From: Nonomuraea rhodomycinica
GTDB taxonomy: Bacteria > Actinomycetota > Actinomycetes > Streptosporangiales > Streptosporangiaceae
Reading direction: 5' to 3'
Assembly (NCBI RefSeq): GCF_013363995.1
Contig: NZ_JABWGO010000001.1
Location: 1,187,222-1,251,221 of the forward strand
DNA: 64,000 bases
In this document: positions 1 through 64,000 of the stretch, piece by piece
Numbering within the stretch: the stretch's first letter is position 1
Layout: each line of letters begins with the position of its first letter
The notes under the pieces: model-generated
What the model was told of the DNA's origin: nothing
Databases searched by the model: none
What the model saw: only the letters and a program-made list of their open reading frames with translations
Made by a program: the position numbers and the translations under genes

Positions 1-44
1 CCCTCGGCCCCCAGCTACAAACCCCCCCGCGTCCTCTCCGCCCC

Positions 45-64
45 GGGGGGGGGGTGGCCCCCCC
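45..64. terminator. G/C homopolymer hairpin past the RiPP operon
   Basis: A run of ten G (45-54) is followed by TGG and seven C (58-64), allowing a 7-bp G:C stem with a 3-nt loop. It lies just beyond the end of the minus-strand short peptide ORF, where a terminator would be expected. No U tract follows. Such homopolymers are also prone to sequencing error, so the base count may not be exact. Confidence 0.3.
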
Positions 65-121
65 TCGGGGTGCGGGGCGCGGGGCCGGGCCGGGGGGCCC
101 GCCACGGCTGCCGGAGATGGA

Positions 122-187
122 CTACCAGATGTACCAGGCCTGCCGGTTGATCCGGCGGCCGGTGACGCGGCGCAGCAGCTTCCTCAT
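122..187 (-). CDS. Atropopeptide-type RiPP precursor (21 aa)
   Basis: This 21-codon ORF reads leader MRKLLRRVTGRRINRQ followed by AWYIW and a TAG stop. The ATG at 187 has a perfect nine-base Shine-Dalgarno, AGGAGGTGA (193-201), five bases upstream. The leader is strongly basic (seven Arg/Lys) and the C-terminal five residues are almost all aromatic. AWYIW equals the first five residues of the tryptorubin A core AWYIWY, the founding atropopeptide, whose aromatic side chains are cross-linked by one cytochrome P450. A P450 gene ends 17 nt upstream on the same strand, so the pair forms a two-gene operon. The product is inferred to be a cross-linked pentapeptide released after leader removal. No protease or transporter gene is visible beside it. 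The missing terminal Tyr relative to tryptorubin A is seen directly: TAG follows the Trp codon. Confidence 0.82.
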   Translation of the reverse strand: MRKLLRRVTGRRINRQAWYIW

Positions 188-192
188 GGAGT

Positions 193-201
193 TCACCTCC
201 T
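193..201 (-). promoter_or_regulatory. Perfect ribosome binding site of the short precursor
   Basis: AGGAGGTGA is fully complementary to the usual actinobacterial 16S rRNA 3' end and sits 5 nt before the ATG at 187, starting 3 nt after the P450 stop codon (205-207). This is the main evidence that the 21-codon ORF is translated, probably coupled to P450 translation. Confidence 0.8.
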
Positions 202-204
202 TTC

Positions 205-1395
205 TCAACGAGCGAAGGGGGTCCGGTGCAGTTGGAACGGAGGAGGGGTGATGATGCCCGCCACGTGGGGCTGTCCGCGACCGCCGCGCACTTCAAGACG
301 GGCGCTGTCGGTCACGGCGGCGAGCAGGTCGCAGGCCAGGTCGCGGGCGACGACGGCGCCGGCGCAGGTGAACGGGCCGCCGCCGAAGGGCAGGTAGGGC
401 CCGCGGGGGCCGGGGCCGTCCCACCTGCCGGGCCGGAACCGGGTGGCCTCGGGCCAGTGCCGTTCGTCGCGGTGCAGCAGATAGGCGCAGACCGACACGC
501 TGTCCCCCGGCTCCAGCCGCACGCCGCCGACCTGATGGGCGCGCAGTACGGGGCGGCCCAGCAGCCACGCCACCGGCCACAGCCGCAGCGACTCCCGTAC
601 GGCCGACTCCGCGGGCACGGCCGCCAGGTCGACGCCGTCGGTCGCGGCTGCCAGCAGCGCCCAGGCGACCACGTGGCCCACCGGCGCCACCGAGGTTCGG
701 AAGAGCAGCAGATACACCTGGGCGAGGTGCGCGGCAGGCGTATCGGGCGGGGCGGCCTCGAGTACGGCGTCCAGCAGGTCGCCCTGCCCGCCGGGCCGCG
801 GGCCGGCCCGGCGGGCGAGTACCTCGCCGGTGAGCGCCCGCACCACGCGTGCCCACAGGGCCCGCCGCATCACGCTCGCCAGCTGGCCGCTGGGACGGAT
901 CAGGACATCGTTCCACACCACCTGCTCCATCAGCTCCCGCAAGAGCGGCGGGCTGTCCGGCCGCAGCAGCACCTCGGCCAGGAACCGGTACGCGGCGGCC
1001 CGCCCGGCCGAAGGCCACTCGCTGACCTCTCCCAGCTCCGCCACCACGGCGGGCAGCCGCTCCCGATGCGCGGCCAGATGGGCGCGTAACGTCGCGCGGG
1101 CCGCCCGCCCGATCGCGACCTGCGTCTCCCGCGGCTCCAGCCGGCCGCCGCGGACGTGGAAGAAGTCCGACACGTCGTCGTAGTGGCCCTCATCGTCGTG
1201 CAGCACCCGCAGGGCCTCCGCCGGGTCGGCCACGCACAGCGACCCGTCGTCAGGCAACCGGAACACCGGGCCCCGCTCGCGGGCCGCGTGCTCGACGAAC
1301 CCCAGGGGGTCCCGCCGATACCACCGCGCCGCCCCGTGCGGCCACGGCCGTGTCCCGCCGGGAGCGGCCCGATCCGGTTCTCCGACCGTCGTCAT
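205..1395 (-). CDS. Cytochrome P450, candidate atropopeptide cross-linking enzyme
   Basis: From the ATG at 1395 the protein is about 396 aa, a normal bacterial P450 length. The K-helix ExxR is ESLR (Glu about residue 268) and the haem-binding motif is FGGGPFTCAG with the ligand Cys near residue 344. The I-helix region (LFRTSVAPVGHVVAW) lacks the usual acid-Thr oxygen-activation pair, as in some P450s doing phenol or indole coupling rather than hydroxylation. AGGTGGGA lies just before the ATG; in-frame starts upstream (ATG 1413, GTG 1437) have weaker sites. The gene is followed by the short AWYIW peptide. Inferred role: C-C and C-N biaryl cross-linking of that peptide. A redox partner is not encoded nearby. 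A generic P450 is the alternative if the peptide is not expressed. Confidence 0.85.
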   Translation of the reverse strand: MTTVGEPDRAAPGGTRPWPHGAARWYRRDPLGFVEHAARERGPVFRLPDDGSLCVADPAEALRVLHDDEGHYDDVSDFFHVRGGRLEPRETQVAIGRAARATLRAHLAAHRERLPAVVAELGEVSEWPSAGRAAAYRFLAEVLLRPDSPPLLRELMEQVVWNDVLIRPSGQLASVMRRALWARVVRALTGEVLARRAGPRPGGQGDLLDAVLEAAPPDTPAAHLAQVYLLLFRTSVAPVGHVVAWALLAAATDGVDLAAVPAESAVRESLRLWPVAWLLGRPVLRAHQVGGVRLEPGDSVSVCAYLLHRDERHWPEATRFRPGRWDGPGPRGPYLPFGGGPFTCAGAVVARDLACDLLAAVTDSARLEVRGGRGQPHVAGIITPPPFQLHRTPFAR

Positions 1396-1562
1396 TCCCA
1401 CCTGCCCATGCATCCGTGATCTCGGGTGTACGCGCACGCCCGCCGCCTGCCGGTACGCGGTGACGGCGGCAAGGACGACACCAAATCAGGAATAGTGCCG
1501 GTTAATAAGTGAACGGTGAGGAGTATCGCCACTGAACTTACAGAATCGGAGGAATTTCGGCA

Positions 1563-1655
1563 ATGAATGCACTGTGTCATAATGTCATTGCCGGCCGTGT
1601 GGAAGATGGCGCTATATCTCCGAGAAAGCGCCGCCGGGCGCTTTCTCGGAGGTGA
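1563..1655 (+). CDS. Possible 30-aa ORF ending in a hairpin
   Basis: An ATG at 1563 is preceded by GGAGGA about nine bases upstream and opens a 30-codon ORF beginning MNALCHNVIAGRVEDG and ending in a basic tail (PRKRRRALSRR). The end overlaps the 15-bp inverted repeat at 1618-1651, which encodes much of that tail. Nothing recognisable. It may be chance. Confidence 0.2.
   Translation: MNALCHNVIAGRVEDGAISPRKRRRALSRR
1618..1651. terminator. 15-bp perfect hairpin
   Basis: Arms 1618-1632 and 1637-1651 are perfectly complementary with a 4-nt loop. A second, smaller hairpin (GTGAAAT / ATTTCAC, 1652-1668, loop GGC) follows directly. No long U tract is present, so a terminator, attenuator or protein-binding site is possible. 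Confidence 0.45.
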
Positions 1656-1701
1656 AATGGCATTTCACGGTGAGTGCACATGAGGGCTTCCAGGACCCCG
1701 C

Positions 1702-2291
1702 GTGGGTTACGGTGCCGGCATGCTGCTGCGCCTGCTGTGGAAGCCTCTGCCCGAGTCGTGGCCGGCAACAGCGCCCGAGCGGCTTACTGGGCTGCGCGGC
1801 CTGGTCGCCCGGCTGCGGGCTATGGCCGCGGGTGCACCGCAGCGCGACGATGTCGAGCGGCGGGTGCGGCGGGCGGCGACGCAGGCGATCGTCCGCGAGG
1901 CCTTCCAGCAGACGGTCGCCGAGCAGGACAGCGAGCATCGCGGGCCGGCCGAGTTCGCCGATGCGTGGAAGGCTCGCCTGGCTTCGGGTGGAGTCTGTAC
2001 GCCGCGGCCAGCCAGGCCAGATCGGAGACGATCGCGCGTGCCAACGCCACGCCCAGCCGCCGTCGAGGAGCGGACGACGCTCCGACCGTGTCGTATGAGT
2101 TCTCCATCGCCGCCGATGGCGACTACTCACTCGGGCGCGTCCAGTACGCGATCTGCAAGCACTGCGGCGTCGGCCTACTGAAAAAGATCAGCTTCTCGCC
2201 CGAGTGGCACTGCTGCGGGTTCGGCACTCTTGCCCTGCGCGAACCGGAGACCCGCCACCCGGGCGACCAGCACCCCTGCCCGCACTTCTGA
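1702..2291 (+). pseudogene. Frameshifted GNAT-like protein remnant
   Basis: The first half reads as coding in one frame (from the ATG at 1702, including RLLWKPLPESWPATAPERL). Coding character then moves to another frame after about 2070, which carries VQYAICKHCGVGLLKKISFS and WHCCGFGTLALREPETRHPG and ends in CPHF at 2291. That second part resembles the C-terminal region of actinobacterial GNAT-fold proteins with a CxxC knuckle, including the usual -PHF end, but part of the expected acetyl-CoA-binding segment is missing. One or more frameshifts plus an internal deletion are inferred. It is probably non-functional. Confidence 0.5.
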
Positions 2292-2658
2292 GCGTTCGAT
2301 CCGCCTCTCCACCAGGCACCGTTGATCTCTTGACGAAGGGCAGCGTGTCTGCCGGGGGCAGCCGGTGCAGCGCCGCTCGCCCAGACGCCGGGTCGCGGCC
2401 GCGACTCGGACGAGGAGCGGCAGCCCCCAGGCCTGGCGCAGCCGGACGAGGTCATCGGAGGTCGGCCACGCCACGATCGACGACGTGGAGATCCGGGTGG
2501 CGGCGCTGATCCGCAGGTGCGATCTCGCCGGACTCGACGCCACGCTGAGCCGCACAGTCAGCGCGTGCCGGCTGGATGATCGCAACCGCCGCAAGGCGCC
2601 CGGACCACTGCAAGCCGGGATCAATTCCCGCGCAAGGCGCCGCCCTTAGCGTCGCAGC
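2292..2658. other. Gap without a convincing gene
   Basis: About 370 bases separate the GNAT-like remnant from the secreted protein gene. One reading frame (2365-2649, plus strand) contains a helix-like stretch, VEIRVAALIRRCDLAGLDA, that could be a gene relic, but it has no ribosome binding site and I do not recognise it. Confidence 0.4.
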
Positions 2659-3297
2659 GTGTTCAAACGACTGCTCCTCGGCGCCGCTCTCACCGCGGCT
2701 ACGACACTGACGCTCGCCTCCGCCGGACCCGCCTTCGCCGCTCGCGCCTCGGCCGGGACGCCCGCGCCCGGCAAGGTGGCGAACAAGCTGTTCCGCGCCT
2801 GGCTGGCCGCCGACCGCGCGGCCGCGGCGAAGGCAGCCACCCCTGCCGCGGTCAAGACGATCTTCACTTATGCCTACCGCGCGCCCGATCGCTTCGACGG
2901 CTGCTCCGGCAACGTGTGCAGGTTCGTGCACACAAGCGTGCGCGTGCCCGGCGGGCTTGACGGCATCGCGATGGTGGTCACCGGCTCGAAGGTCAGCAAG
3001 GTCTACCTGTCGCGGCACATCACCGAGCCGCCCACCGTGGCCAAGCATCTCTTCGCCGCCTGGAAGCGGGGCGATGAGTACGGCGGGCTCGAGGTCGCCA
3101 CCTCCGCCACGGTGCAGAAGCTGTTCAAGGTCACCTACGACCCGCGCGGCGTCACCTACTTCTTCCAGGGCTGCAGCAAGGAGCCGCGGGGCTACTCGTG
3201 CGCCTACTCCTATGAGGGCGGTGCGATGCTGATGCACGTACGGGGCTCCAGGAACGCCGGCTACGAGGTTCGCTCGATCTCCTACCTGGCCGACTGA
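2659..3297 (+). CDS. Secreted protein with two repeated Cys-pair modules
   Basis: This 212-aa protein starts at GTG 2659; an in-frame TAG at 2647-2649 excludes an earlier start. A Sec signal peptide ends near AFA-A at residue 27-28. The mature part is an internal duplication. Module 1 runs from VANKLFRAWLAADRAAAAK to GCSGNVCRF and module 2 from VAKHLFAAWKRGDEYGG to GCSKEPRGYSCAY. Each has a helical start (LFxAW), a Tyr-rich middle and two cysteines that could form a disulfide. The function is unknown; duplicated secreted proteins of this build occur in actinomycetes. Neighbours are decayed genes, so context does not help. Confidence 0.7.
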   Translation: MFKRLLLGAALTAATTLTLASAGPAFAARASAGTPAPGKVANKLFRAWLAADRAAAAKAATPAAVKTIFTYAYRAPDRFDGCSGNVCRFVHTSVRVPGGLDGIAMVVTGSKVSKVYLSRHITEPPTVAKHLFAAWKRGDEYGGLEVATSATVQKLFKVTYDPRGVTYFFQGCSKEPRGYSCAYSYEGGAMLMHVRGSRNAGYEVRSISYLAD

Positions 3298-3546
3298 GGG
3301 GAGAGCAGTCAGAGGCTTGCCAGGGCGACTGCAGGCGGCCCTACGCGATCGAAGACCTCCCGGGTGACGCAGCTGAGCCATGCTCAGCTGCCAGCGGGTC
3401 TTGATCGCGGTCCACTCGGCGGCATCCCGGCGGCGATGCCACCCTTTCTCAAGGTCAAGATCACGCTGAGTACCCAGGTATCGCTACGCGATGCACGAGG
3501 CTCCACCCGCCCGGGCTGGGTCTCATTGTCTGTTCCGCGCGAACCT

Positions 3547-3603
3547 TGCGACGTCCGGACCAATCCTGCGATCGCCGCTGCGACATCCGTACCAATCCTG
3601 CGA
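3547..3603. repeat. Two 25-bp direct repeats, period 32 bp
   Basis: Copies at 3547-3571 and 3579-3603 differ at only two positions and share the core ACCAATCCTGCGA. Each begins and ends in TGCGA. Closely spaced repeats of this sort are typical of transposase-binding ends, for example in IS21-like elements. The adjacent 3673-3888 ORF has an IstA-like N-terminal helix-turn-helix. Confidence 0.5.
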
Positions 3604-3672
3604 CAGGAGAGATCTAAAACAGAGACACCGTGAGAGAGACAGCAATGGACCAAGGCACCCGCGGCCAGCTCA

Positions 3673-3888
3673 TCAGTCGGCCACCCGCCGCCTGGACGCT
3701 TCGGCAGGGCCCTCGGTCGGGATAAGCGCGGGCGGACTCGGCCGGCCGGGCAGTAGCCCGGTCAGCGCAGTTCGGATGGCGGCCCGGCTCACTCCATGCG
3801 CGCGGGCGAGAGCCGCGATCGAAGTGCCGTGTGCAGCGAGTACGTCAACCGTCATGATCGCCGAATAGGACGTCGCAAGCTCGATCAA
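3673..3888 (-). pseudogene. Helix-turn-helix fragment, possible transposase N-terminus
   Basis: This 71-codon ORF contains IAALARAHGVSRAAIRTALTG, a plausible helix-turn-helix like the DNA-binding start of IS21-type transposases or Hin-like resolvases. No catalytic domain follows; the frame ends after a Pro-rich tail. Beside the 32-bp-period repeats it is best read as a transposon remnant. A free-standing small DNA-binding protein is possible. Confidence 0.35.
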
Positions 3889-3952
3889 CGGGCCGGTCCC
3901 TCATCAGCCCGCGGCGATCGTGCCATATGTCTATTTATGGGAAGATTGATGC

Positions 3953-4390
3953 ATGGGAGCATCAGTTAGGCAGGTTCAAGTCACCTTCGACTGCGCATCA
4001 CCTGAGCGCGTCGGTCGTTTCTGGTGCGAAGTGCTGGGATACGTCGCGCCGCCGCCACCGGAGGGGTTTGCCAACTGGGACGACTTCACTCGCACGCTGC
4101 CGCCTGAGCAGCGGGATTCATGGTTCGCGTGCACCGACCCCTCGGGCGTGGGTCCGCGCCTGTACTTCCAGCGCGTTCCGGAAGGCAAGGTTGTTAAGAA
4201 CCGGCTGCACCTTGACGTGCGGGTCGGCACCGGGCTGGTGGGTGAAGAGCGCCTGGCGGCCCTTGAGGCCGAATGCGCGCGACTGATCTCGCTCGGTGCG
4301 GTCCGCGTGCGGCTCCTACCGGCCGATGAGGACAACGAGTCGTGCCTGGTCATGCAGGACGTCGAGGGCAACGAGTTCTGCCTCGCCTGA
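3953..4390 (+). CDS. VOC superfamily (glyoxalase/bleomycin-resistance-like) protein
   Basis: This 145-aa protein has the two-lobed pattern of glyoxalase-like proteins: QVTFDCASPERVGRFWCEVLGY at the start of lobe 1, RLHLDVRVG starting lobe 2, and QDVEGNEFCL at the end, where VOC enzymes carry a metal-binding Glu. The family includes dioxygenases, isomerases and antibiotic-binding proteins; the substrate cannot be told. It stands alone between the mobile-element debris and the carotenoid oxygenase operon on the other strand. Confidence 0.8.
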   Translation: MGASVRQVQVTFDCASPERVGRFWCEVLGYVAPPPPEGFANWDDFTRTLPPEQRDSWFACTDPSGVGPRLYFQRVPEGKVVKNRLHLDVRVGTGLVGEERLAALEAECARLISLGAVRVRLLPADEDNESCLVMQDVEGNEFCLA

Positions 4391-4572
4391 GTGGGGAGGC
4401 AGGAGCCCCCGCCTGCGGTGTCGGCGTGAACGCCACGCCGGACAGCCCAACGCGGAGATTGTTGAGCGCCATGATCGGGAATTCCGGCACATGCGTCGGC
4501 TCCACGGTTGTGCCGGCGGGGTGAGGGCGACTCCGGGCAGCCGCTCCGCGAAACGCACTACACAGGAAGCAG

Positions 4573-4604
4573 AACGCCGCGTCGTTCGTGAACGGCGCGG
4601 CGTT
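4573..4604. terminator. Hairpin after the SRPBCC gene
   Basis: AACGCCGCG (4573-4581) pairs with CGCGGCGTT (4596-4604). It lies 12 bp past the stop codon of the minus-strand operon and downstream of the plus-strand VOC gene, so it may serve both. Confidence 0.5.
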
Positions 4605-4615
4605 GGAAACTGTTT

Positions 4616-5056
4616 TCAGGCGTTCTCGGCCGTCTTCTTCAGGCGCTCCAGCCAGGCCGTCAGCGAGGCATCGAGCGCGGCGGCCATGCTCTCGGCATCG
4701 GCGCGGATGGGGTCGCCGTCCCAGGACTCCTCGGTGTGCACCTGGACGATGCCGTCGGCCTCGGTGAACGTCCACTGGTGGATCCCGTCGATGCCGTGCG
4801 CGGGGCCGCCCCAGAGGATGCGGTACGGCTCCTCGACCGCGTACACGGTGGAGGCGATCTCCATCCCGAACGTGGTCCAGTGGAAGACCGAGCCGGGGAC
4901 CAGAGGGCCGTCGGCGGAGGCGGCGGTGATGTCGCTCTGCCAGGAGGTCCAGCCGGACACGTCCGTGTGCAGGTCCCAGACCCGCCGCAGAGGCGCGTCG
5001 ATGGTGATGGAGTGGCGGGCGACGACGGGGGCGGAGGTGTCGATTCCGGTGATCAC
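4616..5056 (-). CDS. SRPBCC (START-like) family protein
   Basis: A 146-aa protein starting at GTG 5056, which overlaps the stop codon of the carotenoid oxygenase gene by four bases (GTGA). The pattern HSITIDAPLRRVWDLHTDVSGW, then VPGSVFHWTTFGMEI and a C-terminal helix rich in Ala and Leu, is that of the polyketide cyclase/START-like SRPBCC fold with a hydrophobic ligand cavity. Tight coupling suggests it binds, carries or modifies an isoprenoid or apocarotenoid connected with the oxygenase. No catalytic residues can be assigned. Confidence 0.75.
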   Translation of the reverse strand: MITGIDTSAPVVARHSITIDAPLRRVWDLHTDVSGWTSWQSDITAASADGPLVPGSVFHWTTFGMEIASTVYAVEEPYRILWGGPAHGIDGIHQWTFTEADGIVQVHTEESWDGDPIRADAESMAAALDASLTAWLERLKKTAENA

Positions 5057-6390
5057 TTGTTGTCCTCGATCCAGTGGCCGTGGATGCCGGCGGGCACCCT
5101 GCGGGGGAGTTCCACGATGGCGATGGGGTCGCGTGCGATGTCGGTGGCGTCGAGCACGAGCAGCTGGGAGGCGTCGGCGTGCAGGTCGCTGACGATGGTG
5201 AGCAGGTAGCCGTCGTCCTCGCCGGTCGCGCCCTCGGCGGGGACGAACACGGCCTCGCCCGGCATGCGGTGCTCGCCGTGTGACAGCAGCTGCCGGCGTC
5301 CGGTGGCGGTGTCGAACTTGATGGTGTGGTAGCCGGACAGGCCCGCGCCGGGGAAGGCGACGGCGTAGCTGTAGCGGTTGGTCGCGCCGGTGAGGTCGTC
5401 GTTGATGGAGGGGAACTCGGTGGCGAGGTCGTCCAGGGGCTCGTCGGTGGCCTTGCCGGTGGCGGGGTCGAGGATCCAGCGGTGGAGGGTCGAGCCCGCG
5501 TCGGGGCTGACGCCGTACCCCGGCGCGCCGATCCACCACTTCCAGGAGCTCTCCCACGACGACCGGTCGTAGCGCGGGCCTTCGACGACGACGCGTCCGT
5601 GCCGGTCGACGTAGGCGTTGGTGACGTGCAGGAGCGCGGCCTGCTCGACCTCGAACCAGGTCACCCGCGACGGCCCGGTACGCGGCATGACCCCGATCCT
5701 GAACGGCACGTCGTCGTGCCACCGGTACGGGATGCCCGAGTGCTCGGCATGGTCGAAGACCACCGGCGAGTTGAGGAACACGACGTGCTCGCGCGTGATG
5801 GCGAAGTCGTGCATGAGCGACGGGCCCGACCCGTCGACGACCTCCGAGCGGACGATCTCCCCGGAGGCGGAGGCGACGTGGTAGGTCAGGTAGGGCGGGA
5901 ACGGGCTGTAGCTGTAGAAGTGCAGCTCGCCGGTCACCGGGTCCTCCTTGGGGTGAGCGGTCATCGCGCTGGTGAGCTTGCCGCCGAAGTCGTACACGCC
6001 GACGGTGTCGAGGTCGGCGGTGACCTCCCAGGGCAGGTTGGCCTCCTGGAGGGCGAGGTAGCGACCGCCGTGGAAGATGATGTTGGTGGCGGCGGCGCTG
6101 ACCTCCAGCTCGGTGCCGGTGAACGGCACGCCGTCCAGGAACGGGGTGCGTACCCAGCGGTTGCGGTACCACTCGGCGCGCCCGCCGGACAGCCGCACGC
6201 CGTGGATCATGCCCTCGCCCCTGAACCAGTGGCTGGGGGTGATGCCCGGCTTGGGGTTGTGGCCGTTGCGGAAGTAGCGGCCGTTCAGCTCCGGCGGCAG
6301 CGTGCCGTGCACGGTGAGCTCGCGAGCAGTGATCTCATCGGTTACCGGGGTGAAATGGCCGGTGAGGTACGGCTTGGGCAGTTCCGTCAT
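5053..6390 (-). CDS. Carotenoid cleavage oxygenase
   Basis: A 445-aa member of the carotenoid/stilbene cleavage dioxygenase family, seven-bladed propellers with a non-haem Fe(II) held by four His. Candidate ligands appear in order: TAHPKEDP, PSLMHDFAIT, LLHVTNAYV and near the C-terminus PAGIHGHWIE. The motif RYFRNGHNP near residue 40 is also typical. The ATG at 6390 shares one base with the stop codon of the upstream transporter gene (TGATG). No carotenoid biosynthesis genes are nearby, so the substrate may be scavenged, made elsewhere, or a non-carotenoid such as a stilbene. Confidence 0.9.
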   Translation of the reverse strand: MTELPKPYLTGHFTPVTDEITARELTVHGTLPPELNGRYFRNGHNPKPGITPSHWFRGEGMIHGVRLSGGRAEWYRNRWVRTPFLDGVPFTGTELEVSAAATNIIFHGGRYLALQEANLPWEVTADLDTVGVYDFGGKLTSAMTAHPKEDPVTGELHFYSYSPFPPYLTYHVASASGEIVRSEVVDGSGPSLMHDFAITREHVVFLNSPVVFDHAEHSGIPYRWHDDVPFRIGVMPRTGPSRVTWFEVEQAALLHVTNAYVDRHGRVVVEGPRYDRSSWESSWKWWIGAPGYGVSPDAGSTLHRWILDPATGKATDEPLDDLATEFPSINDDLTGATNRYSYAVAFPGAGLSGYHTIKFDTATGRRQLLSHGEHRMPGEAVFVPAEGATGEDDGYLLTIVSDLHADASQLLVLDATDIARDPIAIVELPRRVPAGIHGHWIEDNK

Positions 6391-7730
6391 CAAAGGTCGT
6401 CCTTTCGGATCGTGACAAGGGTGATCAATACGGTCAGGAGGGTGATGAGGGCGGCGGCTACGAACGTTCCGCGGTAGCCGCCGGTGAGCGAGACGGTGGT
6501 CAGGACGGCGAGGCCGATCGCGCCGCCGATCTGCCGGGTCGCGTTGACCAGCCCACCCGCGAGACCGCTGTCGGCGGCCGGCACGCCCGCCGCCGACAGC
6601 GCGGTGAGCTGGACGAACGCCGCTCCCAGCCCGGCGCCGATAAGCACCGAGGGGCCGAGCAGGGCGTTCAGGAAGGTCCCGTCGGACGGGGCCCGCGCCA
6701 GCCAGGCGAGCCCGGCGGCGAGCAGGAGCAGCCCGCCCGCCAGCACGACCCGGCCAGACAACCGCCGGGTCAGCCGGGGAGTCGCCCAGGAGGCCAGGGT
6801 GATCATCAGCGCGAGCGGGAGCTGGGTCAGCCCCGCCTCCATCGGCGTGTAACCGAGGATGCGCTGCTGGTAGAGCGGCAGGAAGAAGAACAGGCCGAGC
6901 CAGACCGCGCCCAGCAACGCCATCAGCACATTGGACGCGGCGACCGAGCCGACCTTGAAGACGCGCGGGGGCACCAGGGGGTCGGCCGACCGGCGTTGCA
7001 GGTGGAGGAAGAGGCCGAGCAGCAGCATCCCCGCGGCCACGGCGGGCCAGACGCCGCCGGACACCCCGTACGTGAGGGCGGTCAGCCCCAGGGTGACGGC
7101 GAGCGCGCCCGGCAGGTCGAGACGGCCGCCGCGTGGCCGGTCGGCGGGCAGCAGCCGCCAGGTGGCCACCAGCACGGCCACGGCCACCGGGACCATGACC
7201 CAGAACACCGAGCGCCAGCCGTAGGTGTCGCTGAGCAGACCGCCGAGCAGCACGCCCGCCGCCCCTCCGACGCCGGAGACAGCGCCCCACACGCCGAGCG
7301 CGGCGCCGCGTCGTGGCCCGTCGTGGAACAGGGTCAGCACCATGGCCAGCGCGGTGGGCGCGAGCAGCGCCGCGCCGACGCCCTGGACGGCTCTGGCCGC
7401 GATGAGCGTGACGACGTCGTCCGCAAGCGCCGCGCCGAGCGAGGAGGCGGCGAACAGGGCAGTACCGAGCAGGAAGACGCGGCGCAGCCCGTACACGTCA
7501 CCGGAGCGGCCGCCGAGCAGCAACAGCGAGCCGAAGGCCAGCACGTAGGCGTTGACCACCCACGACAGCCCGGCGGGATCGAGCCCGAGCCCGGTGCGCA
7601 GCTGCGGCAGTGCGACGTTCACGATCGAGGTGCTCAGCACCACGAGGAACTGAGCCGTGGCGAGGACCGCCAGCGGCGTCCAGCCCGTCGTGGTGGTGGC
7701 CGGGGAGACGGAAGCGCTGCTCATGGCCAT
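6390..7730 (-). CDS. MFS exporter, DHA2 (EmrB/QacA) type
   Basis: A 446-aa membrane protein with many hydrophobic segments. Motif A is GGRSGDVYGLRRV between TM2 and TM3 and antiporter motif C is GAVSGVGGAAGVLLGG in TM5. Family members are proton-driven drug or metabolite exporters. It is the first gene of an operon with the carotenoid oxygenase and SRPBCC genes and diverges from the large LuxR regulator. It may export the cleavage product or an inducing toxic compound. ATG codons at 7730 and 7724 are both possible starts. Confidence 0.88.
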   Translation of the reverse strand: MAMSSASVSPATTTTGWTPLAVLATAQFLVVLSTSIVNVALPQLRTGLGLDPAGLSWVVNAYVLAFGSLLLLGGRSGDVYGLRRVFLLGTALFAASSLGAALADDVVTLIAARAVQGVGAALLAPTALAMVLTLFHDGPRRGAALGVWGAVSGVGGAAGVLLGGLLSDTYGWRSVFWVMVPVAVAVLVATWRLLPADRPRGGRLDLPGALAVTLGLTALTYGVSGGVWPAVAAGMLLLGLFLHLQRRSADPLVPPRVFKVGSVAASNVLMALLGAVWLGLFFFLPLYQQRILGYTPMEAGLTQLPLALMITLASWATPRLTRRLSGRVVLAGGLLLLAAGLAWLARAPSDGTFLNALLGPSVLIGAGLGAAFVQLTALSAAGVPAADSGLAGGLVNATRQIGGAIGLAVLTTVSLTGGYRGTFVAAALITLLTVLITLVTIRKDDL

Positions 7731-7794
7731 GACACTCGCAGCGGCCGGGGAATGCTCGCGTCGGTGGTTCTCACCTATCCGGGGGCCGCGCCGC

Positions 7795-7811
7795 CTACGT
7801 ATGACCTACGT
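7795..7811. promoter_or_regulatory. Direct repeat CTACGT with 11-bp spacing
   Basis: CTACGT occurs at 7795-7800 and again at 7806-7811, one helical turn apart, in the 104-bp gap between the divergent MFS operon and the LAL regulator. An overlapping ATGAC/GTCAT inverted repeat is present. It is a plausible binding site for the adjacent regulator controlling both directions. Confidence 0.4.
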
Positions 7812-7834
7812 CATTACGGAAGGATTGCCAGCAT

Positions 7835-10501
7835 ATGGATGCATCGCTGGTCGGACGACAAGAAGAGATCGCACGCGTGGACGCGCTGCTCGACGCGGCC
7901 CGGCAGGGGCAAGGCGGAGCCCTGGTCCTGCGCGGCGAGCCCGGCATCGGCAAGACCTCATTGCTGCGGCACGCGGAACAGGCGGCAGGCGACTTCCTGG
8001 TCATGCGGGCCTTCGGCGCGGAGTTCGAGATGGAGCTGCCGTTCGCGGTCCTGCACCAGCTCTGCGCGCCGATCCTGAGCAACGTGACGGCGCTGCCCGT
8101 CCCCCACCGCAAGGCGTTGGAGATCGCCTTCGGTCTGGACACCGGCACCCCCGACCCCTTCCTGGTCGGCGTCGCGACCCTCGGCCTGCTGATCGAGGTC
8201 GCCCCGGAACGTCCGCTGCTCTGCCTGGTCGACGACGCGCAGTGGCTCGACCACGCCTCGGCCAGGGCGCTGGCCTTCCTGGCCCGCAGGGTCGCCGGCG
8301 AGCGGGTGGCCCTGCTGCTGTCGGTACGCGAGCCGTACCGGCTTCCCGAGTTCGACAAGCTGCCGAGCCTGACACTCAAGGGCTTGGGCGAGCTCGATGC
8401 CCGCGCGCTGCTGGCAGCCGCGATCCGCGCCCCGCTGGACGAGCGCGTACGCGACCGCATCCTCGCCGAAGCCCGCGGCAACCCGCTGGCGCTGCTTGAG
8501 CTGCCCAGGAGCGCCGGCCTGGCCGGGATGGCCGGCGGTTTCGCCCTGCCTCCGTCCGCGCCGGGCGTGATCGAGCAGAGCTTCCGTGCCCGGCTGGAGC
8601 TACTGTCGCCGCAGGCCCGGCTGCTGCTCACCGTCGCTGCGACCGACCCGGTCGGTGATCCGGGGCTGCTGTGGCGGGCGGCCGAACTCCTGGGCATCGA
8701 GCCGTCGGCGAGCACCGAGGCCTCCGCGCTGGTCGAGTTCGGCACCAGGATCCGCTTCAGCCATCCCCTCGCCAGGTCGGCCGCCTACCGCGCCGCCTCG
8801 GCGGACGACCGGCGACGGGCGCACGAGGCGCTGGCCGCGGTGACCGACCCCGCCGCGGACCCCGACCGGCTGGCCTGGCACCGCGCCGAGGCCAGCACCG
8901 GCCCCGACGAGGAGGTCGCGGCCGAGCTGGAACGGTCGGCGGCCCGCGCCCAGGCGAGGGGCGGCGTGGCCGCCGCCGCGGCCTTCCTGGAACGGTCCGC
9001 CGCGCTCACCCTCACCCCCGATCTCCGGACCGAGCGTGTGCTCGCCGCCGCCCAGGCCAAGCTGTCGGTCGGCGCGTACGACGTGGCCGCCGAGCTCCTC
9101 ACCGCCGCCGAGACCGCCCCGCTCGACCAGCGGCAACGGGCCAGGATCGACCTGCTGCACGGGAAGCTGTCGTTCGCCCGGCGCCGGGGCGGCGAGGGGC
9201 CCACGACGTACCTGCTGAGCGCGGCCGCCCGGCTGGCCGATCTCGATCCGGCTTGGTCACGGGCCTGCTATCTGGACGCGATGGAGACCGGCATCCTGGT
9301 CGGCGGGCTCGGTCCGGTGGCGGCGGCGGCCCGCGAGGCCCCGCCCGCGCCTCAGCCGCCCTCCAGTGCCGACGCCGTCCTGGACGGCCTGGTCACGCTG
9401 GTCACCGACGGGCACCTGGCCGCGGCCCCCGTGCTCGGGCCGGTCGTCGGGAACGCGGGCGACGAGGTGTGGGCCCGCTGGCCGTCGATGGGCTTCATGC
9501 TGGCCGTGGAGCTGTGGGACCACGACGCCCTGCACGGCGTCCCCGCCCGCGTCGTCGCGGCCGGGCGCGAATCCGGCTCGTTCCACCTGCTGCCGATCGG
9601 GCTCGCGATGCTGGCCACGGCCTCCGTGCACGCGGGCGACTTCGGCGCCGCCACGGAGATGATCTCCGAGGAGGAGGCCATCGCCGCGGCCACCGGCGCC
9701 GCGCCGCTGGTCTACCCGCGCCTCCACCTGGCCGCCATGCGCGGCCGCCGCGAGGAGGCGGTCAAGCTGTTCGACAGCGTGCTCGCGGCGAGCCAGCGGA
9801 TGAGCCTCAGCGTCCAGTGGGCGACGAGCGTGCTCAACAACGGACTGGCCGACTACCGGGCGGCGCTGGAGGCCGCCCGGCAGGCCGTCGCGCACGGCGA
9901 CCTCGGATTGTCCGGGCTGGCGCTGCCCGAGCTGGTCGAGGCTGCCGTACGCTGCGGCGAGACCGAGCTGGCCGCCTCTGCCCTGCGTACGCTCTCCGAA
10001 CGCACCCGAGCCGGCAGGCAGGCGTGGGGCCTCGGCGTCGAGGCGTACTCCCGCGCCCTGGTCACCGAGGACGAGAACGCCTACCACGAGGCCGTCGAAC
10101 ACCTCGACGCCACCCCGATGGCGATCTACCGCGCCCGCGCGCACCTGCTGTACGGAGAGTCACTGCGCCGTCAGGGACGGCGGCGCGAGGCCCGCGAGCG
10201 GCTGCGCACGGCCCATGAGCTGCTGTCCGACCTCGGCGCGCAGGCGTTCGCCGACCGCGCGGCGGCTGAGCTGCGCGCCACCGGCGAGCACGCGAGAAGC
10301 CGCTCCTCGCAGGCGTCGGACCAGCTCACGCTGCAGGAGCTGCACATCGCCCGGCTGGTCGCCGACGGTGCCAGCTCCAAGGAGGTGGCGGCCAAGCTGT
10401 TCCTCAGCCCACGCACGGTGGACGCGCACCTGCGCAACATCTTCCGTAAGCTCGGCCTCACCTCGCGCAGGCAGCTGAAAGACCTCCCCGGCATCCGCTA
10501 G
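7835..10501 (+). CDS. LAL-family LuxR regulator
   Basis: This 888-aa protein has the architecture of large ATP-binding LuxR (LAL/MalT-like) regulators. The Walker A motif is GEPGIGKTSLL near residue 35 and Walker B LCLVDDAQWLD near 130. A long helical, TPR-like middle follows, and a C-terminal LuxR helix-turn-helix ends the protein (LTLQELHIARLVADGASSKE ... SPRTVDAHLRNIFRKLGL). GGAAGGA precedes the ATG. Such regulators need ATP and often an inducer bound by the middle domain. Divergent orientation makes the MFS/carotenoid oxygenase operon the likely target. Confidence 0.92.
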   Translation: MDASLVGRQEEIARVDALLDAARQGQGGALVLRGEPGIGKTSLLRHAEQAAGDFLVMRAFGAEFEMELPFAVLHQLCAPILSNVTALPVPHRKALEIAFGLDTGTPDPFLVGVATLGLLIEVAPERPLLCLVDDAQWLDHASARALAFLARRVAGERVALLLSVREPYRLPEFDKLPSLTLKGLGELDARALLAAAIRAPLDERVRDRILAEARGNPLALLELPRSAGLAGMAGGFALPPSAPGVIEQSFRARLELLSPQARLLLTVAATDPVGDPGLLWRAAELLGIEPSASTEASALVEFGTRIRFSHPLARSAAYRAASADDRRRAHEALAAVTDPAADPDRLAWHRAEASTGPDEEVAAELERSAARAQARGGVAAAAAFLERSAALTLTPDLRTERVLAAAQAKLSVGAYDVAAELLTAAETAPLDQRQRARIDLLHGKLSFARRRGGEGPTTYLLSAAARLADLDPAWSRACYLDAMETGILVGGLGPVAAAAREAPPAPQPPSSADAVLDGLVTLVTDGHLAAAPVLGPVVGNAGDEVWARWPSMGFMLAVELWDHDALHGVPARVVAAGRESGSFHLLPIGLAMLATASVHAGDFGAATEMISEEEAIAAATGAAPLVYPRLHLAAMRGRREEAVKLFDSVLAASQRMSLSVQWATSVLNNGLADYRAALEAARQAVAHGDLGLSGLALPELVEAAVRCGETELAASALRTLSERTRAGRQAWGLGVEAYSRALVTEDENAYHEAVEHLDATPMAIYRARAHLLYGESLRRQGRRREARERLRTAHELLSDLGAQAFADRAAAELRATGEHARSRSSQASDQLTLQELHIARLVADGASSKEVAAKLFLSPRTVDAHLRNIFRKLGLTSRRQLKDLPGIR

Positions 10502-10837
10502 CCGCATAGTGGCCCGCGCGGCCTCCGGCCCCGTAATCGTCAGCACGGGGCCGGGCCAGTTCAGCCCGTACTTGGCCCGGTAGGCGCCGGAGACCCGCTC
10601 GATCAGCGCGGGCTCGTCCACGGGCGCCAGCCGTACGAGCACGGTCACACCGTCCAGCTCGATCTCCGTATCCGCGCCCGCCAGCGCCCTGCGGTACCAC
10701 CCGCTCCGGTGACCGAAGGCAGAGCGGACATACGCCGCACCGTCGATCGCCACCACCCAGATCGGCCTGGCCGACCACCTTCCGTCCGCGTGCTGCACGC
10801 GTATCACGATCTCCACTGCCTCGGCGCATCCGTCCAT
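10160..10837 (-). CDS. DUF2255 family protein with read-through C-terminus
   Basis: The first ~110 residues, including RWSARPIWVVAIDGAAYVRS, AFGHRSGWYRRALAG and a closing GPEAARATMRL, match the compact DUF2255 family (flavin-reductase-like small proteins) in build and length. The frame then runs another ~110 codons antisense to the 3' end of the LAL gene, where its sequence looks like a shadow. A TAG sits one base out of frame right after the DUF2255 part (at about 10500), so a one-base indel seems to have removed the natural stop. The domain may still fold. The function of the family is not established. Confidence 0.6.
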   Translation of the reverse strand: MDGCAEAVEIVIRVQHADGRWSARPIWVVAIDGAAYVRSAFGHRSGWYRRALAGADTEIELDGVTVLVRLAPVDEPALIERVSGAYRAKYGLNWPGPVLTITGPEAARATMRLADAGEVFQLPARGEAELTEDVAQVRVHRAWAEEQLGRHLLGAGTVGDQPGDVQLLQRELVRRLRGAASRVLAGGAQLSRRAVGERLRAEVGQQLMGRAQPLAGLAPPSLTAQ

Positions 10838-10953
10838 GGCCCCACAGTGCCGACGACCCCGTCGGAACCGCGTCGGCGATGACTGCCTACCTCTCCCGCA
10901 TAGGCAGGTTTCACCGACGCGAGCGGCAGGGCCGCGCGGCCACAGTGAGCGTC

Positions 10954-11160
10954 ATGACAACGACTGACACCATCTCGTCCACGCTTTCCGGCGAGCAGAC
11001 CAGCGACCCCAAGCCTGCGAAGAAGAACAAGGCCAGGCGGCGTACGGCGAAAGGGCTGGCGTGGTTCGCGCTGCTCCTCACGGCCGTGCTCGTGCTGGCC
11101 GAGCCGTGGCTGCTGCTCCCCGCGGCCGCCCTGCTCGCCGCGATCACCCTGTGGGACTGA
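10954..11160 (+). CDS. Small single-pass membrane protein (68 aa)
   Basis: Starting at ATG 10954, the protein has a charged N-terminal third (KPAKKNKARRRTAKG) followed by a hydrophobic segment, WFALLLTAVLVLAEPWLLL, continuing through an Ala/Leu-rich stretch, so one long or two short membrane passes. It directly precedes a degraded multicopper oxidase gene, only 8 bp away, and may belong to a former metal-handling operon. The function is unknown. Confidence 0.5.
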   Translation: MTTTDTISSTLSGEQTSDPKPAKKNKARRRTAKGLAWFALLLTAVLVLAEPWLLLPAAALLAAITLWD

Positions 11161-11168
11161 CACGCCCC

Positions 11169-11940
11169 ATGTCTGAACCCCTCTTCCTCACCGACATGCT
11201 GCTGGCTCTCGCGGTCATGGCCGCCGCGGCGGCCCTCGGCCTCCGGGCCGGCCGGTCCCGCCCGATCCTGTACAGCACAGCGGCTCTCGTCCTGGCCCGG
11301 CTCGCCGTGGCGGCCCTGCTGCTCACCGGCGGGCTGCCGCTGGCCGGTCCACGGCTTCTCCTCCAGGTGCCCCTCGCGGCGATCCCCCTTGCCCTGGCCT
11401 TCTTCCGGTCGGAAGCTCGGCGTCCCGCAGCGGTGGGCGCGGGGCTATCCGCTCTATGGCTGTTCTTCCCCTACGCCCACTCGGCTTCCTCGCCGCTCCG
11501 GCAGTCGTCCTCACCCTGGCCTACCAGGGCAACGTGACCGCGTCGGACACGATGGCCGGACACCACCACATGGGCACGAGCGTCGCCGACCTGACCGGCC
11601 CTGGAGACAGAACGCCCGATGTGCGGGTCACCCTGACCGCCGCGCACAGCAAGATCAAGCTGGCCTCCGGCCGCGAGATCGACGCGCTGACCTTCAACGG
11701 CCAGGCCCCCGGCCCGCAAATCCGGGCCAAGAAGGGCCAACTGCTTGAGGTCACCCTACTCAACACCGACGTCAAGGAGGGCGTGACGCTGCACTGGCAC
11801 GGCGTCGACGTGCCCAACGCCGAAGACGGCGTGCCCGGCGTCACCCAGGAAGCCGTCATGCCTGGCCAGAAGCACGTCTACCGGTTCGTGCCCAATTGCA
11901 CCGGCACGTTCTGGTACCACACCCATCGCGCCTCGTCGCT
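11169..11940 (+). pseudogene. Truncated, frameshifted membrane-anchored multicopper oxidase
   Basis: From ATG 11169 the frame encodes several hydrophobic segments. Near 11450-11470 coding moves to a second frame (VVLTLAYQGNVTASDTMAGH), and within it are unmistakable multicopper oxidase motifs: TLHWHGVDVPNAEDGVPGVT (the HWHG copper motif) and CTGTFWYHTHRAS (the HxH motif). The reading is cut off right after WYHTH, so cupredoxin domains 2 and 3 with the remaining copper ligands are absent. A frameshift and a 3' deletion make it a pseudogene. The break coincides with the start of the decayed island next to the tRNA-Pro insertion site. Confidence 0.75.
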
Positions 11941-12539
11941 GACAGTTGTGCTGCGGCGCGCAGCACCTGAGCTTCCGACGACGGATGCGTCGGCGGGCCA
12001 AGGCGGCAACAATGTGCATGGTGGCAGTGATGGCGAGCTGTGCCTGGCCATCAGGACGGTGACGCCCGCCAGCGAGTTGCTCGGGCTGACCGCAGCGGAT
12101 GTGACTGGGCGAGGCCCTGATCTGTGTCCGGTGCAAGGGAGCTGGGCGTGACAGTGGCTCTCGGCGAGTCCGGAGCCGTTCTGGCCGCAACCGGTGAGAT
12201 CGGCGCCACCCAAGTGGCGCCGGCATGGTCCAGCGCCGTGCGCTCACCCAGCATTGCTTCCTGGATAACCGTCGTTATCCGGCAAGATAGCGATCACGCA
12301 CCGGGCAGATCTGCGAGGCCAACGCACGCTTCGCTTCCCGGTTGTCCGACAGGCCAGCGCGTTGACCAGCGTCCTGCGGTTACGCACAGCCAGCGAGCCG
12401 ACTGCGCCCGCCACGCCATCGCCCACAGCCCCACGTGGTGCGAGGTCATGTCGGGGGTGACGCGCGCGTCGTCGGCCTCCCACGCGATCTCCGAGACGAC
12501 GAACTCCACCATCAGCTCGAATGCCTGGCCCGATCGGCG
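11941..12539. other. Decayed junction DNA
   Basis: Nearly 600 bases between the broken multicopper oxidase and the integrase remnant hold no frame that I can support on either strand. Short coding-like stretches change frame often. This is best read as scar tissue left by earlier insertions and deletions at the tRNA-Pro locus. Confidence 0.45.
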
Positions 12540-13299
12540 AGTGGGGACAGCCCCTCCGCGCTGCCCAACTGGGCGTCGCTGGAGCGACCGGCGGAGGCGC
12601 CTGTGGAACGTTCCACTGATTGCTACAAAGGGTGGGGTGAAGTCGTGATCTTCGTGGCGCGCACGGCGGCGCGCATCGGCGAGGTCTCCGGAGTCCGTGT
12701 CGGAGACATCGACACCACGACGTGGACCTGGACCGTCCGCAGGCAGACGACGCCAGGCCCGGGTGGTCTCGCCGACAAAGGGACGAAGGGCAAGCGGGCC
12801 AGGAAGGTCCCGATCATCGCCGAGGTCCGAGAGTTGGTGCTGCGGCGTCTTGAGGCCGCCGGCAACGCCCCGACCGCTCGGCTGTTCACTGCTCCCAGAG
12901 GGCCGCATCACCACCGCGGTCCTGCGGGACGCTACCCACTGGGACGAGGTCGTGGCGAAGCTCGGCTACGAACACCTCCGCCGGCACGATCTCCGCCACA
13001 CCGGTCTCACCTGGATGGCCGATGCCGGGGGCCCGGTGCACGTGCTGTGGAAGATCGCCGGTCACGGGCCCCTGACCACCACTCAGCGCTATCTCCCCCT
13101 GGACAGCAACTCCCTCGTGGCGGCGAGCAACGCCTTGAGCGCCCATCTCAACCAGGGCTGGTCCCAAGCTCCGGGTGGTGTAGATGATCAGCATGATCGC
13201 GGAGAGAAGCAGAAAGACCGGCCTACCTGGGCTTTCACCCAGGCCGACCGGCCTTGTTTCACCGTCGGGACGACAGGATTTGAACCTGCGACCCCTTGA
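12540..13299 (+). pseudogene. Old tyrosine recombinase (phage/ICE integrase) remnant
   Basis: Two reading frames together give the C-terminal catalytic domain of an XerC-like integrase. The first holds DCYKGWGEVVIFVARTAARI and IGEVSGVRVGDID (Arg I region); after a frameshift near 12896 the second holds GRITTAVLRDATHWDEVV, RRHDLRHTGLTWMADAG (HxxR), WKIAGHG and TTTQRY (catalytic Tyr). The N-terminal arm- and core-binding domains are missing. The frame runs into the 43-bp att repeat and ends inside it (GTTGFEPATP). It is a relic of an earlier element that used the same tRNA-Pro site as the present one. Confidence 0.8.
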
Positions 13300-13306
13300 C
13301 CCCCAG
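13264..13306. repeat. attL: attL: 43-bp copy of the tRNA-Pro 3' part
   Basis: These 43 bases are identical to 20516-20558, which covers the anticodon loop, variable region, T arm and acceptor 3' strand of tRNA-Pro. The match ends abruptly on both sides. It is the displaced copy left at the far end of the integrated element, not a working tRNA gene, as no 5' half follows. Confidence 0.92.
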
Positions 13307-13413
13307 GCACATCATGAGGGGGCGGGATCATGGACGATACCCGCCCCCGCCTGGGCTTACGGTCCCGTACGGTCCTCAGGAGTCCATGACCGTCCGGGAC
13401 GGTTGTCACTCAG

Positions 13414-14190
13414 TTAGTCACCCAGCATTTGGGCTGCCGGTTGGGGCTGCTGCCACACATCACGCCCGTTGCTCCACAGCTCGGAGGCGTGGTACGCGAA
13501 CCGGTCGAACAGGCCGTCATCCTGGTACCGCCGCAGGTGCAGCATCGGCGAGTCGTGTCCGACGAGCTTGGCCAGATGAGGCGTGACGAGCATCTCCGAG
13601 TCGAACCGGAAGACGCTCATGGCGATGTGCTCGTCACCGTACCTGGCCTCGACTCCTGGGACGTCGCGTAGTTGCTCGATCTCCGACAGGGTGATCCGGA
13701 TACGTGTGGAGACCGTCAACGGGACGTTCTCCACCTCCTCACGGCGTCGGGTGACCTCGCTCTCGGGGTCGCCGACGAGGAACCGTATCTTGCAGCCCTG
13801 CTGAGCCTTCCGCTTGAGGACCTTGGCGAGATTGGGGTGTTCCAGCCACAGGAAGTAGTTCGTGTAACCGGCGAACACGATCTCGTTGCGCGCCGCGGTG
13901 ATGAGGTTCCGCCAGATCGACTTCGGACATGCGGAACGATACGGATAAACGGTCAACACTTCCTTGTCGGGTCCCGTTTTTACCGTATTGCGAATTGCGT
14001 CTGGCCATAACACGGCTGTCTCAACTCCTAGTGCCTCTGCGGCGGCCCACTGGTGCCGCAGGTGCGGAACGCGAGTCTCGTCTTGCAACCAGCGTTCTAC
14101 CGTCTTGACGTCCACCCCACACCGATCAGCCAAGTTCTGGTTCGTGACCTGGGCGTTCAGCATGGCGCGGCGTAGGGCGACGTTGGCCAC
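13414..14190 (-). CDS. XRE-type regulator with DUF5919 domain
   Basis: The GTG at 14190, preceded by GAGGTG, gives a 258-aa protein. Residues ~5-45 form a helix-turn-helix, LADRCGVDVKTVERWLQDET. The larger C-terminal part (WRNLITAARNEIVFAGYTNY, KRKAQQGCKIRFLVGDP, and VFRFDSEMLVTPHLAKLVGH) matches the phospholipase-D-like DUF5919 found in actinomycete XRE proteins. These are common on integrative elements, and their signal is not known. It is next to attL, transcribed toward it, and diverges from the small genes to its right, which it may control. Confidence 0.78.
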   Translation of the reverse strand: MANVALRRAMLNAQVTNQNLADRCGVDVKTVERWLQDETRVPHLRHQWAAAEALGVETAVLWPDAIRNTVKTGPDKEVLTVYPYRSACPKSIWRNLITAARNEIVFAGYTNYFLWLEHPNLAKVLKRKAQQGCKIRFLVGDPESEVTRRREEVENVPLTVSTRIRITLSEIEQLRDVPGVEARYGDEHIAMSVFRFDSEMLVTPHLAKLVGHDSPMLHLRRYQDDGLFDRFAYHASELWSNGRDVWQQPQPAAQMLGD

Positions 14191-14305
14191 GGTACACCTC
14201 GGGGGGGCGAAGGACGTCAGGGACGTTTTGAGCGTAACGCCGTAACGTCCTGGACGTCTCGATAACGCGGTGGGTTCGTCACGGGTAAGTAAGCACGCTG
14301 ATCTC

Positions 14306-14521
14306 ATGTCAACGCCGGTGATTCTCGAAGACCTCCAAGCAGCCTTTCCCGGTTGGTGTATTTGGCGAAGTTCTGCTGGGCGTCTATGGGCAACTCGAAA
14401 CGGCCGGCGCCTATCCAAGACAGAGATAGATCACGGCCTCTGCCAGACCCTCGACGCCGACGACGTCGCCGAACTCGCCGAGCAGTTGAGGGAACAGGAA
14501 GCGGCGGAGCAGGCCCCATGA
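14306..14521 (+). CDS. Small conserved element protein (71 aa)
   Basis: From ATG 14306 the protein reads PVILEDLQAAFPGWCIWRSS and continues with a predicted helical, acidic C-terminus rich in Ala-Glu (DDVAELAEQLREQEAAEQ). Its size and composition resemble small proteins commonly carried beside regulators on actinomycete elements. The stop overlaps the next start by four bases (ATGA), so the two are translated together. The function is unknown. Confidence 0.6.
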   Translation: MSTPVILEDLQAAFPGWCIWRSSAGRLWATRNGRRLSKTEIDHGLCQTLDADDVAELAEQLREQEAAEQAP

Positions 14522-14967
14522 ACGCCCCTCCGTCCCGAGTGGGCTGCCGCGCCAAGATCGTGGACATGCTGCACAGCCCAGCGCGGACACGAGCCTCGGC
14601 CGAATGGCTCTTGGGCCAGCGCGGAACCGTGGTGGGCGTGCTCAGGAACGGAACACTGGCGCTGCTCAAACTGGACGACGGGCCGAGCGTCTTTCCAGGC
14701 GGAGTACGGCGCTGGCCGGTCCACTGGGATGACCTGCTCGTATACACGGTTCAGCCGGGCCCTGACGAGCCCGCCGAGGACTATCGGCTCGGGCTGACTG
14801 GTAGCGGCCGCGAAGCGATCCATCACGCCGTACGACCCGGCACGGTGTTCGGTGCATGTGGAGCGCTGGCCCATCCGCTGCCCATGTGCGGCTGGTCTCT
14901 GCCTTTCAAGGCGACGGCGGCCAGGGCGTGCCCGGAGTGCTCCCACCTGGTCAGGACGGCCTCATAG
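14518..14967 (+). CDS. Hypothetical element protein (149 aa)
   Basis: It begins at ATG 14518 inside the stop codon of the preceding gene. There is an SH3-like stretch, GQRGTVVGVLRNGTLALLKL, and a C-terminal region with Cys and His (GACGALAHPLPMCGW, ACPECSHLV) that could bind a metal. No family is recognised. It forms a two-gene unit with the 71-aa protein and faces away from the XRE/DUF5919 gene. Confidence 0.6.
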   Translation: MNAPPSRVGCRAKIVDMLHSPARTRASAEWLLGQRGTVVGVLRNGTLALLKLDDGPSVFPGGVRRWPVHWDDLLVYTVQPGPDEPAEDYRLGLTGSGREAIHHAVRPGTVFGACGALAHPLPMCGWSLPFKATAARACPECSHLVRTAS

Positions 14968-15554
14968 ACGAGGCGGCGGCATGATCGACCTCTCGGCGCT
15001 ACCGGGTGCGCCGAGCTTCCCCGGCTCATGCTGTCGCCTCCCCCAGTGGCCGTTGCATCCCACGGCCACTCTTCCCCCACCCCCGATAGCTGCCCGATTG
15101 TGTGGCCCGACCGAGGTGTCAACCCCGTCTTCCGATGCCGTGCCCTTGCGGCTTCCACGCGACCCCACGCCATGCCGCACAGACGGGGTTGACGCCGACC
15201 GAGGGACACGAACAATGCGATATCGGGGGCGGGGTACGGACCTCAGCCCGCGCCCATGTGCGATCGGCACGGCAAGGACCCGCAAGCAGAGAAGCCCCTG
15301 GTAGATGCGTTGTCGACCAAAAGCAAAGCATCTTCAGGAGTGCTGCCCTCTTCTCGCAGGTGAGCTCGTCAAGGCCATCCTCGTCCTTCAGCTCTGCGAG
15401 GCGGGATGAAAAGACTCAATGGTCGATGGATCAAAATATTGTCCGAGCAGATCGCCATAAAAACAGCGCACTGTTATCCTGGATGCCAGAAACGCGAAAC
15501 AGGCAGCGATTGACGCCATCAAATGCATCGTCGACAAGAACGGCTGAGAAGACA
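14968..15554. other. Structured non-coding stretch with gene debris
   Basis: The first half carries two inverted repeats: GTGGCCGT/ACGGCCAC (15046-15053, 15062-15069) and a 13-bp perfect pair 50 bp apart (15118-15130, 15181-15193). The second half has short coding-like pieces in changing frames, MCDRHGKDPQAEKPLVDAL from 15258, GELVKAILVLQLCEAG near 15358 and DARNAKQAAIDAIKCIVDKN near 15480. These suggest one eroded gene. An origin, transfer or regulatory role for the inverted repeats is possible but unproven. Confidence 0.4.
15118..15193. repeat. 13-bp inverted repeat, 50-bp spacer
   Basis: GTCAACCCCGTCT (15118-15130) is the exact reverse complement of 15181-15193. A compact 8-bp hairpin lies just upstream (15046-15069). 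This is the most structured non-coding part of the element and therefore a candidate cis-acting site. Confidence 0.5.
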
Positions 15555-16196
15555 ATGTCATCTGGTACCCGTAATCACTGGACTCCTGCCAGGCCCCCTG
15601 AGGACGGCATCGCAGCCCAGCGCGTGCGCGAGTGGATCGATGCCGGCGAGGGGGGACTGGACGCCGTAGGGCTCAACCTCTCCGGCGCCGACCTCTCCCA
15701 CGGCGACTTCTCCGAATCATGGTTCACCGGCGCAAAGCTGGTGAACATGCGGCTGAGAGGAGCGGAGTTGTACCGCTCGGACGCCCACGGTGCCGACTTC
15801 AGCGGAGCAGATCTGACGGAATGCTCGTTGGTGCGAGTCAACCTTGATGACGCGGTCATGCGAGGGGCTATCCTTGACGGAGCGAATTTGGCGAAGGCGT
15901 CTCTTTATGGTGTTGACGCATCAGGGGCAAGTTGTCGCGGAACGCAGTTCATGGGCTCTTCGTTGCTGGGGGTAAATCTTCGTTGCGCAGATCTCAGTAA
16001 TGCTGTGTTTCAAGAAAATTCATTCAAGGTCACGTTGGACCACAACACCAAGCTCGTTGGTGCATCTGGGTCCGTTTTCGGGCCTGCGGTGATCGTTGAA
16101 AATGTGATTTCCCGCGAACTCTCCGGTGCCGCGCTCGAAGAATGGCTCACACTCAAAGGTGGGTCGCTGCGTGTCATGACGAATGATCGGTTCTAA
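15555..16196 (+). CDS. Pentapeptide-repeat protein
   Basis: A 213-aa protein from ATG 15555. After a short helical start (AAQRVREWIDAGEGGLDAV), residues ~45-150 are tandem A(D/N)LXX pentapeptides such as NLSGADLSHGDFSESWFTGA, DFSGADLTECSL and DGANLAKASL. These build a right-handed quadrilateral helix; some family members mimic DNA and protect gyrase, many are of unknown role. The gene has clearly lower GC and different codon choice than its neighbours, suggesting recent acquisition as cargo. Its stop overlaps the start of the next gene, so the two may act as a pair. Confidence 0.85.
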   Translation: MSSGTRNHWTPARPPEDGIAAQRVREWIDAGEGGLDAVGLNLSGADLSHGDFSESWFTGAKLVNMRLRGAELYRSDAHGADFSGADLTECSLVRVNLDDAVMRGAILDGANLAKASLYGVDASGASCRGTQFMGSSLLGVNLRCADLSNAVFQENSFKVTLDHNTKLVGASGSVFGPAVIVENVISRELSGAALEEWLTLKGGSLRVMTNDRF

Positions 16197-16500
16197 TAGC
16201 CCATCGCTACTAATGGCCCCCTTCGATGCAAGAGTCCTTCATATCGTTCGCAGAGGCTATTCTGAACAAGACGAGCCGGGCGAACACTATGACGTTTACG
16301 TTACCGATTACGGCGCATATGTCGATCTAATCCACACCAAATACGAGCCGCAGGGAATGTTGCCGTTGGATGAGTTCGGCGATAACGACCCCGACGATGA
16401 TGGCGGCTACGTTGAGGTGCCCACGCAGGATCTGAGAGCAATTCGCCGAGCGATCTTGGAGCTCGATGACTTCGTGAAGGCAGACGCCCTTAGGCTTTGA
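16183..16500 (+). CDS. Small acidic protein paired with the pentapeptide protein
   Basis: A 105-aa protein starting at ATG 16183, 14 bp inside the previous gene, or at ATG 16213 (MAPFDARVLHIVRRGYSE). It is acidic, with FGDNDPDDDGGYVEVPTQDL and a helical C-terminus (IRRAILELDDFVKADALRL). Low GC is shared with the upstream gene. No domain is recognised; its size and charge would fit an immunity- or antitoxin-like partner, but that is speculation from context. Confidence 0.6.
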   Translation: MIGSNSPSLLMAPFDARVLHIVRRGYSEQDEPGEHYDVYVTDYGAYVDLIHTKYEPQGMLPLDEFGDNDPDDDGGYVEVPTQDLRAIRRAILELDDFVKADALRL

Positions 16501-16583
16501 AGCTTCCATCGTTGACGCCTCGCCGCCGTAGAGCGGGGCGGTGCGCGCCGGGACCGGCCCCCAGGCCGCAGCCCGGCGCGCTG

Positions 16584-16602
16584 GCCGCCCGGAGCGGGCG
16601 GC
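16584..16602. terminator. 8-bp GC hairpin between convergent genes
   Basis: GCCGCCCG (16584-16591), loop GAG, then CGGGCGGC (16595-16602). It lies between the convergent 16183-16500 gene and the korSA-like gene and can serve as a terminator for either. Confidence 0.5.
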
Positions 16603-16653
16603 GGCGCGGCGAGCGAAGCGAGCCCTTGAACCAGTGAAGAAGATTTGAGCCCA

Positions 16654-17499
16654 TCAGACGCGCAGGATGATCTGGCTGTCGCCCCCGGCCTGTTCGATCT
16701 CGGCGGCGGGGAGGGCTTCGAAGCGGTCGGCGGGGGCTTCGATCTCGGTGTACTCCAGGGGCCGTCGGTCGTTGCTGAGCATGACGCGGCGGACGATCAG
16801 GAGCGGAGTCCCTATGGGTTCCATGTTGAGGTCTTCCCAGGTCTCGCCATAGGGCATCTGCGCGTGGACGGTGGTGATCCAGCGCAGCGGACCGTAAGTA
16901 CGTTCCAGGTGGGCGTAGTACTCCTCGCATGGGATCTCGTCATCCAGGTAGGGCCGGCCGTTCTCGTCAGCGGTGACGGTGCCCACGTGGTCTGCGATGA
17001 CATAGGAGCTGAGGTGGATCCGGGCATGGGTCTTGCTGTGCTGCCAGTGGGCGTAGCGGTAGATGCTCATGCGGCCTCGGCGCACGCCCAGGATGTCGGC
17101 TCTTGAGCCTTCGATGCTCATGAAGATCGGCGCGATGGCGGGGAGCCCTGCGGCAATGCGTTCGGCGTCGCTGGCGACGGTGACGTGCTCCCACCCTTGC
17201 TGTGCGGGATCGTATCCGGGGCTGAGTAGATCTTCGCGCTCGGTGCCGCCGAGTTGGATCAGGCGCCGGTCGGGCGTAGGGCGGACGAAGGTGCCTCGGC
17301 CATGGGCGACGGTTAGAAGTCCCTCGCCGACGAGTTGGGCGATGGCCTTGCGGATCGTGGGGCGAGACGTTGCGTACTCAGCCGCCAGGAATGCCTCACC
17401 CGGTAGGGCCTGGCCTGGTTTGTAGTGGTCTTGCAGGACGTCGGTGCGCAGTAGGTCGGCGATGATGCGCCACCGGGCGGCTGCCTTCTCGTCTGTCAT
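16654..17499 (-). CDS. korSA: GntR/HutC-type repressor, KorSA-like
   Basis: This 281-aa protein has an N-terminal GntR winged helix (WRIIADLLRTDVLQDHYKPG, then FLAAEYATSRPTIRKAIAQL) and a C-terminal UTRA-type effector domain (residues ~90-280, including RRGRMSIYRYAHW and PLLIVRRVMLSNDRRPLEYT). In pSAM2-like elements KorSA is such a protein and represses the replication/excision genes. Here it faces repSA across a gap with two matching palindromes, so it probably represses repSA-xis-int and itself. Its ligand is unknown. Confidence 0.82.
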   Translation of the reverse strand: MTDEKAAARWRIIADLLRTDVLQDHYKPGQALPGEAFLAAEYATSRPTIRKAIAQLVGEGLLTVAHGRGTFVRPTPDRRLIQLGGTEREDLLSPGYDPAQQGWEHVTVASDAERIAAGLPAIAPIFMSIEGSRADILGVRRGRMSIYRYAHWQHSKTHARIHLSSYVIADHVGTVTADENGRPYLDDEIPCEEYYAHLERTYGPLRWITTVHAQMPYGETWEDLNMEPIGTPLLIVRRVMLSNDRRPLEYTEIEAPADRFEALPAAEIEQAGGDSQIILRV

Positions 17500-17533
17500 G
17501 CTTCTTTGCTTCCCTTCCCACGTTTGCTCTTTA

Positions 17534-17552
17534 CAAGACGTAGCACGTCTTG
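17534..17552. promoter_or_regulatory. Operator 1 of the KorSA-like repressor
   Basis: CAAGACGTAGCACGTCTTG is a perfect palindrome with 8-bp arms around AGC. It lies in the gap between korSA and repSA. Confidence 0.78.
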
Positions 17553-17566
17553 GCTACCATGTCCAT

Positions 17567-19099
17567 GTGAGCCAAGACGTAGCACGTGTTGAAGCACATG
17601 TAGGCGACGAGGCGAAGGAGGTCATCATCAGCAAGGAGGAAAGCGCACACGACCAGCCGGACTGGCTGGTCGATCTGGCTCGGGTCGTCAACTCCCCTGG
17701 CTACCGCAGGTGGAAGGCCATGGTCGCCGCCATCGGCGGCTGCTCCCACCCGATCCACCTCGCAGGCGAATCCCTGATCGTGGACGCGCGAACCGGCGAG
17801 GTCCTGCACACCTACCGCACCGATGACGAACCGTCCGGGCGGCTCCTGGTCGCCTGCGGCAATCGCCGTGCTTCGGTCTGCCCGGCCTGCTCAGAGGTCT
17901 ATCGCGCCGACACCTTCCAGCTCATCCGCGCCGGGCTGTCTGGAGGCAAGGGCGCGCCAGAGACGGTCAGCGCCCATCCTCGGGCGTTCGTCACTCTCAC
18001 CGCCCCGTCGTTCGGACCAGTCCACTCGGAACGGGACGGCAAGCCATGCCGTCCCCGCAGGCGCGACAAGCTCTGCGAGCACCAGCGCCCGGTCGGGTGC
18101 CACGTCCGCCACGATCGGCACGATCCACGGCTCGGCCAGCCTCTCTGCCCGGACTGCTACGACTACACCGGCGCGGTCCTCTGGCAGGCGCACGCGGGCG
18201 GGCTGTGGCATCGCTTCACCTTGGAAGTGCGCCGCAGCCTGGCCAGCGGAGCAGGGATGAGCCGCCGGGAGTTCAGCCGTCTCGTTCGGGTGTCGTTCGC
18301 CAAGGTCGCCGAGTACCAACGGCGCGGCCTGGTTCACTTCCACGCCGTCATCCGCCTGGACGGCCCCGGCAGTTCACAGGAACCGCCCCCTGACTGGGCC
18401 GATCACCTTCTCCTCGTCCGCGCGGTTTCGGCTGCCGTCCAGAGGGTCCGGCTTGTCACTCCCCCAAGTCCTCTTGGCCGGTGGGAGTTGCGGTGGGGTG
18501 ACCAACTGGATATCCGGCCTATCCTGCTCGACCCGAACGCCGAAGGTCTGAGCGAACGAGCAGTGGCGGGCTACATCGCCAAGTACGCCACCAAGGGCGC
18601 CGAAGCCTCCGGCACCGTTGACCATCGCCTGTCGTGCCCGGCCTGCGCAGGGCGAGGACGGCTGAGTCTGATGGCCACCTGCGGCCTATGCCACGGCACC
18701 GGCCTCAAGCCCGGTCTCCACCTCGACGCCCTTCCCGTCACCGAGCACGCCCGACGCATGATCCGTACCTGCTGGGACCTCGGCGCGCGCCCCGAGTTCG
18801 CCGCCCTCCGGCTCCGCCCCTGGGCGCACATGCTCGGGTTCCGGGGACACTTCTCCACCAAGAGCCGCCGCTACTCCACCACCCTCGGGGACCTGCGCAG
18901 CGCACGCGCCCAGCATCGGGCCGCCGAAGCGCGGGAGCATCATGGCCTGCCCGCTGTCGGCGATGCGACCACGCTCGTGCTCGGGCACTGGCGGTTCGCC
19001 GGGATCGGCTACACACCAGGTGAAGCCATCATGGCCGAGCACATCCGGCAGCGCGTCCAGACCGCCCGAAAGATCGCGGCAGAGGCGGAGGACGGATGA
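17567..19099 (+). CDS. repSA: Replication initiator, RepSA family
   Basis: About 510 aa from GTG 17567. It has the features of rolling-circle RepSA proteins: a Cys pair near the start (SVCPACSEVY), the HUH metal motif in GLVHFHAVIRLDG, the nicking Tyr region GYIAKYATKGAE, and a zinc-finger-like CPACAGRGRLSLMATCGLC. It nicks an origin to replicate the excised circular element. The start is uncertain: two good ribosome sites (AAGGAGG at 17615-17621 and near 17633) are not followed by an ATG or GTG at proper distance. The 3' end overlaps xis by four bases. Confidence 0.85.
   Translation: MSQDVARVEAHVGDEAKEVIISKEESAHDQPDWLVDLARVVNSPGYRRWKAMVAAIGGCSHPIHLAGESLIVDARTGEVLHTYRTDDEPSGRLLVACGNRRASVCPACSEVYRADTFQLIRAGLSGGKGAPETVSAHPRAFVTLTAPSFGPVHSERDGKPCRPRRRDKLCEHQRPVGCHVRHDRHDPRLGQPLCPDCYDYTGAVLWQAHAGGLWHRFTLEVRRSLASGAGMSRREFSRLVRVSFAKVAEYQRRGLVHFHAVIRLDGPGSSQEPPPDWADHLLLVRAVSAAVQRVRLVTPPSPLGRWELRWGDQLDIRPILLDPNAEGLSERAVAGYIAKYATKGAEASGTVDHRLSCPACAGRGRLSLMATCGLCHGTGLKPGLHLDALPVTEHARRMIRTCWDLGARPEFAALRLRPWAHMLGFRGHFSTKSRRYSTTLGDLRSARAQHRAAEAREHHGLPAVGDATTLVLGHWRFAGIGYTPGEAIMAEHIRQRVQTARKIAAEAEDG
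17573..17591. promoter_or_regulatory. Operator 2 of the KorSA-like repressor
   Basis: CAAGACGTAGCACGTGTTG repeats operator 1 with one changed base, centred 39 bp downstream. If repSA starts at GTG 17567 this operator lies within its first codons. Confidence 0.75.
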
Positions 19100-19296
19100 C
19101 ACCAGCCCCATCCGCCCACGATCGGCGGCTCTACCGCGTCACCGACGCCATGCACCTGCTCAGCCTCAGCCGGAGCGTGATCTACGAGCTCATCCGCTCA
19201 GGACGGCTCCGCTCCGTCACCCAGGGGCGTACGCGCCTCATCCCCGCCTCAGCCATAGAGGACTACATCTCCCTACTCGAACAGGAGGCTTCATGA
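19096..19296 (+). CDS. xis: Excisionase, MerR-like helix-turn-helix
   Basis: 66 aa with a winged helix typical of AICE Xis proteins: YRVTDAMHLLSLSRSVIYEL, IRSGRLRSVTQGRTRLIPAS and AIEDYISLLEQ. It starts inside the repSA stop (ATGA) and ends overlapping int by four bases (ATGA), so the three genes are translationally coupled. It directs integrase toward excision by bending DNA at the att arms. Confidence 0.85.
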   Translation: MTPAPSAHDRRLYRVTDAMHLLSLSRSVIYELIRSGRLRSVTQGRTRLIPASAIEDYISLLEQEAS

Positions 19297-20438
19297 CCGA
19301 ACGACGCAGCCGGGGAGACGGCGGCCTGCACTGGGACGAGAAGCGGCAACGTTGGATCGCCTCGGTGACGGTCGGCTACACCCCGGCCGGCAAGCGCATC
19401 GTCAAGAAGGCGAGCGGCAAGACCAAGACCGAAGCCAAGGCCAAGCTCAAAGAGATCATCCGCGACCACGAGGACGGACTTGCCAGCGGCCCGGCGAACT
19501 ACACCGTGGCGGATGCCGTGACGAGCTGGCTCGCCTACGGCCTCCACGGCCGTAATCAGAACACGGTCATCAACTACCGAACCCTGTGCGACAAGCACAT
19601 CATCCCCGACCTTGGCGCGCGCAAGCTGCGCGAACTGAGCGCCGAGGACGTGGACCGATGGCTCGTCGGCAAGGCCAAGGTACTCAGCGCCCGCACAGTA
19701 CGGCTGCTCCACTCGTGCCTGAACCGCGCGGTGAAGTTCGCCCAGGCCCGCGACAAGGTGAAGCGCAACGTCGTGGGCCTCTGCGAGATCCCCGAGGGCA
19801 AGGAAGGCCGTCCGTCCAAGTCCCTCACCCTCGACCAGGCGACGGCCCTCCTCGACGCGGCCGAGGGGACGCGCCTGTACGCCTACGTCGTCCTCTCGCT
19901 GCTGATCGGTGCCCGTACGGAGGAGCTGCGGGCGCTCACCTGGAAGGAGGTCGATCTTGTCGGGGACCCGGACAGGGACATCCCACCGTGGATCGCCGTG
20001 TGGCGCTCCGTACGCGAAGGAGGCGACACCAAGACCAAGCGCTCACGGCGCTCCCTGGCGCTGCCCAAGCGCTGCGTGGAAGCGTTGAAGGCGCACCGCG
20101 AGCAACAGCGGAAGGACAGGAAGGCGGCGGGCGACAAGTGGCAGGATCACGGGCTCGTCTTCGCCTCGCTCGTCGGCACACCACTCGACGCCCACAATGT
20201 CCGACGCGCGTTCCGGAAGATCGTCAAGGATGCCGGGATGCCCGCGTACTACTGGACACCCCGCGAGATGCGGCACAGCTTCGTCTCGCTGCTCTCCGAC
20301 TCCGGCGTCCCGCTGGAGGACATCGCCCGCCTCGTCGGCCACAGCGGGACAGCGGTCACCGAAGCCGTCTACCGCAAGCAGATCCGCCCCGTACTCCTGC
20401 AAGGAGCGGCGGCGATGGACACCCTCTTCGCCCGGTAG
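19293..20438 (+). CDS. int: Site-specific tyrosine integrase
   Basis: This 381-aa protein has an arm-binding AP2-like start (GDGGLHWDEKRQRWIASVTV), a SAM-like core-binding domain (YTVADAVTSWLAYGL to about residue 170) and a catalytic domain. Catalytic residues visible are Arg in LLIGARTEELRALTW, the MRHSFVSLLSDSG box, GH in RLVGHSGTAV and Tyr in AVYRKQIRPV. The gene ends 75 bp before attR within tRNA-Pro, the usual place. It should join attP and the tRNA 3' end, restoring the tRNA on insertion. Confidence 0.93.
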   Translation: MTERRSRGDGGLHWDEKRQRWIASVTVGYTPAGKRIVKKASGKTKTEAKAKLKEIIRDHEDGLASGPANYTVADAVTSWLAYGLHGRNQNTVINYRTLCDKHIIPDLGARKLRELSAEDVDRWLVGKAKVLSARTVRLLHSCLNRAVKFAQARDKVKRNVVGLCEIPEGKEGRPSKSLTLDQATALLDAAEGTRLYAYVVLSLLIGARTEELRALTWKEVDLVGDPDRDIPPWIAVWRSVREGGDTKTKRSRRSLALPKRCVEALKAHREQQRKDRKAAGDKWQDHGLVFASLVGTPLDAHNVRRAFRKIVKDAGMPAYYWTPREMRHSFVSLLSDSGVPLEDIARLVGHSGTAVTEAVYRKQIRPVLLQGAAAMDTLFAR

Positions 20439-20513
20439 TCACTCAGTTAGTCACTCACCAATGCGAAAGGGTGCCATCCTGATGGATGACACCCTGCTCG
20501 ACCAGTGTCGAAC

Positions 20514-20590
<77 letters not shown>

Positions 20591-20680
20591 GTGTGTGTCC
20601 GTCCCTGCGGGGCGAGACGTCATAACCTTAGCGCACATCGGAGGCGCCCGTGCACATCGCGGGCGGGAGCGGAGGGGACC

Positions 20681-21109
20681 TTGGGGCGTAGGCCGGCGAT
20701 CGACCGCGGGGAGCTGGCGAGGCTCGTGGCCGAGGGGTGGAACGTGCGGGATCTGGCCGCGCACTTCGGCGTGAGCGAGTCCGGGGTGCTCCAGGCCAAG
20801 CGTGCCGCCGGGCTGGTGAAGCCGACGCTCGATCACAGCCGGGCCGTGCCGTGGAAGGTGGCGCGGGCGCACATCCAGTCCGGGCCCGCCACGAACCTGC
20901 GCAACCTGTCCGCCGCCGCCCAGGGGAAGCCGCCGGCGTCCGAGCGGTTGAACACCGCGCTGCGGTGGGCGCAGCGGCTCGTCGACGCGGGGCTCGACGT
21001 GGCGTACGACCCCGAGGAGGGGTTCCGGGAGGTGCCCGCCGACCCGAGCGGTCGATCCCATGTGGCGATGGTGCTGGCCGAGGCGCGGGAAGCGCTCCAC
21101 GTCGAGTGA
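20681..21109 (+). CDS. Helix-turn-helix protein next to tRNA-Pro
   Basis: From TTG 20681, preceded by GGAGGGG, the protein is 142 aa. The start is a helix-turn-helix: LARLVAEGWNVRDLAAHFGV, SESGVLQAKRAAGL. A helical middle and a short beta-rich end follow (LDVAYDPEEGFREVPADP). It resembles sigma-70 region 4-like or resolvase-like DNA-binding folds. It is probably ordinary chromosome flanking the insertion. The target is unknown. Confidence 0.6.
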   Translation: MGRRPAIDRGELARLVAEGWNVRDLAAHFGVSESGVLQAKRAAGLVKPTLDHSRAVPWKVARAHIQSGPATNLRNLSAAAQGKPPASERLNTALRWAQRLVDAGLDVAYDPEEGFREVPADPSGRSHVAMVLAEAREALHVE

Positions 21110-21337
21110 ATCGCGATCCGCCGGGCGGCGAGCTTCGTCTCACGCGGCGGCTCTCTGGCGATCTCCCCTTCGGAACGCGCCTGAGGGCCCCGCTCAGCCT
21201 CTCCCCCGCGGTCCGGGGCCCGATGCCCTCCCTGGCCGCGTCGTGGCTGACAGGGGCCTGTACGCCGTCCCTGAGCGTTTCGAGCGCCCGTTCGGGGGCA
21301 GACGCTGGTCTCAACACAGAGACCGGAGGCGAAGAAC

Positions 21338-21883
21338 ATGTCCACCTTGATCTGGGTGGCCGTCGTCGTGGTCGCGGTGGTGGCGCTCGCCGCAGTCGGC
21401 TACGTGGTGCTTCAGCAACAGCGCCGCAGCCGCCTCCGCGCCCGTTTCGGCCCCGAGTACGAACGTCTGATGGCCGAGCACGACAGCAAGAAGGAGGCCG
21501 AGCAGGAACTGCTGGCCCGTGAGCAGCGGCACGCGGAGCTCGACATCCGGCCCCTTTCCGAGCAGACGCGCAACAGCTACGCCAAGCGGTGGACCGAGGT
21601 GCAGGAGCGCTTCGTGGACGCGCCCGGCTTCGCGGTGACCGAGGCGGACCAGCTCGTGACGTCGGTCATGTCCGACCGCGGCTACCCGACGGACGACTTC
21701 GAGCAGCGGCTGTCCGACCTGTCCGTGGCCCACGCCTCGACGCTCGACCACTACCGCAAGGCCCATGAGATCAGCGGGCGCGCGGCCCGCAAGGAGGCCT
21801 CCACCGAGGAGCTCCGGCAGGCGATGGTCCACTACCGAGCGCTTTTTGAGGAACTGCTCGAAGAGACGACGCGAGGACGGTGA
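21338..21883 (+). CDS. Membrane-anchored helical protein
   Basis: This 181-aa protein has one N-terminal membrane helix (LIWVAVVVVAVVALAAVGYV) followed by a charged, mostly helical cytoplasmic part with coiled-coil character. The core (KRWTEVQERFVDAPGFAVTE, then EADQLVTSVMSDRGY) recurs in the C-terminus of the next protein. A ribosome site (GGAGGCGAAGAAC) precedes ATG 21338. The gene overlaps its neighbour by four bases (GTGA), so the two paralogous proteins are co-produced. It is conserved in actinomycetes as a hypothetical protein; the role is unknown. Confidence 0.7.
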   Translation: MSTLIWVAVVVVAVVALAAVGYVVLQQQRRSRLRARFGPEYERLMAEHDSKKEAEQELLAREQRHAELDIRPLSEQTRNSYAKRWTEVQERFVDAPGFAVTEADQLVTSVMSDRGYPTDDFEQRLSDLSVAHASTLDHYRKAHEISGRAARKEASTEELRQAMVHYRALFEELLEETTRGR

Positions 21884-22986
21884 AGGACGTGGGTGAAGAG
21901 ATGCGGGTGCCGTCGCAGCGCGGCGACCACCCTGACGACCGGTGGAACGACCGTCGTCGCGGCGCGCTCGACGACGTACGCGGCGACGACGACGTACGGG
22001 CGGCGCGGCCGGAGGACGACGACCTTCGCGTGATCGTCGATGACGACCACGACCACGACCGCGGTCATGACCATGGCCGTGATCGCGACAGCGACCGTGA
22101 CGGGCTGACGGGCATGGCCCACGACCCGGCGCGGGGTGCGACGACCGGTGACGACGTCCTGGTGGCCGGCGGTGAGGATGTCCGCCGTACGCGCGGCGAC
22201 GGCGACGGTCCCGATGACGGCGGCTTCACGGGCGGCCCCGGCCGCAGTGACGCCTCGCGCGACGACCTGCGTGACGACCTGCGTGACGACCGCGACGGTG
22301 ACGGTCACCTCGATGACGGGCGCGCCGACGACCGCCATACCGATGACCACCGCAGCAATGACCACCGCAGCAATGACCATCACACCGATGATCTGGCCGG
22401 TCCCGGACACGTGCGCGGTTCGAACGACGTGTACGGCTCGACCGAGCTGACCGGGCCGAACGACGCGAACGCGCGGCGCGACCCCTACGCCACCGGCGTC
22501 TCCACCGGCCCCGGCCCCGCCGTCGACGAGGACGTGGCGGGCCCCGCTCGCACCGCCCACGACGCTCCCCCGGCGACCGGCGACGACACCCCCGGCACCG
22601 GCGCGGACGGTGGCGCCAAGCCGTCCCACGCCGCCCCGGCCGACATCGTGCTGTTCGATCGGGACCCGGCCGAGGTGCAGGCGCGCTGGCGCGAGCTGCA
22701 GGCCGGCTTCGTGGACGACCCGGGTGAGGCCGTCAGGCGGGCCGACGGGCTGGTCGGCGAGGTAGTCGAGGCGCTCACGAGCGCGCTGACGTCCCGCACC
22801 GGCGAGCTGCGGCAGCGCTGGAGCGGCTCCGACGACCACGACACCGAGCAGCTCCGCCTGGCGCTGCGCGAATACCGGACGGTGCTGGAGCGCCTGCTGG
22901 CCCTCACCGGCGACACCGCCGGCACGGGCGCGGCCAGCAGCACGGGCGGCGGCACGGCCACCGGCACCATCACAGGGACGAGGTGA
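21880..22986 (+). CDS. Asp/His/Arg-rich low-complexity protein with paralogous C-terminal domain
   Basis: A 368-aa protein from GTG 21880. Residues ~10-180 are disordered, dominated by Asp, Arg, His and Gly, with tandem units such as DDLRDDLRDD and NDHRSNDHHTDD that arise from 12- and 15-bp DNA repeats near 22260-22390. The C-terminal ~110 residues (RWRELQAGFVDDPGEAVRRA, then LRLALREYRTVLERLLALTG) mirror the soluble domain of the upstream membrane protein. The Asp/His content could bind metal ions. The repeats should vary in number between strains. Confidence 0.65.
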   Translation: MKDVGEEMRVPSQRGDHPDDRWNDRRRGALDDVRGDDDVRAARPEDDDLRVIVDDDHDHDRGHDHGRDRDSDRDGLTGMAHDPARGATTGDDVLVAGGEDVRRTRGDGDGPDDGGFTGGPGRSDASRDDLRDDLRDDRDGDGHLDDGRADDRHTDDHRSNDHRSNDHHTDDLAGPGHVRGSNDVYGSTELTGPNDANARRDPYATGVSTGPGPAVDEDVAGPARTAHDAPPATGDDTPGTGADGGAKPSHAAPADIVLFDRDPAEVQARWRELQAGFVDDPGEAVRRADGLVGEVVEALTSALTSRTGELRQRWSGSDDHDTEQLRLALREYRTVLERLLALTGDTAGTGAASSTGGGTATGTITGTR

Positions 22987-22993
22987 GAGGCTC

Positions 22994-23191
22994 ATGCTCG
23001 CGGTTGTCGCGGCGATCGTGTTCGGGCTGGGGTTCCTGCTCGACTTGGTCAACGTCCGGATCCCGGGCGGCATCTCCGGTACGACGTTCATGCTCCTGGG
23101 GCTGATGTTCCTCGCCCTGCACCAGGCGGGCGTGGGGACGGCGAGCATCCGCGGCGGCTACAGCGGCTGGCGCGGACGCACGAGAAGGTGA
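22994..23191 (+). CDS. Small two-helix membrane protein (65 aa)
   Basis: Two hydrophobic segments (VVAAIVFGLGFLLDLV and GTTFMLLGLMFLALHQAG) flank a short loop, and a basic tail ends the protein (GYSGWRGRTRR). It starts 7 bp after the low-complexity gene and is the last gene before a strong terminator, so it probably belongs to the same operon. The function is unknown. Confidence 0.6.
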   Translation: MLAVVAAIVFGLGFLLDLVNVRIPGGISGTTFMLLGLMFLALHQAGVGTASIRGGYSGWRGRTRR

Positions 23192-23205
23192 GCCACAGCA
23201 GGGGA

Positions 23206-23242
23206 CAGGAGAAAGGCCCCCGGAGCGGGGGCCTTTCTCCTG
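23206..23242. terminator. Strong bidirectional terminator hairpin
   Basis: Arms 23206-23221 and 23227-23242 are perfectly complementary over 16 bp with a 5-nt loop (GGAGC). It sits between the plus-strand small membrane protein and the minus-strand anti-sigma gene, serving both directions. Confidence 0.85.
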
Positions 23243-23249
23243 CGACGGC

Positions 23250-23696
23250 TCACGAGGACTTGGCCGGGAAGCGCATCACGACCGTGCTGCCCCCGTCGCC
23301 CACCCGCAGGTGCAGGTCGGAGGAGAGCATGCGGGCGACCCACAGCCCCATGCCGCCGACGGAGCCGGGCATGGGGCCGGGCTTCCAGGTGCCGTGGTCG
23401 TGCACCTCGACCACGACGTCGCCGTCCTCGACCCACAGCCGCACCCTGGCCTCGTCGTCGCCGTGGGTGACGGCGTTGGTGGCGACCTCGTTCACGGCGA
23501 TGACGAAGTCGCCGATGGCCTCGTCGGGCATGCCGGCGCGGCGGGCCTCGTTCTCGGCGAACTGCCGGACCCGTGGCAGGTCCGGCAGCCGGTAGACGAT
23601 CTTCTTTGCGGGCGTGCCGGGCGGCGGGCCGGTGAGGCCCGCGTCAGGAGGATGCCCGTCCTCGCGCACCCGGCGACCCGCCCTTTCAGCCAACAA
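23250..23696 (-). CDS. Anti-sigma factor, RsbW-like HATPase
   Basis: A 148-aa GHKL kinase-like protein. The N box is NEVATNAVTHGDD, the G1 box VEVHDHGTW and the G2 region VGGMGLWVARML. Such proteins bind and inhibit SigB/SigF-type sigma factors and phosphorylate STAS antagonists on serine. The likely start is TTG 23696, overlapping the sigma gene by 11 bp, so both are made in step. The adjacent STAS, PP2C and sigma genes give a partner-switching module. Confidence 0.85.
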   Translation of the reverse strand: MLAERAGRRVREDGHPPDAGLTGPPPGTPAKKIVYRLPDLPRVRQFAENEARRAGMPDEAIGDFVIAVNEVATNAVTHGDDEARVRLWVEDGDVVVEVHDHGTWKPGPMPGSVGGMGLWVARMLSSDLHLRVGDGGSTVVMRFPAKSS

Positions 23697-24456
23697 GCTC
23701 GGCGCGCAGCTGGTCGAGGACCTTGCGCAGGATCCGGGACACGTGCATCTGGGAGATGCCGAACTCCGCCGCGATCTCCGCCTGCGTCATGTTGCCGAAG
23801 AAGCGCAGGAGCAGGATGTGCTTCTCGCGGGAGGGCAGGGCGTCGATGAGCGGCTTGACCGCCTCGCGGTCGACCATGGTGCTGAGCGTGTCGTCGTCCT
23901 CCGGGATGACGTCGCCGAGCGAGGCGGCGTCGTCGTCGGTGCCGAGCGGCGCGTCCAGCGACAACGTGCTGTACGCGGCCGAGGCATCGAGCGTGAGCAG
24001 GACGTCCTCCTCGCTGATGTTCATCTTGGCGGCCAGCTCGGCGACCGTCGGTGACCGGCCGAGCGTCTGGCTGAGGTCGGCGACCAGCCGGTTCAGCTCC
24101 GAGCGGCGCTCCTGGTAGAGGCGGGGCACGCGGATGGCCCAGGTGCGGTCGCGGAAGTGCCGCTTGACCTCGCCGGTCATCGTGACGACGGCGTAGCCGC
24201 GGAAGGCGTGGCCGAGCGTCGGGTCGAAGCCGTTGATGGCCTTCATCAGGCCCACGTACGCCGCCTGGAGAAGGTCCTCCAGCGGCTCACCGCGGTAGCG
24301 GTAGCGGCGGGCGATCTCCATGGCCAGCGGGCGGTGCATCTCGACGATGCGCTCGCGCAGCCGTTCCCGCAGACTGTCGGGGGTGTCGATCCTGACCATC
24401 TCGGCCAGGAGCTCTTCGGCGGTCAGCTCCTCGAGAACGATGTCCTGCACAGCCAT
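23686..24456 (-). CDS. Stress-response sigma factor, SigB/SigF family
   Basis: About 256 aa from ATG 24456 with AGGAG seven bases upstream (an ATG at 24471 is possible). Region 2 is RPLAMEIARRYRYRGEPLED, then LLQAAYVGLMKAINGFDP and RGYAVVTMTGEVKRHFRD. Region 3 contains RSPTVAELAAKMNISEEDVL and region 4 REKHILLLRFFGNMTQAEIA plus FGISQMHVSRILRKVLDQL. It directs RNA polymerase to general-stress or sporulation promoters. It is followed by its RsbW-like inhibitor. Confidence 0.92.
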   Translation of the reverse strand: MAVQDIVLEELTAEELLAEMVRIDTPDSLRERLRERIVEMHRPLAMEIARRYRYRGEPLEDLLQAAYVGLMKAINGFDPTLGHAFRGYAVVTMTGEVKRHFRDRTWAIRVPRLYQERRSELNRLVADLSQTLGRSPTVAELAAKMNISEEDVLLTLDASAAYSTLSLDAPLGTDDDAASLGDVIPEDDDTLSTMVDREAVKPLIDALPSREKHILLLRFFGNMTQAEIAAEFGISQMHVSRILRKVLDQLRAELVG

Positions 24457-24626
24457 CTCGCTGCTCCTCATACGGGTCGCAGGGCGGCTTCCACAGGAAA
24501 AAGCCCATGCAGAAGCACGCCTCGCGTCTACCTTCGAGACGAAAGCCCTCTGCTGGACTTCAGATCAAGTATGCCCCATCCCGCGGGACGTATTCCTCCC
24601 TGCCGCGGTGACAGTAGGGTTGCTTC

Positions 24627-24989
24627 GTGACAATGCCGGAGAACGGTGAGGGCTCTGTGGCAGCCCTGAGCCTGACCTCGTCGACCGTTAACGAGATCAC
24701 TGTGGTCAAGGTCGACGGGGTGCTCGACGCGACGACGCGCGAGCAGTTCGCCGACTACCTGTCCCTGGCGGGGCCGGACCTCATCCTGGATCTCGCGGGG
24801 GTGACGTTCATGGACTCGCGCGCGCTGGGGCTGATCGTGCACCAGTGGCAGACGAGCCTGGCCACGAGCTCGCGGTTCGCGCTGGTCGGGGTCGAGTACT
24901 CCAAGTCCAAGGTGATGTGGATCACCGGGCTGGCGCAGCGGCTGCCCCTGTACGACACGCTGGACGACGCGCTCGCCGCGATCGGCTGA
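24627..24989 (+). CDS. STAS anti-anti-sigma factor
   Basis: 120 aa with the STAS fold: ITVVKVDGVLDATTREQFAD, then DLILDLAGVTFMDSRALGLI, where the Ser in MDSRALG is the usual phosphorylation site. Unphosphorylated, it should bind the anti-sigma factor and free the sigma factor. It diverges from the sigma/anti-sigma pair across 170 bp. GTG 24627 or ATG 24633 may be the start. Confidence 0.88.
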   Translation: MTMPENGEGSVAALSLTSSTVNEITVVKVDGVLDATTREQFADYLSLAGPDLILDLAGVTFMDSRALGLIVHQWQTSLATSSRFALVGVEYSKSKVMWITGLAQRLPLYDTLDDALAAIG

Positions 24990-25003
24990 GCTCCCCCGGA
25001 ACG

Positions 25004-25723
25004 TCAGCGGCGCGACTTGCGCTGGTGCTCGTCCACCAGGAGCCGGGCGAGGTCGGCCACCTTGACCTGGTGGTGCTGGGAGATCCGGCGCAGCTCCTCG
25101 AAGGCGGCCTCGGCGGTGCAGCCGCTGGTCTGCATGATGATGCCCTTGGCCTGGTCGATGACGGCGCGGCCGTTGAGCGCCTCCTGGAGCTGGGCGGCGT
25201 CGGTGCGGACCTCCTCGAAGTCCCACATGTTGCTCATGGCGACGCCGACCTGCTGGGTCAGCATGTCGGCCAGCGTGTGCGCGCCGACCGGGGAGAACGC
25301 GCCGGGCCGTACAGAGTAGAGGCCGACGAGCAGCAGCGCGGGGCCGACCTGGATGGGCAGGACGAGGATCGAGCGCACCGCCCACCGGTTGGCCAGGGCG
25401 GCGTAGCGGGGCCAGCGGCCCTCGCTGAGCACGTCACCGACCATCACGCGGCCGCCGGTGCGGCGGGCCTCGGCGGACGGCCCCTCCCCCAGGCGGCGCT
25501 CCTCGTCCACCAGCGTGATCAGCTCGCTGTGCGAGCCGGAGACGACGACGCGCTGGTCGCGCCAGTGCTCGGCGGAGCTGCCGGAGCAGCCGGGCACCCC
25601 GTCGGCCAGGGCCGTGGTCAGGCCGCGCAGCACGCTCTCGGTGGAGGTGGCCTCGCCGAGGCGGCCGAGCGCCGCGAGGTCACGGGCGAGACCGGGAGTG
25701 ATCATCGTCACTGTCGATTCCAT
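25004..25723 (-). CDS. GAF-ANTAR regulator
   Basis: 239 aa. The GAF domain covers residues ~15-170, and a C-terminal ANTAR RNA-binding domain follows (LQEALNGRAVIDQAKGIIMQ, TSGCTAEAAFEELRRISQHH). ANTAR proteins bind tandem hairpins in leader RNAs and prevent termination. GGAGGGGAAC precedes ATG 25723. It lies between the STAS and PAS-PP2C genes and is probably another sensor of the same stress network. The GAF ligand is unknown. Confidence 0.88.
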   Translation of the reverse strand: MESTVTMITPGLARDLAALGRLGEATSTESVLRGLTTALADGVPGCSGSSAEHWRDQRVVVSGSHSELITLVDEERRLGEGPSAEARRTGGRVMVGDVLSEGRWPRYAALANRWAVRSILVLPIQVGPALLLVGLYSVRPGAFSPVGAHTLADMLTQQVGVAMSNMWDFEEVRTDAAQLQEALNGRAVIDQAKGIIMQTSGCTAEAAFEELRRISQHHQVKVADLARLLVDEHQRKSRR

Positions 25724-25781
25724 AAGTTCCCCTCCCTACCCCTTATAGCTAGCATTATCCGATGTGGCGTAGCGTCAGAGC

Positions 25782-27614
25782 ATGACTGTGCCGGACCTCG
25801 AACACGCTCTGGACGCGCTCTCGGCGCGCGTCACGTCTCTGCGTGAGGCGAGGACGGCCTACCCGTCCGAGCTGGCTCCCCTTCTCGACGCGGCGCTGGC
25901 CGAGCTGGACACCGCCTCCGAGCTGCTGGCCGAGGCGCGCGTGGAGCTGCGCAAGGCCACCGACCGGCGTCAGGGCAAGAAGGACGGGCCGCAGCGGGAG
26001 CTGAAGCTGCTGCGCCAGGTGTTCCGGGCGTTCCCCGTGCCGGTGATCGTGCTGGACGGCGGCGGCGTGGTGCGGCGCGTCAACGGCGAGACCTCCCGGG
26101 TGCTGGGCAGCCCGGACGGCTACCTGGTGGGCCGCTCGTTCCCGCTGCTGGTGGACGTCTCGCGGCGGGCCGCGTTCCGCTCCCACCTGACGTCGGTGCT
26201 CCAGACGGGGCAGCCGGCGGCGTTCGAGACGCGGCTGGCGCACCAGGGGCGCACGCACACGGTGCAGCTCGCGCTGACCCGGCTGACGATGCCGGGCGAG
26301 CCGCAGCAGATGGTGGCGGCCGTGGCGCTGCCCACCGAGGTCCAGCTCCCCGGCCCGGCGGCGGAGCGGCCGGAGCAGTCCGACGGCGAGCTGCTCATGG
26401 CCGCGAGCCGGCGCCAGGACCTGCTGGCCCGCATGGCCGCGCTGCTGCTGGACGAGGAGGCGCTGCGGCAGCCGGTCGCGCTGCCCCGCGCCACGCGGCT
26501 GCTCGCCGCCGAATGGGCCGACTGGGTGGTGGCCGACGTCGTGCGCGACGGGATGCCGCGCCGCTCGGTCGTGGTGGCGCCCAAGGACCACCCGCTCGGC
26601 GGGCTGGTGCGGCAGGTGGAGAGCGCGGAGCCGGCCGCGAGCCAGGTGGTGGCGCACGTGCTGGAGCGCGGCTCGGGGCTGCTGCACGAGATGCTGGACG
26701 ACGAGACGCTGTTCGGCTTCTCCGCGGAGGGGCCGCTGCTGACCGCGATGGGCGCGGGCTCGCTGCTGTGCGTGCCGATCGGCGCCCGCGAGGGCGCGCT
26801 GACGCTGGTGCGCGGGCACGACAGGCCGCCGTTCACGCTGGCCGACCTCGGGGTCATGCAGGAGGTGGGCCTGCACCTCGGGCTCGCCGTACGGGCGCAG
26901 CACAGCTTCCAGCGGCGCTCCCGGGCGGCCGACGCCCTGTCGGCCAGCGTCGCGCCGCGCAACCTGCCCGACGTGCCGGGGTACGAGGCGAGCGCCATCT
27001 ACCACCCGGGCGCCTCCGTGGGCGCCGAGTTCTACGACGTGTTCCCCGTGGAGAGCGGCTGGGGCTTCGCCCTGGGCGGCGCCGTGGGCAAGGGCGAGGA
27101 GGCCGCCTCGGTCAGCGCCATGGTCAGGGGCGGGCTGCGGGTGCTGGGCGCCTGGGAGTCCGACCCGGACGTGGTCATGCGCAAGGTGAACGAGGCGCTG
27201 GTCAAGCAGGGCACCGGCATGTTCGTGATGGCGGTGGCGGGGTTCGTGCGGGGGCGCACGATCCGGCTGTCGTCGGCCGGGCACCATCCGGCGGCGCTGC
27301 TGCAGCCGGACGGCGGCGTGCGCTTCACCTCGGGCGGCGGCGTGCCGCTGGGCATCGCGCCGGCGGCCGAGACGGGGGTCGAGGAGATCACGGTCGGCCT
27401 GGGCCAGACCCTGGTCCTCTACTCCGAGGGCCTGATCTCCTCCCGCAACGAGGCCGGCGAGCCGTACGGCGAGGAGCGGCTGGCGGACGTGCTGGGGCGG
27501 TGCGCGGGGCAGTCGCCGGCCACCGTGGTCAAGGCGGTGGAGGCCGACCGCAGCGCGTTCTCGGGCGGCCAGGTGTGGGACGAGATCGTGATCCTGGCCC
27601 TGCGCGGCGCCTGA
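25782..27614 (+). CDS. PAS-GAF-PP2C (SpoIIE/RsbU-like) protein with altered metal sites
   Basis: 610 aa. An N-terminal coiled coil (residues 1-65) leads to a PAS domain (FPVPVIVLDGGGVVRRVNGE), a GAF-like region (~205-375) and a SpoIIE-type PP2C phosphatase domain (~395-610). Family members dephosphorylate STAS proteins. Several acidic metal ligands differ here: GAEFYDVF replaces GGDWYD, GGAVGKGEEA lacks the Asp of the GDVxGKG motif, and YSEGLIS has Glu for Asp. The final WDEIVILAL keeps an Asp. Metal binding may thus be weak, so a regulatory pseudophosphatase is possible. Confidence 0.82.
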   Translation: MTVPDLEHALDALSARVTSLREARTAYPSELAPLLDAALAELDTASELLAEARVELRKATDRRQGKKDGPQRELKLLRQVFRAFPVPVIVLDGGGVVRRVNGETSRVLGSPDGYLVGRSFPLLVDVSRRAAFRSHLTSVLQTGQPAAFETRLAHQGRTHTVQLALTRLTMPGEPQQMVAAVALPTEVQLPGPAAERPEQSDGELLMAASRRQDLLARMAALLLDEEALRQPVALPRATRLLAAEWADWVVADVVRDGMPRRSVVVAPKDHPLGGLVRQVESAEPAASQVVAHVLERGSGLLHEMLDDETLFGFSAEGPLLTAMGAGSLLCVPIGAREGALTLVRGHDRPPFTLADLGVMQEVGLHLGLAVRAQHSFQRRSRAADALSASVAPRNLPDVPGYEASAIYHPGASVGAEFYDVFPVESGWGFALGGAVGKGEEAASVSAMVRGGLRVLGAWESDPDVVMRKVNEALVKQGTGMFVMAVAGFVRGRTIRLSSAGHHPAALLQPDGGVRFTSGGGVPLGIAPAAETGVEEITVGLGQTLVLYSEGLISSRNEAGEPYGEERLADVLGRCAGQSPATVVKAVEADRSAFSGGQVWDEIVILALRGA

Positions 27615-27848
27615 GCGGCTCCTGGCGCCAGGCCGCCGACCTGGACAATCACCCGCAACTCTCAGAGTTCGGTCACGATTTCTTGGAGCTCCATCTGGCC
27701 GTTCGCGTTTTTTGTGCGAGAAGTCGGTTCTGTCGGGGTTTGCGTCTGGGGCTGTTCCGGGTAAAGTCTTCAGCACAGATATCCGTGCCTAAGACGCAGG
27801 CACACCTTGAAGGCTGTTTCCACACTGCTTTCCACGCTGAGGTGTGCC
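27615..27848. promoter_or_regulatory. Promoter region of the GT4 gene
   Basis: This 234-bp gap is richer in A/T than its neighbours. GTTT then GGGTAA, 17 bp apart, near 27738-27764 resembles the SigB/SigF-type pattern (GTTT-N14-16-GGGTAT), though the spacing is a little long. It is a weak candidate target of the sigma factor encoded nearby. Confidence 0.25.
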
Positions 27849-28952
27849 ATGAATATCGCGATCGTCGCATCCGTCAACGGCAGCAAGCGTCACCACATCC
27901 ACGCCGTGGCCCGTGAGCTGGGGCGTGAGCACCACGTCACGATCTACTCCCGCCGAGACAGCGCCGAAGGCAAGCCCAGGACGCGGGTGGCCCCGGGGGT
28001 CACGGTGGAGCACATCGACGTGGGGCCGGCGCGTGACCTGACGCCGGACGACGTCGTGCCGTACCTCAACGACATCGGCCGCCACCTGACCAAGCGGTGG
28101 AGCCAGGAGCGACCGGACGTCATCCACGCCCACTCCTGGACCGGCGGGCTCGCCGCCGTCGCCGGCGCCAAGGGCCTGGACGTGCCGGTGACCCAGACCT
28201 TCCACTCGGTCGACGCCGCCCACATCAAGCTGGAGCGGGCGCTCGGCCGCCGCGCCGACGCGGTCATCGCGGGCTCCAACGACGAGGAGTCGGCGCTGAT
28301 CCGGCTCGGCGTGCCGCGCAACAACATCGCGATCGTCCCCTACGGCGTCGACACCGAGCGCTTCCACCGGCAGGGCCCCGCCGCCACGCGCGGCGCGCGC
28401 AAGCGGCTGCTGCACGTCGGCGCCCTGTCCCCCGACCGCGGCGCCCACACCATCGTGCGCGCCCTGCAGGGCCTGACGGACGTCGAGCTCGTCATCGCCG
28501 GCGGGCCCGACCCCGACGGGCTGGGCGACGACCGCGACGCGCGCCGGCTGCGGGCCCTGGCCGAGCAGCTCGGCGTGGCCGACCGCGTGACCCTCCTCGG
28601 CCAGGTCAAGCGCACCGCCGTCCCCAAGCTCATGCGCGGCGCCGACGCCGTCGTGACCGTCCCCCGCGAGGCCGCGACCGGCATCGTCGCCCTGGAGGCC
28701 ATGGCGTGCGGCGTGCCGGTGATCGCCTCCGCCGTGGGCGCCCACCTCGACTCCGTCATCGACGGCGTCACCGGCCTGCTGGTGCCGCCGGACCGCCCCG
28801 CCCAGACCGCGCGCCTGGCCCGCGAGCTGCTCGCCGACGGCACGCTGCGCACCGCGCTCGGCTACGCCGGCGCCGACCGCGCCCGCTCCCGCTACTCCTG
28901 GGAGCGCGTCAGCCAGGAGCTCGTCCGCGTGTACGAGGCGGCCTGCGCCTGA
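27849..28952 (+). CDS. Glycosyltransferase, GT4 family
   Basis: 367 aa from ATG 27849. The N-terminal Rossmann half has VIHAHSWTGGLAAVAGAKGL and VTQTFHSVD. The C-terminal half holds the nucleotide-sugar site: RLLHVGALSPDRGAHTIVRA, DAVVTVPREAATGIVALEAM and a retaining-GT4 E-x7-E-like pattern (GIVALEAMACGVPVIASAVG). Family members use UDP- or GDP-sugars to make glycolipids, glycogen or cell-surface polymers. It stands alone, so the acceptor is unknown. Its build differs from the GT1 enzyme of the anthracycline cluster and it is unlikely to take part there. Confidence 0.85.
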   Translation: MNIAIVASVNGSKRHHIHAVARELGREHHVTIYSRRDSAEGKPRTRVAPGVTVEHIDVGPARDLTPDDVVPYLNDIGRHLTKRWSQERPDVIHAHSWTGGLAAVAGAKGLDVPVTQTFHSVDAAHIKLERALGRRADAVIAGSNDEESALIRLGVPRNNIAIVPYGVDTERFHRQGPAATRGARKRLLHVGALSPDRGAHTIVRALQGLTDVELVIAGGPDPDGLGDDRDARRLRALAEQLGVADRVTLLGQVKRTAVPKLMRGADAVVTVPREAATGIVALEAMACGVPVIASAVGAHLDSVIDGVTGLLVPPDRPAQTARLARELLADGTLRTALGYAGADRARSRYSWERVSQELVRVYEAACA

Positions 28953-29026
28953 CCCGAAGCATTCCCCGTGCCTCTCGGCCGGACCCGGTTCCCCGGTGTC
29001 CGGCCGGGCGCATGTAGGGTCCCGGC

Positions 29027-29620
29027 ATGCTGATTCACCCGTGGGACGCCGCCGAGCGTGAGCAGGCCCTCGCCTACGTCAGGGACCACGCGTTCGGGCA
29101 GCTCGTCGCCGCCGGCCGGGACCGCGACCTCCCCGTCGTGGTGCCGACGCAGTTCCTCCTCCAGGACGACCGGACGGTCCTGCTCCACCTGGCCCGCCCC
29201 AACCCCGTGTGGGCGGCCGTCGAGGAGAACCCGAAGGTCCTGCTGTCCGTCGCCGGTCACTGGGCGTACATCCCGGGGTCGTGGCGGGCCGAGCCGGGCA
29301 CCGACCCGGACCTCGGTGTGCCGACCACCTACTACTCGGCCGTCCAGCTCGTCTGCCACGCCGAGATCGTCAAGGACGCCGAGGGCAAGCTGGAGATCCT
29401 CCGCGCCCAGCTCGGGGACCTCGACCCGGCGGCGGGCGACCCCGCCGCGATGCCGCGGCTGCTGTCGGGCATCCAGGGGCTGCGGCTGAGGGTCGAGGAG
29501 GTCCGCGGCAAGTTCAAGTACGACGGGCACAAGGACGCCGCGCACCGGGAGCGGGTGGCGGGTCACCTGGCGGAGCGGGGCGGCCCCGGCGACGCCTCCG
29601 CACTGCGGCACCTGTCCTGA
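29027..29620 (+). CDS. PaiB-like FMN-binding protein
   Basis: 197 aa, matching the FMN-binding negative regulator (PaiB) family with a split-barrel fold: VRDHAFGQLVAAGRDRDLPV, THFLL-like PTQFLLQDD, HLARPNPVWAAVEENPKVLL and the C-terminal GKFKYDGHKDAAHRERVAGH. In Bacillus PaiB is linked to repression of sporulation and protease genes; in actinomycetes the role is uncertain. It runs convergently into the pucR gene with only 4 bp between. Confidence 0.85.
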   Translation: MLIHPWDAAEREQALAYVRDHAFGQLVAAGRDRDLPVVVPTQFLLQDDRTVLLHLARPNPVWAAVEENPKVLLSVAGHWAYIPGSWRAEPGTDPDLGVPTTYYSAVQLVCHAEIVKDAEGKLEILRAQLGDLDPAAGDPAAMPRLLSGIQGLRLRVEEVRGKFKYDGHKDAAHRERVAGHLAERGGPGDASALRHLS

Positions 29621-29624
29621 GCCG

Positions 29625-30677
29625 TCACACCAGGCGGGCGGCCTTGAGGCCGAGGTGGACGACCAGGCGGTCGTCGCCGTCGCCCAGGTCGCGGCCCAGC
29701 AGCCGCTCGGCCTTCCCCAGCCGGTAGTACAGCGTCTGGCGGTGGATGCCCAGCTCCGCCGCCGTCTTCTGGGCGTGGCCGCCCAGGTCGAGGTACGTCT
29801 CGACGGTGTGGGCCAGCTCCCCGTCCAGCGCGGCGGTCTCGGCCGCCAGCTCCGCCAGGTCGGCCTGGCCGAGCCGGGCCAGCAGCCGGTGCGCGCCGAG
29901 GTCCTCCCAGCGGGCGACGGGCGCGAAGCGCGGGAAGTGCTCGGCGATCCGCAGCGCCTGCCGCGCCTCCCGCCAGCTCTGCCACGCCTCCCCCGGGTCG
30001 CGCCGGACCGCCCCGATGCCGGCCGCCGTGCCGTACGCGGCCTGGACCGTGCGCGCCACCTCGGCGGCCAGGTGGGCGGGGGCGAGCAGCGCGACGGGCG
30101 AGCCGGCGCGGGCCAGCACCCCGCGCGGCAGCGTCCACAGCGCGGCCACCCGGTTGTCCGACTCGCGCACCGCGATCGCGGCGACCGGGCCGGGCACCTC
30201 CAGCGAGGCCCCCGAGCGCTCCTCGGGGTCGGCGGACAGCAGCGCCCGCAGCCCGCGGCCGGCGTCGCGGCGGCTGCGCGCCTCCTGGGCCAGCGCGGCG
30301 GCGGCGCGGCCGACCAGCGGCTCGACGCGCCGCAGCAGGTCGTCGGTGAGGCTGCCCGAGTCGAGCAGCCACAGGTAGCCGTAGGTGACGTCCTGGTGCC
30401 GCAGCGGCCAGCAGACCCGGGCCAGCACCTTGAGGTCGGCGTCGGCCGGGATGCGGACGGGGTGCCCGGCGCGGGCGATGCCGTAGCGTTCGAAGTAGTC
30501 GCGGACCTCCGGCGTGGCGCGCCGGCGCAGGATCGACTCCTGGCGCACGGTGTCGATGTCGCCGTGCTGCGCCCCGTACGCGAGCAGCCGGAACGAACGG
30601 TCCTCCAGCGTCGCGGAGGCCCCGAGCAGCCGGGCGAGCTCGTCGACGATGTCCTGCAGATCAGCCGAATTGTCCAT
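29625..30677 (-). CDS. PucR-type regulator of proline catabolism
   Basis: About 350 aa from ATG 30677. The middle resembles the GGDEF-like PucR domain and the C-terminus is the PucR helix-turn-helix (VETYLDLGGHAQKTAAELGI, HRQTLYYRLGKAERLLG). Divergent from proline dehydrogenase, it fits actinomycete PucR-like activators that respond to proline and switch on the two catabolic genes. An inverted repeat lies in the divergent promoter (30696-30719). Confidence 0.85.
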   Translation of the reverse strand: MDNSADLQDIVDELARLLGASATLEDRSFRLLAYGAQHGDIDTVRQESILRRRATPEVRDYFERYGIARAGHPVRIPADADLKVLARVCWPLRHQDVTYGYLWLLDSGSLTDDLLRRVEPLVGRAAAALAQEARSRRDAGRGLRALLSADPEERSGASLEVPGPVAAIAVRESDNRVAALWTLPRGVLARAGSPVALLAPAHLAAEVARTVQAAYGTAAGIGAVRRDPGEAWQSWREARQALRIAEHFPRFAPVARWEDLGAHRLLARLGQADLAELAAETAALDGELAHTVETYLDLGGHAQKTAAELGIHRQTLYYRLGKAERLLGRDLGDGDDRLVVHLGLKAARLV

Positions 30678-30695
30678 GTGTATGACAGCCTGCCA

Positions 30696-30719
30696 CATCG
30701 AGCGTTACGAGCGTCGATG
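30696..30719. promoter_or_regulatory. Inverted repeat in the pucR-proDH promoter
   Basis: CATCGA (30696-30701) pairs with TCGATG (30714-30719), and the interior has the direct repeat GAGCG. It lies in the 75-bp divergent gap, and is a candidate site for the PucR-like regulator. Confidence 0.4.
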
Positions 30720-30752
30720 GCCCCTTTTGAGCTGGGGTTTTAGATTGGATAC

Positions 30753-31670
30753 ATGCTCGGTCAAGTGTTGCTCGCCACGTCCCGGAGCGCTCTGGTGCGC
30801 CGCTCCGTGTCCGGTTTCCCGCTCACGCGGAAGGTCGTCGACCGGTTCGTCGCCGGCGAGGGCGTCGATGAGGCCCGCAAGGCCATCGAACGGCTCACCG
30901 ACGCCAAGCTGACCGTGACCGTGGACCATCTCGGCGAGGAGACCCGCGACGCGGGGGCCGCCGCCGCGACGGCCAAGGCGTACGTGACGCTGCTGGAGTC
31001 GCTGCGCCCGCTGGGCCTCGGCTCGCGCGCGGAGGTGTCGGTCAAGCTGTCGGCCGTCGGCCAGCAGTTCGACGAGGCGCTGGCGCTGGCCCACGCCCGC
31101 GAGATCTGCGCCGCCGCCGCCGCGAACGGCTCGGCCGTCACCCTCGACATGGAGGACCACACCACCGTCGACTCCACGCTGGGCATCCTGCGCACGCTGC
31201 GCGAGGACTTCCCGTCGACGGGCGTGGCCATCCAGGCCTACCTGTTCCGCAGCGTCCAGGACTGCCGCGACCTGGCCGTCGAGGGCAGCCGGGTGCGCCT
31301 GGTCAAGGGCGCCTACCGGGAGCCCGCCTCGGTCGCCCACCAGAGCAAGGGCGACGTCGACCGGGCATACGTGCGATGCCTGCGGATCCTCATGGCGGGG
31401 AAGGGGTATCCCATGGTGGCGACGCACGACGACCGGCTGATCGCCGTGACCGAACTGCTCGCCGACCGCTTCGGCCGCTCCGTCGGAGACTACGAGTACC
31501 AGATGCTGTACGGCATCCGGACCGACCGGCAGGAGGCCCTGGCCGGGGCCGGCCACACCGTCCGCGTGTACATCCCGTACGGCGACGACTGGTACGGCTA
31601 CTTCATGCGCCGCCTGGCCGAGCGCCCGGCCAACGTCGCCTTCTTCCTTCGTGCCCTTGGGGGTAAGTAA
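30753..31670 (+). CDS. Proline dehydrogenase
   Basis: 305 aa, monofunctional type. The (beta/alpha)8 barrel signatures are VSVKLSAVGQQFDEALA, TLDMEDHTTVDSTLGILRTL, VAIQAYLFRSVQDC, RLVKGAYREPASVAH and FMRRLAERPAN near the end, which contains the Arg pair that grips the proline carboxylate. It oxidises proline to pyrroline-5-carboxylate with FAD, passing electrons to quinones at the membrane. It is directly followed, with no gap, by the P5C dehydrogenase gene. Confidence 0.95.
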   Translation: MLGQVLLATSRSALVRRSVSGFPLTRKVVDRFVAGEGVDEARKAIERLTDAKLTVTVDHLGEETRDAGAAAATAKAYVTLLESLRPLGLGSRAEVSVKLSAVGQQFDEALALAHAREICAAAAANGSAVTLDMEDHTTVDSTLGILRTLREDFPSTGVAIQAYLFRSVQDCRDLAVEGSRVRLVKGAYREPASVAHQSKGDVDRAYVRCLRILMAGKGYPMVATHDDRLIAVTELLADRFGRSVGDYEYQMLYGIRTDRQEALAGAGHTVRVYIPYGDDWYGYFMRRLAERPANVAFFLRALGGK

Positions 31671-33344
31671 ATGGACGCCATCACCAACGTGCCCACGCCG
31701 GCCAACGAGCGGGTGTACTCCTACGCGCCGGGCAGCGCCGAGCGCACCACGCTGGAGAACCGGATCAAGGAGCTGTCCGGGGCGTCGATCGACCTCACGA
31801 TGACGATCGGCGGCCGGCAGCGGATGGGCGGCGGCGCGCCGATCGACGTCGTGCAGCCGCACAACAAGACGTCGGTGCTCGGCGTCACCCACGACGCCAC
31901 CGCGCAGGACGTCCAGGAGGCGATCGACACGGCGCTGGCCGCCGCCCCGGCGTGGCGGGCGCTGTCGTTCGACGAGCGGGCCGCGGTCTTCCTGCGGGCG
32001 GCCGACCTGCTGGCGGGGCCGTGGCGGGCGACGCTGAACGCCGCGACCATGCTCGGCCAGTCGAAGACGGCGCAGCAGGCGGAGATCGACTCGGCCTGCG
32101 AGCTGATCGACTTCTTCCGCTTCAACGTGGCGTACGCGCGCCAGCTGCACGCCGACCAGCCGGCGTCGTCGCCCGGCGTGTGGAACCGGATGGAGTACCG
32201 GCCGCTCGAGGGCTTCGTGCTGGCGATCACGCCGTTCAACTTCACCGCCATCGCCGGCAACCTGCCGACGGCCGCCGCCCTGATGGGCAACGTCGTGGTC
32301 TGGAAGCCGTCGCCCACGCAGCAGTTCGCGGCGCACTTCACCATGCGCCTGCTGGAGGAGGCGGGCCTGCCGCCGGGCGTGATCAACATGGTCACGGGCA
32401 ACGGCCAGGCCGTCTCGGAGGTGGCGCTGGCCCACCCCGAGCTGGCGGGCATCCACTTCACCGGCTCCACCGCGACGTTCCAGCACCTGTGGCGGACGGT
32501 CGGCACGAACATCGGCAACTACCGGGGCTACCCGCGCCTGGTCGGCGAGACCGGCGGCAAGGACTTCGTGCTCGCCCACCCGTCGGCCGACGTCGCCGGT
32601 CTGCGCACCGCGCTGATCCGCGGCGCCTTCGAGTACCAGGGCCAGAAGTGCTCGGCCGCCTCGCGGGCCTACGTCCCGCGCTCGCTGTGGACGCGGATGC
32701 GCGACGACTTCGTGGCCATGGCCGAGTCGCTGACCGTGGGCGACGTCACCGAGGACCTGTCCACGTTCATGGGCGCCGTCATCGACGGGCGCGCCTTCGC
32801 CAAGCACAAGGCCGCCATCGACCGCGCCCGCCAGGCCGCGAACGCGAACGTGCTCACCGGCTCCTACGACGACTCGACCGGCTACTTCGTCAGGCCGACG
32901 ATCGTGGAGTGCGCCGACCCCACGGACGAGGTCTTCGTCAAGGAGTACTTCGGCCCGATCCTCGGCGTCCACGTCTACGAGGACGGCGACTTCGACCGGG
33001 TGCTCGACCAGATGGAGTCCATCACGCCGTACGCGCTGACCGGCTCGCTCATCGCCAACGACCGGTACGCGATCGCCTCGGCCTCGGAGCGGCTGCGCTT
33101 CGCGGCGGGCAACTTCTACGTCAACGACAAGCCGACGGGCGCGGTCGTGGGCCAGCAGCCGTTCGGCGGCGCCCGCGCCTCGGGCACCAACGACAAGGCG
33201 GGCTCGATCTTCAACCTGATCCGCTGGGTGAACGCCCGCACGATCAAGGAGACGTTCGTGGCGCCGGTCGTCTCCGGCCCGTACCGCGGCGACGTGCCGC
33301 AGTCCGGCTTCGAGCAGCCCGACCTCAAGAAGCTCGGCTACTAG
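31671..33344 (+). CDS. pruA: Delta-1-pyrroline-5-carboxylate dehydrogenase
   Basis: 557 aa of the aldehyde dehydrogenase superfamily. The NAD site and catalytic parts are FNFTAIAGNLPTAAALMGNV, VVWKPSP, LVGETGGKDFVLAHP with the general-base Glu, and FEYQGQKCSAASRAYVP with the nucleophilic Cys. It converts P5C/glutamate semialdehyde to glutamate. The ATG follows the stop of proline dehydrogenase directly, and a strong terminator closes the operon. Confidence 0.95.
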   Translation: MDAITNVPTPANERVYSYAPGSAERTTLENRIKELSGASIDLTMTIGGRQRMGGGAPIDVVQPHNKTSVLGVTHDATAQDVQEAIDTALAAAPAWRALSFDERAAVFLRAADLLAGPWRATLNAATMLGQSKTAQQAEIDSACELIDFFRFNVAYARQLHADQPASSPGVWNRMEYRPLEGFVLAITPFNFTAIAGNLPTAAALMGNVVVWKPSPTQQFAAHFTMRLLEEAGLPPGVINMVTGNGQAVSEVALAHPELAGIHFTGSTATFQHLWRTVGTNIGNYRGYPRLVGETGGKDFVLAHPSADVAGLRTALIRGAFEYQGQKCSAASRAYVPRSLWTRMRDDFVAMAESLTVGDVTEDLSTFMGAVIDGRAFAKHKAAIDRARQAANANVLTGSYDDSTGYFVRPTIVECADPTDEVFVKEYFGPILGVHVYEDGDFDRVLDQMESITPYALTGSLIANDRYAIASASERLRFAAGNFYVNDKPTGAVVGQQPFGGARASGTNDKAGSIFNLIRWVNARTIKETFVAPVVSGPYRGDVPQSGFEQPDLKKLGY

Positions 33345-33355
33345 CCATCTGACCG

Positions 33356-33407
33356 CGGCACACGAGGATCCCCGGGAGCCTGCCCTCCCGGGGATCTTCG
33401 TGTGCCG
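33356..33407. terminator. 23-bp hairpin closing the proline operon
   Basis: Arms 33356-33378 and 33385-33407 pair over 23 bp with one G-T mismatch and a 6-nt loop (CCTGCC). It begins 12 bp after the P5C dehydrogenase stop codon. Confidence 0.88.
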
Positions 33408-33482
33408 CCGCATTGACCTGACTCCCGGTCATGAAATTAGATGATCAAAAGGGTCAAGTCGTCGAGAGATGGGGACGCTTTC

Positions 33483-34136
33483 ATGCCGTTATCCGTATCC
33501 CGTGCCGCCCTGGCCGGTGCCGCAGCCGCCCTCGCGATGCTCGTCACCGCCTCCCCCGCCGGCGCCGCCCCCGTCACGCACAGCGCCGTCTCGCAGGACG
33601 GCGTCGACCGCCGGGTCCTGCTGACCAAGGCGGAGCAGCCCCCGGTCGGCGAGGCGTACGGCGAGCCGTGGATCAACCCGTACTTCGAGCCCGGCGTCAC
33701 CGGCCCGACCTGCTGGCAGTACGGGCGTCCCACGGGCGCGAGCGCGGGCCTCAGCGCCCGCTTCTCCACCCCGACCTGGTTCCACGCCTACGACGACGTG
33801 TGGGTCTTCCCGAGCGCGGACGCGGCGGCCGCCTTCGAGCGGCAGTGGCGGGCCGACCTGGCCACCTGTGTCGACCGCAACCCGCCGGGCGAGTCCGGCT
33901 CGTTCGTCCTGGACGTCACGAAGGCGGGCGAGGCGGACGGCGTGGACGTCCTGCGCGTCACCTCCGGCCTCAACCCCTACCCGCAGACCCAGCACTGGTG
34001 GGTGGCCGTGGTGCGCCAGGGCACCGTGGTGTACGCCGTCCAGCTCCTCGACTACCGCAACGGCGACCCGCGGCCCGTGCCCTTCGACGACACCGTCGCC
34101 GCGATCAGGAAGCGGATCGCCACGTACTATCCCTGA
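33483..34136 (+). CDS. Secreted protein of unknown function
   Basis: 217 aa from ATG 33483. A signal peptide (AALAGAAAALAMLVTASPAGA) ends near residue 28. The mature protein is rich in Trp and aromatic residues and has two cysteines (GPTCWQYGRP, DLATCVDRNP) likely to form a disulfide. A sensor-like or lipoprotein-like fold is suggested by VWVFPSADAAAAFERQWRAD, as in actinobacterial PknH-like extracellular sensor domains, but this is a guess. It stands alone. Confidence 0.6.
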   Translation: MPLSVSRAALAGAAAALAMLVTASPAGAAPVTHSAVSQDGVDRRVLLTKAEQPPVGEAYGEPWINPYFEPGVTGPTCWQYGRPTGASAGLSARFSTPTWFHAYDDVWVFPSADAAAAFERQWRADLATCVDRNPPGESGSFVLDVTKAGEADGVDVLRVTSGLNPYPQTQHWWVAVVRQGTVVYAVQLLDYRNGDPRPVPFDDTVAAIRKRIATYYP

Positions 34137-34247
34137 CCCCGGCGGCGGTCACGCGTCGCACGGCTCGTACACACGCGGCCGCGGGGCACGGCGGCGAGGG
34201 CTACGCCGCGATGGTCGAGCTGTTCCGCGAGCCGGCAGCCTGACGCC

Positions 34248-35012
34248 TCACCCGGCCGGGGCCAGGCGGTCCAGGGGCGCGGTGGGCAGGGCGATCCAGC
34301 CCTCCGTGGCGGCCGGGCCGGCCTGGCGCGCCTCCGGGACGGTGACCAGGCCGAGGGCCGAGGCCCGGGCGGCGAGCGCGGACACGACGGCGTCCGTGGC
34401 GTCGTCCGAGGCCCGGCAGAGCCGCTCGTACGGGCCGAGGTCCAGCCACGGCGCCTCGGCGAGCAGCCGGTCCACGAGCCGGCCCAGCTCGGCGAGGTTG
34501 GCGGCGCGCTTGTACCCCCGGTGCGGCAGCCCCCACAGCTTCAGGCAGGCCGCCGGGTACACCTCCACGACCGCGCCGCCGCCGTCCCGGTCCACGGGGC
34601 TGCCCCGCCGCGCCAGCTCGGCCAGCAGGGCGGCGCAGCGCATGGTGGCGTGCCCGATGCGGTCGGCCGACACGCTCAGCGGCGTCAGCCCGGTCCGCTC
34701 GCGCACCACCTGGTCGGTGACCCGCAACGCCAGGTCCCGGCGCCAGTCGCGGCCCGCGCGCCCCTCCGGCACCCGGACGTGCCCGGCCCGGTGGGCGGTG
34801 ACGAAGTCGACGAACCGGTCGGGCCAGCCGAGGGGGCAGTCGATCCCCGCCTTGCCGCCGGCCGTCGCCGCCGCGGCCACCGCCTCGGCCACGAGGGCGT
34901 CGTCCGCCACGGTCTCCGCCCTGACGAGCCGCGCCCGGCCGGCGCGCCAGTCGAGCCACGCCACCGCGGTCCGCACGGCCTCGGCGGCCAGGTCGACGCC
35001 GACGGTCAGCAT
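34248..35012 (-). CDS. DUF429 family protein
   Basis: 254 aa with the RNase H-like DUF429 pattern: VGVDLAAEAVRTAVAWLD at the start, GIDCPLGWPDRFVDFV, then VVEVYPAACLKLWGLPHRGY and SDDATDAVVSALAARAS. The conserved acidic residues would fit a metal-dependent nuclease fold, but the activity of the family is not known. It diverges from the AraC-type regulator gene. Confidence 0.78.
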   Translation of the reverse strand: MLTVGVDLAAEAVRTAVAWLDWRAGRARLVRAETVADDALVAEAVAAAATAGGKAGIDCPLGWPDRFVDFVTAHRAGHVRVPEGRAGRDWRRDLALRVTDQVVRERTGLTPLSVSADRIGHATMRCAALLAELARRGSPVDRDGGGAVVEVYPAACLKLWGLPHRGYKRAANLAELGRLVDRLLAEAPWLDLGPYERLCRASDDATDAVVSALAARASALGLVTVPEARQAGPAATEGWIALPTAPLDRLAPAG

Positions 35013-35059
35013 GCCCTCACGATAGGTCCGCCGCCCGGCGGCGCGGGTAGGGTGCCGGT

Positions 35060-35917
35060 ATGGAGATGGCGTACGGGACGCCCGCTCCCCCGCTGCGTCC
35101 GCTGATCGCGCACTACCACGGCTACCGCGAGCGCGGCGCCGTCCCCGCCGTGCACCGGGGGCTGCCGTCGCCGTTCCTGACGCTCATCGTGACCATCGGC
35201 GACCCGCTCGTCATCGCCGCCCACCCCGACCCGGCGCAGGCCCCGGGACGCTACGACACGCTGGCCGGCGGCCTGCACACCGCGCCCGCCCTGGTCACGC
35301 ACGAGGGGCGGCAGGCCGGCGTCCAGCTCGCGCTGAGCCCGCTGGGCGCCCGCGCGCTGCTGGGCGTGCCGGCGGGCGAGCTGAGCGGGCTGGACGTGGA
35401 CGGGACCGACCTGCTCGGCCGCGCCGCGCGTGAGCTGCACGAGCGCCTGAACGCGGCGCCGGACTGGGCGGCGCGCTTCGCGGTCCTGGACGAGCTGCTG
35501 CTGCGCCGGGCCGCGCGGCGCGGCGCGGAGGTGCCCGCCGAGGTGCGGCGGGCCTGGCAGGCGCTGCTGTCGGGCGGCGGCGGGGTGCCGGTGGGCGAGC
35601 TGGCCCGCGACGTCGGCTGGAGCGCCCGCCATCTGGGCTCCCGGTTCGCCGCCGAGGTCGGGCTGTCGCCCAAGGCGGCCGCCCGGGTGATCCGGTTCGA
35701 CCGGGCGCGGCGGCTCCTGCAGCGCCGGGTGGCGGGCGGCCTGCCGCCGCGGCTGGCCGACCTGGCCGCGGCGTGCGGCTACTACGACCAGGCGCACCTG
35801 GCCCGCGAGTTCCGCGACCTCGCCGGGTGCCCGCCCTCACGCTGGCTGGCCGAGGAGGCCGGGCCGGCGGAGGAGCCCGGCCTGTGCGAAGGAGTCGGGC
35901 CTCGGGGGAGAGCTTGA
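35060..35917 (+). CDS. AraC-family regulator
   Basis: 285 aa. An N-terminal sensing domain (residues 1-150, including SPFLTLIVTIGDPLVIAAHP) precedes a C-terminal double helix-turn-helix: VGELARDVGWSARHLGSRFA and LADLAAACGYYDQAHLAREF, ending RDLAGCPPSRWL. Adjacent to a VOC-family gene, which it may control. The inducer is unknown. Confidence 0.85.
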   Translation: MEMAYGTPAPPLRPLIAHYHGYRERGAVPAVHRGLPSPFLTLIVTIGDPLVIAAHPDPAQAPGRYDTLAGGLHTAPALVTHEGRQAGVQLALSPLGARALLGVPAGELSGLDVDGTDLLGRAARELHERLNAAPDWAARFAVLDELLLRRAARRGAEVPAEVRRAWQALLSGGGGVPVGELARDVGWSARHLGSRFAAEVGLSPKAAARVIRFDRARRLLQRRVAGGLPPRLADLAAACGYYDQAHLAREFRDLAGCPPSRWLAEEAGPAEEPGLCEGVGPRGRA

Positions 35918-35977
35918 CCGGACGTTTTCCGCGGGGTTCCGAAACGTCCAAGCCCGAACGGCCTCCCCCGGCGCAGG

Positions 35978-36400
35978 ATGGCAGCCATGACGACGACGAC
36001 ACCGGCACCCCAGGTCTGGCCCACACTGCGCGCCCGTGACGCCCGCGGGCTCATCGCGTTCCTCGTCGAGGCGTTCGGCTTCGAGGAGACCGTCGTGTAC
36101 GGCGAGGGCGAGCGCGTCGACCACGCCCAGCTCGACTGGCCGCCCGGGGGCGGGATCATGCTCGGCTCCGACCGCGGGCGCGACGAGGAGAGCCCCTGGT
36201 GGCTGCCGCCCGGCACGTTCGGCGCGTACGCCGTCACCGACGACCCCGACGCGCTGTTCGAGCGCGCCACGAAGGCCGGGGCGGAGGTGCTGTACGGGCC
36301 GCGCGACACGGACTACGGGTCGCGGGAGTTCGCGGTCCGCGACCCGGAGGGCAACCTGTGGTCCTTCGGCTCGTACCGGGGAGAGCCCCGCCGCGTCTGA
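35978..36400 (+). CDS. VOC-family protein, glyoxalase-like
   Basis: 140 aa, or 137 from the second ATG (35987), which has AGGA upstream. It has the VOC layout of the PhnB/bleomycin-resistance sort: PTLRARDARGLIAFLVEAFG, GIMLGSDR, GAYAVTDDPDALFERATKAG and EFAVRDPEGNLWSFGSY. It lies 60 bp behind the AraC gene, probably in one transcript. The substrate is unknown. Confidence 0.82.
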   Translation: MAAMTTTTPAPQVWPTLRARDARGLIAFLVEAFGFEETVVYGEGERVDHAQLDWPPGGGIMLGSDRGRDEESPWWLPPGTFGAYAVTDDPDALFERATKAGAEVLYGPRDTDYGSREFAVRDPEGNLWSFGSYRGEPRRV

Positions 36401-36414
36401 CGCGACCGCACGCC

Positions 36415-37233
36415 CTACAGCACCAGCAGGATCGTCACGCCGACCACGAGGTCCACGACGCCGCACCACTCGGCGTAGCCGCGCGGGACGACCCGGCGGG
36501 TGACGAAGTGGGCGGCGTCCCACGCGGCGTGCGCCAGCCAGCCGGCGGCGATCAGGTAGCGGGCCGTGTCCGGGCCGGCCGCCAGGGCCGCGACCATGAG
36601 GGCGGCGTACCCGGCCAGGGCGGCGAGCTGGAGCGCGACGACGCCGGGGCCGCGCAGCGTGCGGCGGAACAGCCCGATCACCAGGTACGTGCCGGGCAGC
36701 ACCAGCAGGACGGGCGCCGGCGGGAGCATCGGGTCCACCCAGCAGGCGAGCGTCATGACCAGGCCGAGCAGCGTGGGCCAGCGCCGCTCCAGCAGGCCGC
36801 GCCGCGCCGTCCGGTGGTGGTGGTGCGCGACGCCGTACTCCGCGCGGCGCCGCAGCATCACCAGCAGCATCGCCGGGACCATGAGCACGTGGCCGGCCAT
36901 CATGAGGGCGTGGCCGGACAGCAGCCCGGTCCAGTACGGCACCAGCAGCACGGCGAACGGGGCGTACATCGCCGCGCCCATCTCCGCGATGGCGCCCCAG
37001 CCGTGGCCGCGGTAGCGCATCCAGAGCGACATGCCGACGGTCATGTCCGTGGCCATCACGAGGACGGCGAGGTCCGGGCGGGCGAGCAGGGCGGGCCCGC
37101 CCGGCAGCGCTTCCCAGAGCGGGCCGAGGAGCACCATGCCGAGGATCATCGCGGCGAGCATCTCGGCGAAGTGGCCCAGGAAGCGCCACCGGTTCACGGT
37201 CCCGATCGCCTGCGGGGGGAGTGAGGTCGTCAT
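36415..37233 (-). CDS. Polytopic membrane protein
   Basis: 272 aa with six to eight hydrophobic segments (for example MLAAMILGMVLLGPLW, LAVLVMATDMTVGMSLWM, VVALQLAALAGYAALMVAAL) and a His-rich loop (GVAHHHHRTARRG) that could bind metal. The family is not recognised. It diverges from the GlxA-like regulator, whose target it may be. Confidence 0.7.
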   Translation of the reverse strand: MTTSLPPQAIGTVNRWRFLGHFAEMLAAMILGMVLLGPLWEALPGGPALLARPDLAVLVMATDMTVGMSLWMRYRGHGWGAIAEMGAAMYAPFAVLLVPYWTGLLSGHALMMAGHVLMVPAMLLVMLRRRAEYGVAHHHHRTARRGLLERRWPTLLGLVMTLACWVDPMLPPAPVLLVLPGTYLVIGLFRRTLRGPGVVALQLAALAGYAALMVAALAAGPDTARYLIAAGWLAHAAWDAAHFVTRRVVPRGYAEWCGVVDLVVGVTILLVL

Positions 37234-37330
37234 GGCCCGACTGTGGGGCCGCGGGCGGCCGGGCGGAACTCGCGGCCGCGGATGTGTCCGGAAACTTGGG
37301 ACAGCGGTCCTTCTGGCCTAGATTCCAGAC

Positions 37331-38299
37331 ATGGACGTCCGGCGGGTCGTGATCGTGGGCTACGAGGCGGCGGAGCTGCTCGACATCGCGTGCGTCACCA
37401 CTCCGCTGGTGATGGCCAACCTGGAGGGGCCCCCACCGCCGTACGAGGTGACGGTGGTCACGCCCGGGGGGCGGCCGGTCACCTGCGGCACCGGGCTGAC
37501 GATCCAGGCGCAGGGCGCGCTCGAACGCGTCACCGGGCCGCTGGACACGCTGCTCGTCTCCGGCGGCATCGGGCACGGGGCCGCGGCGGCCGACCGGGGC
37601 ATCGTCGCGCACGTGCGCCGCCTGGCCCGGGAGAGCCGCCGCGTGGCGTCGGTCTGCACGGGCGCGGGCGTCCTGGCCGCCACGGGGCTGCTGGACGGGC
37701 GGCGGGCCACCACCCACTGGGGGTGGGCGCGGACGTTCGCCGTGCGCTACCCGGCGGTCTGCTTCGACCCCGACCCGATCTTCGTCAGGGACGGCCCCGT
37801 GGCCACCGCCGCCGGGGTGACGAGCGCGCTGGACCTCACGCTGGCGTTCATCGAGGAGGACCACGGCGGCGACGTGGCCCGGTCGGTGGCCCGCCAGCTC
37901 GTGACCTACCTCCAGCGGCCGGGCAACCAGGCGCAGATGAGCATGTTCACGGCCGGGCCGCCGCCCGGCGACGGCGTCGTGCGGCGGGTCGTGGAGCACG
38001 TCACGGGCGACCTGGCCGGCGACCTGTCCACGGCGCGGCTGGCCGAGCGCGCGGGGGTGAGCGAGCGGCACCTGTCGCGGCTCTTCCTGCGGCACCTCGG
38101 CCTGACGCCGGCCCGGTTCGTGCGGCGGGCCCGCACCGAGGCCGCCGCCCAGCTCCTCGCGACCACCCGGCTGCCGATGACGGCCGTCGCGGCGCGCTGC
38201 GGGTTCGGCAACGCCGAGACGCTCCGGCAGGCGTTCACGGACCGGTACGGGGTGCCGCCGTCGCAGTATCGCTCGACCCAGTCCGCGCGTTCCCGGTGA
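37331..38299 (+). CDS. GlxA-like AraC regulator with DJ-1/PfpI domain
   Basis: 322 aa. The N-terminal class I glutamine amidotransferase-like (DJ-1/PfpI) domain contains DTLLVSGGIG and the elbow SVCTGAGVLAATGLLDG. The C-terminal AraC domain has LSTARLAERAGVSERHLSRL and VAARCGFGNAETLRQAF. Such proteins often govern amine or amino-acid metabolism. It diverges from the polytopic membrane protein gene. Confidence 0.87.
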   Translation: MDVRRVVIVGYEAAELLDIACVTTPLVMANLEGPPPPYEVTVVTPGGRPVTCGTGLTIQAQGALERVTGPLDTLLVSGGIGHGAAAADRGIVAHVRRLARESRRVASVCTGAGVLAATGLLDGRRATTHWGWARTFAVRYPAVCFDPDPIFVRDGPVATAAGVTSALDLTLAFIEEDHGGDVARSVARQLVTYLQRPGNQAQMSMFTAGPPPGDGVVRRVVEHVTGDLAGDLSTARLAERAGVSERHLSRLFLRHLGLTPARFVRRARTEAAAQLLATTRLPMTAVAARCGFGNAETLRQAFTDRYGVPPSQYRSTQSARSR

Positions 38300-38828
38300 G
38301 CGCCTGAATCGCGCTCCAGCCATGGCAGAACTCACCTTTATTCGGCCCGCCGATTTGTCATCATCGCAAAACGGCCACTCCCTTCCGCATTTCCCGTGCG
38401 CTCTCCTTCACCGGCCGCTGAATTTCGCGCCGGCGCCCTTCGGCGATCAATACGCTTTACCGGTGACCGGCGGGGCCGGCGGCATGGCCTCGCCCATCCG
38501 GACCGCTTCCGGCCGTACGCGAAGAGTTCGCCCGGCCGCCTCCGGGGATCCACTCGCGAGCCATCAGGGCCGCTCCGGAGGGTCGCGGGCGGCCGGAGCG
38601 TAGAGTCCGCCCCCTATCCCTCACCGCGATACGGCCCACCGAACATGAAAGATCCACGCGTCTTTCGTGAATTCTTCACGGAGCGATATGTCGGGCTCAC
38701 GCTTTTGTGGAGGGAATGTCCTTGACATGGTCACAATGGGAGAGTCCCATCAGACGGGTCGAGGGGGGTGAAGACCCGCCAGATCGTGACCGAATTTCCA
38801 CATGTGCGTTAAGGGGGACGCTCTCCCA
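38300..38828. other. Gap before the anthracycline cluster; probable SARP promoter
   Basis: About 530 bases without a supportable gene. A TTGACA at 38722-38727 could be a -35 box, but I see no clear -10 at the right spacing. A small palindrome (TGGGA/TCCCA, 38737-38749) follows. The stretch marks the boundary between housekeeping genes and the biosynthetic cluster. Confidence 0.4.
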
Positions 38829-39620
38829 ATGGAAGTCAAGCTGTTAGGACCGCTCGTCGCGTGCCAGAACGGGATGTCGATCACACCCATCCCCCGCAAG
38901 CCCCGCCAGGTCTTCTCGCTCCTGGCGCTGCACGCCGGCACCGTGGTCACGGTGTCGTCCTTCGTCGAGGAGCTGTGGGGCATGCATCCGCCGACGAGTG
39001 CGCTGTCCACCCTGCAGACCTACATCCTCCAGGTCCGCAGGGGCATCGCCGCGGCGCTCGGCGCCACCCGCACCGACGCGGCGAAGAACGTCCTGAGGAC
39101 CTGCTACGGCGGGTACCTGCTCGACATCGACCCCGGTGACGTGGACGTCCACCGGTACGAGCAGCTCTCCGCCGCCGGCAAGCAGGCCTTCGAGGCCGGT
39201 CAGTGGGAGTCTGCCTCGGCGCTGTTCCGCGAGGCGCTGGACATCTGGCGCGGCGAGGCGCTCGTCGACGTCCACGCCGGGCTGCGGATCGGGGTCGAGG
39301 TGGCCCGGCTGGAGGAGAGCAGGCTCGGCGTGCTGGAGGCGCGCATCGAGACCGACCTCAGGCTGAACCGGCACGTCGGGCTGCTGGCCGAGCTGTCCGC
39401 GCTGACCGCAAGATACCCGATGCACGAGAACTTCTGGGCCCAGTTCATGATCGCGTTGCACCGGTCGGGCCGCAAGAGCCAGGCCCTGGAGAACTTCATC
39501 AAGCTGCGCACCACGCTGGTGAGCGAGCTGGGCGTCGAGCCGTCGGCCCGCCTCCAGCACCTCCAGCAGGCCATCTTGCGCTCGGACCCGAAGCTCGACC
39601 TGGTGAGGATCGCCGGATAA
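38829..39620 (+). CDS. SARP-family pathway activator with TTA codon
   Basis: 263 aa from ATG 38829; AAGGGGG lies upstream. The N-terminal OmpR-like winged helix (VKLLGPLVACQNGM to TLQTYILQVRRGI) and the bacterial transcriptional activator domain (residues ~95-255, VDVHRYEQLSAAGKQAFEAG and PMHENFWAQFMIALHRSGRK) give the DnrI/AknI-like SARP build. Codon 6 is TTA (38844-38846), the rare leucine codon read by bldA tRNA, so production may depend on development. It is the first gene of the cluster in this direction and likely activates the biosynthetic operons. Confidence 0.92.
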   Translation: MEVKLLGPLVACQNGMSITPIPRKPRQVFSLLALHAGTVVTVSSFVEELWGMHPPTSALSTLQTYILQVRRGIAAALGATRTDAAKNVLRTCYGGYLLDIDPGDVDVHRYEQLSAAGKQAFEAGQWESASALFREALDIWRGEALVDVHAGLRIGVEVARLEESRLGVLEARIETDLRLNRHVGLLAELSALTARYPMHENFWAQFMIALHRSGRKSQALENFIKLRTTLVSELGVEPSARLQHLQQAILRSDPKLDLVRIAG

Positions 39621-39632
39621 GGAGCGACTGCA

Positions 39633-40742
39633 TTGTCGACCTATGTGTGGAACTACCTGCAGGAGTATCGCGAGGAGCGCGCCGACATCCTCGACGCGGT
39701 GGAGACCGTCTTCGAGTCGGGCCAGCTCATCCTGGGCGGGAGCGTGGCGTCGTTCGAGCGGGAGTTCGCCGCGTACCACGGCCTGCCCCATTGCGTGGGT
39801 GTGGACAACGGCACCAACGCGATCGTCCTGGGCCTGCAGGCGCTCGGGATAGGCCCGGGGGACGAGGTGATCACCGTGTCCAACACGGCGGCGCCCACGG
39901 TGGTGGCCGTCGACGCGGTGGGCGCGACACCCGTGTTCGTGGACGTCCGGGCCGAGGACTACCTCATGGACACCACGCTGATCGAGGCGGCGATCACCCC
40001 GCGTACACGCTGCCTGCTGCCCGTGCACCTGTACGGGCAGTGCGTCGAGATGCGCCCGGTGCTGGAGCTGGCCGAGCGGCACGGGCTGCGGGTGCTGGAG
40101 GACTGCGCCCAGGCGCACGGCGCGCGCCACCACGGGACCCTCGCGGGCACCATGGGGCACGCGGCGGCCTTCTCCTTCTACCCGACCAAGGTGCTCGGCG
40201 CGTACGGCGACGGCGGCGCCACGGTGACCGCCGACGCCGAGGTGGACGCCAACCTGCGCCGGCTGCGCTACTACGGCATGGAGCAGCAGTACTACGTCGT
40301 CAGGACGCCCGGCCACAACAGCCGGCTCGACGAGGTGCAGGCGGAGATCCTGCGGCGCAAGCTGCGGCGGCTCGACGCCTACATCGCCCGCCGGCGTGAG
40401 GTCGCCCGGCGCTACGAGGAGGGGCTGGGCGACGTCCCGGGGCTGGTGCTGCCCGCCCTGGCCGAGGGCAACGACCACGTCCACTACGTCTACGTCGTGC
40501 GGCACCCCGAGCGGGACCGCGTCATCGAGGCGCTCAACGCCTACGACATCCACCTGAACGTCAGCTACCGCTGGCCGGTGCACACCATGACCGGCTTCGC
40601 GCACCTCGGCTACGGCAAGGGGTCGCTGCCGGTGACGGAGCGGCTGGCCGGGGAGATCTTCTCGCTGCCGATGTACCCGTCGCTGCCGGCCGACACCCAG
40701 GACAAGGTGATCTCGGCGCTGCGCTCGGTGCTCGACGCATGA
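39633..40742 (+). CDS. DegT/DnrJ/EryC1-type sugar 3-aminotransferase
   Basis: 369 aa from TTG 39633. PLP-dependent fold type [21 protein letters not shown], then [14 protein letters not shown] (PLP-ring Asp) and [16 protein letters not shown], in which Lys forms the Schiff base. Similar enzymes (DnmJ, EvaB, KijD2, RubN4 types) aminate the C3 keto group of a dTDP-3,4-diketo or 3-keto-deoxysugar. The C3-methyltransferase and N-oxygenase in the same cluster indicate a branched 3-amino sugar that is then oxidised. It follows the SARP by 12 bp. Confidence 0.9.
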
Positions 40743-40823
40743 CGAAGGGCGGAGGCGGCCGGACCGCCTCCGCCCTCCGGAGGCCCCCCGAAGGCCCTCC
40801 GGACGTCCCCGTGGGGCGACCGC

Positions 40824-41753
40824 TCAGGCGGCCTCCGTGGAGCGCCACAGGTCGCGGATCGACTCGCGCGGCGCGATGCGCGGCCGCCACCCCAGCCGCT
40901 CCCGGGCCCGCCGGATGTCCATCAGCGTCCAGTCGCCGCCCTTGCTGCGCACCTCCTGGTCGAGGTGCTTGATCCGGTCCTGGGGGAAGCCCGCGGCCTC
41001 GATCAGCCACTCGACCAGGCATCCGATCGGCAGCGCCTCCCCGAGACCGACGTTGATCACCTGGCCGCCCACCGGCGCCCGGGCCGCCCGCTCGATCGCC
41101 TCGGCCACGTCGCGCACGTCCACGAAGTCGCGCCGCGCGTCGGCGACGCTCAGCTCCAGCGTCCCGCCCGTCTCCAGGGCCCGCCGGATGCGGCCGGCCA
41201 GCGCCGCGAGGAAGCTCTCCCGCGGCGGGTACGGCCCCGACATGTTGGCCGCCCGCAGGACCACCGCGTCGATCCCGTGCCGCTCCACGGCCGTCAGGAC
41301 CGCCTGGGAGGTGGCCAGCTTGGCCCGCGCGTACGGGGTGACGGGCGCCGGCTCGACGTCCTCGGTGAGCAGCGTGCCGTGCGGCACCGGGCCGTACTCG
41401 TGGACCGAGCCCACGTGCACCAGGCGCGGCCGGCGGGGCGCCCGGGCGAGCCCCTCCAGCAGCCGGTCCACCAGCCTGATGTGCGAGTACGTCATCTCCT
41501 CGGTCGTGTCGCCCCACCCGCCGGCCGCGTTGACGACGGCGCGGGCCGTGGAGACCAGCTCGGCGATCCGCCGCGGCTCGGTCGCGGTCACGTCCAGGGC
41601 GGCGAACGGGTACGGCTCCAGGTGCGGGGCCGCGTGGCGGGCCACCGCGAGCACGTCCCAGCCCCGGCCGGCGAAGGCCGCGCACACCTGCCTGCCGACG
41701 CTTCCCGAGCCGCCGAGGACGATCACCCGCCCGGGCGCGCCCTCCCCGTTCAC
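40824..41753 (-). CDS. NAD(P)-dependent dTDP-sugar 4-ketoreductase
   Basis: 309 aa of the extended SDR family, from GTG 41753, which overlaps the epimerase stop (GTGA). The nucleotide site is VIVLGGSGSVGRQVCAAFAG; VHVGSVHEYG with TPYARAKLA gives the Ser-Tyr-Lys triad. A C-terminal substrate part follows. The EvaE/KijD10/DnmV-type role, reduction of the C4 ketone as the last sugar step, fits the position, but another NDP-sugar epimerase/reductase role cannot be excluded. Confidence 0.82.
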   Translation of the reverse strand: MNGEGAPGRVIVLGGSGSVGRQVCAAFAGRGWDVLAVARHAAPHLEPYPFAALDVTATEPRRIAELVSTARAVVNAAGGWGDTTEEMTYSHIRLVDRLLEGLARAPRRPRLVHVGSVHEYGPVPHGTLLTEDVEPAPVTPYARAKLATSQAVLTAVERHGIDAVVLRAANMSGPYPPRESFLAALAGRIRRALETGGTLELSVADARRDFVDVRDVAEAIERAARAPVGGQVINVGLGEALPIGCLVEWLIEAAGFPQDRIKHLDQEVRSKGGDWTLMDIRRARERLGWRPRIAPRESIRDLWRSTEAA

Positions 41754-42358
41754 CGGCCCCACAACGCCCGCTCCACCTCCAGGGAGGCGGCGTACGACGG
41801 CAGCAGGCCCGCCCGCCGCGCCTCCTCCAGCGTCGGCGCCGCCCCGTCCCGGGGCGACACGATCGGCTCCCCCAGCTCCTCCGGGACGGGCAGGCCGAGC
41901 TCCGGGTCCAGGGCCGACAGCGCCAGCTCGTGCTCCGGCATGTACTCCTGGGACAGCATGTACGACATCACGGTGTCGTCCTCCAGGGCCACGAACGCGT
42001 GGCCCACGCCCACGGGGAAGTACAGGCAGCGGAACTCGCGCGGGTCGAGCAGCACCGCCTCCCACCGGCCGTAGGTGGGCGAGCCGGTCCTGACGTCCAC
42101 GATGATGTCCAGCGAGCGCCCCTGGGGGCAGTAGACGTACTTGGCCGTGCCCGGCGGGGTGACGGTGTAGTGGACGCCCCGCACCACGCCGCGCCGCGAG
42201 CGGCTGTGGTTGGTCTGGCGCACCGGGAAGAGCGGATGCCCGGCCGCGGCCTCGAAGGCGGCGTGCTGGAACGGCGAGACGAACAGCCCGCGGTCGTCGG
42301 GGAAGATCTCGGGGATGAACTCGTAGGCGCCGGCGACGGCCAGCTCGCGCGCCTTCAC
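41750..42358 (-). CDS. dTDP-4-keto-6-deoxysugar (3,)5-epimerase
   Basis: 202 aa of the RmlC cupin family from GTG 42358, overlapping the upstream gene's stop (GTGA). Catalytic parts: RGVVRGVHYTVTPPGTAKYV with the base His, LDIIVDVRTGSPTYGRWEAV, and FPVGVGHAFVALEDDTVMSY with the acid Tyr region. In branched aminosugar pathways such an enzyme (EvaD-type) inverts C5, giving an L-sugar. Confidence 0.9.
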   Translation of the reverse strand: MKARELAVAGAYEFIPEIFPDDRGLFVSPFQHAAFEAAAGHPLFPVRQTNHSRSRRGVVRGVHYTVTPPGTAKYVYCPQGRSLDIIVDVRTGSPTYGRWEAVLLDPREFRCLYFPVGVGHAFVALEDDTVMSYMLSQEYMPEHELALSALDPELGLPVPEELGEPIVSPRDGAAPTLEEARRAGLLPSYAASLEVERALWGR

Positions 42359-43530
42359 CGCAGCGCCTGGGCGCTGAGGTAGTCGACCGCGTCGGCGTGG
42401 TTGTACGGGTGCATGAACCCTCCCGCGCGCACGTCGCGGTACAGCTTCGACAGCGGGTGCTTGCCCGTGTAGGCGGCGCCGCCGACCACGGTCACGCAGT
42501 CGTCGACGATGCCCACCGCGTGCTTGTTCACCAGGAACTTGGCGTACTGGAACGGGGTCATCATGCCACGCCCGCGCTCGTCCGGGTCGCCGCTGAGGTC
42601 CTCGGACAGCCGGTCGGCCTCGGCCAGCGCGTGCGTGACGGCGCAGCGCAGCGCGTACAGGCGGGTGTCGATCTCGGCCAGCAGCGTCCGCACGCCGGAC
42701 TGCGGCTCGCCGCGCCTGCGGGTGGCGGCCACCGCGAGGTCGCGGGCGGCCTCGGCGAGCCCCACGTAGATGCCGAGCATGGTGATCGAGGACACCGTCT
42801 GGCCGGCCAGGGCGGCGTCGCTGGGCTCGTCGAGCAGCCCGCGCGGCAGCACGTTCTCCTCCGGGACGGGGCAGGCGTCGAAGACGATGTCCACGCTGCC
42901 GGAGGAGCGCATGCCCATGCCGTCCCAGTTGTCCTCCACGGTCAGGCCCGGGGTGTGCCGGGGCACCACGGGGGCGGCCAGCCGTACCGGCTGCCCCGGC
43001 TCGTGCAGCTGCGCGGAGATGACGAAGTGGGTGGCGATCGGCGCCATGCTGACCAGCGTCTTGCGGCCGGTGAGCCGGTAGGTGCCGTCGTCGCCGCGGG
43101 TGAGGGCCGTCACCTGCTTGGTGTCCTTGACGGCGCCGCACACCACGGCCTCGCCGGCGGCCATCTGGCGCAGGATGTCGCTGGCCAGGCGCCGCGCGTT
43201 CGGGGCGCCGTGCCGGGCCTCGTAGGTCATGGTCAGGCCGCGGCTGAACTGCATGTGCAGGGCGAGGGCCACGCCCGCGTCGGCCTGGGCCAGCTCGCGC
43301 AGCGCCACGGCGACGTCGTGCATCCGCGTGACCCCGATCCCGCCGTGGTCGCGGGGGACGGTGGCGCCCATGACGCCGTCCTTGCGCATCCGGGCGAACA
43401 GATGCGCGGGCAGGGCGGCCGCGCGGTCGTTCGCCGCCGCCTCCTCCTTGAGGACGGGCAGGTAGGGGCGCAGGAGTTCGAGCAGGCGCCGCCCCTCGGC
43501 GGACACCGGTGTTCGCAGATCAGGTGACAT
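42355..43530 (-). CDS. Flavin-dependent aminosugar N-oxygenase (nitrososynthase type)
   Basis: 391 aa with the acyl-CoA dehydrogenase fold. Parts: VMGATVPRDHGGIGVTRMHD, TGRKTLVSMAPIATHFVISA and the C-terminal GKHPLSKLYRDVRAGGFMHP followed by YNHADAVDYLSAQAL. This end and the length match the sugar N-oxygenases ORF36 (everninomicin), RubN8 and KijD3, which oxidise a 3-amino sugar to hydroxylamino and nitroso sugar using reduced flavin and O2. A catalytic Glu, essential in true acyl-CoA dehydrogenases, is not obvious. Companion 3-aminotransferase and C3-methyltransferase genes support this role. It predicts a nitro or nitroso sugar. An oxidation stopping at hydroxylamine is possible. Confidence 0.85.
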   Translation of the reverse strand: MSPDLRTPVSAEGRRLLELLRPYLPVLKEEAAANDRAAALPAHLFARMRKDGVMGATVPRDHGGIGVTRMHDVAVALRELAQADAGVALALHMQFSRGLTMTYEARHGAPNARRLASDILRQMAAGEAVVCGAVKDTKQVTALTRGDDGTYRLTGRKTLVSMAPIATHFVISAQLHEPGQPVRLAAPVVPRHTPGLTVEDNWDGMGMRSSGSVDIVFDACPVPEENVLPRGLLDEPSDAALAGQTVSSITMLGIYVGLAEAARDLAVAATRRRGEPQSGVRTLLAEIDTRLYALRCAVTHALAEADRLSEDLSGDPDERGRGMMTPFQYAKFLVNKHAVGIVDDCVTVVGGAAYTGKHPLSKLYRDVRAGGFMHPYNHADAVDYLSAQALR

Positions 43531-43719
43531 GGTCGCTCCGTGGCTCGTCGGGTGGACCGTTGGGTTCAGCCTGCTGATCGTCGCCGGAAGGTCGCTGGAG
43601 AAGCGCTTCGGCCTGTTTGGTCCACCCGCGCTCGGGCCGCCCTCCAGAGCCCGCCGGTGTGCTCGTAGGCGACGATCCCGCTGGTCCGCGGGACCGGGCG
43701 GGACGGGAGGAGAGATCCG
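43531..43719. promoter_or_regulatory. Divergent promoter with distant inverted repeat
   Basis: The gap between the N-oxygenase operon (minus) and the cyclase gene (plus) carries GGGTGGACC (43550-43558) and its exact reverse complement at 43619-43627, 60 bp apart. These could be paired half-sites of a regulator acting on both promoters. Confidence 0.4.
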
Positions 43720-44499
43720 GTGCGGTTGGTCGACATCAGCAGCGCGGTGGACGCGAAGGCGTGGGAGCCCGACCCCGTCGAGCACGAGATCCTGACCCCC
43801 GCGCAGGGGGCCGCGCACATGGCCGAGGAGATGCGCGAGCACTTCGGCGTCCACTTCGACCCGGCCGAGCTGCCCGACGGCGAGTTCCTGTCGCTCGACA
43901 GGATCAAGCTCACCTCGCACACGGGCACGCACGTGGACGCCCCCTCGCACTACGGGTCGCGCGCGTCGTACGGCGACGGCCGGCCGCGCGACGTCCACGA
44001 GCTGCCGCTGGAGTGGTTCTACGGCCCCGGGCTGCTGCTCGACCTGACCGGGTGCGAGACGTCGGTGGCCGGGGTCGCCGAGCTGGAGAAGGCCATGGAG
44101 CGGGCCGGGCGCCGGCCGCGGCCGGGCGACATCGTGCTGCTCAACACCGGCGCGTCCGCGTGGGCGGGCACCCCGCGCTACTTCACCGAGTTCACCGGGC
44201 TGGACGGCCCCGCCGTCCACCTGCTGCTCGACCACGGGGTGCGGGTGATCGGCACCGACGCCTTCAGCCTGGACGCGCCGTTCGGCGACGTCATCGCCCG
44301 CTACCGGGAGAGCGGCGACCGCTCCGTGCTGTGGCCCGCGCACGTCATCGGCCGCAGCCGCGAGTACTGCCAGATCGAACGGCTGGCCAACCTCGACGCG
44401 CTGGAGCAGCCGTACGGCTTCCAGGTCGCGTGCTTCCCCATCAAGATCACCGGCGCCGGGGCGGGCTGGGCCCGCGCGGTCGCCATCTTCGCCGAGTAG
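43720..44499 (+). CDS. Polyketide cyclase, SnoaM/DpsY/AknW-like
   Basis: 259 aa from GTG 43720, with GGGAGGAGAG upstream. It has the cyclase/kynurenine-formamidase family metal motif LTSHTGTHVDAPSHYG. The same family supplies the second/third-ring cyclases of anthracyclines (SnoaM, DpsY, AknW). In this cluster, closing the second or third ring of the anthraquinone is the likely task. The other family activity, amide hydrolysis of formylkynurenine, is less likely here. Confidence 0.8.
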   Translation: MRLVDISSAVDAKAWEPDPVEHEILTPAQGAAHMAEEMREHFGVHFDPAELPDGEFLSLDRIKLTSHTGTHVDAPSHYGSRASYGDGRPRDVHELPLEWFYGPGLLLDLTGCETSVAGVAELEKAMERAGRRPRPGDIVLLNTGASAWAGTPRYFTEFTGLDGPAVHLLLDHGVRVIGTDAFSLDAPFGDVIARYRESGDRSVLWPAHVIGRSREYCQIERLANLDALEQPYGFQVACFPIKITGAGAGWARAVAIFAE

Positions 44500-44536
44500 C
44501 CGACTAGCCGAGTAGGCCGAGTAGAAAGAGCCCGAT

Positions 44537-45754
44537 GTGACCAGATGCCGAATCTGTGGTGGCCAGGTCAGGAAGTTCTTCGACTTCGGCAGGCAGCCGC
44601 TGTCCGACGACTTCCGCGCCGAGGAGGACGTCGCCGGCGCGTTCTACTTCCAGCTCGCCGTGGGGGTGTGCGCGTCGTGCACCATGGTGCAGCTCCTGGA
44701 GGAGGTGCCCCGTGAGCGGATGTTCAACTACGACTACCCGTACCACTCCTCGGGCTCGCAGCGCATGCGCGAGCACTTCGCCCAGACCGCGCGCGACCTG
44801 CTCGCCACCGAGCTGACCGGGCCCGACCCGTTCTGCGTGGAGATCGGGTCGAACGACGGCGTCATGCTCGGCGTGGTCAAGGACGCGGGCGTGCGCCATC
44901 TCGGGGTGGAGCCGTCCGGCGGCGTCGCCGAGCTGGCCAGGAAGGACGGCGTGCGGGTGCGCACCGACTTCTTCGAGGAGTCGACCGCGGCCCAGATCGC
45001 CGCCGAGGAGGGCCACGCGGACGTCATCTACGCGGCCAACACGATCTGCCACATCCCCTACCTCGACTCGGTCTTCCGCGGGGTGGACGCCCTGCTGGCC
45101 CCGGGCGGCGTGTTCGTCTTCGAGGACCCGTACCTGGGCGACATCGTCGAGCGGCACACCTTCGACCAGATCTACGACGAGCACTTCTACCTGTTCACGG
45201 CGACGTCGGTGCGCGAGGTGGCGCGGCGCTTCGGCTTCGACCTGGTCGACGTGCGGCGGCTGCCGGTGCACGGCGGCGAGGTGCGCTACACCATCGCCCG
45301 CGCCGGGGCCAGGACGCCCTCACCGGCCGTCGAGCGGCTCGTCGCCGAGGAGAGCGAGCGGCGCCTGCACGACCTGGAGACCCTGGAGGGGCTCGGCGCC
45401 GGCATCGACCGGATCTGCGAGGACCTGGTGAAGCTGCTGCGCGACCTGCGCGACCAGGGGGCGCGGGTGGCCGGCTACGGGGCGACCGCCAAGAGCGCCA
45501 CGGTGCTCAACTACGCGGGCATCGGCCCGGACCTGCTGCCCTGCGTGTACGACACGACGCCCGCCAAGATCGGCCGGCTGATGCCGGGGTCGCACATCCC
45601 CATCCGGTCCGCGGCGGAGTTCGGCCGGCCGTACCCGGACTACGCGGTGCTGTTCGCCTGGAACCACACCGACGAGATCCTGGCCCGGGAGACGGGCTTC
45701 ACCGAGCAGGGCGGCAGGTGGATCGTCTACGTGCCGAGTGTGCGCGTCCTGTGA
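44537..45754 (+). CDS. dTDP-sugar C3-methyltransferase
   Basis: 405 aa from GTG 44537. A zinc-binding N-terminus (CRICGGQVRKFFDFGRQPLS and VCASCTMVQ) is followed by an SAM-binding domain (CVEIGSNDGVMLGVVKDAG), the catalytic YDEHFYLF box and the C-terminal GYGATAKSATVLNYAGIGP. This is the TylC3/EvaC/KijD1/TcaB9 type that methylates C3 of dTDP-3-keto-deoxysugars, making branched sugars such as those of everninomicin, kijanimicin and vancomycin. Confidence 0.93.
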   Translation: MTRCRICGGQVRKFFDFGRQPLSDDFRAEEDVAGAFYFQLAVGVCASCTMVQLLEEVPRERMFNYDYPYHSSGSQRMREHFAQTARDLLATELTGPDPFCVEIGSNDGVMLGVVKDAGVRHLGVEPSGGVAELARKDGVRVRTDFFEESTAAQIAAEEGHADVIYAANTICHIPYLDSVFRGVDALLAPGGVFVFEDPYLGDIVERHTFDQIYDEHFYLFTATSVREVARRFGFDLVDVRRLPVHGGEVRYTIARAGARTPSPAVERLVAEESERRLHDLETLEGLGAGIDRICEDLVKLLRDLRDQGARVAGYGATAKSATVLNYAGIGPDLLPCVYDTTPAKIGRLMPGSHIPIRSAAEFGRPYPDYAVLFAWNHTDEILARETGFTEQGGRWIVYVPSVRVL

Positions 45755-45859
45755 CGGCGGGCGGATGACGGGACGGAACGCCGGGCGACGGGGTCGTCCG
45801 GCGTTCCGTCCTGTCCGTCCGGACGCCCTGACGCCCTGACGCCCGGACGCCCGGACGCC

Positions 45860-47389
45860 CTATGCGCCCGGCGGGCGCACCGACAGCGCGTGCCGGAACA
45901 CCTCGCCCGGGTCCCAGCGGCCCTTGACCTCCTGCAGCCGCGCGTAGTTGCCGCGGAAGTACAGCCGGTGCCACGGCACCCCGCTGCGGTTCAGCTCCGG
46001 ATCGGCGAAGTCGGCGTCGGCGTAGTTGACGAACGCGCCCCCGTACCCGCGATCGGGGTCGGGCACGCCGCCCGCGTCGGCGAACAGCTCGTGGTAGGTG
46101 TCCCGGATCCAGCCCAGGTGCGTCTCGTCCTCGCGCGGGTCCCACCAGAACACCGACCCGTACGCCTTGAGCACCGCGTCGCGGTGCGCCATGGCCGTCT
46201 CCTCACGGCCCACCGCATTGATCGCGCCGCCGTGGGAGAGCAGGTAGAACGCCGCGGCCGGGTTCCGGTAGCCGGTCCCGTCGGTGAGCCGGCGGTACAG
46301 CCGCGCGACGACGTCCTCCGGCCAGCAGGAGCGCAGGAACGCCGCCTTGGACTTGAAGCGCCCCTTCACCCCGGCGAACTCGTCGGGCACGAGCACCGCC
46401 GCGAGGAAGGGCCGCGTCTCGGCCGCCACCTCGGGCGACGACCCGGCGGCCCGGCCCAGGTCGGCGATGAGGGCGTCGGCCAGCTCGGCCGCGTCCGGGC
46501 GGCCGGCGTCGTAGGCGGTCTCCAGGGTGACCTCGCCGCCACCCGCCCGGGGCAGGGTGAGGCTGTTGTCGAGCTGCGCCCCGGGATCGCCCGGCGCGCT
46601 GTTGCGCTCGTGCCACAGCCCGAAGGCGCGCACCAGCGCGACGAAGCGGGACTCGTCCAGGTCGTCCCACGACCAGCGCACGGTCTTCTTCGTGACGGCG
46701 GCCGGCGCGGCGGGCAGCAGCCGGCCGTCCCCGGCCGCCCCGTCCGGGGAGCGGAACAGGTAGCGGGTCACGACGCCGAAGGCGCCGGCGCCGCCGCCGG
46801 TGTGCGCCCACCACAGGTCGCGGTTCGGGTCGCCGGGCTCCCGGGTCGCGGTCACCAGGCGGGCCCGGCCGGAGCCGTCCGCCACCACGACCTGCACGCC
46901 GTACAGGTGGTCGACGGACAGGCCGTGCCGGCGCGAGAGCGCCCCTCCCCCGCCGCCGGGCACGTGCCCGCCCACGCCGATCTCCGGGCAGCGCCCGGCC
47001 GGGACGGCCACGCCCCAGCCGAGGAAGAGCGTCCGGTACATGGCGCCCAGGCTCGCGCCCGGCTCGACGGCGAAGGCCCGGTGCTCGGGGTCGTAGCCGA
47101 CCGCCTTCATCTCCGACAGGTCGATCACCACGTCCACCTCGGGGTGGTCGACGAGCGACTCGAAGCAGTGCCCCCCGCTGCGCACGGCCAGCCGCCGGCC
47201 CGCGCCGACGGCGTCCTGGACCAGCTCGGCGACGTGCCGGGGGGTGGCGGGCAGGCCGATCGCGGCCGGGGCGGCGGGGAAGCGGGCGTTGATGCCCCGG
47301 CCGGCCAGGTCGGGGTAGCGGGGGTCGGCCTTGTCGATGGTGACGGGCTCCGGCCACGGCGCCGGAGCGGTGCGGGTGATGTCGTCCAC
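45860..47389 (-). CDS. Bicovalent FAD oxidase, AknOx-like
   Basis: 509 aa of the BBE-like oxidase family, from GTG 47389 with AGGAG upstream. Both covalent FAD links are present: His in RSGGHCFES and Cys in AGRCPEIGVGGHV. The final NYAD/NYARLQEVKGRWDPGEVF region also matches. The best-known relative, AknOx of aclacinomycin, oxidises the terminal sugar of the saccharide chain (rhodinose to aculose). Here it may oxidise a sugar of the final anthracycline or a phenolic ring. There is no signal peptide at this start. Confidence 0.85.
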   Translation of the reverse strand: MDDITRTAPAPWPEPVTIDKADPRYPDLAGRGINARFPAAPAAIGLPATPRHVAELVQDAVGAGRRLAVRSGGHCFESLVDHPEVDVVIDLSEMKAVGYDPEHRAFAVEPGASLGAMYRTLFLGWGVAVPAGRCPEIGVGGHVPGGGGGALSRRHGLSVDHLYGVQVVVADGSGRARLVTATREPGDPNRDLWWAHTGGGAGAFGVVTRYLFRSPDGAAGDGRLLPAAPAAVTKKTVRWSWDDLDESRFVALVRAFGLWHERNSAPGDPGAQLDNSLTLPRAGGGEVTLETAYDAGRPDAAELADALIADLGRAAGSSPEVAAETRPFLAAVLVPDEFAGVKGRFKSKAAFLRSCWPEDVVARLYRRLTDGTGYRNPAAAFYLLSHGGAINAVGREETAMAHRDAVLKAYGSVFWWDPREDETHLGWIRDTYHELFADAGGVPDPDRGYGGAFVNYADADFADPELNRSGVPWHRLYFRGNYARLQEVKGRWDPGEVFRHALSVRPPGA

Positions 47390-47427
47390 GGGACTCCTCG
47401 TGAGCGGGGATGGATGGGACGGTCGGG

Positions 47428-48381
47428 TCAGGAGGACCACCAGCCGGGGTTGGCGGCGTACCAGCGGACGGTCTCGGCCAGCCCCTCCTCGAAGTCGACC
47501 TTGGGGGCGTGGCCGAGCGCGCGCAGCCGGGAGTCGTCGAGGGAGTAGCGCCGGTCGTGGCCCTTGCGGTCCTCGACGAACTCGACCATGTCCCAGCCGG
47601 CGCCGCAGGCGGCCAGCAGCCGCCCGGTCAGCTCGCGGTTGGTCAGCTCGGCCGTGCCGGCGACGTGGTACACCTCGCCGGGCTCGCCGGCCTCGGCCAC
47701 CAGCCGGATCGCCGCGCAGTGGTCGTCCACGTGGATCCAGTCGCGGACGTTGCCGCCGTCGCCGTACAGGGGAACCTTCTGACCTTGCAGCAGCCGGGTG
47801 ACGAACAGCGGGACGACCTTCTCCGGGTACTGGCGGGGGCCGTAGTTGTTGCCGCAGCGGGTGATCGAGACGTCGAGGCCGTGGGTGACGGCGTAGGCGC
47901 GGGCCATCAGGTCGCCGCCCGCCTTGGAGGCCGCGTACGGCGAGCGGGGGGCCAGGGGGGCGCTCTCGTCCCACGAGCCGTACGCGATCGAGCCGTACAC
48001 CTCGTCGGTGGAGACCTGCACCACGCGCGGCGTCCCCGCGTCCAGGCACGCCTGCAGGAGCGTCTGCGTGCCGAGGACGTTGGTGCGGACGAACTGCCCG
48101 GCGTCCGCGATCGAGCGGTCCACGTGCGACTCGGCGGCGAAGTTGACGACCAGGTCGTGCCCGGGCACGACGTCGGCCAGCAGCCGCGCGTCGCAGATGT
48201 CGCCGTGCGCGAACGCGTGCGGGACGCCCGCCAGGTTGGCGCGGTTGCCCGCGTAGGTGAGCTTGTCGAGGACCGTCACCTCGACGCCGTCGCCCGCCAG
48301 CGCGCGGGCGAACGCCGAGCCGATGAACCCGGCCCCGCCGGCGACCAGGACGCGGGAGAACGTCATGCGGGAGGACGTCAT
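47428..48381 (-). CDS. rmlB: dTDP-glucose 4,6-dehydratase
   Basis: 317 aa SDR: GGAGFIGSAFARALAGDGVE (NAD site), NFAAESHVDRSIAD, VSTDEVYGSIAYGSWDES, RSPYAASKAGGD (catalytic Tyr and Lys) and RCGNNYGPRQYPEKVVPLF. It forms dTDP-4-keto-6-deoxyglucose, the branch point for all the sugar genes here. Its ATG overlaps the stop codon of rmlA by four bases. Confidence 0.96.
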   Translation of the reverse strand: MTSSRMTFSRVLVAGGAGFIGSAFARALAGDGVEVTVLDKLTYAGNRANLAGVPHAFAHGDICDARLLADVVPGHDLVVNFAAESHVDRSIADAGQFVRTNVLGTQTLLQACLDAGTPRVVQVSTDEVYGSIAYGSWDESAPLAPRSPYAASKAGGDLMARAYAVTHGLDVSITRCGNNYGPRQYPEKVVPLFVTRLLQGQKVPLYGDGGNVRDWIHVDDHCAAIRLVAEAGEPGEVYHVAGTAELTNRELTGRLLAACGAGWDMVEFVEDRKGHDRRYSLDDSRLRALGHAPKVDFEEGLAETVRWYAANPGWWSS

Positions 48382-49445
48382 GAGCTCATCCGGACCCTGC
48401 TGTGGTCGCCGAGCACGAGCCGGTGGGCCCGGGGCGCGCCGGCGGCCGGGGTGACCTGCACGTCGTGGCCGATCAGGGAGCCCTCGACCCGCGACACGCC
48501 GGTGATCGACGAGCGCGGCAGCACGATCGAGTACTCGATCTCGCTGTCCACGATCGCGCAGTCGCGCGAGATCGAGGTGAACGGCCCGACGTAGCTGCCC
48601 GACACCAGCGAGCCGGCGCCGATGATCGCGGGGCCGAGCACCCGGGAGCGCTCGACCACGGCCCCGTCCTCGACGACGACGCGGCCGATGAGCTCGCTGT
48701 CCTCGTCCACCCGCCCGTCCGTGCGGCCCTCCAGCGACTCCAGCACGAGCCGGTTGACCTCCAGCATGTCGTTGACGTTGCCGGTGTCCTTCCAGTAGCC
48801 GGAGACGACCAGCGACTCGACCCGGCGGCCCTCGTCGATCAGCCGCTGGATGGCGTCGCTGATCTCCAGCTCGCCGCGCGCCGAGGGCTTGAGGTCGGCC
48901 ACGACCTCGTGGATGTCCGGCGTGAACAGGTAGACGCCGACCAGGGCGAGGTCGCTCTTCGGCTCGCGCGGCTTCTCCTCCAGGCCGATCACCCGGCCGG
49001 AGGCGTCGAGCTCGGCCACGCCGAACTGGCGGGGGTCGCTGACCCGGGTGAGCATGATCTGGGCCGACGGCCGGTCGCGGGTGAAGCGCCCGACGAGGTC
49101 GTCGATGCCGCCGAGCAGGAAGTTGTCCCCCAGGTACATGACGAAGTCGTCGTCGCCCAGGTAGTCGCGGGCGATGAGCACCGCGTGGGCCAGGCCGAGC
49201 GGCGCGTGCTGGTGGAGGTAGGTCACCTCGACGCCGAAGCGCGAGCCGTCGCCGACGGCCGCCTCGATCTCGGCGTGGGTCTCCCCCACGATGATGCCGA
49301 TCTCCGAGACGCCGGCGGCGGCGATGGCCTCCAGGCAGTAGAAAAGGACGGGTTTGTTGGCGACCGGGACGAGTTGTTTCGCGGATGTGTGGGTTATCGG
49401 GCGCAATCGGGTGCCGGATCCCCCGGCCAGCACGAGCCCCTTCAC
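48378..49445 (-). CDS. rmlA: Glucose-1-phosphate thymidylyltransferase
   Basis: 355 aa from GTG 49445 (VKGLVLAGGSGTRLRPITHT). It belongs to the long RmlA-like group of antibiotic clusters (StrD/DnmL type), with a C-terminal left-handed beta-helix of hexapeptide repeats (GRVVVEDGAVVERSRVLGPA). It makes dTDP-glucose from glucose-1-phosphate and dTTP, the first step. It is first in the rmlA-rmlB operon. Confidence 0.95.
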   Translation of the reverse strand: MKGLVLAGGSGTRLRPITHTSAKQLVPVANKPVLFYCLEAIAAAGVSEIGIIVGETHAEIEAAVGDGSRFGVEVTYLHQHAPLGLAHAVLIARDYLGDDDFVMYLGDNFLLGGIDDLVGRFTRDRPSAQIMLTRVSDPRQFGVAELDASGRVIGLEEKPREPKSDLALVGVYLFTPDIHEVVADLKPSARGELEISDAIQRLIDEGRRVESLVVSGYWKDTGNVNDMLEVNRLVLESLEGRTDGRVDEDSELIGRVVVEDGAVVERSRVLGPAIIGAGSLVSGSYVGPFTSISRDCAIVDSEIEYSIVLPRSSITGVSRVEGSLIGHDVQVTPAAGAPRAHRLVLGDHSRVRMSS

Positions 49446-49579
49446 GGGATTCGCCCCTTCTCGACGGGTATTGTCCGGACAGCTTTTACTGGTCGCTGTT
49501 GATTTCGGTCAAGAGCGTTATTCATACCTCTTCGTGAAGACATCATCGTGATGCCCCGCCTCCTTAACCCGGTGGCAAT

Positions 49580-49598
49580 GCGGCCACAATCTGGCCGC
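49580..49598. promoter_or_regulatory. Operator GCGGYCA-N5-TGRCCGC, copy 1
   Basis: GCGGCCA-CAATC-TGGCCGC is a perfect palindrome with 7-bp arms, 22 bp before the WYL-regulator start, in the gap shared with rmlA. A second site with the same architecture and near-identical arms is at 52347-52365. Confidence 0.62.
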
Positions 49599-49619
49599 TT
49601 CACATGACACGATGCGAGC

Positions 49620-50606
49620 ATGGCCAACACGCCGTTGCGCATGCTCCGTTTGCTGTCGTTGCTGCAGAACTGCCGGAACTGGTCGGGTCCCGAGCTGTCG
49701 GAGCGGCTGGAGGTGAGCCCGCGCACCCTGCGCCGGGACATCGACCGGCTGCGCGAGCTCGGCTACCCGGTGCACGCGACGCCGGGGGCGCACGGCGGCT
49801 ACCGGCTGGAGGCGGGCACCGCCCTGCCCCCGCTGCTGCTGGACGGCGAGGAGGCGGTGGCGATCGCGATCAGCCTGCGCACGGCGGCCGGCGGCACGGT
49901 GGCCGACATCGAGGAGACCTCGGTGCGCGCCCTGGCCAAGCTGGAGCAGGTGCTGCCGGGCCATCTGCGCCGGCGGGTCAACGCGCTGCAGAACTACACG
50001 GTGCCGCTCATCGCGAACGGCCCGACCGTCGATCCCGAGGTCCTCACGCTGCTGGCCCAGGCGTGCCGCGACCGCGAGCGGCTCCGCTTCGCCTACAGCA
50101 CGCGTGAGGGGGCCGAGAGCAACCGGCACGTCGAGCCGTACCGGCTGGTCAACGTCGCCCGCAAGTGGTACCTGATGTGCTGGGACCTCAAGCGCGAGGA
50201 CTGGCGCACCTTCCGCGTGGACCGGCTGTCCTCGCCGTACGCGACGGGCGAGCGGTTCAAGCCGCGCGAGCTGCCGTCGGACGACGTCGCCGCCTACGTG
50301 GCCGAGTCCATCACCACGTCGCTGGCCCGCTACCGGGCGCTGGTCACCCTGCACGCGCCCGTCTCGGTGGTCGCCGAGCGCATCCGGCCCCGCGACGGCA
50401 TCCTCACGGTCGTCGACGACAAGACGTGCATGCTGCGCACCGCGGCCGACTCGCTGCAGTGGCTGGCGCTGACCATCGGCATGTTCGACATCGAGTTCGA
50501 GGTGCACGAGCCGCCCGAGCTCAAGGAGTACGTCCTGGAGCTGTCGGCGCGCCTCGGCCGCGCGGTGGCCGCGCCCGCCGAGCCGGCTCCGCCGGTCCCC
50601 TGGTGA
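49620..50606 (+). CDS. WYL-domain regulator (DeoR-like helix-turn-helix)
   Basis: 328 aa. The N-terminal winged helix (MLRLLSLLQNCRNWSGPELS, ERLEVSPRTLRRDIDRLREL) precedes a WYL domain (FAYSTREGAESNRHVEPYRL, NVARKWYLMCWDLKREDW) and a C-terminal WCX-like part. WYL proteins sense small molecules or nucleic acids. It lies between the sugar genes and the hydroxylase/exporter genes. The shared palindrome in its own promoter and in the exporter promoter makes it a candidate regulator of export and resistance. Confidence 0.87.
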   Translation: MANTPLRMLRLLSLLQNCRNWSGPELSERLEVSPRTLRRDIDRLRELGYPVHATPGAHGGYRLEAGTALPPLLLDGEEAVAIAISLRTAAGGTVADIEETSVRALAKLEQVLPGHLRRRVNALQNYTVPLIANGPTVDPEVLTLLAQACRDRERLRFAYSTREGAESNRHVEPYRLVNVARKWYLMCWDLKREDWRTFRVDRLSSPYATGERFKPRELPSDDVAAYVAESITTSLARYRALVTLHAPVSVVAERIRPRDGILTVVDDKTCMLRTAADSLQWLALTIGMFDIEFEVHEPPELKEYVLELSARLGRAVAAPAEPAPPVPW

Positions 50607-50625
50607 CGCGGTGGCGCCCCGTGGG

Positions 50626-52248
50626 TCAGCCATGCGCGGCCTCCGCGGGCACCCGTGACAGCACCGTGGCCAGGGCGGCGCGGAAGGCGGCCCCGGGGTC
50701 CGGCGCGGCGCCCGCCGAGCGCCAGGCGACCACCCCGTCGGGCCGCACCAGGGTGGCGCCCGCGGGCCCGAGCCCGTAGCGGCGCGTCAGCTCGCCGTCC
50801 GGGTCGCGCAGCCCGGCGCCCAGGACGTGGACGTCGAGGCGGACGCCCAGGTCGCGTGCGGCACCGGCGGCGGCCTCGCCCCACGCCTTCCCCTCGGGCC
50901 CGGCGATCAGCACCCAGCCGTCGCCGTACAGCTCGATCGTGGACACGCGGGCTCCGTCCCGCTCCACCCAGGCGTGCGGGGCGCGGAAGCCGGGGCGGCC
51001 CGTGGGGCGCAGCGGGTCCTCGACCGGCTCGGGGTCGTCGTCCTCGGCCACCACCGCGCCGGAGCGGTAGCGGAAGCCCATGAGCACCTCGGCCATGCCC
51101 CGGGCGCGGGGCAGGCTGTCGGCCAGGTGCGGGGCCATCCGCTCGCCGTAGATGCTCAGCGACTCGTCCACCACGAGCCGGGCGACCTGCGCGCGTTCGA
51201 GGCCGTAGCTGTCGAGCAGCCCCTCCCCCGCCTCGCCGGCCACCACGGCGGCGAGCTTCCACGCCACGTCGAAGCCGTCGCCGACGGCCGTGTTGCCGCC
51301 CATCCCGCCGGTCGGCGGGGTGACCTTGGCCGCGTCGCCGACCAGCAGGATCCGGCCGTCGCGCCAGCGGTCGGCGATGTAGGCGGCCATCTCCCACGCC
51401 TGCACGTCGAGCAGCACCGGGCGCAGGTCCGGCGCGCCGACGGCCAGCCGGATGAGCTCCTCGCAGCGCTCCGGGGGGTAGTCCTCCGGCCTCTCGCCGC
51501 GCGCCGGGTCGTACTGGACGTAGAAGGTGTGCCGGTCGGGCCGGTCGGTGGGGCCGAACGTGCCGGTGAAGGCGGGGTTCTGCAGGTAGTACCAGCCGGT
51601 CGAGCCGGGGGGCAGCACCGCGGACAGGTCGGCCTCGAAGATGATGCCGACGAAGTGGGCCAGCGAGCCATGGCCGTGGCGCGGGATGCCGAGCCGTTCC
51701 CTGATCTCGCTGCGCGGGCCGTCGGCGGCCACGAGGTAGCGGGCGCGGACCGTGGTCTCGGCGCCGTCGGCCACCGTGCGCAGCCGCACCGTGACGCCGT
51801 CGTCGTCCTGGGCGAAGTCCGTCATCTCGGTGCCGAAGCGGATGTCGGCGCCGTGCTTCTCGGCCTGGGCCAGCAGGATGGGCTCGACCCGGTCCTGGGA
51901 GGCCAGGGCCCAGGGCATGGGCGTGCAGTCCTCGGTGGCCCCGACCAGCTCCTCGAAGCTCTCGGCGAAGGTGTGCAGGGTCCTGCCGCCCACGGTCTCG
52001 GCCACCTTGATGGTGAAGTCGCCCTGCCGGCCGCGGATGTCGGTGGCGGCCATGACCTCGTCGGCGACGCCGCCGATGCGCAGCAGCTCCATGGTGCGCG
52101 GGTTCTGGCCGGCCGCCTTGGGGTAGATCGAGGTGCTGCCGTGCCGCTCCACGAGCAGCACCCGCACGCCCCTCCGCGCGAGGAACATCGCCGAGGACAG
52201 TCCGCCGAGTGCCCCACCGACGACCACCACGTCAACGTCCGGTTCCAT
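50626..52248 (-). CDS. FAD-dependent aromatic hydroxylase
   Basis: 540 aa from ATG 52248, GGAGG eight bases upstream. Class A monooxygenase parts: VVVVGGALGGLSSAMFLARR (FAD ADP site), LVAADGPRSEIRERLGI (DG motif) and ILLVGDAAKVTPPTGGMGGN (GD motif), with a thioredoxin-like C-terminal domain as in RdmE/DnrF/RebC relatives. RdmE/DnrF hydroxylates aklavinone at C11. It is the likely ring hydroxylase, needing NADPH. Confidence 0.9.
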   Translation of the reverse strand: MEPDVDVVVVGGALGGLSSAMFLARRGVRVLLVERHGSTSIYPKAAGQNPRTMELLRIGGVADEVMAATDIRGRQGDFTIKVAETVGGRTLHTFAESFEELVGATEDCTPMPWALASQDRVEPILLAQAEKHGADIRFGTEMTDFAQDDDGVTVRLRTVADGAETTVRARYLVAADGPRSEIRERLGIPRHGHGSLAHFVGIIFEADLSAVLPPGSTGWYYLQNPAFTGTFGPTDRPDRHTFYVQYDPARGERPEDYPPERCEELIRLAVGAPDLRPVLLDVQAWEMAAYIADRWRDGRILLVGDAAKVTPPTGGMGGNTAVGDGFDVAWKLAAVVAGEAGEGLLDSYGLERAQVARLVVDESLSIYGERMAPHLADSLPRARGMAEVLMGFRYRSGAVVAEDDDPEPVEDPLRPTGRPGFRAPHAWVERDGARVSTIELYGDGWVLIAGPEGKAWGEAAAGAARDLGVRLDVHVLGAGLRDPDGELTRRYGLGPAGATLVRPDGVVAWRSAGAAPDPGAAFRAALATVLSRVPAEAAHG

Positions 52249-52346
52249 CACTGCGGCCTCCTTGACTCGTGCGGAATTTCATGGTCTGAGGCGCGAATCA
52301 AGTAATCACTGAGAACGGCTGGACAATTTCGCGGTCCACGGCCAAT

Positions 52347-52365
52347 GCGGTCAGGAGGTGACCGC
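52347..52365. promoter_or_regulatory. Operator GCGGYCA-N5-TGRCCGC, copy 2
   Basis: GCGGTCA-GGAGG-TGACCGC is a perfect palindrome with 7-bp arms in the divergent promoter of the hydroxylase and ABC exporter genes. It matches the palindrome upstream of the WYL regulator in arm sequence (one base per arm differs) and spacer length. Confidence 0.62.
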
Positions 52366-52422
52366 GCTGCTCGTTATCGTCCTGGCCATGACGAAAAACG
52401 GCGGGAGCGACGGGAGCCTGCG

Positions 52423-53412
52423 ATGAGCTCCCCACCCACACTCGCGATAGAGACTTCCGGCCTGCGGAAAATGTTCGGGCAGACCAAGGCCGTCGACGGC
52501 GTCGACCTGCAGGTGCCGCCCGGGATCGTGTACAGCGTGCTCGGGCCGAACGGGGCCGGCAAGTCGACGCTGATCCGCATGCTGGCCACGCTGCTGCGGC
52601 CCGACGGGGGCACGGCCAGCGTGTTCGGCCACGACGTGGTGCGCGACTCCGACGCGGTGCGCCGGCGCATCAGCGTGACGGGGCAGTACGCCTCGGTGGA
52701 CGACGCGCTGACCGGCCTGGAGAACCTCGTCCTCATGGGCCGGCTCCAGGGCTACACCTGGCCGCAGGCCAGGCATCGGGCCGGCGAGCTGATGGACGCC
52801 TTCGGCCTGACCCACGCGGCCGGGCGGCTGGTCAGCACCTACTCCGGCGGCATGCGGCGGCGGCTGGACATCGCGGCCAGCATCGTCGTGAGCCCCGACC
52901 TGCTGTTCCTGGACGAGCCGACCACCGGCCTCGACCCGCGCAGCCGCAACCAGGTGTGGGACATCGTGCGGGCGCTGCTGGCGGGCGGCACCACGATCCT
53001 GCTCACCACCCAGTACCTCGAGGAGGCCGACGAGCTGGCCGACCGCATCGCGGTGGTCGACCAGGGCAAGGTCATCGCCGAGGGCACCACCGACGAGCTC
53101 AAGGCCTCGGTCGGCCAGGTCGCCCTGCACGTGCGCCTGCGCGACCCCGGGCAGCGCGACAAGGCCGAGGACCTGCTCACGCAGGAGCTGGGCGTCCCCG
53201 TGCACCTGGAGGCCGACCCCGCCGAGATGTCCGCCCGGGTGGAGGACAACTCGCGGGTGCTCCAGGGGCTCGGCGCCCTCACCCGCGCCTCGATCGAGCC
53301 GGCCGAGTTCTCCGTGACCCGGCCGAGCCTGGACGAGGTGTTCCTGACGCTCACCGGCCACAAGGCCGACGACCAGTCCGCCGGGGAAGCCGGAGAGGAG
53401 CACGCCGCATGA
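52423..53412 (+). CDS. ABC exporter ATPase, DrrA-like
   Basis: 329 aa from ATG 52423. Walker [10 protein letters not shown], signature [16 protein letters not shown], Walker [18 protein letters not shown] and the DrrA-type C-terminal extension. Together with the next gene it forms an ABC-2 exporter of the daunorubicin (DrrAB) type, giving export and self-resistance to the anthracycline. Confidence 0.94.
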
Positions 53413-54242
53413 CCTCCTCCATCGAGGGAGTCGACGACCGGGTGATGGCCGTCCTGGCCACCCACGAGAGGCCGCCGAAGGCCAGCCCGCTGTCGGCGAC
53501 GATCACCCACCTGTGGCGGGGGATCATGGCCTTCAAGCACTTCCCCGCCCAGCTCATCGACATCATCCTGCTGCCGGCGATCTTCCTGCTGCTGTTCACG
53601 TACCTGTTCGGCGGCGCCTTCGCCGGCTCGCCCGGCCAGTACCTCCAGTTCTTCCTGCCGGGCATCGCGGTGCAGAGCGTCATCCTCATGACCGTCTACA
53701 CCGGCACCGCGATCAACACCGACATCAACAAGGGCGTCTTCGACCGCTTCCGCACGCTGCCGTTCTGGCAGCCGGCGGCGATCGCCGGCAACCTGGTCGG
53801 CGACGTCCTGCGCTACCTGATCGCGCTGACCATGACCATCGGCATGGGGCTGGCGCTGGGCTTCCGGCCGGGCGGCGGCGTCCTCGGCGTGCTCGCGGCC
53901 ATGGCGGTGCTGATCGTCTTCGCGTTCAGCGTGAGCTGGATCTTCGCCGCGATCGGCGTGGTCGCCAGCGTCCCGGAGCGGGTCTCCGGCACCAGCATGA
54001 TCGTGATCTATCCGCTGCTGTTCATGAGCAACATCTTCGTCCGGCCCGAGACCATGCCGTCGTGGATGCAGGTGCTGGTCAAGGTCAACCCGCTGAGCCA
54101 CGCGGCCACGGCGTCGCGCACGCTCATGCACGGCACGGCCGGGTTCTGGGACGTGATGTGGGCGCTGATCACCTCGGCGCTCATCACGGTGGTGTTCGCG
54201 CCGCTCGCCGTGCGCCTGTACCGGAACAAGAACACCCGCTGA
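53409..54242 (+). CDS. ABC-2 permease, DrrB-like
   Basis: 277 aa starting inside the ATPase stop (ATGA). Six membrane segments in the usual ABC-2 layout with the amphipathic start ([20 protein letters not shown]), [20 protein letters not shown], and [20 protein letters not shown] (the conserved FDRFRSLP box). It forms the channel for the ATPase, likely exporting the finished glycoside. Confidence 0.94.
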
Positions 54243-54265
54243 GCGGGCGGGACGCCGTTCATTGC

Positions 54266-54299
54266 AGCGCCCCGTCGTGGATATTCGCGATGGGGCGCT
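54266..54299. terminator. Terminator of the exporter operon
   Basis: AGCGCCCCGTCG (54266-54277) pairs with 54288-54299 with one G-T mismatch, loop 10 nt. It begins 24 bp after the permease stop codon. Confidence 0.65.
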
Positions 54300-54310
54300 G
54301 AACACGTTAA

Positions 54311-54326
54311 GTAAGCGATCACTTAC
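54311..54326. promoter_or_regulatory. TetR-like operator palindrome
   Basis: GTAAGCGATCACTTAC is a 16-bp palindrome with one mismatched pair. This size, a central GATC and GTAAG arms are typical for TetR-family operators. It lies between the exporter operon and the carboxyltransferase gene. No TetR gene is in the window, so the partner should be elsewhere. Confidence 0.5.
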
Positions 54327-54402
54327 ATACTAGCACTTGAGCCTTACCGGATGGGCTTGACAGGTGAGACGGCACATATTTAGCCTATCATGGAAAGCTG
54401 AG

Positions 54403-54424
54403 GACGATTCAATTTTGAATCGTC
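54403..54424. terminator. AT-rich hairpin followed by U-rich tract
   Basis: GACGATTCAA (54403-54412), TT, then TTGAATCGTC (54415-54424) is a perfect 10-bp hairpin followed by TTCTTTC. It lies 50 bp before the carboxyltransferase ATG, downstream of the TetR-like palindrome. It is an intrinsic-terminator shape that is rare in this GC-rich DNA; an attenuator of the next gene is possible. Confidence 0.5.
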
Positions 54425-54475
54425 TTCTTTCATGTGGGGCACGAAAGAAGGAATGTTCGAAATAATGGAGTGACA

Positions 54476-55942
54476 ATGACTGGACCTCCGCTTTCCTCAT
54501 CCTCCTTGGTGTCGCGGTCCCGGCCCGCGGACGTCCGGCACCGCATCGACACGCTGACCGACCCGGACTCCTTTGTGGAATTCGGCAGCCAGGCCCGACA
54601 TAGGGTCACGGCCTTCGGCATGCAGGCCAAGCGCCCGGCCGGCGACGGCGTCGTCACCGGGCACGCGACGGTCGACGGCCGCCCGATCGGGGTGTTCGCC
54701 CAGGACCCCTCCGCGCTCGGCGGCTCGCTGGGCGAGATCCACGCCGCCAAGATCGTGGCGGTGCTGCGGCAGGCCGGACGTGCCAGGATGCCGGTGGTCG
54801 GGCTGCTCGACTCGGGCGGCGCCCGCATCCAGGAGGGCCTCGCGGCCCTCGACGGCTACGGCGCGATCTTCCGGGCCAACGTGCAGCTCTCCGGCCGGGT
54901 GCCGCAGCTCAGCCTCATCCTGGGGGCGTGCGCCGGCGGCGCCGTCTACTCGCCCGCGCTCACCGACATCATCATCATGCTGCGCGAGAACGCCCACATG
55001 TTCCTCACCGGCCCGCAGGTCGTCAAGGCGGTCACCTTCGAGGACGTCAGCCCGAGCGACCTCGGCGGCAGCGAGGTCCACACCCGCCACTCGGGCGTCG
55101 CCCACCTGGTCGCCTCCAGCCCGGCGGAGGCCATGGACCTGGCCCGGCGGGTCCTGTCCTACCTGCCCGACTCGTGCTGGGACGAGGTGCCGATGGGCAT
55201 GCCGGCGCCTCCCGGGGCGATGCCCCGGCTGCCGGACAGCCCCCGCGTCCCCTATGACGTCCGGCAGGTGATCGCGGGAATCGTGGACTCCGACAGTTTT
55301 CTGGAGCTGCAGTCGCGTTTCGCGCGGAACCTGGTCATCGGTTTCGCGCGGATCGAGGGCCGCCCGGTGGGCGTGGTGGCCAATCAGCCGCTGGCGCTCG
55401 CGGGCGTCCTGGACATCTCCGCGTCCGAGAAAGGGGCGCGTTTCGTCCGGCTGTGCGACGCGTTCGGATTGCCTCTGGTGACCCTGGTGGACACCCCGGG
55501 TTTTCTTCCCGGAACGAAACAGGAAACAAATGGAGTGATACGCAAGGGTGCGAAACTGCTTTACGCGTTCTCCGAGGCGACCGTGCCGCGGCTGACCGTG
55601 GTGCTGCGCAAGGCGTTCGGCGGCGCGTACATCGTCATGAATTCCAAGTCGTTGGGGGCGGACGCCGTGTTCTGCTGGCCGAGGGCGCAGATGGCAGTCA
55701 TGGGTGCGGAAGGAGCGGTCGACATCGTCTACCGGCGGGAGTTGCGCGATGACCCCGGGGTGCGCCCCGACCTGGTGGCGGGCTACGAGCGCGAGGTGAT
55801 GGCCCCGCACCTGCCGGCCGAGCGGCTGTCGGTGGACGAGGTCATCGAGCCGGAGCAGACCAGGTCCGTACTGGCCGCGACCCTGCGGACGCTGGCCAGG
55901 TCGGTCCGCCCCCGGTTCCGTCACGACAACCTTCCCCAGTGA
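54476..55942 (+). CDS. Acyl-CoA carboxylase carboxyltransferase subunit
   Basis: 488 aa from ATG 54476 (GGAGTG upstream). Crotonase-like carboxyltransferase halves: LLDSGGARIQEGLAALDGYG and GACAGGAVYSPALTDIIIM in the N-terminal part, and PLVTLVDTPGFLPGTKQETN with LRKAFGGAYIVMNSKSLGAD in the C-terminal part. It joins a biotin subunit elsewhere to make malonyl- or methylmalonyl-CoA; in the cluster it should raise extender-unit supply. The response regulator gene overlaps its end (GTGA). Confidence 0.9.
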   Translation: MTGPPLSSSSLVSRSRPADVRHRIDTLTDPDSFVEFGSQARHRVTAFGMQAKRPAGDGVVTGHATVDGRPIGVFAQDPSALGGSLGEIHAAKIVAVLRQAGRARMPVVGLLDSGGARIQEGLAALDGYGAIFRANVQLSGRVPQLSLILGACAGGAVYSPALTDIIIMLRENAHMFLTGPQVVKAVTFEDVSPSDLGGSEVHTRHSGVAHLVASSPAEAMDLARRVLSYLPDSCWDEVPMGMPAPPGAMPRLPDSPRVPYDVRQVIAGIVDSDSFLELQSRFARNLVIGFARIEGRPVGVVANQPLALAGVLDISASEKGARFVRLCDAFGLPLVTLVDTPGFLPGTKQETNGVIRKGAKLLYAFSEATVPRLTVVLRKAFGGAYIVMNSKSLGADAVFCWPRAQMAVMGAEGAVDIVYRRELRDDPGVRPDLVAGYEREVMAPHLPAERLSVDEVIEPEQTRSVLAATLRTLARSVRPRFRHDNLPQ

Positions 55943-56598
55943 AGGCGGCGTTCTCCGCTCGGGTGTCGGCCACCGAGCCGGGCAACGGGACGATCCGCGT
56001 CGTCATCGCCGAGGACCTGGACATGGTGCGCGGCGCGCTGGTGGCGCTGCTGCGGCAGGAGGCGGACATCGAGGTCGTGGGCGCCGTGTCCGACGGGAGG
56101 CAGATCCTGGCCACCGCGCGGACCGGCGCGCCCCACGTCGCGGTGATCGACGCCGACCTGTGCTGGAAGGACCGGTTCGCGGCGGCCGTGGAGCTGAAGG
56201 AGACGCTGCCCGGCTGCGACACCCTGCTGCTCAGCAGCCTCGCCCGGCCGGCCACGGTGCGCCAGGCGCTGTCGGCCGGCGTGGGGGGACTCATGCTGAA
56301 GACCTCGCCGCCCGAGCGCCTCGCCGACGCCATCCGGCGGGTGGCGGCGGGGTACCGCGTCTTCGACGCCGACCTGGCGCTGGTCGCGTGGGGCTCGACC
56401 GGGTGCCCGCTCACCGACCGCGAGCTGGAGGTGCTCCAGCTCGCGGCGGAGGGGGACGAGATCCGGGAGATCGCGAGCGCGCTCTTCCTGTCGCCGGGGA
56501 CCGTGCGCAACTACCTGACGGTCGTGGTGAGCAAGCTGAAGGCGCGCAACCGCATCGACGCGATCCGCATCGCCCGCAAGTCCGGCTGGATCTACTGA
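55939..56598 (+). CDS. NarL/LuxR-type response regulator
   Basis: 219 aa from GTG 55939, four bases inside the previous stop. The receiver domain (IRVVIAEDLDMVRGALVALL, phospho-acceptor Asp in VAVIDADL, Lys in LMLKTSPPERL) is followed by a LuxR helix-turn-helix (LTDRELEVLQLAAEGDEIRE, then FLSPGTVRNYLTVVVSKLKA). No histidine kinase is beside it; DnrN/RedZ-type regulators of antibiotic clusters behave likewise, sometimes without phosphorylation. A likely second activator of the cluster. Confidence 0.88.
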   Translation: MKAAFSARVSATEPGNGTIRVVIAEDLDMVRGALVALLRQEADIEVVGAVSDGRQILATARTGAPHVAVIDADLCWKDRFAAAVELKETLPGCDTLLLSSLARPATVRQALSAGVGGLMLKTSPPERLADAIRRVAAGYRVFDADLALVAWGSTGCPLTDRELEVLQLAAEGDEIREIASALFLSPGTVRNYLTVVVSKLKARNRIDAIRIARKSGWIY

Positions 56599-56631
56599 AC
56601 CGGCGGGCCGCGCCCGATCCTCCGTGCGGGC

Positions 56632-56689
56632 GGGCCGCGCTGGACGGGATGCGGGGCACAAGGGCCGCGCTGGACGGGATGCCGGGCAC
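56632..56689. repeat. 28-bp tandem repeat, period 30 bp
   Basis: 56632-56659 and 56662-56689 differ at one base, separated by AA. It lies in the gap between the convergent response regulator and flavin reductase genes; no hairpin or function is evident. Confidence 0.6.
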
Positions 56690-56762
56690 GCGGGTCGGCG
56701 CCAGGGGGATGCCGACGCGCGGCCAGGACCGGGGAGGCTGAGCGCGCGGGGCGGCGCCGGGG

Positions 56763-57305
56763 TTACTGCGGTTCCCCGCGCGCCGTCCCGTGGACCGGCT
56801 CGTGTTCCGGGACGAACCGCCCGAAGCGCCCCTGGTGGTAGAGCAGGGGGCGGCCCTGCTCGTCGATGCGCGTGCCGGTCACCAGGCCGACGACCAGCAC
56901 GTGGTCGCCGATGTCCGCGGTGCGGTAGGGCGAGCAGGTCAGGTGGGCCGTGACGCCGTCCAGCAGCGGCGTGCCGAACTCGTCCGGGCTCCACCGGGTG
57001 GGCGGCGAGAACCGGTCGACGTGGGTGCGGGCGAAGCGGGCCGCGGTGTCCCCCTGGTCCCCGGCCAGGATGTTGACGGCGAAGCGGTCCGCCTCGCGCA
57101 GCCACGGCCAGGTCGAGGACGTACGGCCGAGGTAGAAGGCCACCAGCGGCGGACGCAGGCTGACCGAGGAGAAGGAGGTGGCCGTCACCCCGACGGGCAC
57201 TCCCCCGACCGAGGCGGTGACGACGACCACCCCCGCCGCGTGGCCGGACAGCGCGCGGCGGAACTCCTCCTCGCCGACCGCCCGGTCGCGGTACGCGCGG
57301 CTCAT
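56763..57305 (-). CDS. NAD(P)H:flavin reductase
   Basis: 180 aa of the HpaC/short-chain flavin reductase family: FRRALSGHAAGVVVVTASVG, GVTATSFSSVSLRPPLVAFY, and the C-terminal LLYHQGRFGRFV. It supplies free FADH2 or FMNH2 to two-component flavin monooxygenases. In this cluster the nitrososynthase-like N-oxygenase needs such a partner. It is the last gene of a minus-strand operon, starting in the glycosyltransferase stop codon (ATGA). Confidence 0.9.
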   Translation of the reverse strand: MSRAYRDRAVGEEEFRRALSGHAAGVVVVTASVGGVPVGVTATSFSSVSLRPPLVAFYLGRTSSTWPWLREADRFAVNILAGDQGDTAARFARTHVDRFSPPTRWSPDEFGTPLLDGVTAHLTCSPYRTADIGDHVLVVGLVTGTRIDEQGRPLLYHQGRFGRFVPEHEPVHGTARGEPQ

Positions 57306-58606
57306 CGGCGCGCTGACGCCGTACCGGCGGGGATGCCCGAGGGCGCGCCGCGGTGCGCCGCGGTCAGGTCCTCCAGCGCCGGCACGACCTCGTTGGGGGT
57401 GGGGCAGTCGAGCATCTCCTCCCTGATCTTGGCCGCGCCGGCCCGGAACGACGAGTCCTCCAGCAGATGGGCCAGGCCGTCGCGGACCGCGCTCGCCTGG
57501 CGGGCGGGGCCGGGCGGCAGGTACCTGCCGGCGCCCAGCTTCTCCAGGCGCAGCGCGCGGAACACGTCGTCCCACTGCCAGGCGAGCGCGAGCTGCGGCA
57601 CGCCGTAGAGCGCCGCGCTGGCCCACGTGCCGGCGCCGCCGTGGTGGACGACCGCGTCGCAGCTCGGCAGCACCACGTGCAGCGGCACGCTGTCGACCAC
57701 GCGGACGTTGCCCGGCAGCGGGCGCATCCGCTCGCCGGTCTTGACGGTGGCGATCACCTCGACGTCCAGCTCGGCGATCGCCTCCAGCAGCTCGGCGACG
57801 GCGTCCAGGCCGGAGAAGCCGGTCGTGCGTTCGGTCATGCCCCCGGTGACGCACACCCGGGGCCGGTCGGGGTCGGTCCGCGACCAGAGGGGCACGACGG
57901 CGGGCAGCGGGCCGTTGTACGGGATGTAGCGCATCGGCACCAGCGGCTGGTCCAGCTCGAAGCGGACGCTGGCCGGCATCTGGTCGATGGTCCAGTGGCC
58001 GGTGACGACCTCCGGGCTGAACTCGGCGCCGTGCCGGCCGAGCGTCCAGGTGAGCCAGTCGCGCACCGCGTCGTCGCGCAGCTCGGCGGGCAGCGGCGCG
58101 AGCAGCCGCTGGAAACGCTGGTACACCTGGAGGAACAGGTCGGGCCCCCACAGCAGGCGGGCGTGCGCGGCGCCGGTGACGTGCGCGGCCACGGCCCCGG
58201 CGAAGGTGAACGGCTCCCAGATCACGAGGTCGGGCCGCCACCAGCGGGAGAAGGCCACCATCTCGTCGACCATGGTGTCGTTGTTGATCTGGGCGTAGAA
58301 CATCGCCGTCAGCATCGTGGTGGACGACTCCAGGAAGTCCAGGTCGAGCAGCTCGGGGCGGCCCTCCAGGTAGTCGGGGTTCTGGTGCAGGGCGAAGACG
58401 CCGGGGGCGGCGGCGGCCATCACCCGTTCCACCTGGTGGTCGTCGCCGACGGGCACGGCGGTGAGCCCGGCCCGGGCGATGCTGGGGGTCAGCGCGGGCT
58501 GGCTGGCCACCCGGACCTCGTGCCCCGCGGTGCGTAACGCCCAGGCCAGCGGCACCATGCCGTTGAAGTGGGCGTCCATGGCGAAAGACGTGACCAGCAC
58601 GCGCAT
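57302..58606 (-). CDS. Deoxysugar glycosyltransferase (GT1, AknS/DnrS type)
   Basis: 434 aa of the antibiotic macrolide/anthracycline glycosyltransferase family. Start RVLVTSFAMDAHFNGMVPLA; the C-terminal nucleotide-sugar site is VDSVPLHVVLPSCDAVVHHG then GGAGTWASAALYGVPQLALA. Such enzymes need a P450-like partner (AknT, DnrQ, DesVIII), and one is encoded next to it. It probably adds the first sugar at C7 of the aglycone. Only one GT1 gene lies in the window, so further ones should be outside if several sugars are attached. Confidence 0.92.
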   Translation of the reverse strand: MRVLVTSFAMDAHFNGMVPLAWALRTAGHEVRVASQPALTPSIARAGLTAVPVGDDHQVERVMAAAAPGVFALHQNPDYLEGRPELLDLDFLESSTTMLTAMFYAQINNDTMVDEMVAFSRWWRPDLVIWEPFTFAGAVAAHVTGAAHARLLWGPDLFLQVYQRFQRLLAPLPAELRDDAVRDWLTWTLGRHGAEFSPEVVTGHWTIDQMPASVRFELDQPLVPMRYIPYNGPLPAVVPLWSRTDPDRPRVCVTGGMTERTTGFSGLDAVAELLEAIAELDVEVIATVKTGERMRPLPGNVRVVDSVPLHVVLPSCDAVVHHGGAGTWASAALYGVPQLALAWQWDDVFRALRLEKLGAGRYLPPGPARQASAVRDGLAHLLEDSSFRAGAAKIREEMLDCPTPNEVVPALEDLTAAHRGAPSGIPAGTASARR

Positions 58607-58652
58607 CGTCGAATCTCCTCACGCCCCGGGTCCCGCGAAGGACCCGGGTCTC

Positions 58653-60152
58653 CTAACGGCACAGGGGAAGCCTGACCACGGCCCGCACGACGGGCGAGCG
58701 CATGCGGCGCACGACGGCTCCGTCCGCGCGCAGGCCCGGCCACCGATCGGCGGCGGCGCGGACGATCTCGGTGGCGACCACGCGGGCGAGCGGCGCGACG
58801 AGTTCCTCGGGCCCGCCTCCGGTCAGGGAGAGGCTCGGGGCGCCCGCGTGGGCGAGGTCGAAGCGGTCCGGGTCGGCGACGCCGGCCAGGTCGCGGTTGG
58901 CGGCGTCCACGACGATCACGACGTGGGCGTCGGCGTCGATGTCCTGGCCGTGCATGGCCAGCGGCTCCTGGGCGGTCCTGCTGACCAGGCGCACCGGCGG
59001 CGACCAGCGCAGAGTCTCCTCGACGGCGTCCGCGGCCAGCTCGGGTGAGCGGCACACGGCCGCCCACTGGCCGGGGTGGTCGAGCAGCGCCACGATCGCG
59101 TCGGCGGCGGTGGCGGCCGCGATCTCGGCCCCGGCCACCAGGTGGAGCAGGCAGACCGCCGCCACGTCCGCCTCGCCGAGACCGGTGGCCAGCATGGCGC
59201 TGACGGCGTCGTCGCCGGGCTCGGCCGCGCGGGCCGTCACGAGGTCGTGGACGAGGACGCGGGCGCGGGCCACGGCCTCCTCCAGGTCGCGGACCACGGG
59301 CAGCCGCGGCGGGCACAGCACGGCGTCCAGGGCGACGCCCAGCCGAGGCAGCAGCTCCGCCAGCTCCCGCTCGGCGGGTCCCGGGTCCCCGGCTCCCGGC
59401 CCCTCTCCGAGCAGAACGCCCTCGCCCTCCTCTCGCCTCAGGTCGCTCGCCTGCGTACGCGGTCCCTCTGTCCTCAGGTCGCTCGTCTCCGTACGCGGCC
59501 CCTGCCTCCTCAGGCCGTTCGCGCCCGAGCCCGCGTCGAAGTCGAAGGGGCCGGAGACACGTGGGCCCGCGTGCGGACCGGCGGGGCCGGACAGGCCGAG
59601 GACCCGGGACAGGGAGGCGGCCACCGCCGGCCTGACCAGGTCGGCGACCAGGTCGAACGTCTCTCCGGCGCGGTCGGCGACCCGCCCGGCCGCGCGCCGG
59701 ACGTCGTCCCGCCACGCCCCGGCCGTCACCGGCCCCAGCACGGGCCGGTTGACCCGGTCGAGCCGCCGGTAGTCGGCCAGCGGCAGCGTCAGCAGGGCGT
59801 CGTCCATGGGCGTGACGTGGCAGGTGCGCCAGGTCTCCCACAGGTTCTCGCCCAGGTGCGCGCGGTCGCCGCCCGGGTGGCGGGTGTCGAGGCGCGGGTC
59901 GCGCAGCAGCGCGGCGGCCGCCTCACCGCTCGCCGTGACGCACGTGCCGAGGTGGCTGCGGAACAGGGGGCCCGCCCGCCTGATCTCGTCGCCGAGCGCC
60001 GCGCTGTCGTCGCCCTCGCCCCGCAGCAGCCGGGCGTACGGGTCGCCGAGCGCGCCCAGGACGAAGTGGAAGCCGCGGATCGTGAGCAGGTGACGGCCGA
60101 GCTCGCTGGGGGTCACGGAGGTGGGCGGCAGGGTCTGCGGCGTGGTCGGCAT
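58653..60152 (-). CDS. Catalytically dead P450-like activator of the glycosyltransferase
   Basis: 499 aa from ATG 60152, GAGGAG upstream. The P450 fold is clear (VEETLRWSPPVRLVSRTAQE, an ExxR motif; AGAEIAAATAADAIVALLDH I-helix), but the haem motif is replaced by SLSLTGGGPEELVAPLARVV, without the Cys ligand. This is the DnrQ/AknT/EryCII/DesVIII type that allosterically activates its glycosyltransferase, here the gene immediately downstream. Odd: an insertion around residues 205-245 made of 12-residue repeats (GPRTETSDLRTE, GPRTQASDLRRE). Confidence 0.87.
   Translation of the reverse strand: MPTTPQTLPPTSVTPSELGRHLLTIRGFHFVLGALGDPYARLLRGEGDDSAALGDEIRRAGPLFRSHLGTCVTASGEAAAALLRDPRLDTRHPGGDRAHLGENLWETWRTCHVTPMDDALLTLPLADYRRLDRVNRPVLGPVTAGAWRDDVRRAAGRVADRAGETFDLVADLVRPAVAASLSRVLGLSGPAGPHAGPRVSGPFDFDAGSGANGLRRQGPRTETSDLRTEGPRTQASDLRREEGEGVLLGEGPGAGDPGPAERELAELLPRLGVALDAVLCPPRLPVVRDLEEAVARARVLVHDLVTARAAEPGDDAVSAMLATGLGEADVAAVCLLHLVAGAEIAAATAADAIVALLDHPGQWAAVCRSPELAADAVEETLRWSPPVRLVSRTAQEPLAMHGQDIDADAHVVIVVDAANRDLAGVADPDRFDLAHAGAPSLSLTGGGPEELVAPLARVVATEIVRAAADRWPGLRADGAVVRRMRSPVVRAVVRLPLCR
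59436..59539. repeat. Three 36-bp tandem repeats inside the P450-like gene
   Basis: Copies begin at 59436, 59472 and 59508, each starting CCTCAGG(T/C)CG. The first two differ at a few bases and the third is more degenerate. 36 bp equals 12 codons, so the frame is kept and the product gains a repeated acidic/basic loop. The repeats are likely expanded by slippage. Confidence 0.75.
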
Positions 60153-60163
60153 CGTGGTGCTCC

Positions 60164-61081
60164 TCAGGTGGTGACGCGGTGGGGCGTGCGGAGGGTGTGC
60201 GAGCTGATGGCGGCGGCCAGCGGCTCGTGGACGGCCGAGGCGAGCGCGTGCCCCATCTCGGCCAGCTCCACGACCCGCGCCCCGGGGATGAGGTCGGCGA
60301 CGTGCCGGGCGTGCGGCGGCGGCGCGGCGGGGTCGCGCATCGCCTGGATCGCCAGCGTGGGCACGCGTACCCCGGCCAGCTCCGCGCCCCGCGAGACCGG
60401 CGGCTGGGGGATCATGTGGTGGTTGATCGGCTCCTGGAAGGTGCCCGCGTGCGCGACGGCGCGCAGCTCGCCGCGGCGGAACTCGTCGGCGTCGAACGGC
60501 AGGTCCTCGCCGTTGAGCAGCCGCCACTTCTCCACCCGCCGCTCCAGCTCGGCCTCCGGCCCGTCCACCGGCTCCGACATCAGCGTGATGACGTCCAGGA
60601 AGCGCCGGGTGGGCAGCGGCAGCCCGTCGGCGGAGGGCGCGCCGCTCATGGCGCGTTCGATGTTGGCGTCGAAGTCGACGTCGAGCGCCCCGCCGAGCAT
60701 GAGGGTCAGGCTCAGCAGCCGGTCGGGGTGGTCGATGGCGAGGAGCTGGCCGATGGTGTGGCCGAGCGACATGCCGACGACGTGCGCGGCCGGCACCTCC
60801 CAGCCGTCGAGCACGGCCAGCGCGTCGGAGACCAGCTCGTCGAAGCCGTACGGCCGCTCCTGGAAGGCCTGGAAGCCGGTCGCGGTCGAGCGGCCGGTGT
60901 CGCGGTGGTCGTAGCGGATGACGTGGTGGCCCTTCTCGGCGAGCAGCGCCACGAACGCGTCGGGCCACGACTTGGCCGACAGGTTGCCGCCGGCGATCAG
61001 CAGCAGCGGCGGGGCCGCGGGGTCGCCGAAGTCCTCGCTCCACAGGGACACCTCGCCGTTGGCGATGACACGGGTCGTCAC
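60164..61081 (-). CDS. Alpha/beta hydrolase, RdmC/DnrP-like methyl esterase
   Basis: 305 aa from GTG 61081, four bases inside the previous stop codon. Parts: [20 protein letters not shown] (oxyanion region), [20 protein letters not shown], and the nucleophile elbow [13 protein letters not shown]. RdmC, AknP and DnrP family esterases remove the C15/C16 methyl ester of anthracyclines so that C10 can be decarboxylated or hydroxylated. The C10 methyltransferase and RdmB-like genes next to it agree with this. Confidence 0.88.
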
Positions 61082-62127
61082 GAGACCTCCTCGGCCGGGG
61101 CGAGCACGATCAGGGACAGGTCGAAGGGGATCGTCGGGTTGGGCAGCCGGCGCACCGACTCCACGGCCAGCCCGGCGCGGGCGGCCAGCCCCGCCCACTC
61201 GTCACGGGTGCGCAGCCGCCCGCCCAGGAAGACCAGCATGCGCAGGTCCAGCTCGGTGAACCGCTCGTTGCCGGCGTTCTCGGCCAGGTCGTCGCGCTCG
61301 TAGACGAGGATCCGGCCGCCGGGTTCGAGGGAGTCGGCGCAGCGGGCGAGGATCCGCGCGGCGTCCTCGTCCGGCCAGTTGAGCAGCACGAACGACAGCA
61401 GCATGACGTCGGCCTTGCACGGCAGCGGCGCGAAGAAGTCGCCCTCGACCACGTCGCAGCGGTCGGCCAGGCCCTCGGCCGCCAGGTGCTCGCGGGCCAC
61501 CCGCGCGGTGCCGGGCAGCTCCAGGATCGTGGCGGTCACGTGCGGCGCGGCCCGCGCGACGGCCGCGACGAAGCCGCCCGTGCCGCCGCCGACGTCGCAC
61601 ACGTGGCGCACGCCGCTCCAGTCGTAGGCGGCGGTGGGCGCGTCGTAGGCCACGTGCTGGTCGCAGGCCATCAGCGACTCGAACGACTCGCGCAGGCGCG
61701 GCTCGGCGGCCAGGTCGTCGTAGAAGGGCCGGCCGTAGACGTCGGCGTACGTGGGCCGGCCGGTGCGCACGGCGTCCAGCAGCCGGGTGAAGCCGACGTC
61801 GGCCCGGGCCACGATCTCGCCGAGGTCGTGCCAGGCGCGCTGGGCGGCGGGGTGGTCGTCGGCGAGCACCTCGCCCATCGCGGTCGGCGCCAGGCGGCCG
61901 GGCTCCGGCTCGGCCAGCACGCCCACCGCGACGAGGTGGCGGATCAGCCGGGCCAGCGCGTCCGGGTTCGTCCCGGTACGCTCCGCCAGCTCGCGGGGGC
62001 CGGTCGCGCCGTCCTTGATGTGGTCGACCAGGCGGAGGGTGGCCGCCACGCGCACCGCCATCGGGGTGTGCAGGCTGCCGAGCCGGATCAGGCCCCACAG
62101 CGGGTCGTCGTCGCGTGATTCGGCCAT
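61078..62127 (-). CDS. Anthracycline O-methyltransferase / hydroxylase-like (DnrK/RdmB family)
   Basis: 349 aa from ATG 62127, which shares one base with the stop of the SnoaL gene (TGATG). N-terminal dimerisation winged helix ([20 protein letters not shown]), SAM-binding core ([20 protein letters not shown]), [20 protein letters not shown] and [11 protein letters not shown]. DnrK methylates the C4 hydroxyl; the close relative RdmB uses SAM in C10 hydroxylation after de-esterification. Which of these applies cannot be decided by eye. Confidence 0.9.
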
Positions 62128-62564
62128 CAGGGACGCCAGCCGCCGTCCGCGGGCCACGGCATGTCGAGCTGCCGGTAGGTGCCGAGGTAGTCGGGCCAGT
62201 CGCGGTGGTCGCGGATCTTGCCGTCCACGATCCGGATCAGGTGGATCTGCTCACCGGCGAACCTGCGGCCGGTGGGCGGCATCCCGACGAGGTTGCCGAC
62301 GTGGCGGCCGTAGAGCACGAGGTGGGCGCGCACCCACTCGCCGTTCTCCTCGTAGCCGATCTCCTCCAGGTGGGCGTCCTCGGAGAAGGCGTACTTCAGC
62401 CACTTGACCGCGCCCGCGAACGCCTCGGGGCCGCGCCCGTCGGGGTTGTGCTCCAGCGCGCCGGGGTTGAGATATTCCGGATGAATGAACTCCTCGACGT
62501 CTCCGGTTTCGCCGCTGTTGTACGCCGCCACCATGCGGCGGACGATTTCGATCTGCTTGCTCAT
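62127..62564 (-). CDS. SnoaL-type polyketide cyclase
   Basis: 145 aa from ATG 62564. SnoaL fold: [68 protein letters not shown]. The Asp in HRDW matches the acid used by SnoaL/AknH/DnrD for the aldol closure of the fourth ring of aklanonic acid methyl ester. It is the first gene of a six-gene minus-strand operon (SnoaL, methyltransferase, esterase, P450-like, glycosyltransferase, flavin reductase). Confidence 0.92.
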
Positions 62565-62652
62565 CGGCGCTCCCTGAATGGGTGTGTCTCCGCGTCGATT
62601 GTTCGCCGCGGTACGCGCGCGGGACAAGCGGGAAAAGCGGCTGTGCACCGAT

Positions 62653-62681
62653 TCTCGACCGGTTCTCCAGAGGCGCTCGAA
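62653..62681 (+). promoter_or_regulatory. Candidate SARP-binding heptamers, 11-bp spacing
   Basis: TCTCGAC (62653), TCTCCAG (62664) and GCTCGAA (62675) stand at exact 11-bp intervals in the divergent gap between the SnoaL and methyltransferase genes. SARPs of the DnrI type bind such heptameric direct repeats spaced by 11 bp, often built on TCGA. The cluster has a SARP gene at 38829. Confidence 0.45.
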
Positions 62682-62710
62682 TACTGGTGATTGCGCAGAA
62701 GGGAGGGCTT

Positions 62711-63574
62711 GTGGACAGCTCGGCGTACAAGCGACAGGTCGCGGGGGTCTTCGACGACTCCGCCGCGCGCTACGACCGGATGGGGGTGGAGTTCTTCACC
62801 CCGATGGGCCGCCGGCTCGTGGAGCTGGCGGCTCCCACCGCAGGTGAGAGGGTGTTGGATGTCGGCTGCGGCCGGGGCGCCAGCCTCTTTCCCGCGGCGG
62901 AGCTGGTGGGGCCGCGAGGGCGCGCGCTGGGCATCGACCTGGCCCCGGCCATGGTGGAGGAGGTCGGCAAGGAGATCGCCGCCCGAGGCCTTTCCCAGGT
63001 CGAGGCGCGGGTGATGGACGCGGAAAATCCGGAACTTCCCGCTGGCGCTTTCGACGTGCTGCTCGGCGGTTACAGCATCATTTTTCTGCCGGACGCCCCG
63101 GGAGCACTTTCCCGCTATACGGAATTCCTCGCCGACGGCGGGCGGATCGCATTTACGAGCCCGGTTTTCCGGGCCGGGACTTTCCCGTTCCTGCCGCCGG
63201 AGTTCACTCCGCTCATTCCCTCCTCGCTGCTGGAGCACCTGCCCGCCGAATGGCGGCCGGAGGCGCTGGTGCGGCGTTTCAACAGCTGGCTGGAGGACGC
63301 CGGGGACCTGACGGCGACGCTGGAGCGGGCCGGCTACCGCGAGGTGCGGGTGCTGGACGAGCCGGTGCGGATGACCGCCGAGTCCCCCGAGCGGTGGGTG
63401 GAGTGGTCGCACACCCAGGGGATGCGGCTGCTGTGGCAGAACCTGCCCGCGCCGCAGCGCGAGGACCTGCGCGAGCGGCTGATCGAGGGGCTCGACCGGC
63501 TACGGGGCGGGAGCGGGCCGGTGGTCATCGAGGTCCCGGTCCGCTTCGTCACCGCCCGCGTCGCCCGCGGCTAG
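62711..63574 (+). CDS. Aklanonic-acid-type methyltransferase (DauC/AknG-like)
   Basis: 287 aa from GTG 62711 (GGAGGG upstream). Class I SAM-dependent: [33 protein letters not shown], and [13 protein letters not shown] with a helical C-terminus of the DnrC/SnoaC type ([20 protein letters not shown] start). These esterify the carboxylate of aklanonic acid, preparing for the SnoaL-type ring closure, whose gene lies divergently next to it. Its 3' end overlaps by 75 bp the convergent acyltransferase frame. Confidence 0.85.
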
Positions 63575-64000
63575 ATCACCCGGGCCCGGCCCGCCCGCGG
63601 TCGAGCGGCCCGCGGTCGGGCCGGTCGCGGTCGGGCCGCCCGCGGTCGGACCGGTCGCGGACAGGGCGGTCGAGGACAGGGCGGACAGCCGTTCCAGGGC
63701 CGCGTCGAAGGCGGCGCGGTCCGCCTCGGGGCCGCCGGCCCGCGCGGGCAGCAGCGCCACGACCTCGCCCCGCCCGGCGCGCACCGCGCGGTGCCGCCGG
63801 GCGATGGTGCTCAGCCCCTGCCCCGGCCCCGCCTCGACGCACACGACGTCGTCACGGGCGGACAGGACCGCGTCCAGCGCGGGCCAGAACAGCACCGGCC
63901 GCACCGGGTGACCGGCCCAGTAGTCGGGGTCGGCGGCCGTCTCCCGGGTCAGCGGCGCGGCCGTGTAGCAGGAGCGCAGCGGGATGCGCGGCGCGCGCAC
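63500..64000 (-). CDS. Acyltransferase C-terminal part (DpsD/AknF-like), 5' end outside window
   Basis: The visible 166 residues enter from the right edge. [20 protein letters not shown] and [16 protein letters not shown] match the C-terminal end of malonyl-CoA-type acyltransferases, as in DpsD/AknF of anthracycline clusters, or the AT domain of a type I PKS. The active Ser lies beyond the window. The end is a low-complexity tail ([20 protein letters not shown]) from 15-bp repeats and overlaps the methyltransferase gene by 75 bp. In anthracycline PKSs this protein helps select or load the starter unit. Confidence 0.7.
63597..63686. repeat. Six 15-bp tandem repeats in the acyltransferase tail
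   Basis: Units starting at 63597, 63612, 63627, 63642, 63657 and 63672 follow the pattern GCGGTCGGGCCGGTC with a few changes. 15 bp equals five codons, so the coded tail repeats (T/S)A(T/G)GP-like units. It lies near the convergent gene ends. Confidence 0.75.

Follow-up and report, generated by a model that had tools for sequence, protein, structure and literature searches.

A cytochrome P450 gene followed within a few bases by a 21-codon open reading frame (ORF) ending in AWYIW lies at one edge of a 64,000-nt stretch of Nonomuraea rhodomycinica DNA (hereafter the window), which raises the question of what peptide product, and of which family, such a pair would encode. An earlier note had taken the locus for a minimal atropopeptide locus of the tryptorubin type. 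The observation itself and its reading as a P450-RiPP locus were borne out by the present analysis, but membership of the atropopeptide family was not.

The best reading of the sequence is a P450 (cyptide-type) RiPP family with the hyalucidin-type loci as its nearest named kin. The locus is probably a conserved P450-precursor-methyltransferase RiPP locus. Its P450 would join Trp2 and Trp5 into a staple, cleavage would then take off the leader, and methylation at the amino end is predicted for the product. This reading is sequence-based, drawing on the order and conservation of the three genes, on an Ala-Trp-x-[Ile/Val]-Trp terminus that never varies in its fixed residues, and on the separation of the P450 clade from that of tryptorubin.

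Organization of the Locus

The features of the locus are collected in Table 1. The 21-codon ORF 17 nt behind the P450 gene had been placed and read correctly in the earlier note, and so had its Shine-Dalgarno sequence, of which the GGAGGTG is common to all 16 distinct loci compared. The last five residues of the precursor are indeed AWYIW, and the tryptorubin-type precursors found here end AWYIWY.

Table 1. Positions of the features of the locus, in window numbering.
Feature	Position	Strand	Basis or remark
Cytochrome P450 gene, 396 aa, predicted cross-linking enzyme (ATG start at 1395, TGA at 207-205)	205..1395	-	ORF, Pfam PF00067
P450-precursor spacer, 17 nt (204-188), with Shine-Dalgarno AAAGGAGGTG (203-194) 6 nt before the ATG	188..204	-	
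Precursor peptide gene, 21 codons plus stop, MRKLLRRVTGRRINRQAWYIW (ATG 187-185, TAG 124-122)	122..187	-	ORF, conservation
Basic leader MRKLLRRVTGRRINRQ, without KSLK-type motif	140..187	-	16-locus codon alignment
Core codons, AWYIW	125..139	-	both Trp constant, third residue variable
Precursor-methyltransferase intergenic stretch, poor sequence beside scaffold gap	1..121	-	13-bp hairpin here in relatives
Methyltransferase gene, 259 aa, class I SAM, outside the window	-855..-76 (L062:9145-9924)	-	

The P450 possesses the heme motif FGGGPFTCAG and the ExxR motif ESLR, matches Pfam p450 at 1e-18, and has an AlphaFold model with the P450 fold (pLDDT 86.5). Structure searches with this model returned generic P450 folds, with no chain described as a RiPP P450 among the best 50 rows of each. 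The nearest solved sequence, 9ulw, is named just 'Cytochrome P450' and was absent from those rows. Protein relatives of the P450 number 26 (P0001-P0026), are 72–93% identical, and carry the names Nonomuraea, Streptosporangium, Actinomadura or Bailinhaonella.

Directly before the first base of the window lies a scaffold gap of 10 N, and positions 1-105 contain long runs of G and C. Between precursor and methyltransferase the N. rhodomycinica locus has around 110 bases more than its relatives, N included, and the contig end near the window start is probably poor sequence where the relatives have a hairpin. The precursor codons encode the same peptide as those of N. roseoviolacea and are themselves secure. 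A scan of window positions 1-2600 for promoters and terminators found none.

Conservation of the Precursor Across the Order

A search of the order with the P450 protein gave 29 matches in 27 of 345 genomes. Relatives of near full length, 75–100% identical, were found in 16 of the 345, the source genome included, and the other 13 matches were either partial or at most 53% identical. A separate search of the DNA of 342 genomes of the order for the pattern NRQAWx[IV]W-stop also found 16, with one site in each; these are the same 16 genomes that hold the P450 orthologue, and every site lies just behind the P450 gene, so the 21-codon ORF is no chance ORF. Within the window the 27-nt core pattern occurs once, against 0 in 100 shuffles. 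The P450 and the 21-codon ORF are very probably an enzyme-precursor pair.

Of the 26 family loci that were compared, 10 duplicate a genome already represented, so that 16 are distinct. All 16 precursors have 21 codons and start with ATG (14) or GTG (2), at 5–64 nt behind the P450 stop. The earlier note had asked whether leader and core recur in homologous loci, and the short ORF is kept in every locus with the P450; a P450 with a tiny basic precursor behind it, kept in relatives, is what a P450-modified RiPP locus looks like, as the note had held. The carriers belong to the soil actinobacteria around Nonomuraea and Streptosporangium. Ten of the 16 genomes are also in the named collection, namely N. 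roseoviolacea, N. indica, N. montanisoli, N. jabiensis, N. spiralis, Streptosporangium sp. KLBMP 9127, S. minutum, S. saharense, S. canum and Bailinhaonella thermotolerans.

Eleven genomes of the order gave weaker P450 matches only, and these were taken as generic P450s. Among the 13 weaker P450 loci (frame read in 11), ten had no aromatic-rich ORF end behind the P450, and one (L036) had two such ends listed, both unlike those of the AWx[IV]W family. A phylum-wide search with the P450 (E up to 1e-25) found the source genome alone among 396.

Leader and Core of the Precursor

In the codon alignment of the 16 loci the leader follows the consensus MRKLLRRVTGRR[IV]NRQ with few changes, and residues K3, R6, R7, V8, T9, R11, R12, N14, R15 and Q16 are invariant. 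The alignment holds 9 synonymous and 11 amino-acid codon variants; DNA conservation is high overall, which makes the codon test a weak one.

Across the family the core reads AW[F/Y/H/R/W][I/V]W. Trp2 and Trp5 are present in all 16 loci, and position 3 is Phe in nine, His in three, Tyr in two, Arg in one and Trp in one. On the P450 tree, position 3 has changed at least seven times among the 13 rows with a known core, one from Streptomyces included. The commonest core, AWFIW, contains the WFIW of scabrirubin. The precursors stop with TAG in 11 loci, TAA in four and TGA in one, and as all 16 stop after Trp5 with three different codons, termination at this point is genuine and ancient. Loss of a terminal Tyr in this strain was rejected on the same counts, and the earlier description of the core as lacking its terminal Tyr is therefore misleading.

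Since 14 of the 16 loci have Phe, His, Arg or Trp where the window precursor has Tyr3, a Trp-Tyr bridge like that of tryptorubin is no feature of the family. Since Trp2 and Trp5 never change and position 3 does, a conserved bridge would use both Trp rather than Tyr3, and Arg or Phe at position 3 is likely to be no conserved bridge partner. A Trp-Trp staple in the core is accordingly likely on the pattern of residues. Precedent comes from ScaB, which is described as forming a Trp-Trp C-N bond in WxxW cores, giving scabrirubin and the WYIW analogue CB-1 (PMC11450843; PMC12352619). The m/z computed here for WYIW minus 2 H is 665.3082, and CB-1 was reported at 665.3083 (PMC12352619). For AWYIW minus 2 H the computed [M+H]+ is 736.3453, rising to 750.3610 or 764.3766 with one or two CH2, and for the forms of AWYIW minus 4 H and minus 6 H it is 734.3297 and 732.3140.

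That the pair makes some other link, for example from the Trp2 indole to a backbone nitrogen, or two links per core, is unlikely, though it is the best placed of the alternatives. Atropopeptide P450s are described as installing several link types on similar cores (PMC11450843), and as the P450 here belongs to another clade, regiochemistry is not transferable from them; on the other hand, Trp2 and Trp5 are the sole invariant aromatic residues, and the ScaB products from WxxW cores are Trp-Trp C-N linked.

Phylogeny of the P450 and Atropopeptide Membership

Atropopeptides are defined by a P450 of the class, a KSLK leader motif and Trp at core position 2 (PMC11450843). By this definition the present family has the Trp alone, which all 16 loci show provided that Ala17 is the first core residue. 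The motifs KSLK, RSLK, ESLK, KSRK, KPLK and PSLK are absent from the leaders of all 16 precursors, and the P450 stands outside the class in a tree with seven tryptorubin-type P450s. Tryptorubin-type loci (AWYIWY-stop) served as controls and were found in 8 of 295 Streptomyces genomes; KSLK is in the leader of all eight, and in the four that were read out the P450 follows the precursor. Two of the control precursors scored 60.5 and 55.8 bits against the NCBIfam model for the tryptorubin family precursor (NF038372, cut-off 33 bits), whereas the window precursor gave no match at E up to 10, a range in which the HMMER filters may drop weak ones. Atropopeptide membership was thus rejected, since two of its three hallmarks are missing and the comparison with NF038372 also speaks against it.

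The first P450 tree held 67 rows, comprising 14 family loci (all but L011 and L020), seven of the eight tryptorubin-type loci (not L066), 20 relative proteins, 11 generic P450s, 14 Streptomyces relatives and 9ulw. Eight rows (two long generic P450s and six near relatives of kept rows) were dropped for the second, of 59 rows. In the maximum-likelihood tree of these 59, the seven P450s of the tryptorubin type group by themselves with 100/100 support, their branch having a length of 2.3 changes per column, and the AWx[IV]W-family P450s form a separate clade (100/99 against the named groups). A joint clade of the two was rejected (p-AU 7.2e-10), ScaB not being among the rows. The P450 is 23.4 and 27.6% identical to two tryptorubin-type P450s and 23.6 and 29.0% identical to two generic P450s, so that the tryptorubin-type pairs are no higher. 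The earlier note had proposed an alignment with tryptorubin P450s as its check, and no grouping with them was found. It had also named two outcomes that would speak against it, a P450 grouping elsewhere and a short ORF lacking conservation; the P450 does stand apart from TryB, and the short ORF is conserved.

There are points in favor of a true atropopeptide, in which the three tryptorubin-type bridges (Trp-Trp, Trp-Tyr and Trp-backbone) would be made on AWYIW with the last Tyr missing. AWYIW equals residues 1–5 of the tryptorubin core, and Tyr6 of tryptorubin is described as lying outside the bicycle (PMC11450843). In the tree the AWx[IV]W-family and tryptorubin-type P450s share one side of the branch to nine generic P450s (99/96), and the I-helix reads APV in both groups (SVAPVGHV in the window P450, which is without ETT; ETT occurs in 2 of 9 generic P450 rows, a weak distinction). 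The common side of the tree and the shared APV leave room for a distant shared ancestry as peptide P450s. The core match alone, however, does not place the locus in a RiPP family, and set against the leaders, the NCBIfam result, the rejected joint clade and the residues found at position 3, the atropopeptide reading is very improbable.

Relatives in Streptomyces

A profile of the family P450 gave 14 matches in 12 of the 295 Streptomyces genomes. A short aromatic-ended ORF lies at -8 to +27 nt from the P450 stop in all 14, as seen through scripts that kept aromatic-rich ends only and so give a filtered view. One of the 14 ORFs, at the Streptomyces locus L053, is MRKFIRRLQDVTAKQAWRIW, with the core end AWRIW and a P450 54% identical to that of the window. 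The others end in YLYHHI (six), WYWY (four), YWEP[ND]VWL (two) and WFRAS (one); the WFRAS locus, whose P450 match contains a TGA, convinces least. The one YLYHHI-type peptide that was scanned scored 41.3 bits against NF053510, above the 35-bit cut-off for hyalucidin A, and for the window precursor no match to this model was listed.

These loci place the window family as a branch within a larger group in which the P450 gene precedes the precursor, hyalucidin being its named member. Of the traits of the cyptide superfamily, RiPPs with aryl links made by a P450, the genetic pairing of a dedicated P450 with an aromatic-ended precursor is found here; an aryl cross-link in the product is predicted. 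In the P450 tree the unnamed WYWY and YWEP[ND]VWL loci lie nearer to the family than the hyalucidin-type loci do. Hyalucidin A is reportedly, from the title of the work, a product of tandem P450 catalysis.

The Methyltransferase Gene

A class I methyltransferase gene lies directly behind the precursor in 15 of the 16 loci, and is missing in S. saharense (core AWRIW) alone. The locus is therefore not minimal, and the two-gene description in the earlier note does not apply to those 15. The methyltransferase starts 63–109 nt after the precursor stop in 13 of the 15; in the N. rhodomycinica locus the distance is 197 nt, across the gap, and in L033 there is no clear start. The gene was not found in the ∼1.4 kb behind L053, and given this and its absence in S. 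saharense it is not essential.

The protein matches Pfam PF13649 (1.8e-15) and aligns over nearly its full length with the daptide methyltransferase model NF041820, far below the cut-off (44 of 175 bits). Its matches among solved structures have broad names only (methyltransferase, SAM-dependent methyltransferase, CalS10 and N-methyltransferase). Its relatives form a tight clade, with 27 listed at 75–98% and mostly named from the same genera, beyond which come partial or shortened forms and, in Streptomyces, relatives at 44–45%.

Besides the P450 and the methyltransferase, no family recurred in more than three of the 11 longer loci, in a survey that used a simple gene caller on ORFs of at least 80 codons and missed at least one likely gene. 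The same survey saw no protease gene tied to the locus.

Methyltransferases are described as frequent neighbors of atropopeptide P450s (PMC11450843), so the presence of one sets nothing apart by itself. In myxarylin, also a P450 RiPP, methylation of the N-terminus is given as the last step and as protecting that end (PMC12951456), and CypM is described as methylating the N-terminal Ala of cypemycin (PMC11285071). By analogy, the invariant Ala1 fits a role in N-terminal methylation, although which atom is methylated is a guess; the chance that the enzyme methylates the N-terminus seems about even.

A Conserved Hairpin Behind the Precursor

A 13-bp stem between precursor and methyltransferase is common to the 15 aligned loci, with 98.5% of cells paired against 32–49% in slid controls. 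The alignment omits the N. rhodomycinica locus for its poor sequence, and the start of the L015 row was moved 19 nt onward by hand. One pair is CG in eight and UA in seven of the 15 loci, one more has a single double change, and 6 of the 13 pairs never vary. The four loci that were folded gave z-scores of -2.7 to -6.5. The cells paired, the double-change cells and the covariation score were reached in 0 of 500 shuffles; two other measures did not stand out, namely pairs with changes on both sides (28 of 500) and further pair types (500 of 500). There was no match in Rfam at gathering scores across 1.8 kb of L009. Protection of the precursor mRNA and partial termination are candidate roles for the hairpin.

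A short ORF with two Trp codons, then a strong conserved hairpin, then a methyltransferase gene could also be read as a regulatory leader peptide and attenuator of that gene, but this is the least probable of the readings considered, given that leader residues beyond the Trp codons are conserved, core position 3 changes identity, ORF and hairpin are both kept in S. saharense without the methyltransferase, no run of T follows the stem in the sequences inspected, and a short ORF with an aromatic-rich end occupies this position in other clades of the P450 too, the hyalucidin precursor family included.

Proposed Biosynthesis and Significance

On the reading of a stapled and methylated RiPP, the basic leader MRKLLRRVTGRR[IV]NRQ would dock on the P450 and guide the core at the C-terminus towards the heme, where a single two-electron oxidation would join the indoles of Trp2 and Trp5, probably through a C-N link, for which the ScaB reactions on WFIW and WYIW are the precedent. 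Position 3 may be free to vary because it lies in the ring yet is unbonded. Host proteases would cut before Ala1, freeing AWYIW or WYIW; host cleavage is proposed because the survey of the longer loci turned up no recurring protease gene. The methyltransferase would then act on the new N-terminus, in keeping with the invariant Ala1, and N-methylation could block the loss of N-terminal Ala that is proposed for tryptorubins.

More tentatively, and with slightly less than an even chance, the family may be a solution independent of the atropopeptides. Its P450, from a distinct clade, would have reached a Trp-x-x-Trp staple by itself and would act on a core ending exactly at the second Trp; an N-methyltransferase would be dedicated to the product, and the variable ring position (F, Y, H, R or W) would form a natural substrate library. 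Were the Trp-Trp link true, two distinct P450 clades working with different leaders would have arrived at the same strained staple, offering an entry to what sets regiochemistry in peptide-stapling P450s. A precursor of 21 residues with a C-terminal core and natural Arg, His, Phe, Tyr and Trp ring variants also makes the P450 a candidate enzyme for cyclic-peptide libraries.

No description of an AWx[IV]W family was found in the literature consulted, in which the P450-RiPP surveys Nam 2023, He 2023 and Liu 2024 figure second-hand. Liu 2024 reportedly comprises 1057 clusters, sorted into 11 categories (PMC12299652), and the family may be among them without a name.

Comparison With Known Systems

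The hyalucidin-type loci resemble the present family in having a P450 gene followed by a short precursor, and their P450 (L049) is 37.5% identical and in a neighboring clade. They differ in the precursor, which belongs to NF053510 and ends FWYLYHHI.

The tryptorubin-type loci (tryA-tryB) share one P450, a tiny precursor and a core beginning AWYIW. They differ in the KSLK leader, the P450 placed after the precursor, the match to NF038372, the clade of the P450 and a core that runs to Tyr6. The tryptorubin-type clusters characterized first consist of two genes only, and others often have methyltransferase neighbors.

The Trp-x-x-Trp tetrapeptides of scabrirubin (WFIW) and CB-1 (WYIW) equal the last four residues of the AWFIW and AWYIW cores, respectively. 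ScaB, however, is described as a KSLK atropopeptide enzyme with a precursor core, TWFIWYS, that is trimmed at both ends, whereas the core of the present family ends at Trp (PMC11450843; PMC12352619). Cihunamides and strecintide 839 have a P450-made biaryl link between two Trp, as predicted here, and in cihunamide B and strecintide 839 this is described as Trp N1-Trp C7' (PMC13250620). Bitryptides share the xWxxW spacing, which all 16 loci have as AWx[IV]W, but as described they are defined as xWxxWx with a KSLK leader; that leader and a residue after the second Trp are lacking in the present family, which is set apart from them by this description.

Biarylitide precursors are described as having five residues (PMC13417212), encoded by an 18-bp gene, in contrast to the 21 residues and 66 bp (with stop) here. 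Myxarylin is similar in combining a P450, a tiny precursor and a methyltransferase that acts last and at the N-terminus (PMC12951456), and differs in its Tyr-His link and its myxobacterial origin.

Sequences flanking the P450 gene

On the 5' side of the window P450 gene there is a block, TTCTGTAAATTCAGTGGCGATACTCC...TTCACTTATTAACC, that is well kept in five Nonomuraea loci of the same P450 family (L009, L010, L012, L020, and L025) and is possibly a promoter; a sigma-70 promoter scan of window positions 1–2600, a region including this block, returned no match. An inverted repeat, ctccgagaaagcgcc/ggcgctttctcggag, was also found by eye upstream of the P450 gene, with no T run at the repeat.

At the window edge, a scaffold gap of 10 N immediately precedes a first segment that contains G/C runs, and the stretch between precursor and methyltransferase has, counting the N, some 110 surplus bases relative to the relatives; this suggests that the contig end, where the strong hairpin lies, is of low sequence quality.

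Among the neighboring frames, the MFS transporter had no matches in the other 10 loci compared, and the LuxR-type AAA regulator was matched in one of these. The RPE65-type frame was left out of this comparison, since it was missed by the gene caller.

Features of the window discussed in this section
Feature	Window position	Strand
Edge segment with G/C runs	1–110	
Kept block 5' of P450	~1480–1560	
Inverted repeat	~1618–1652	
RPE65-type carotenoid oxygenase frame	5053–7290	-
MFS transporter frame	6390–7730	-
LuxR-type AAA regulator frame	7835–10501	+

Related P450 loci

In four Streptomyces loci (L054–L057), the P450 is followed by a peptide, MAA[ST]MRRIF[GS]NKP[AS]RRWYWY, and this arrangement is another predicted P450-precursor pair; an NCBIfam scan of one of these peptides gave no match. 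The P450s of three further Streptomyces loci (L058, L061, and L059) carry the heme motif FSAGPF(T/S)CAG, and the peptides behind them end in YWEP[ND]VWL or WFRAS, with an in-frame TGA inside the P450 match of L059.

Further relatives (P0038–P0071, e.g., P0040 and P0051) share 35–44% identity with the window P450, and originate from Streptomyces, Kitasatospora, Thermoanaerobaculia, and metagenomes. In the P450 tree some of these proteins are placed near 9ulw, a solved structure described only as "Cytochrome P450".
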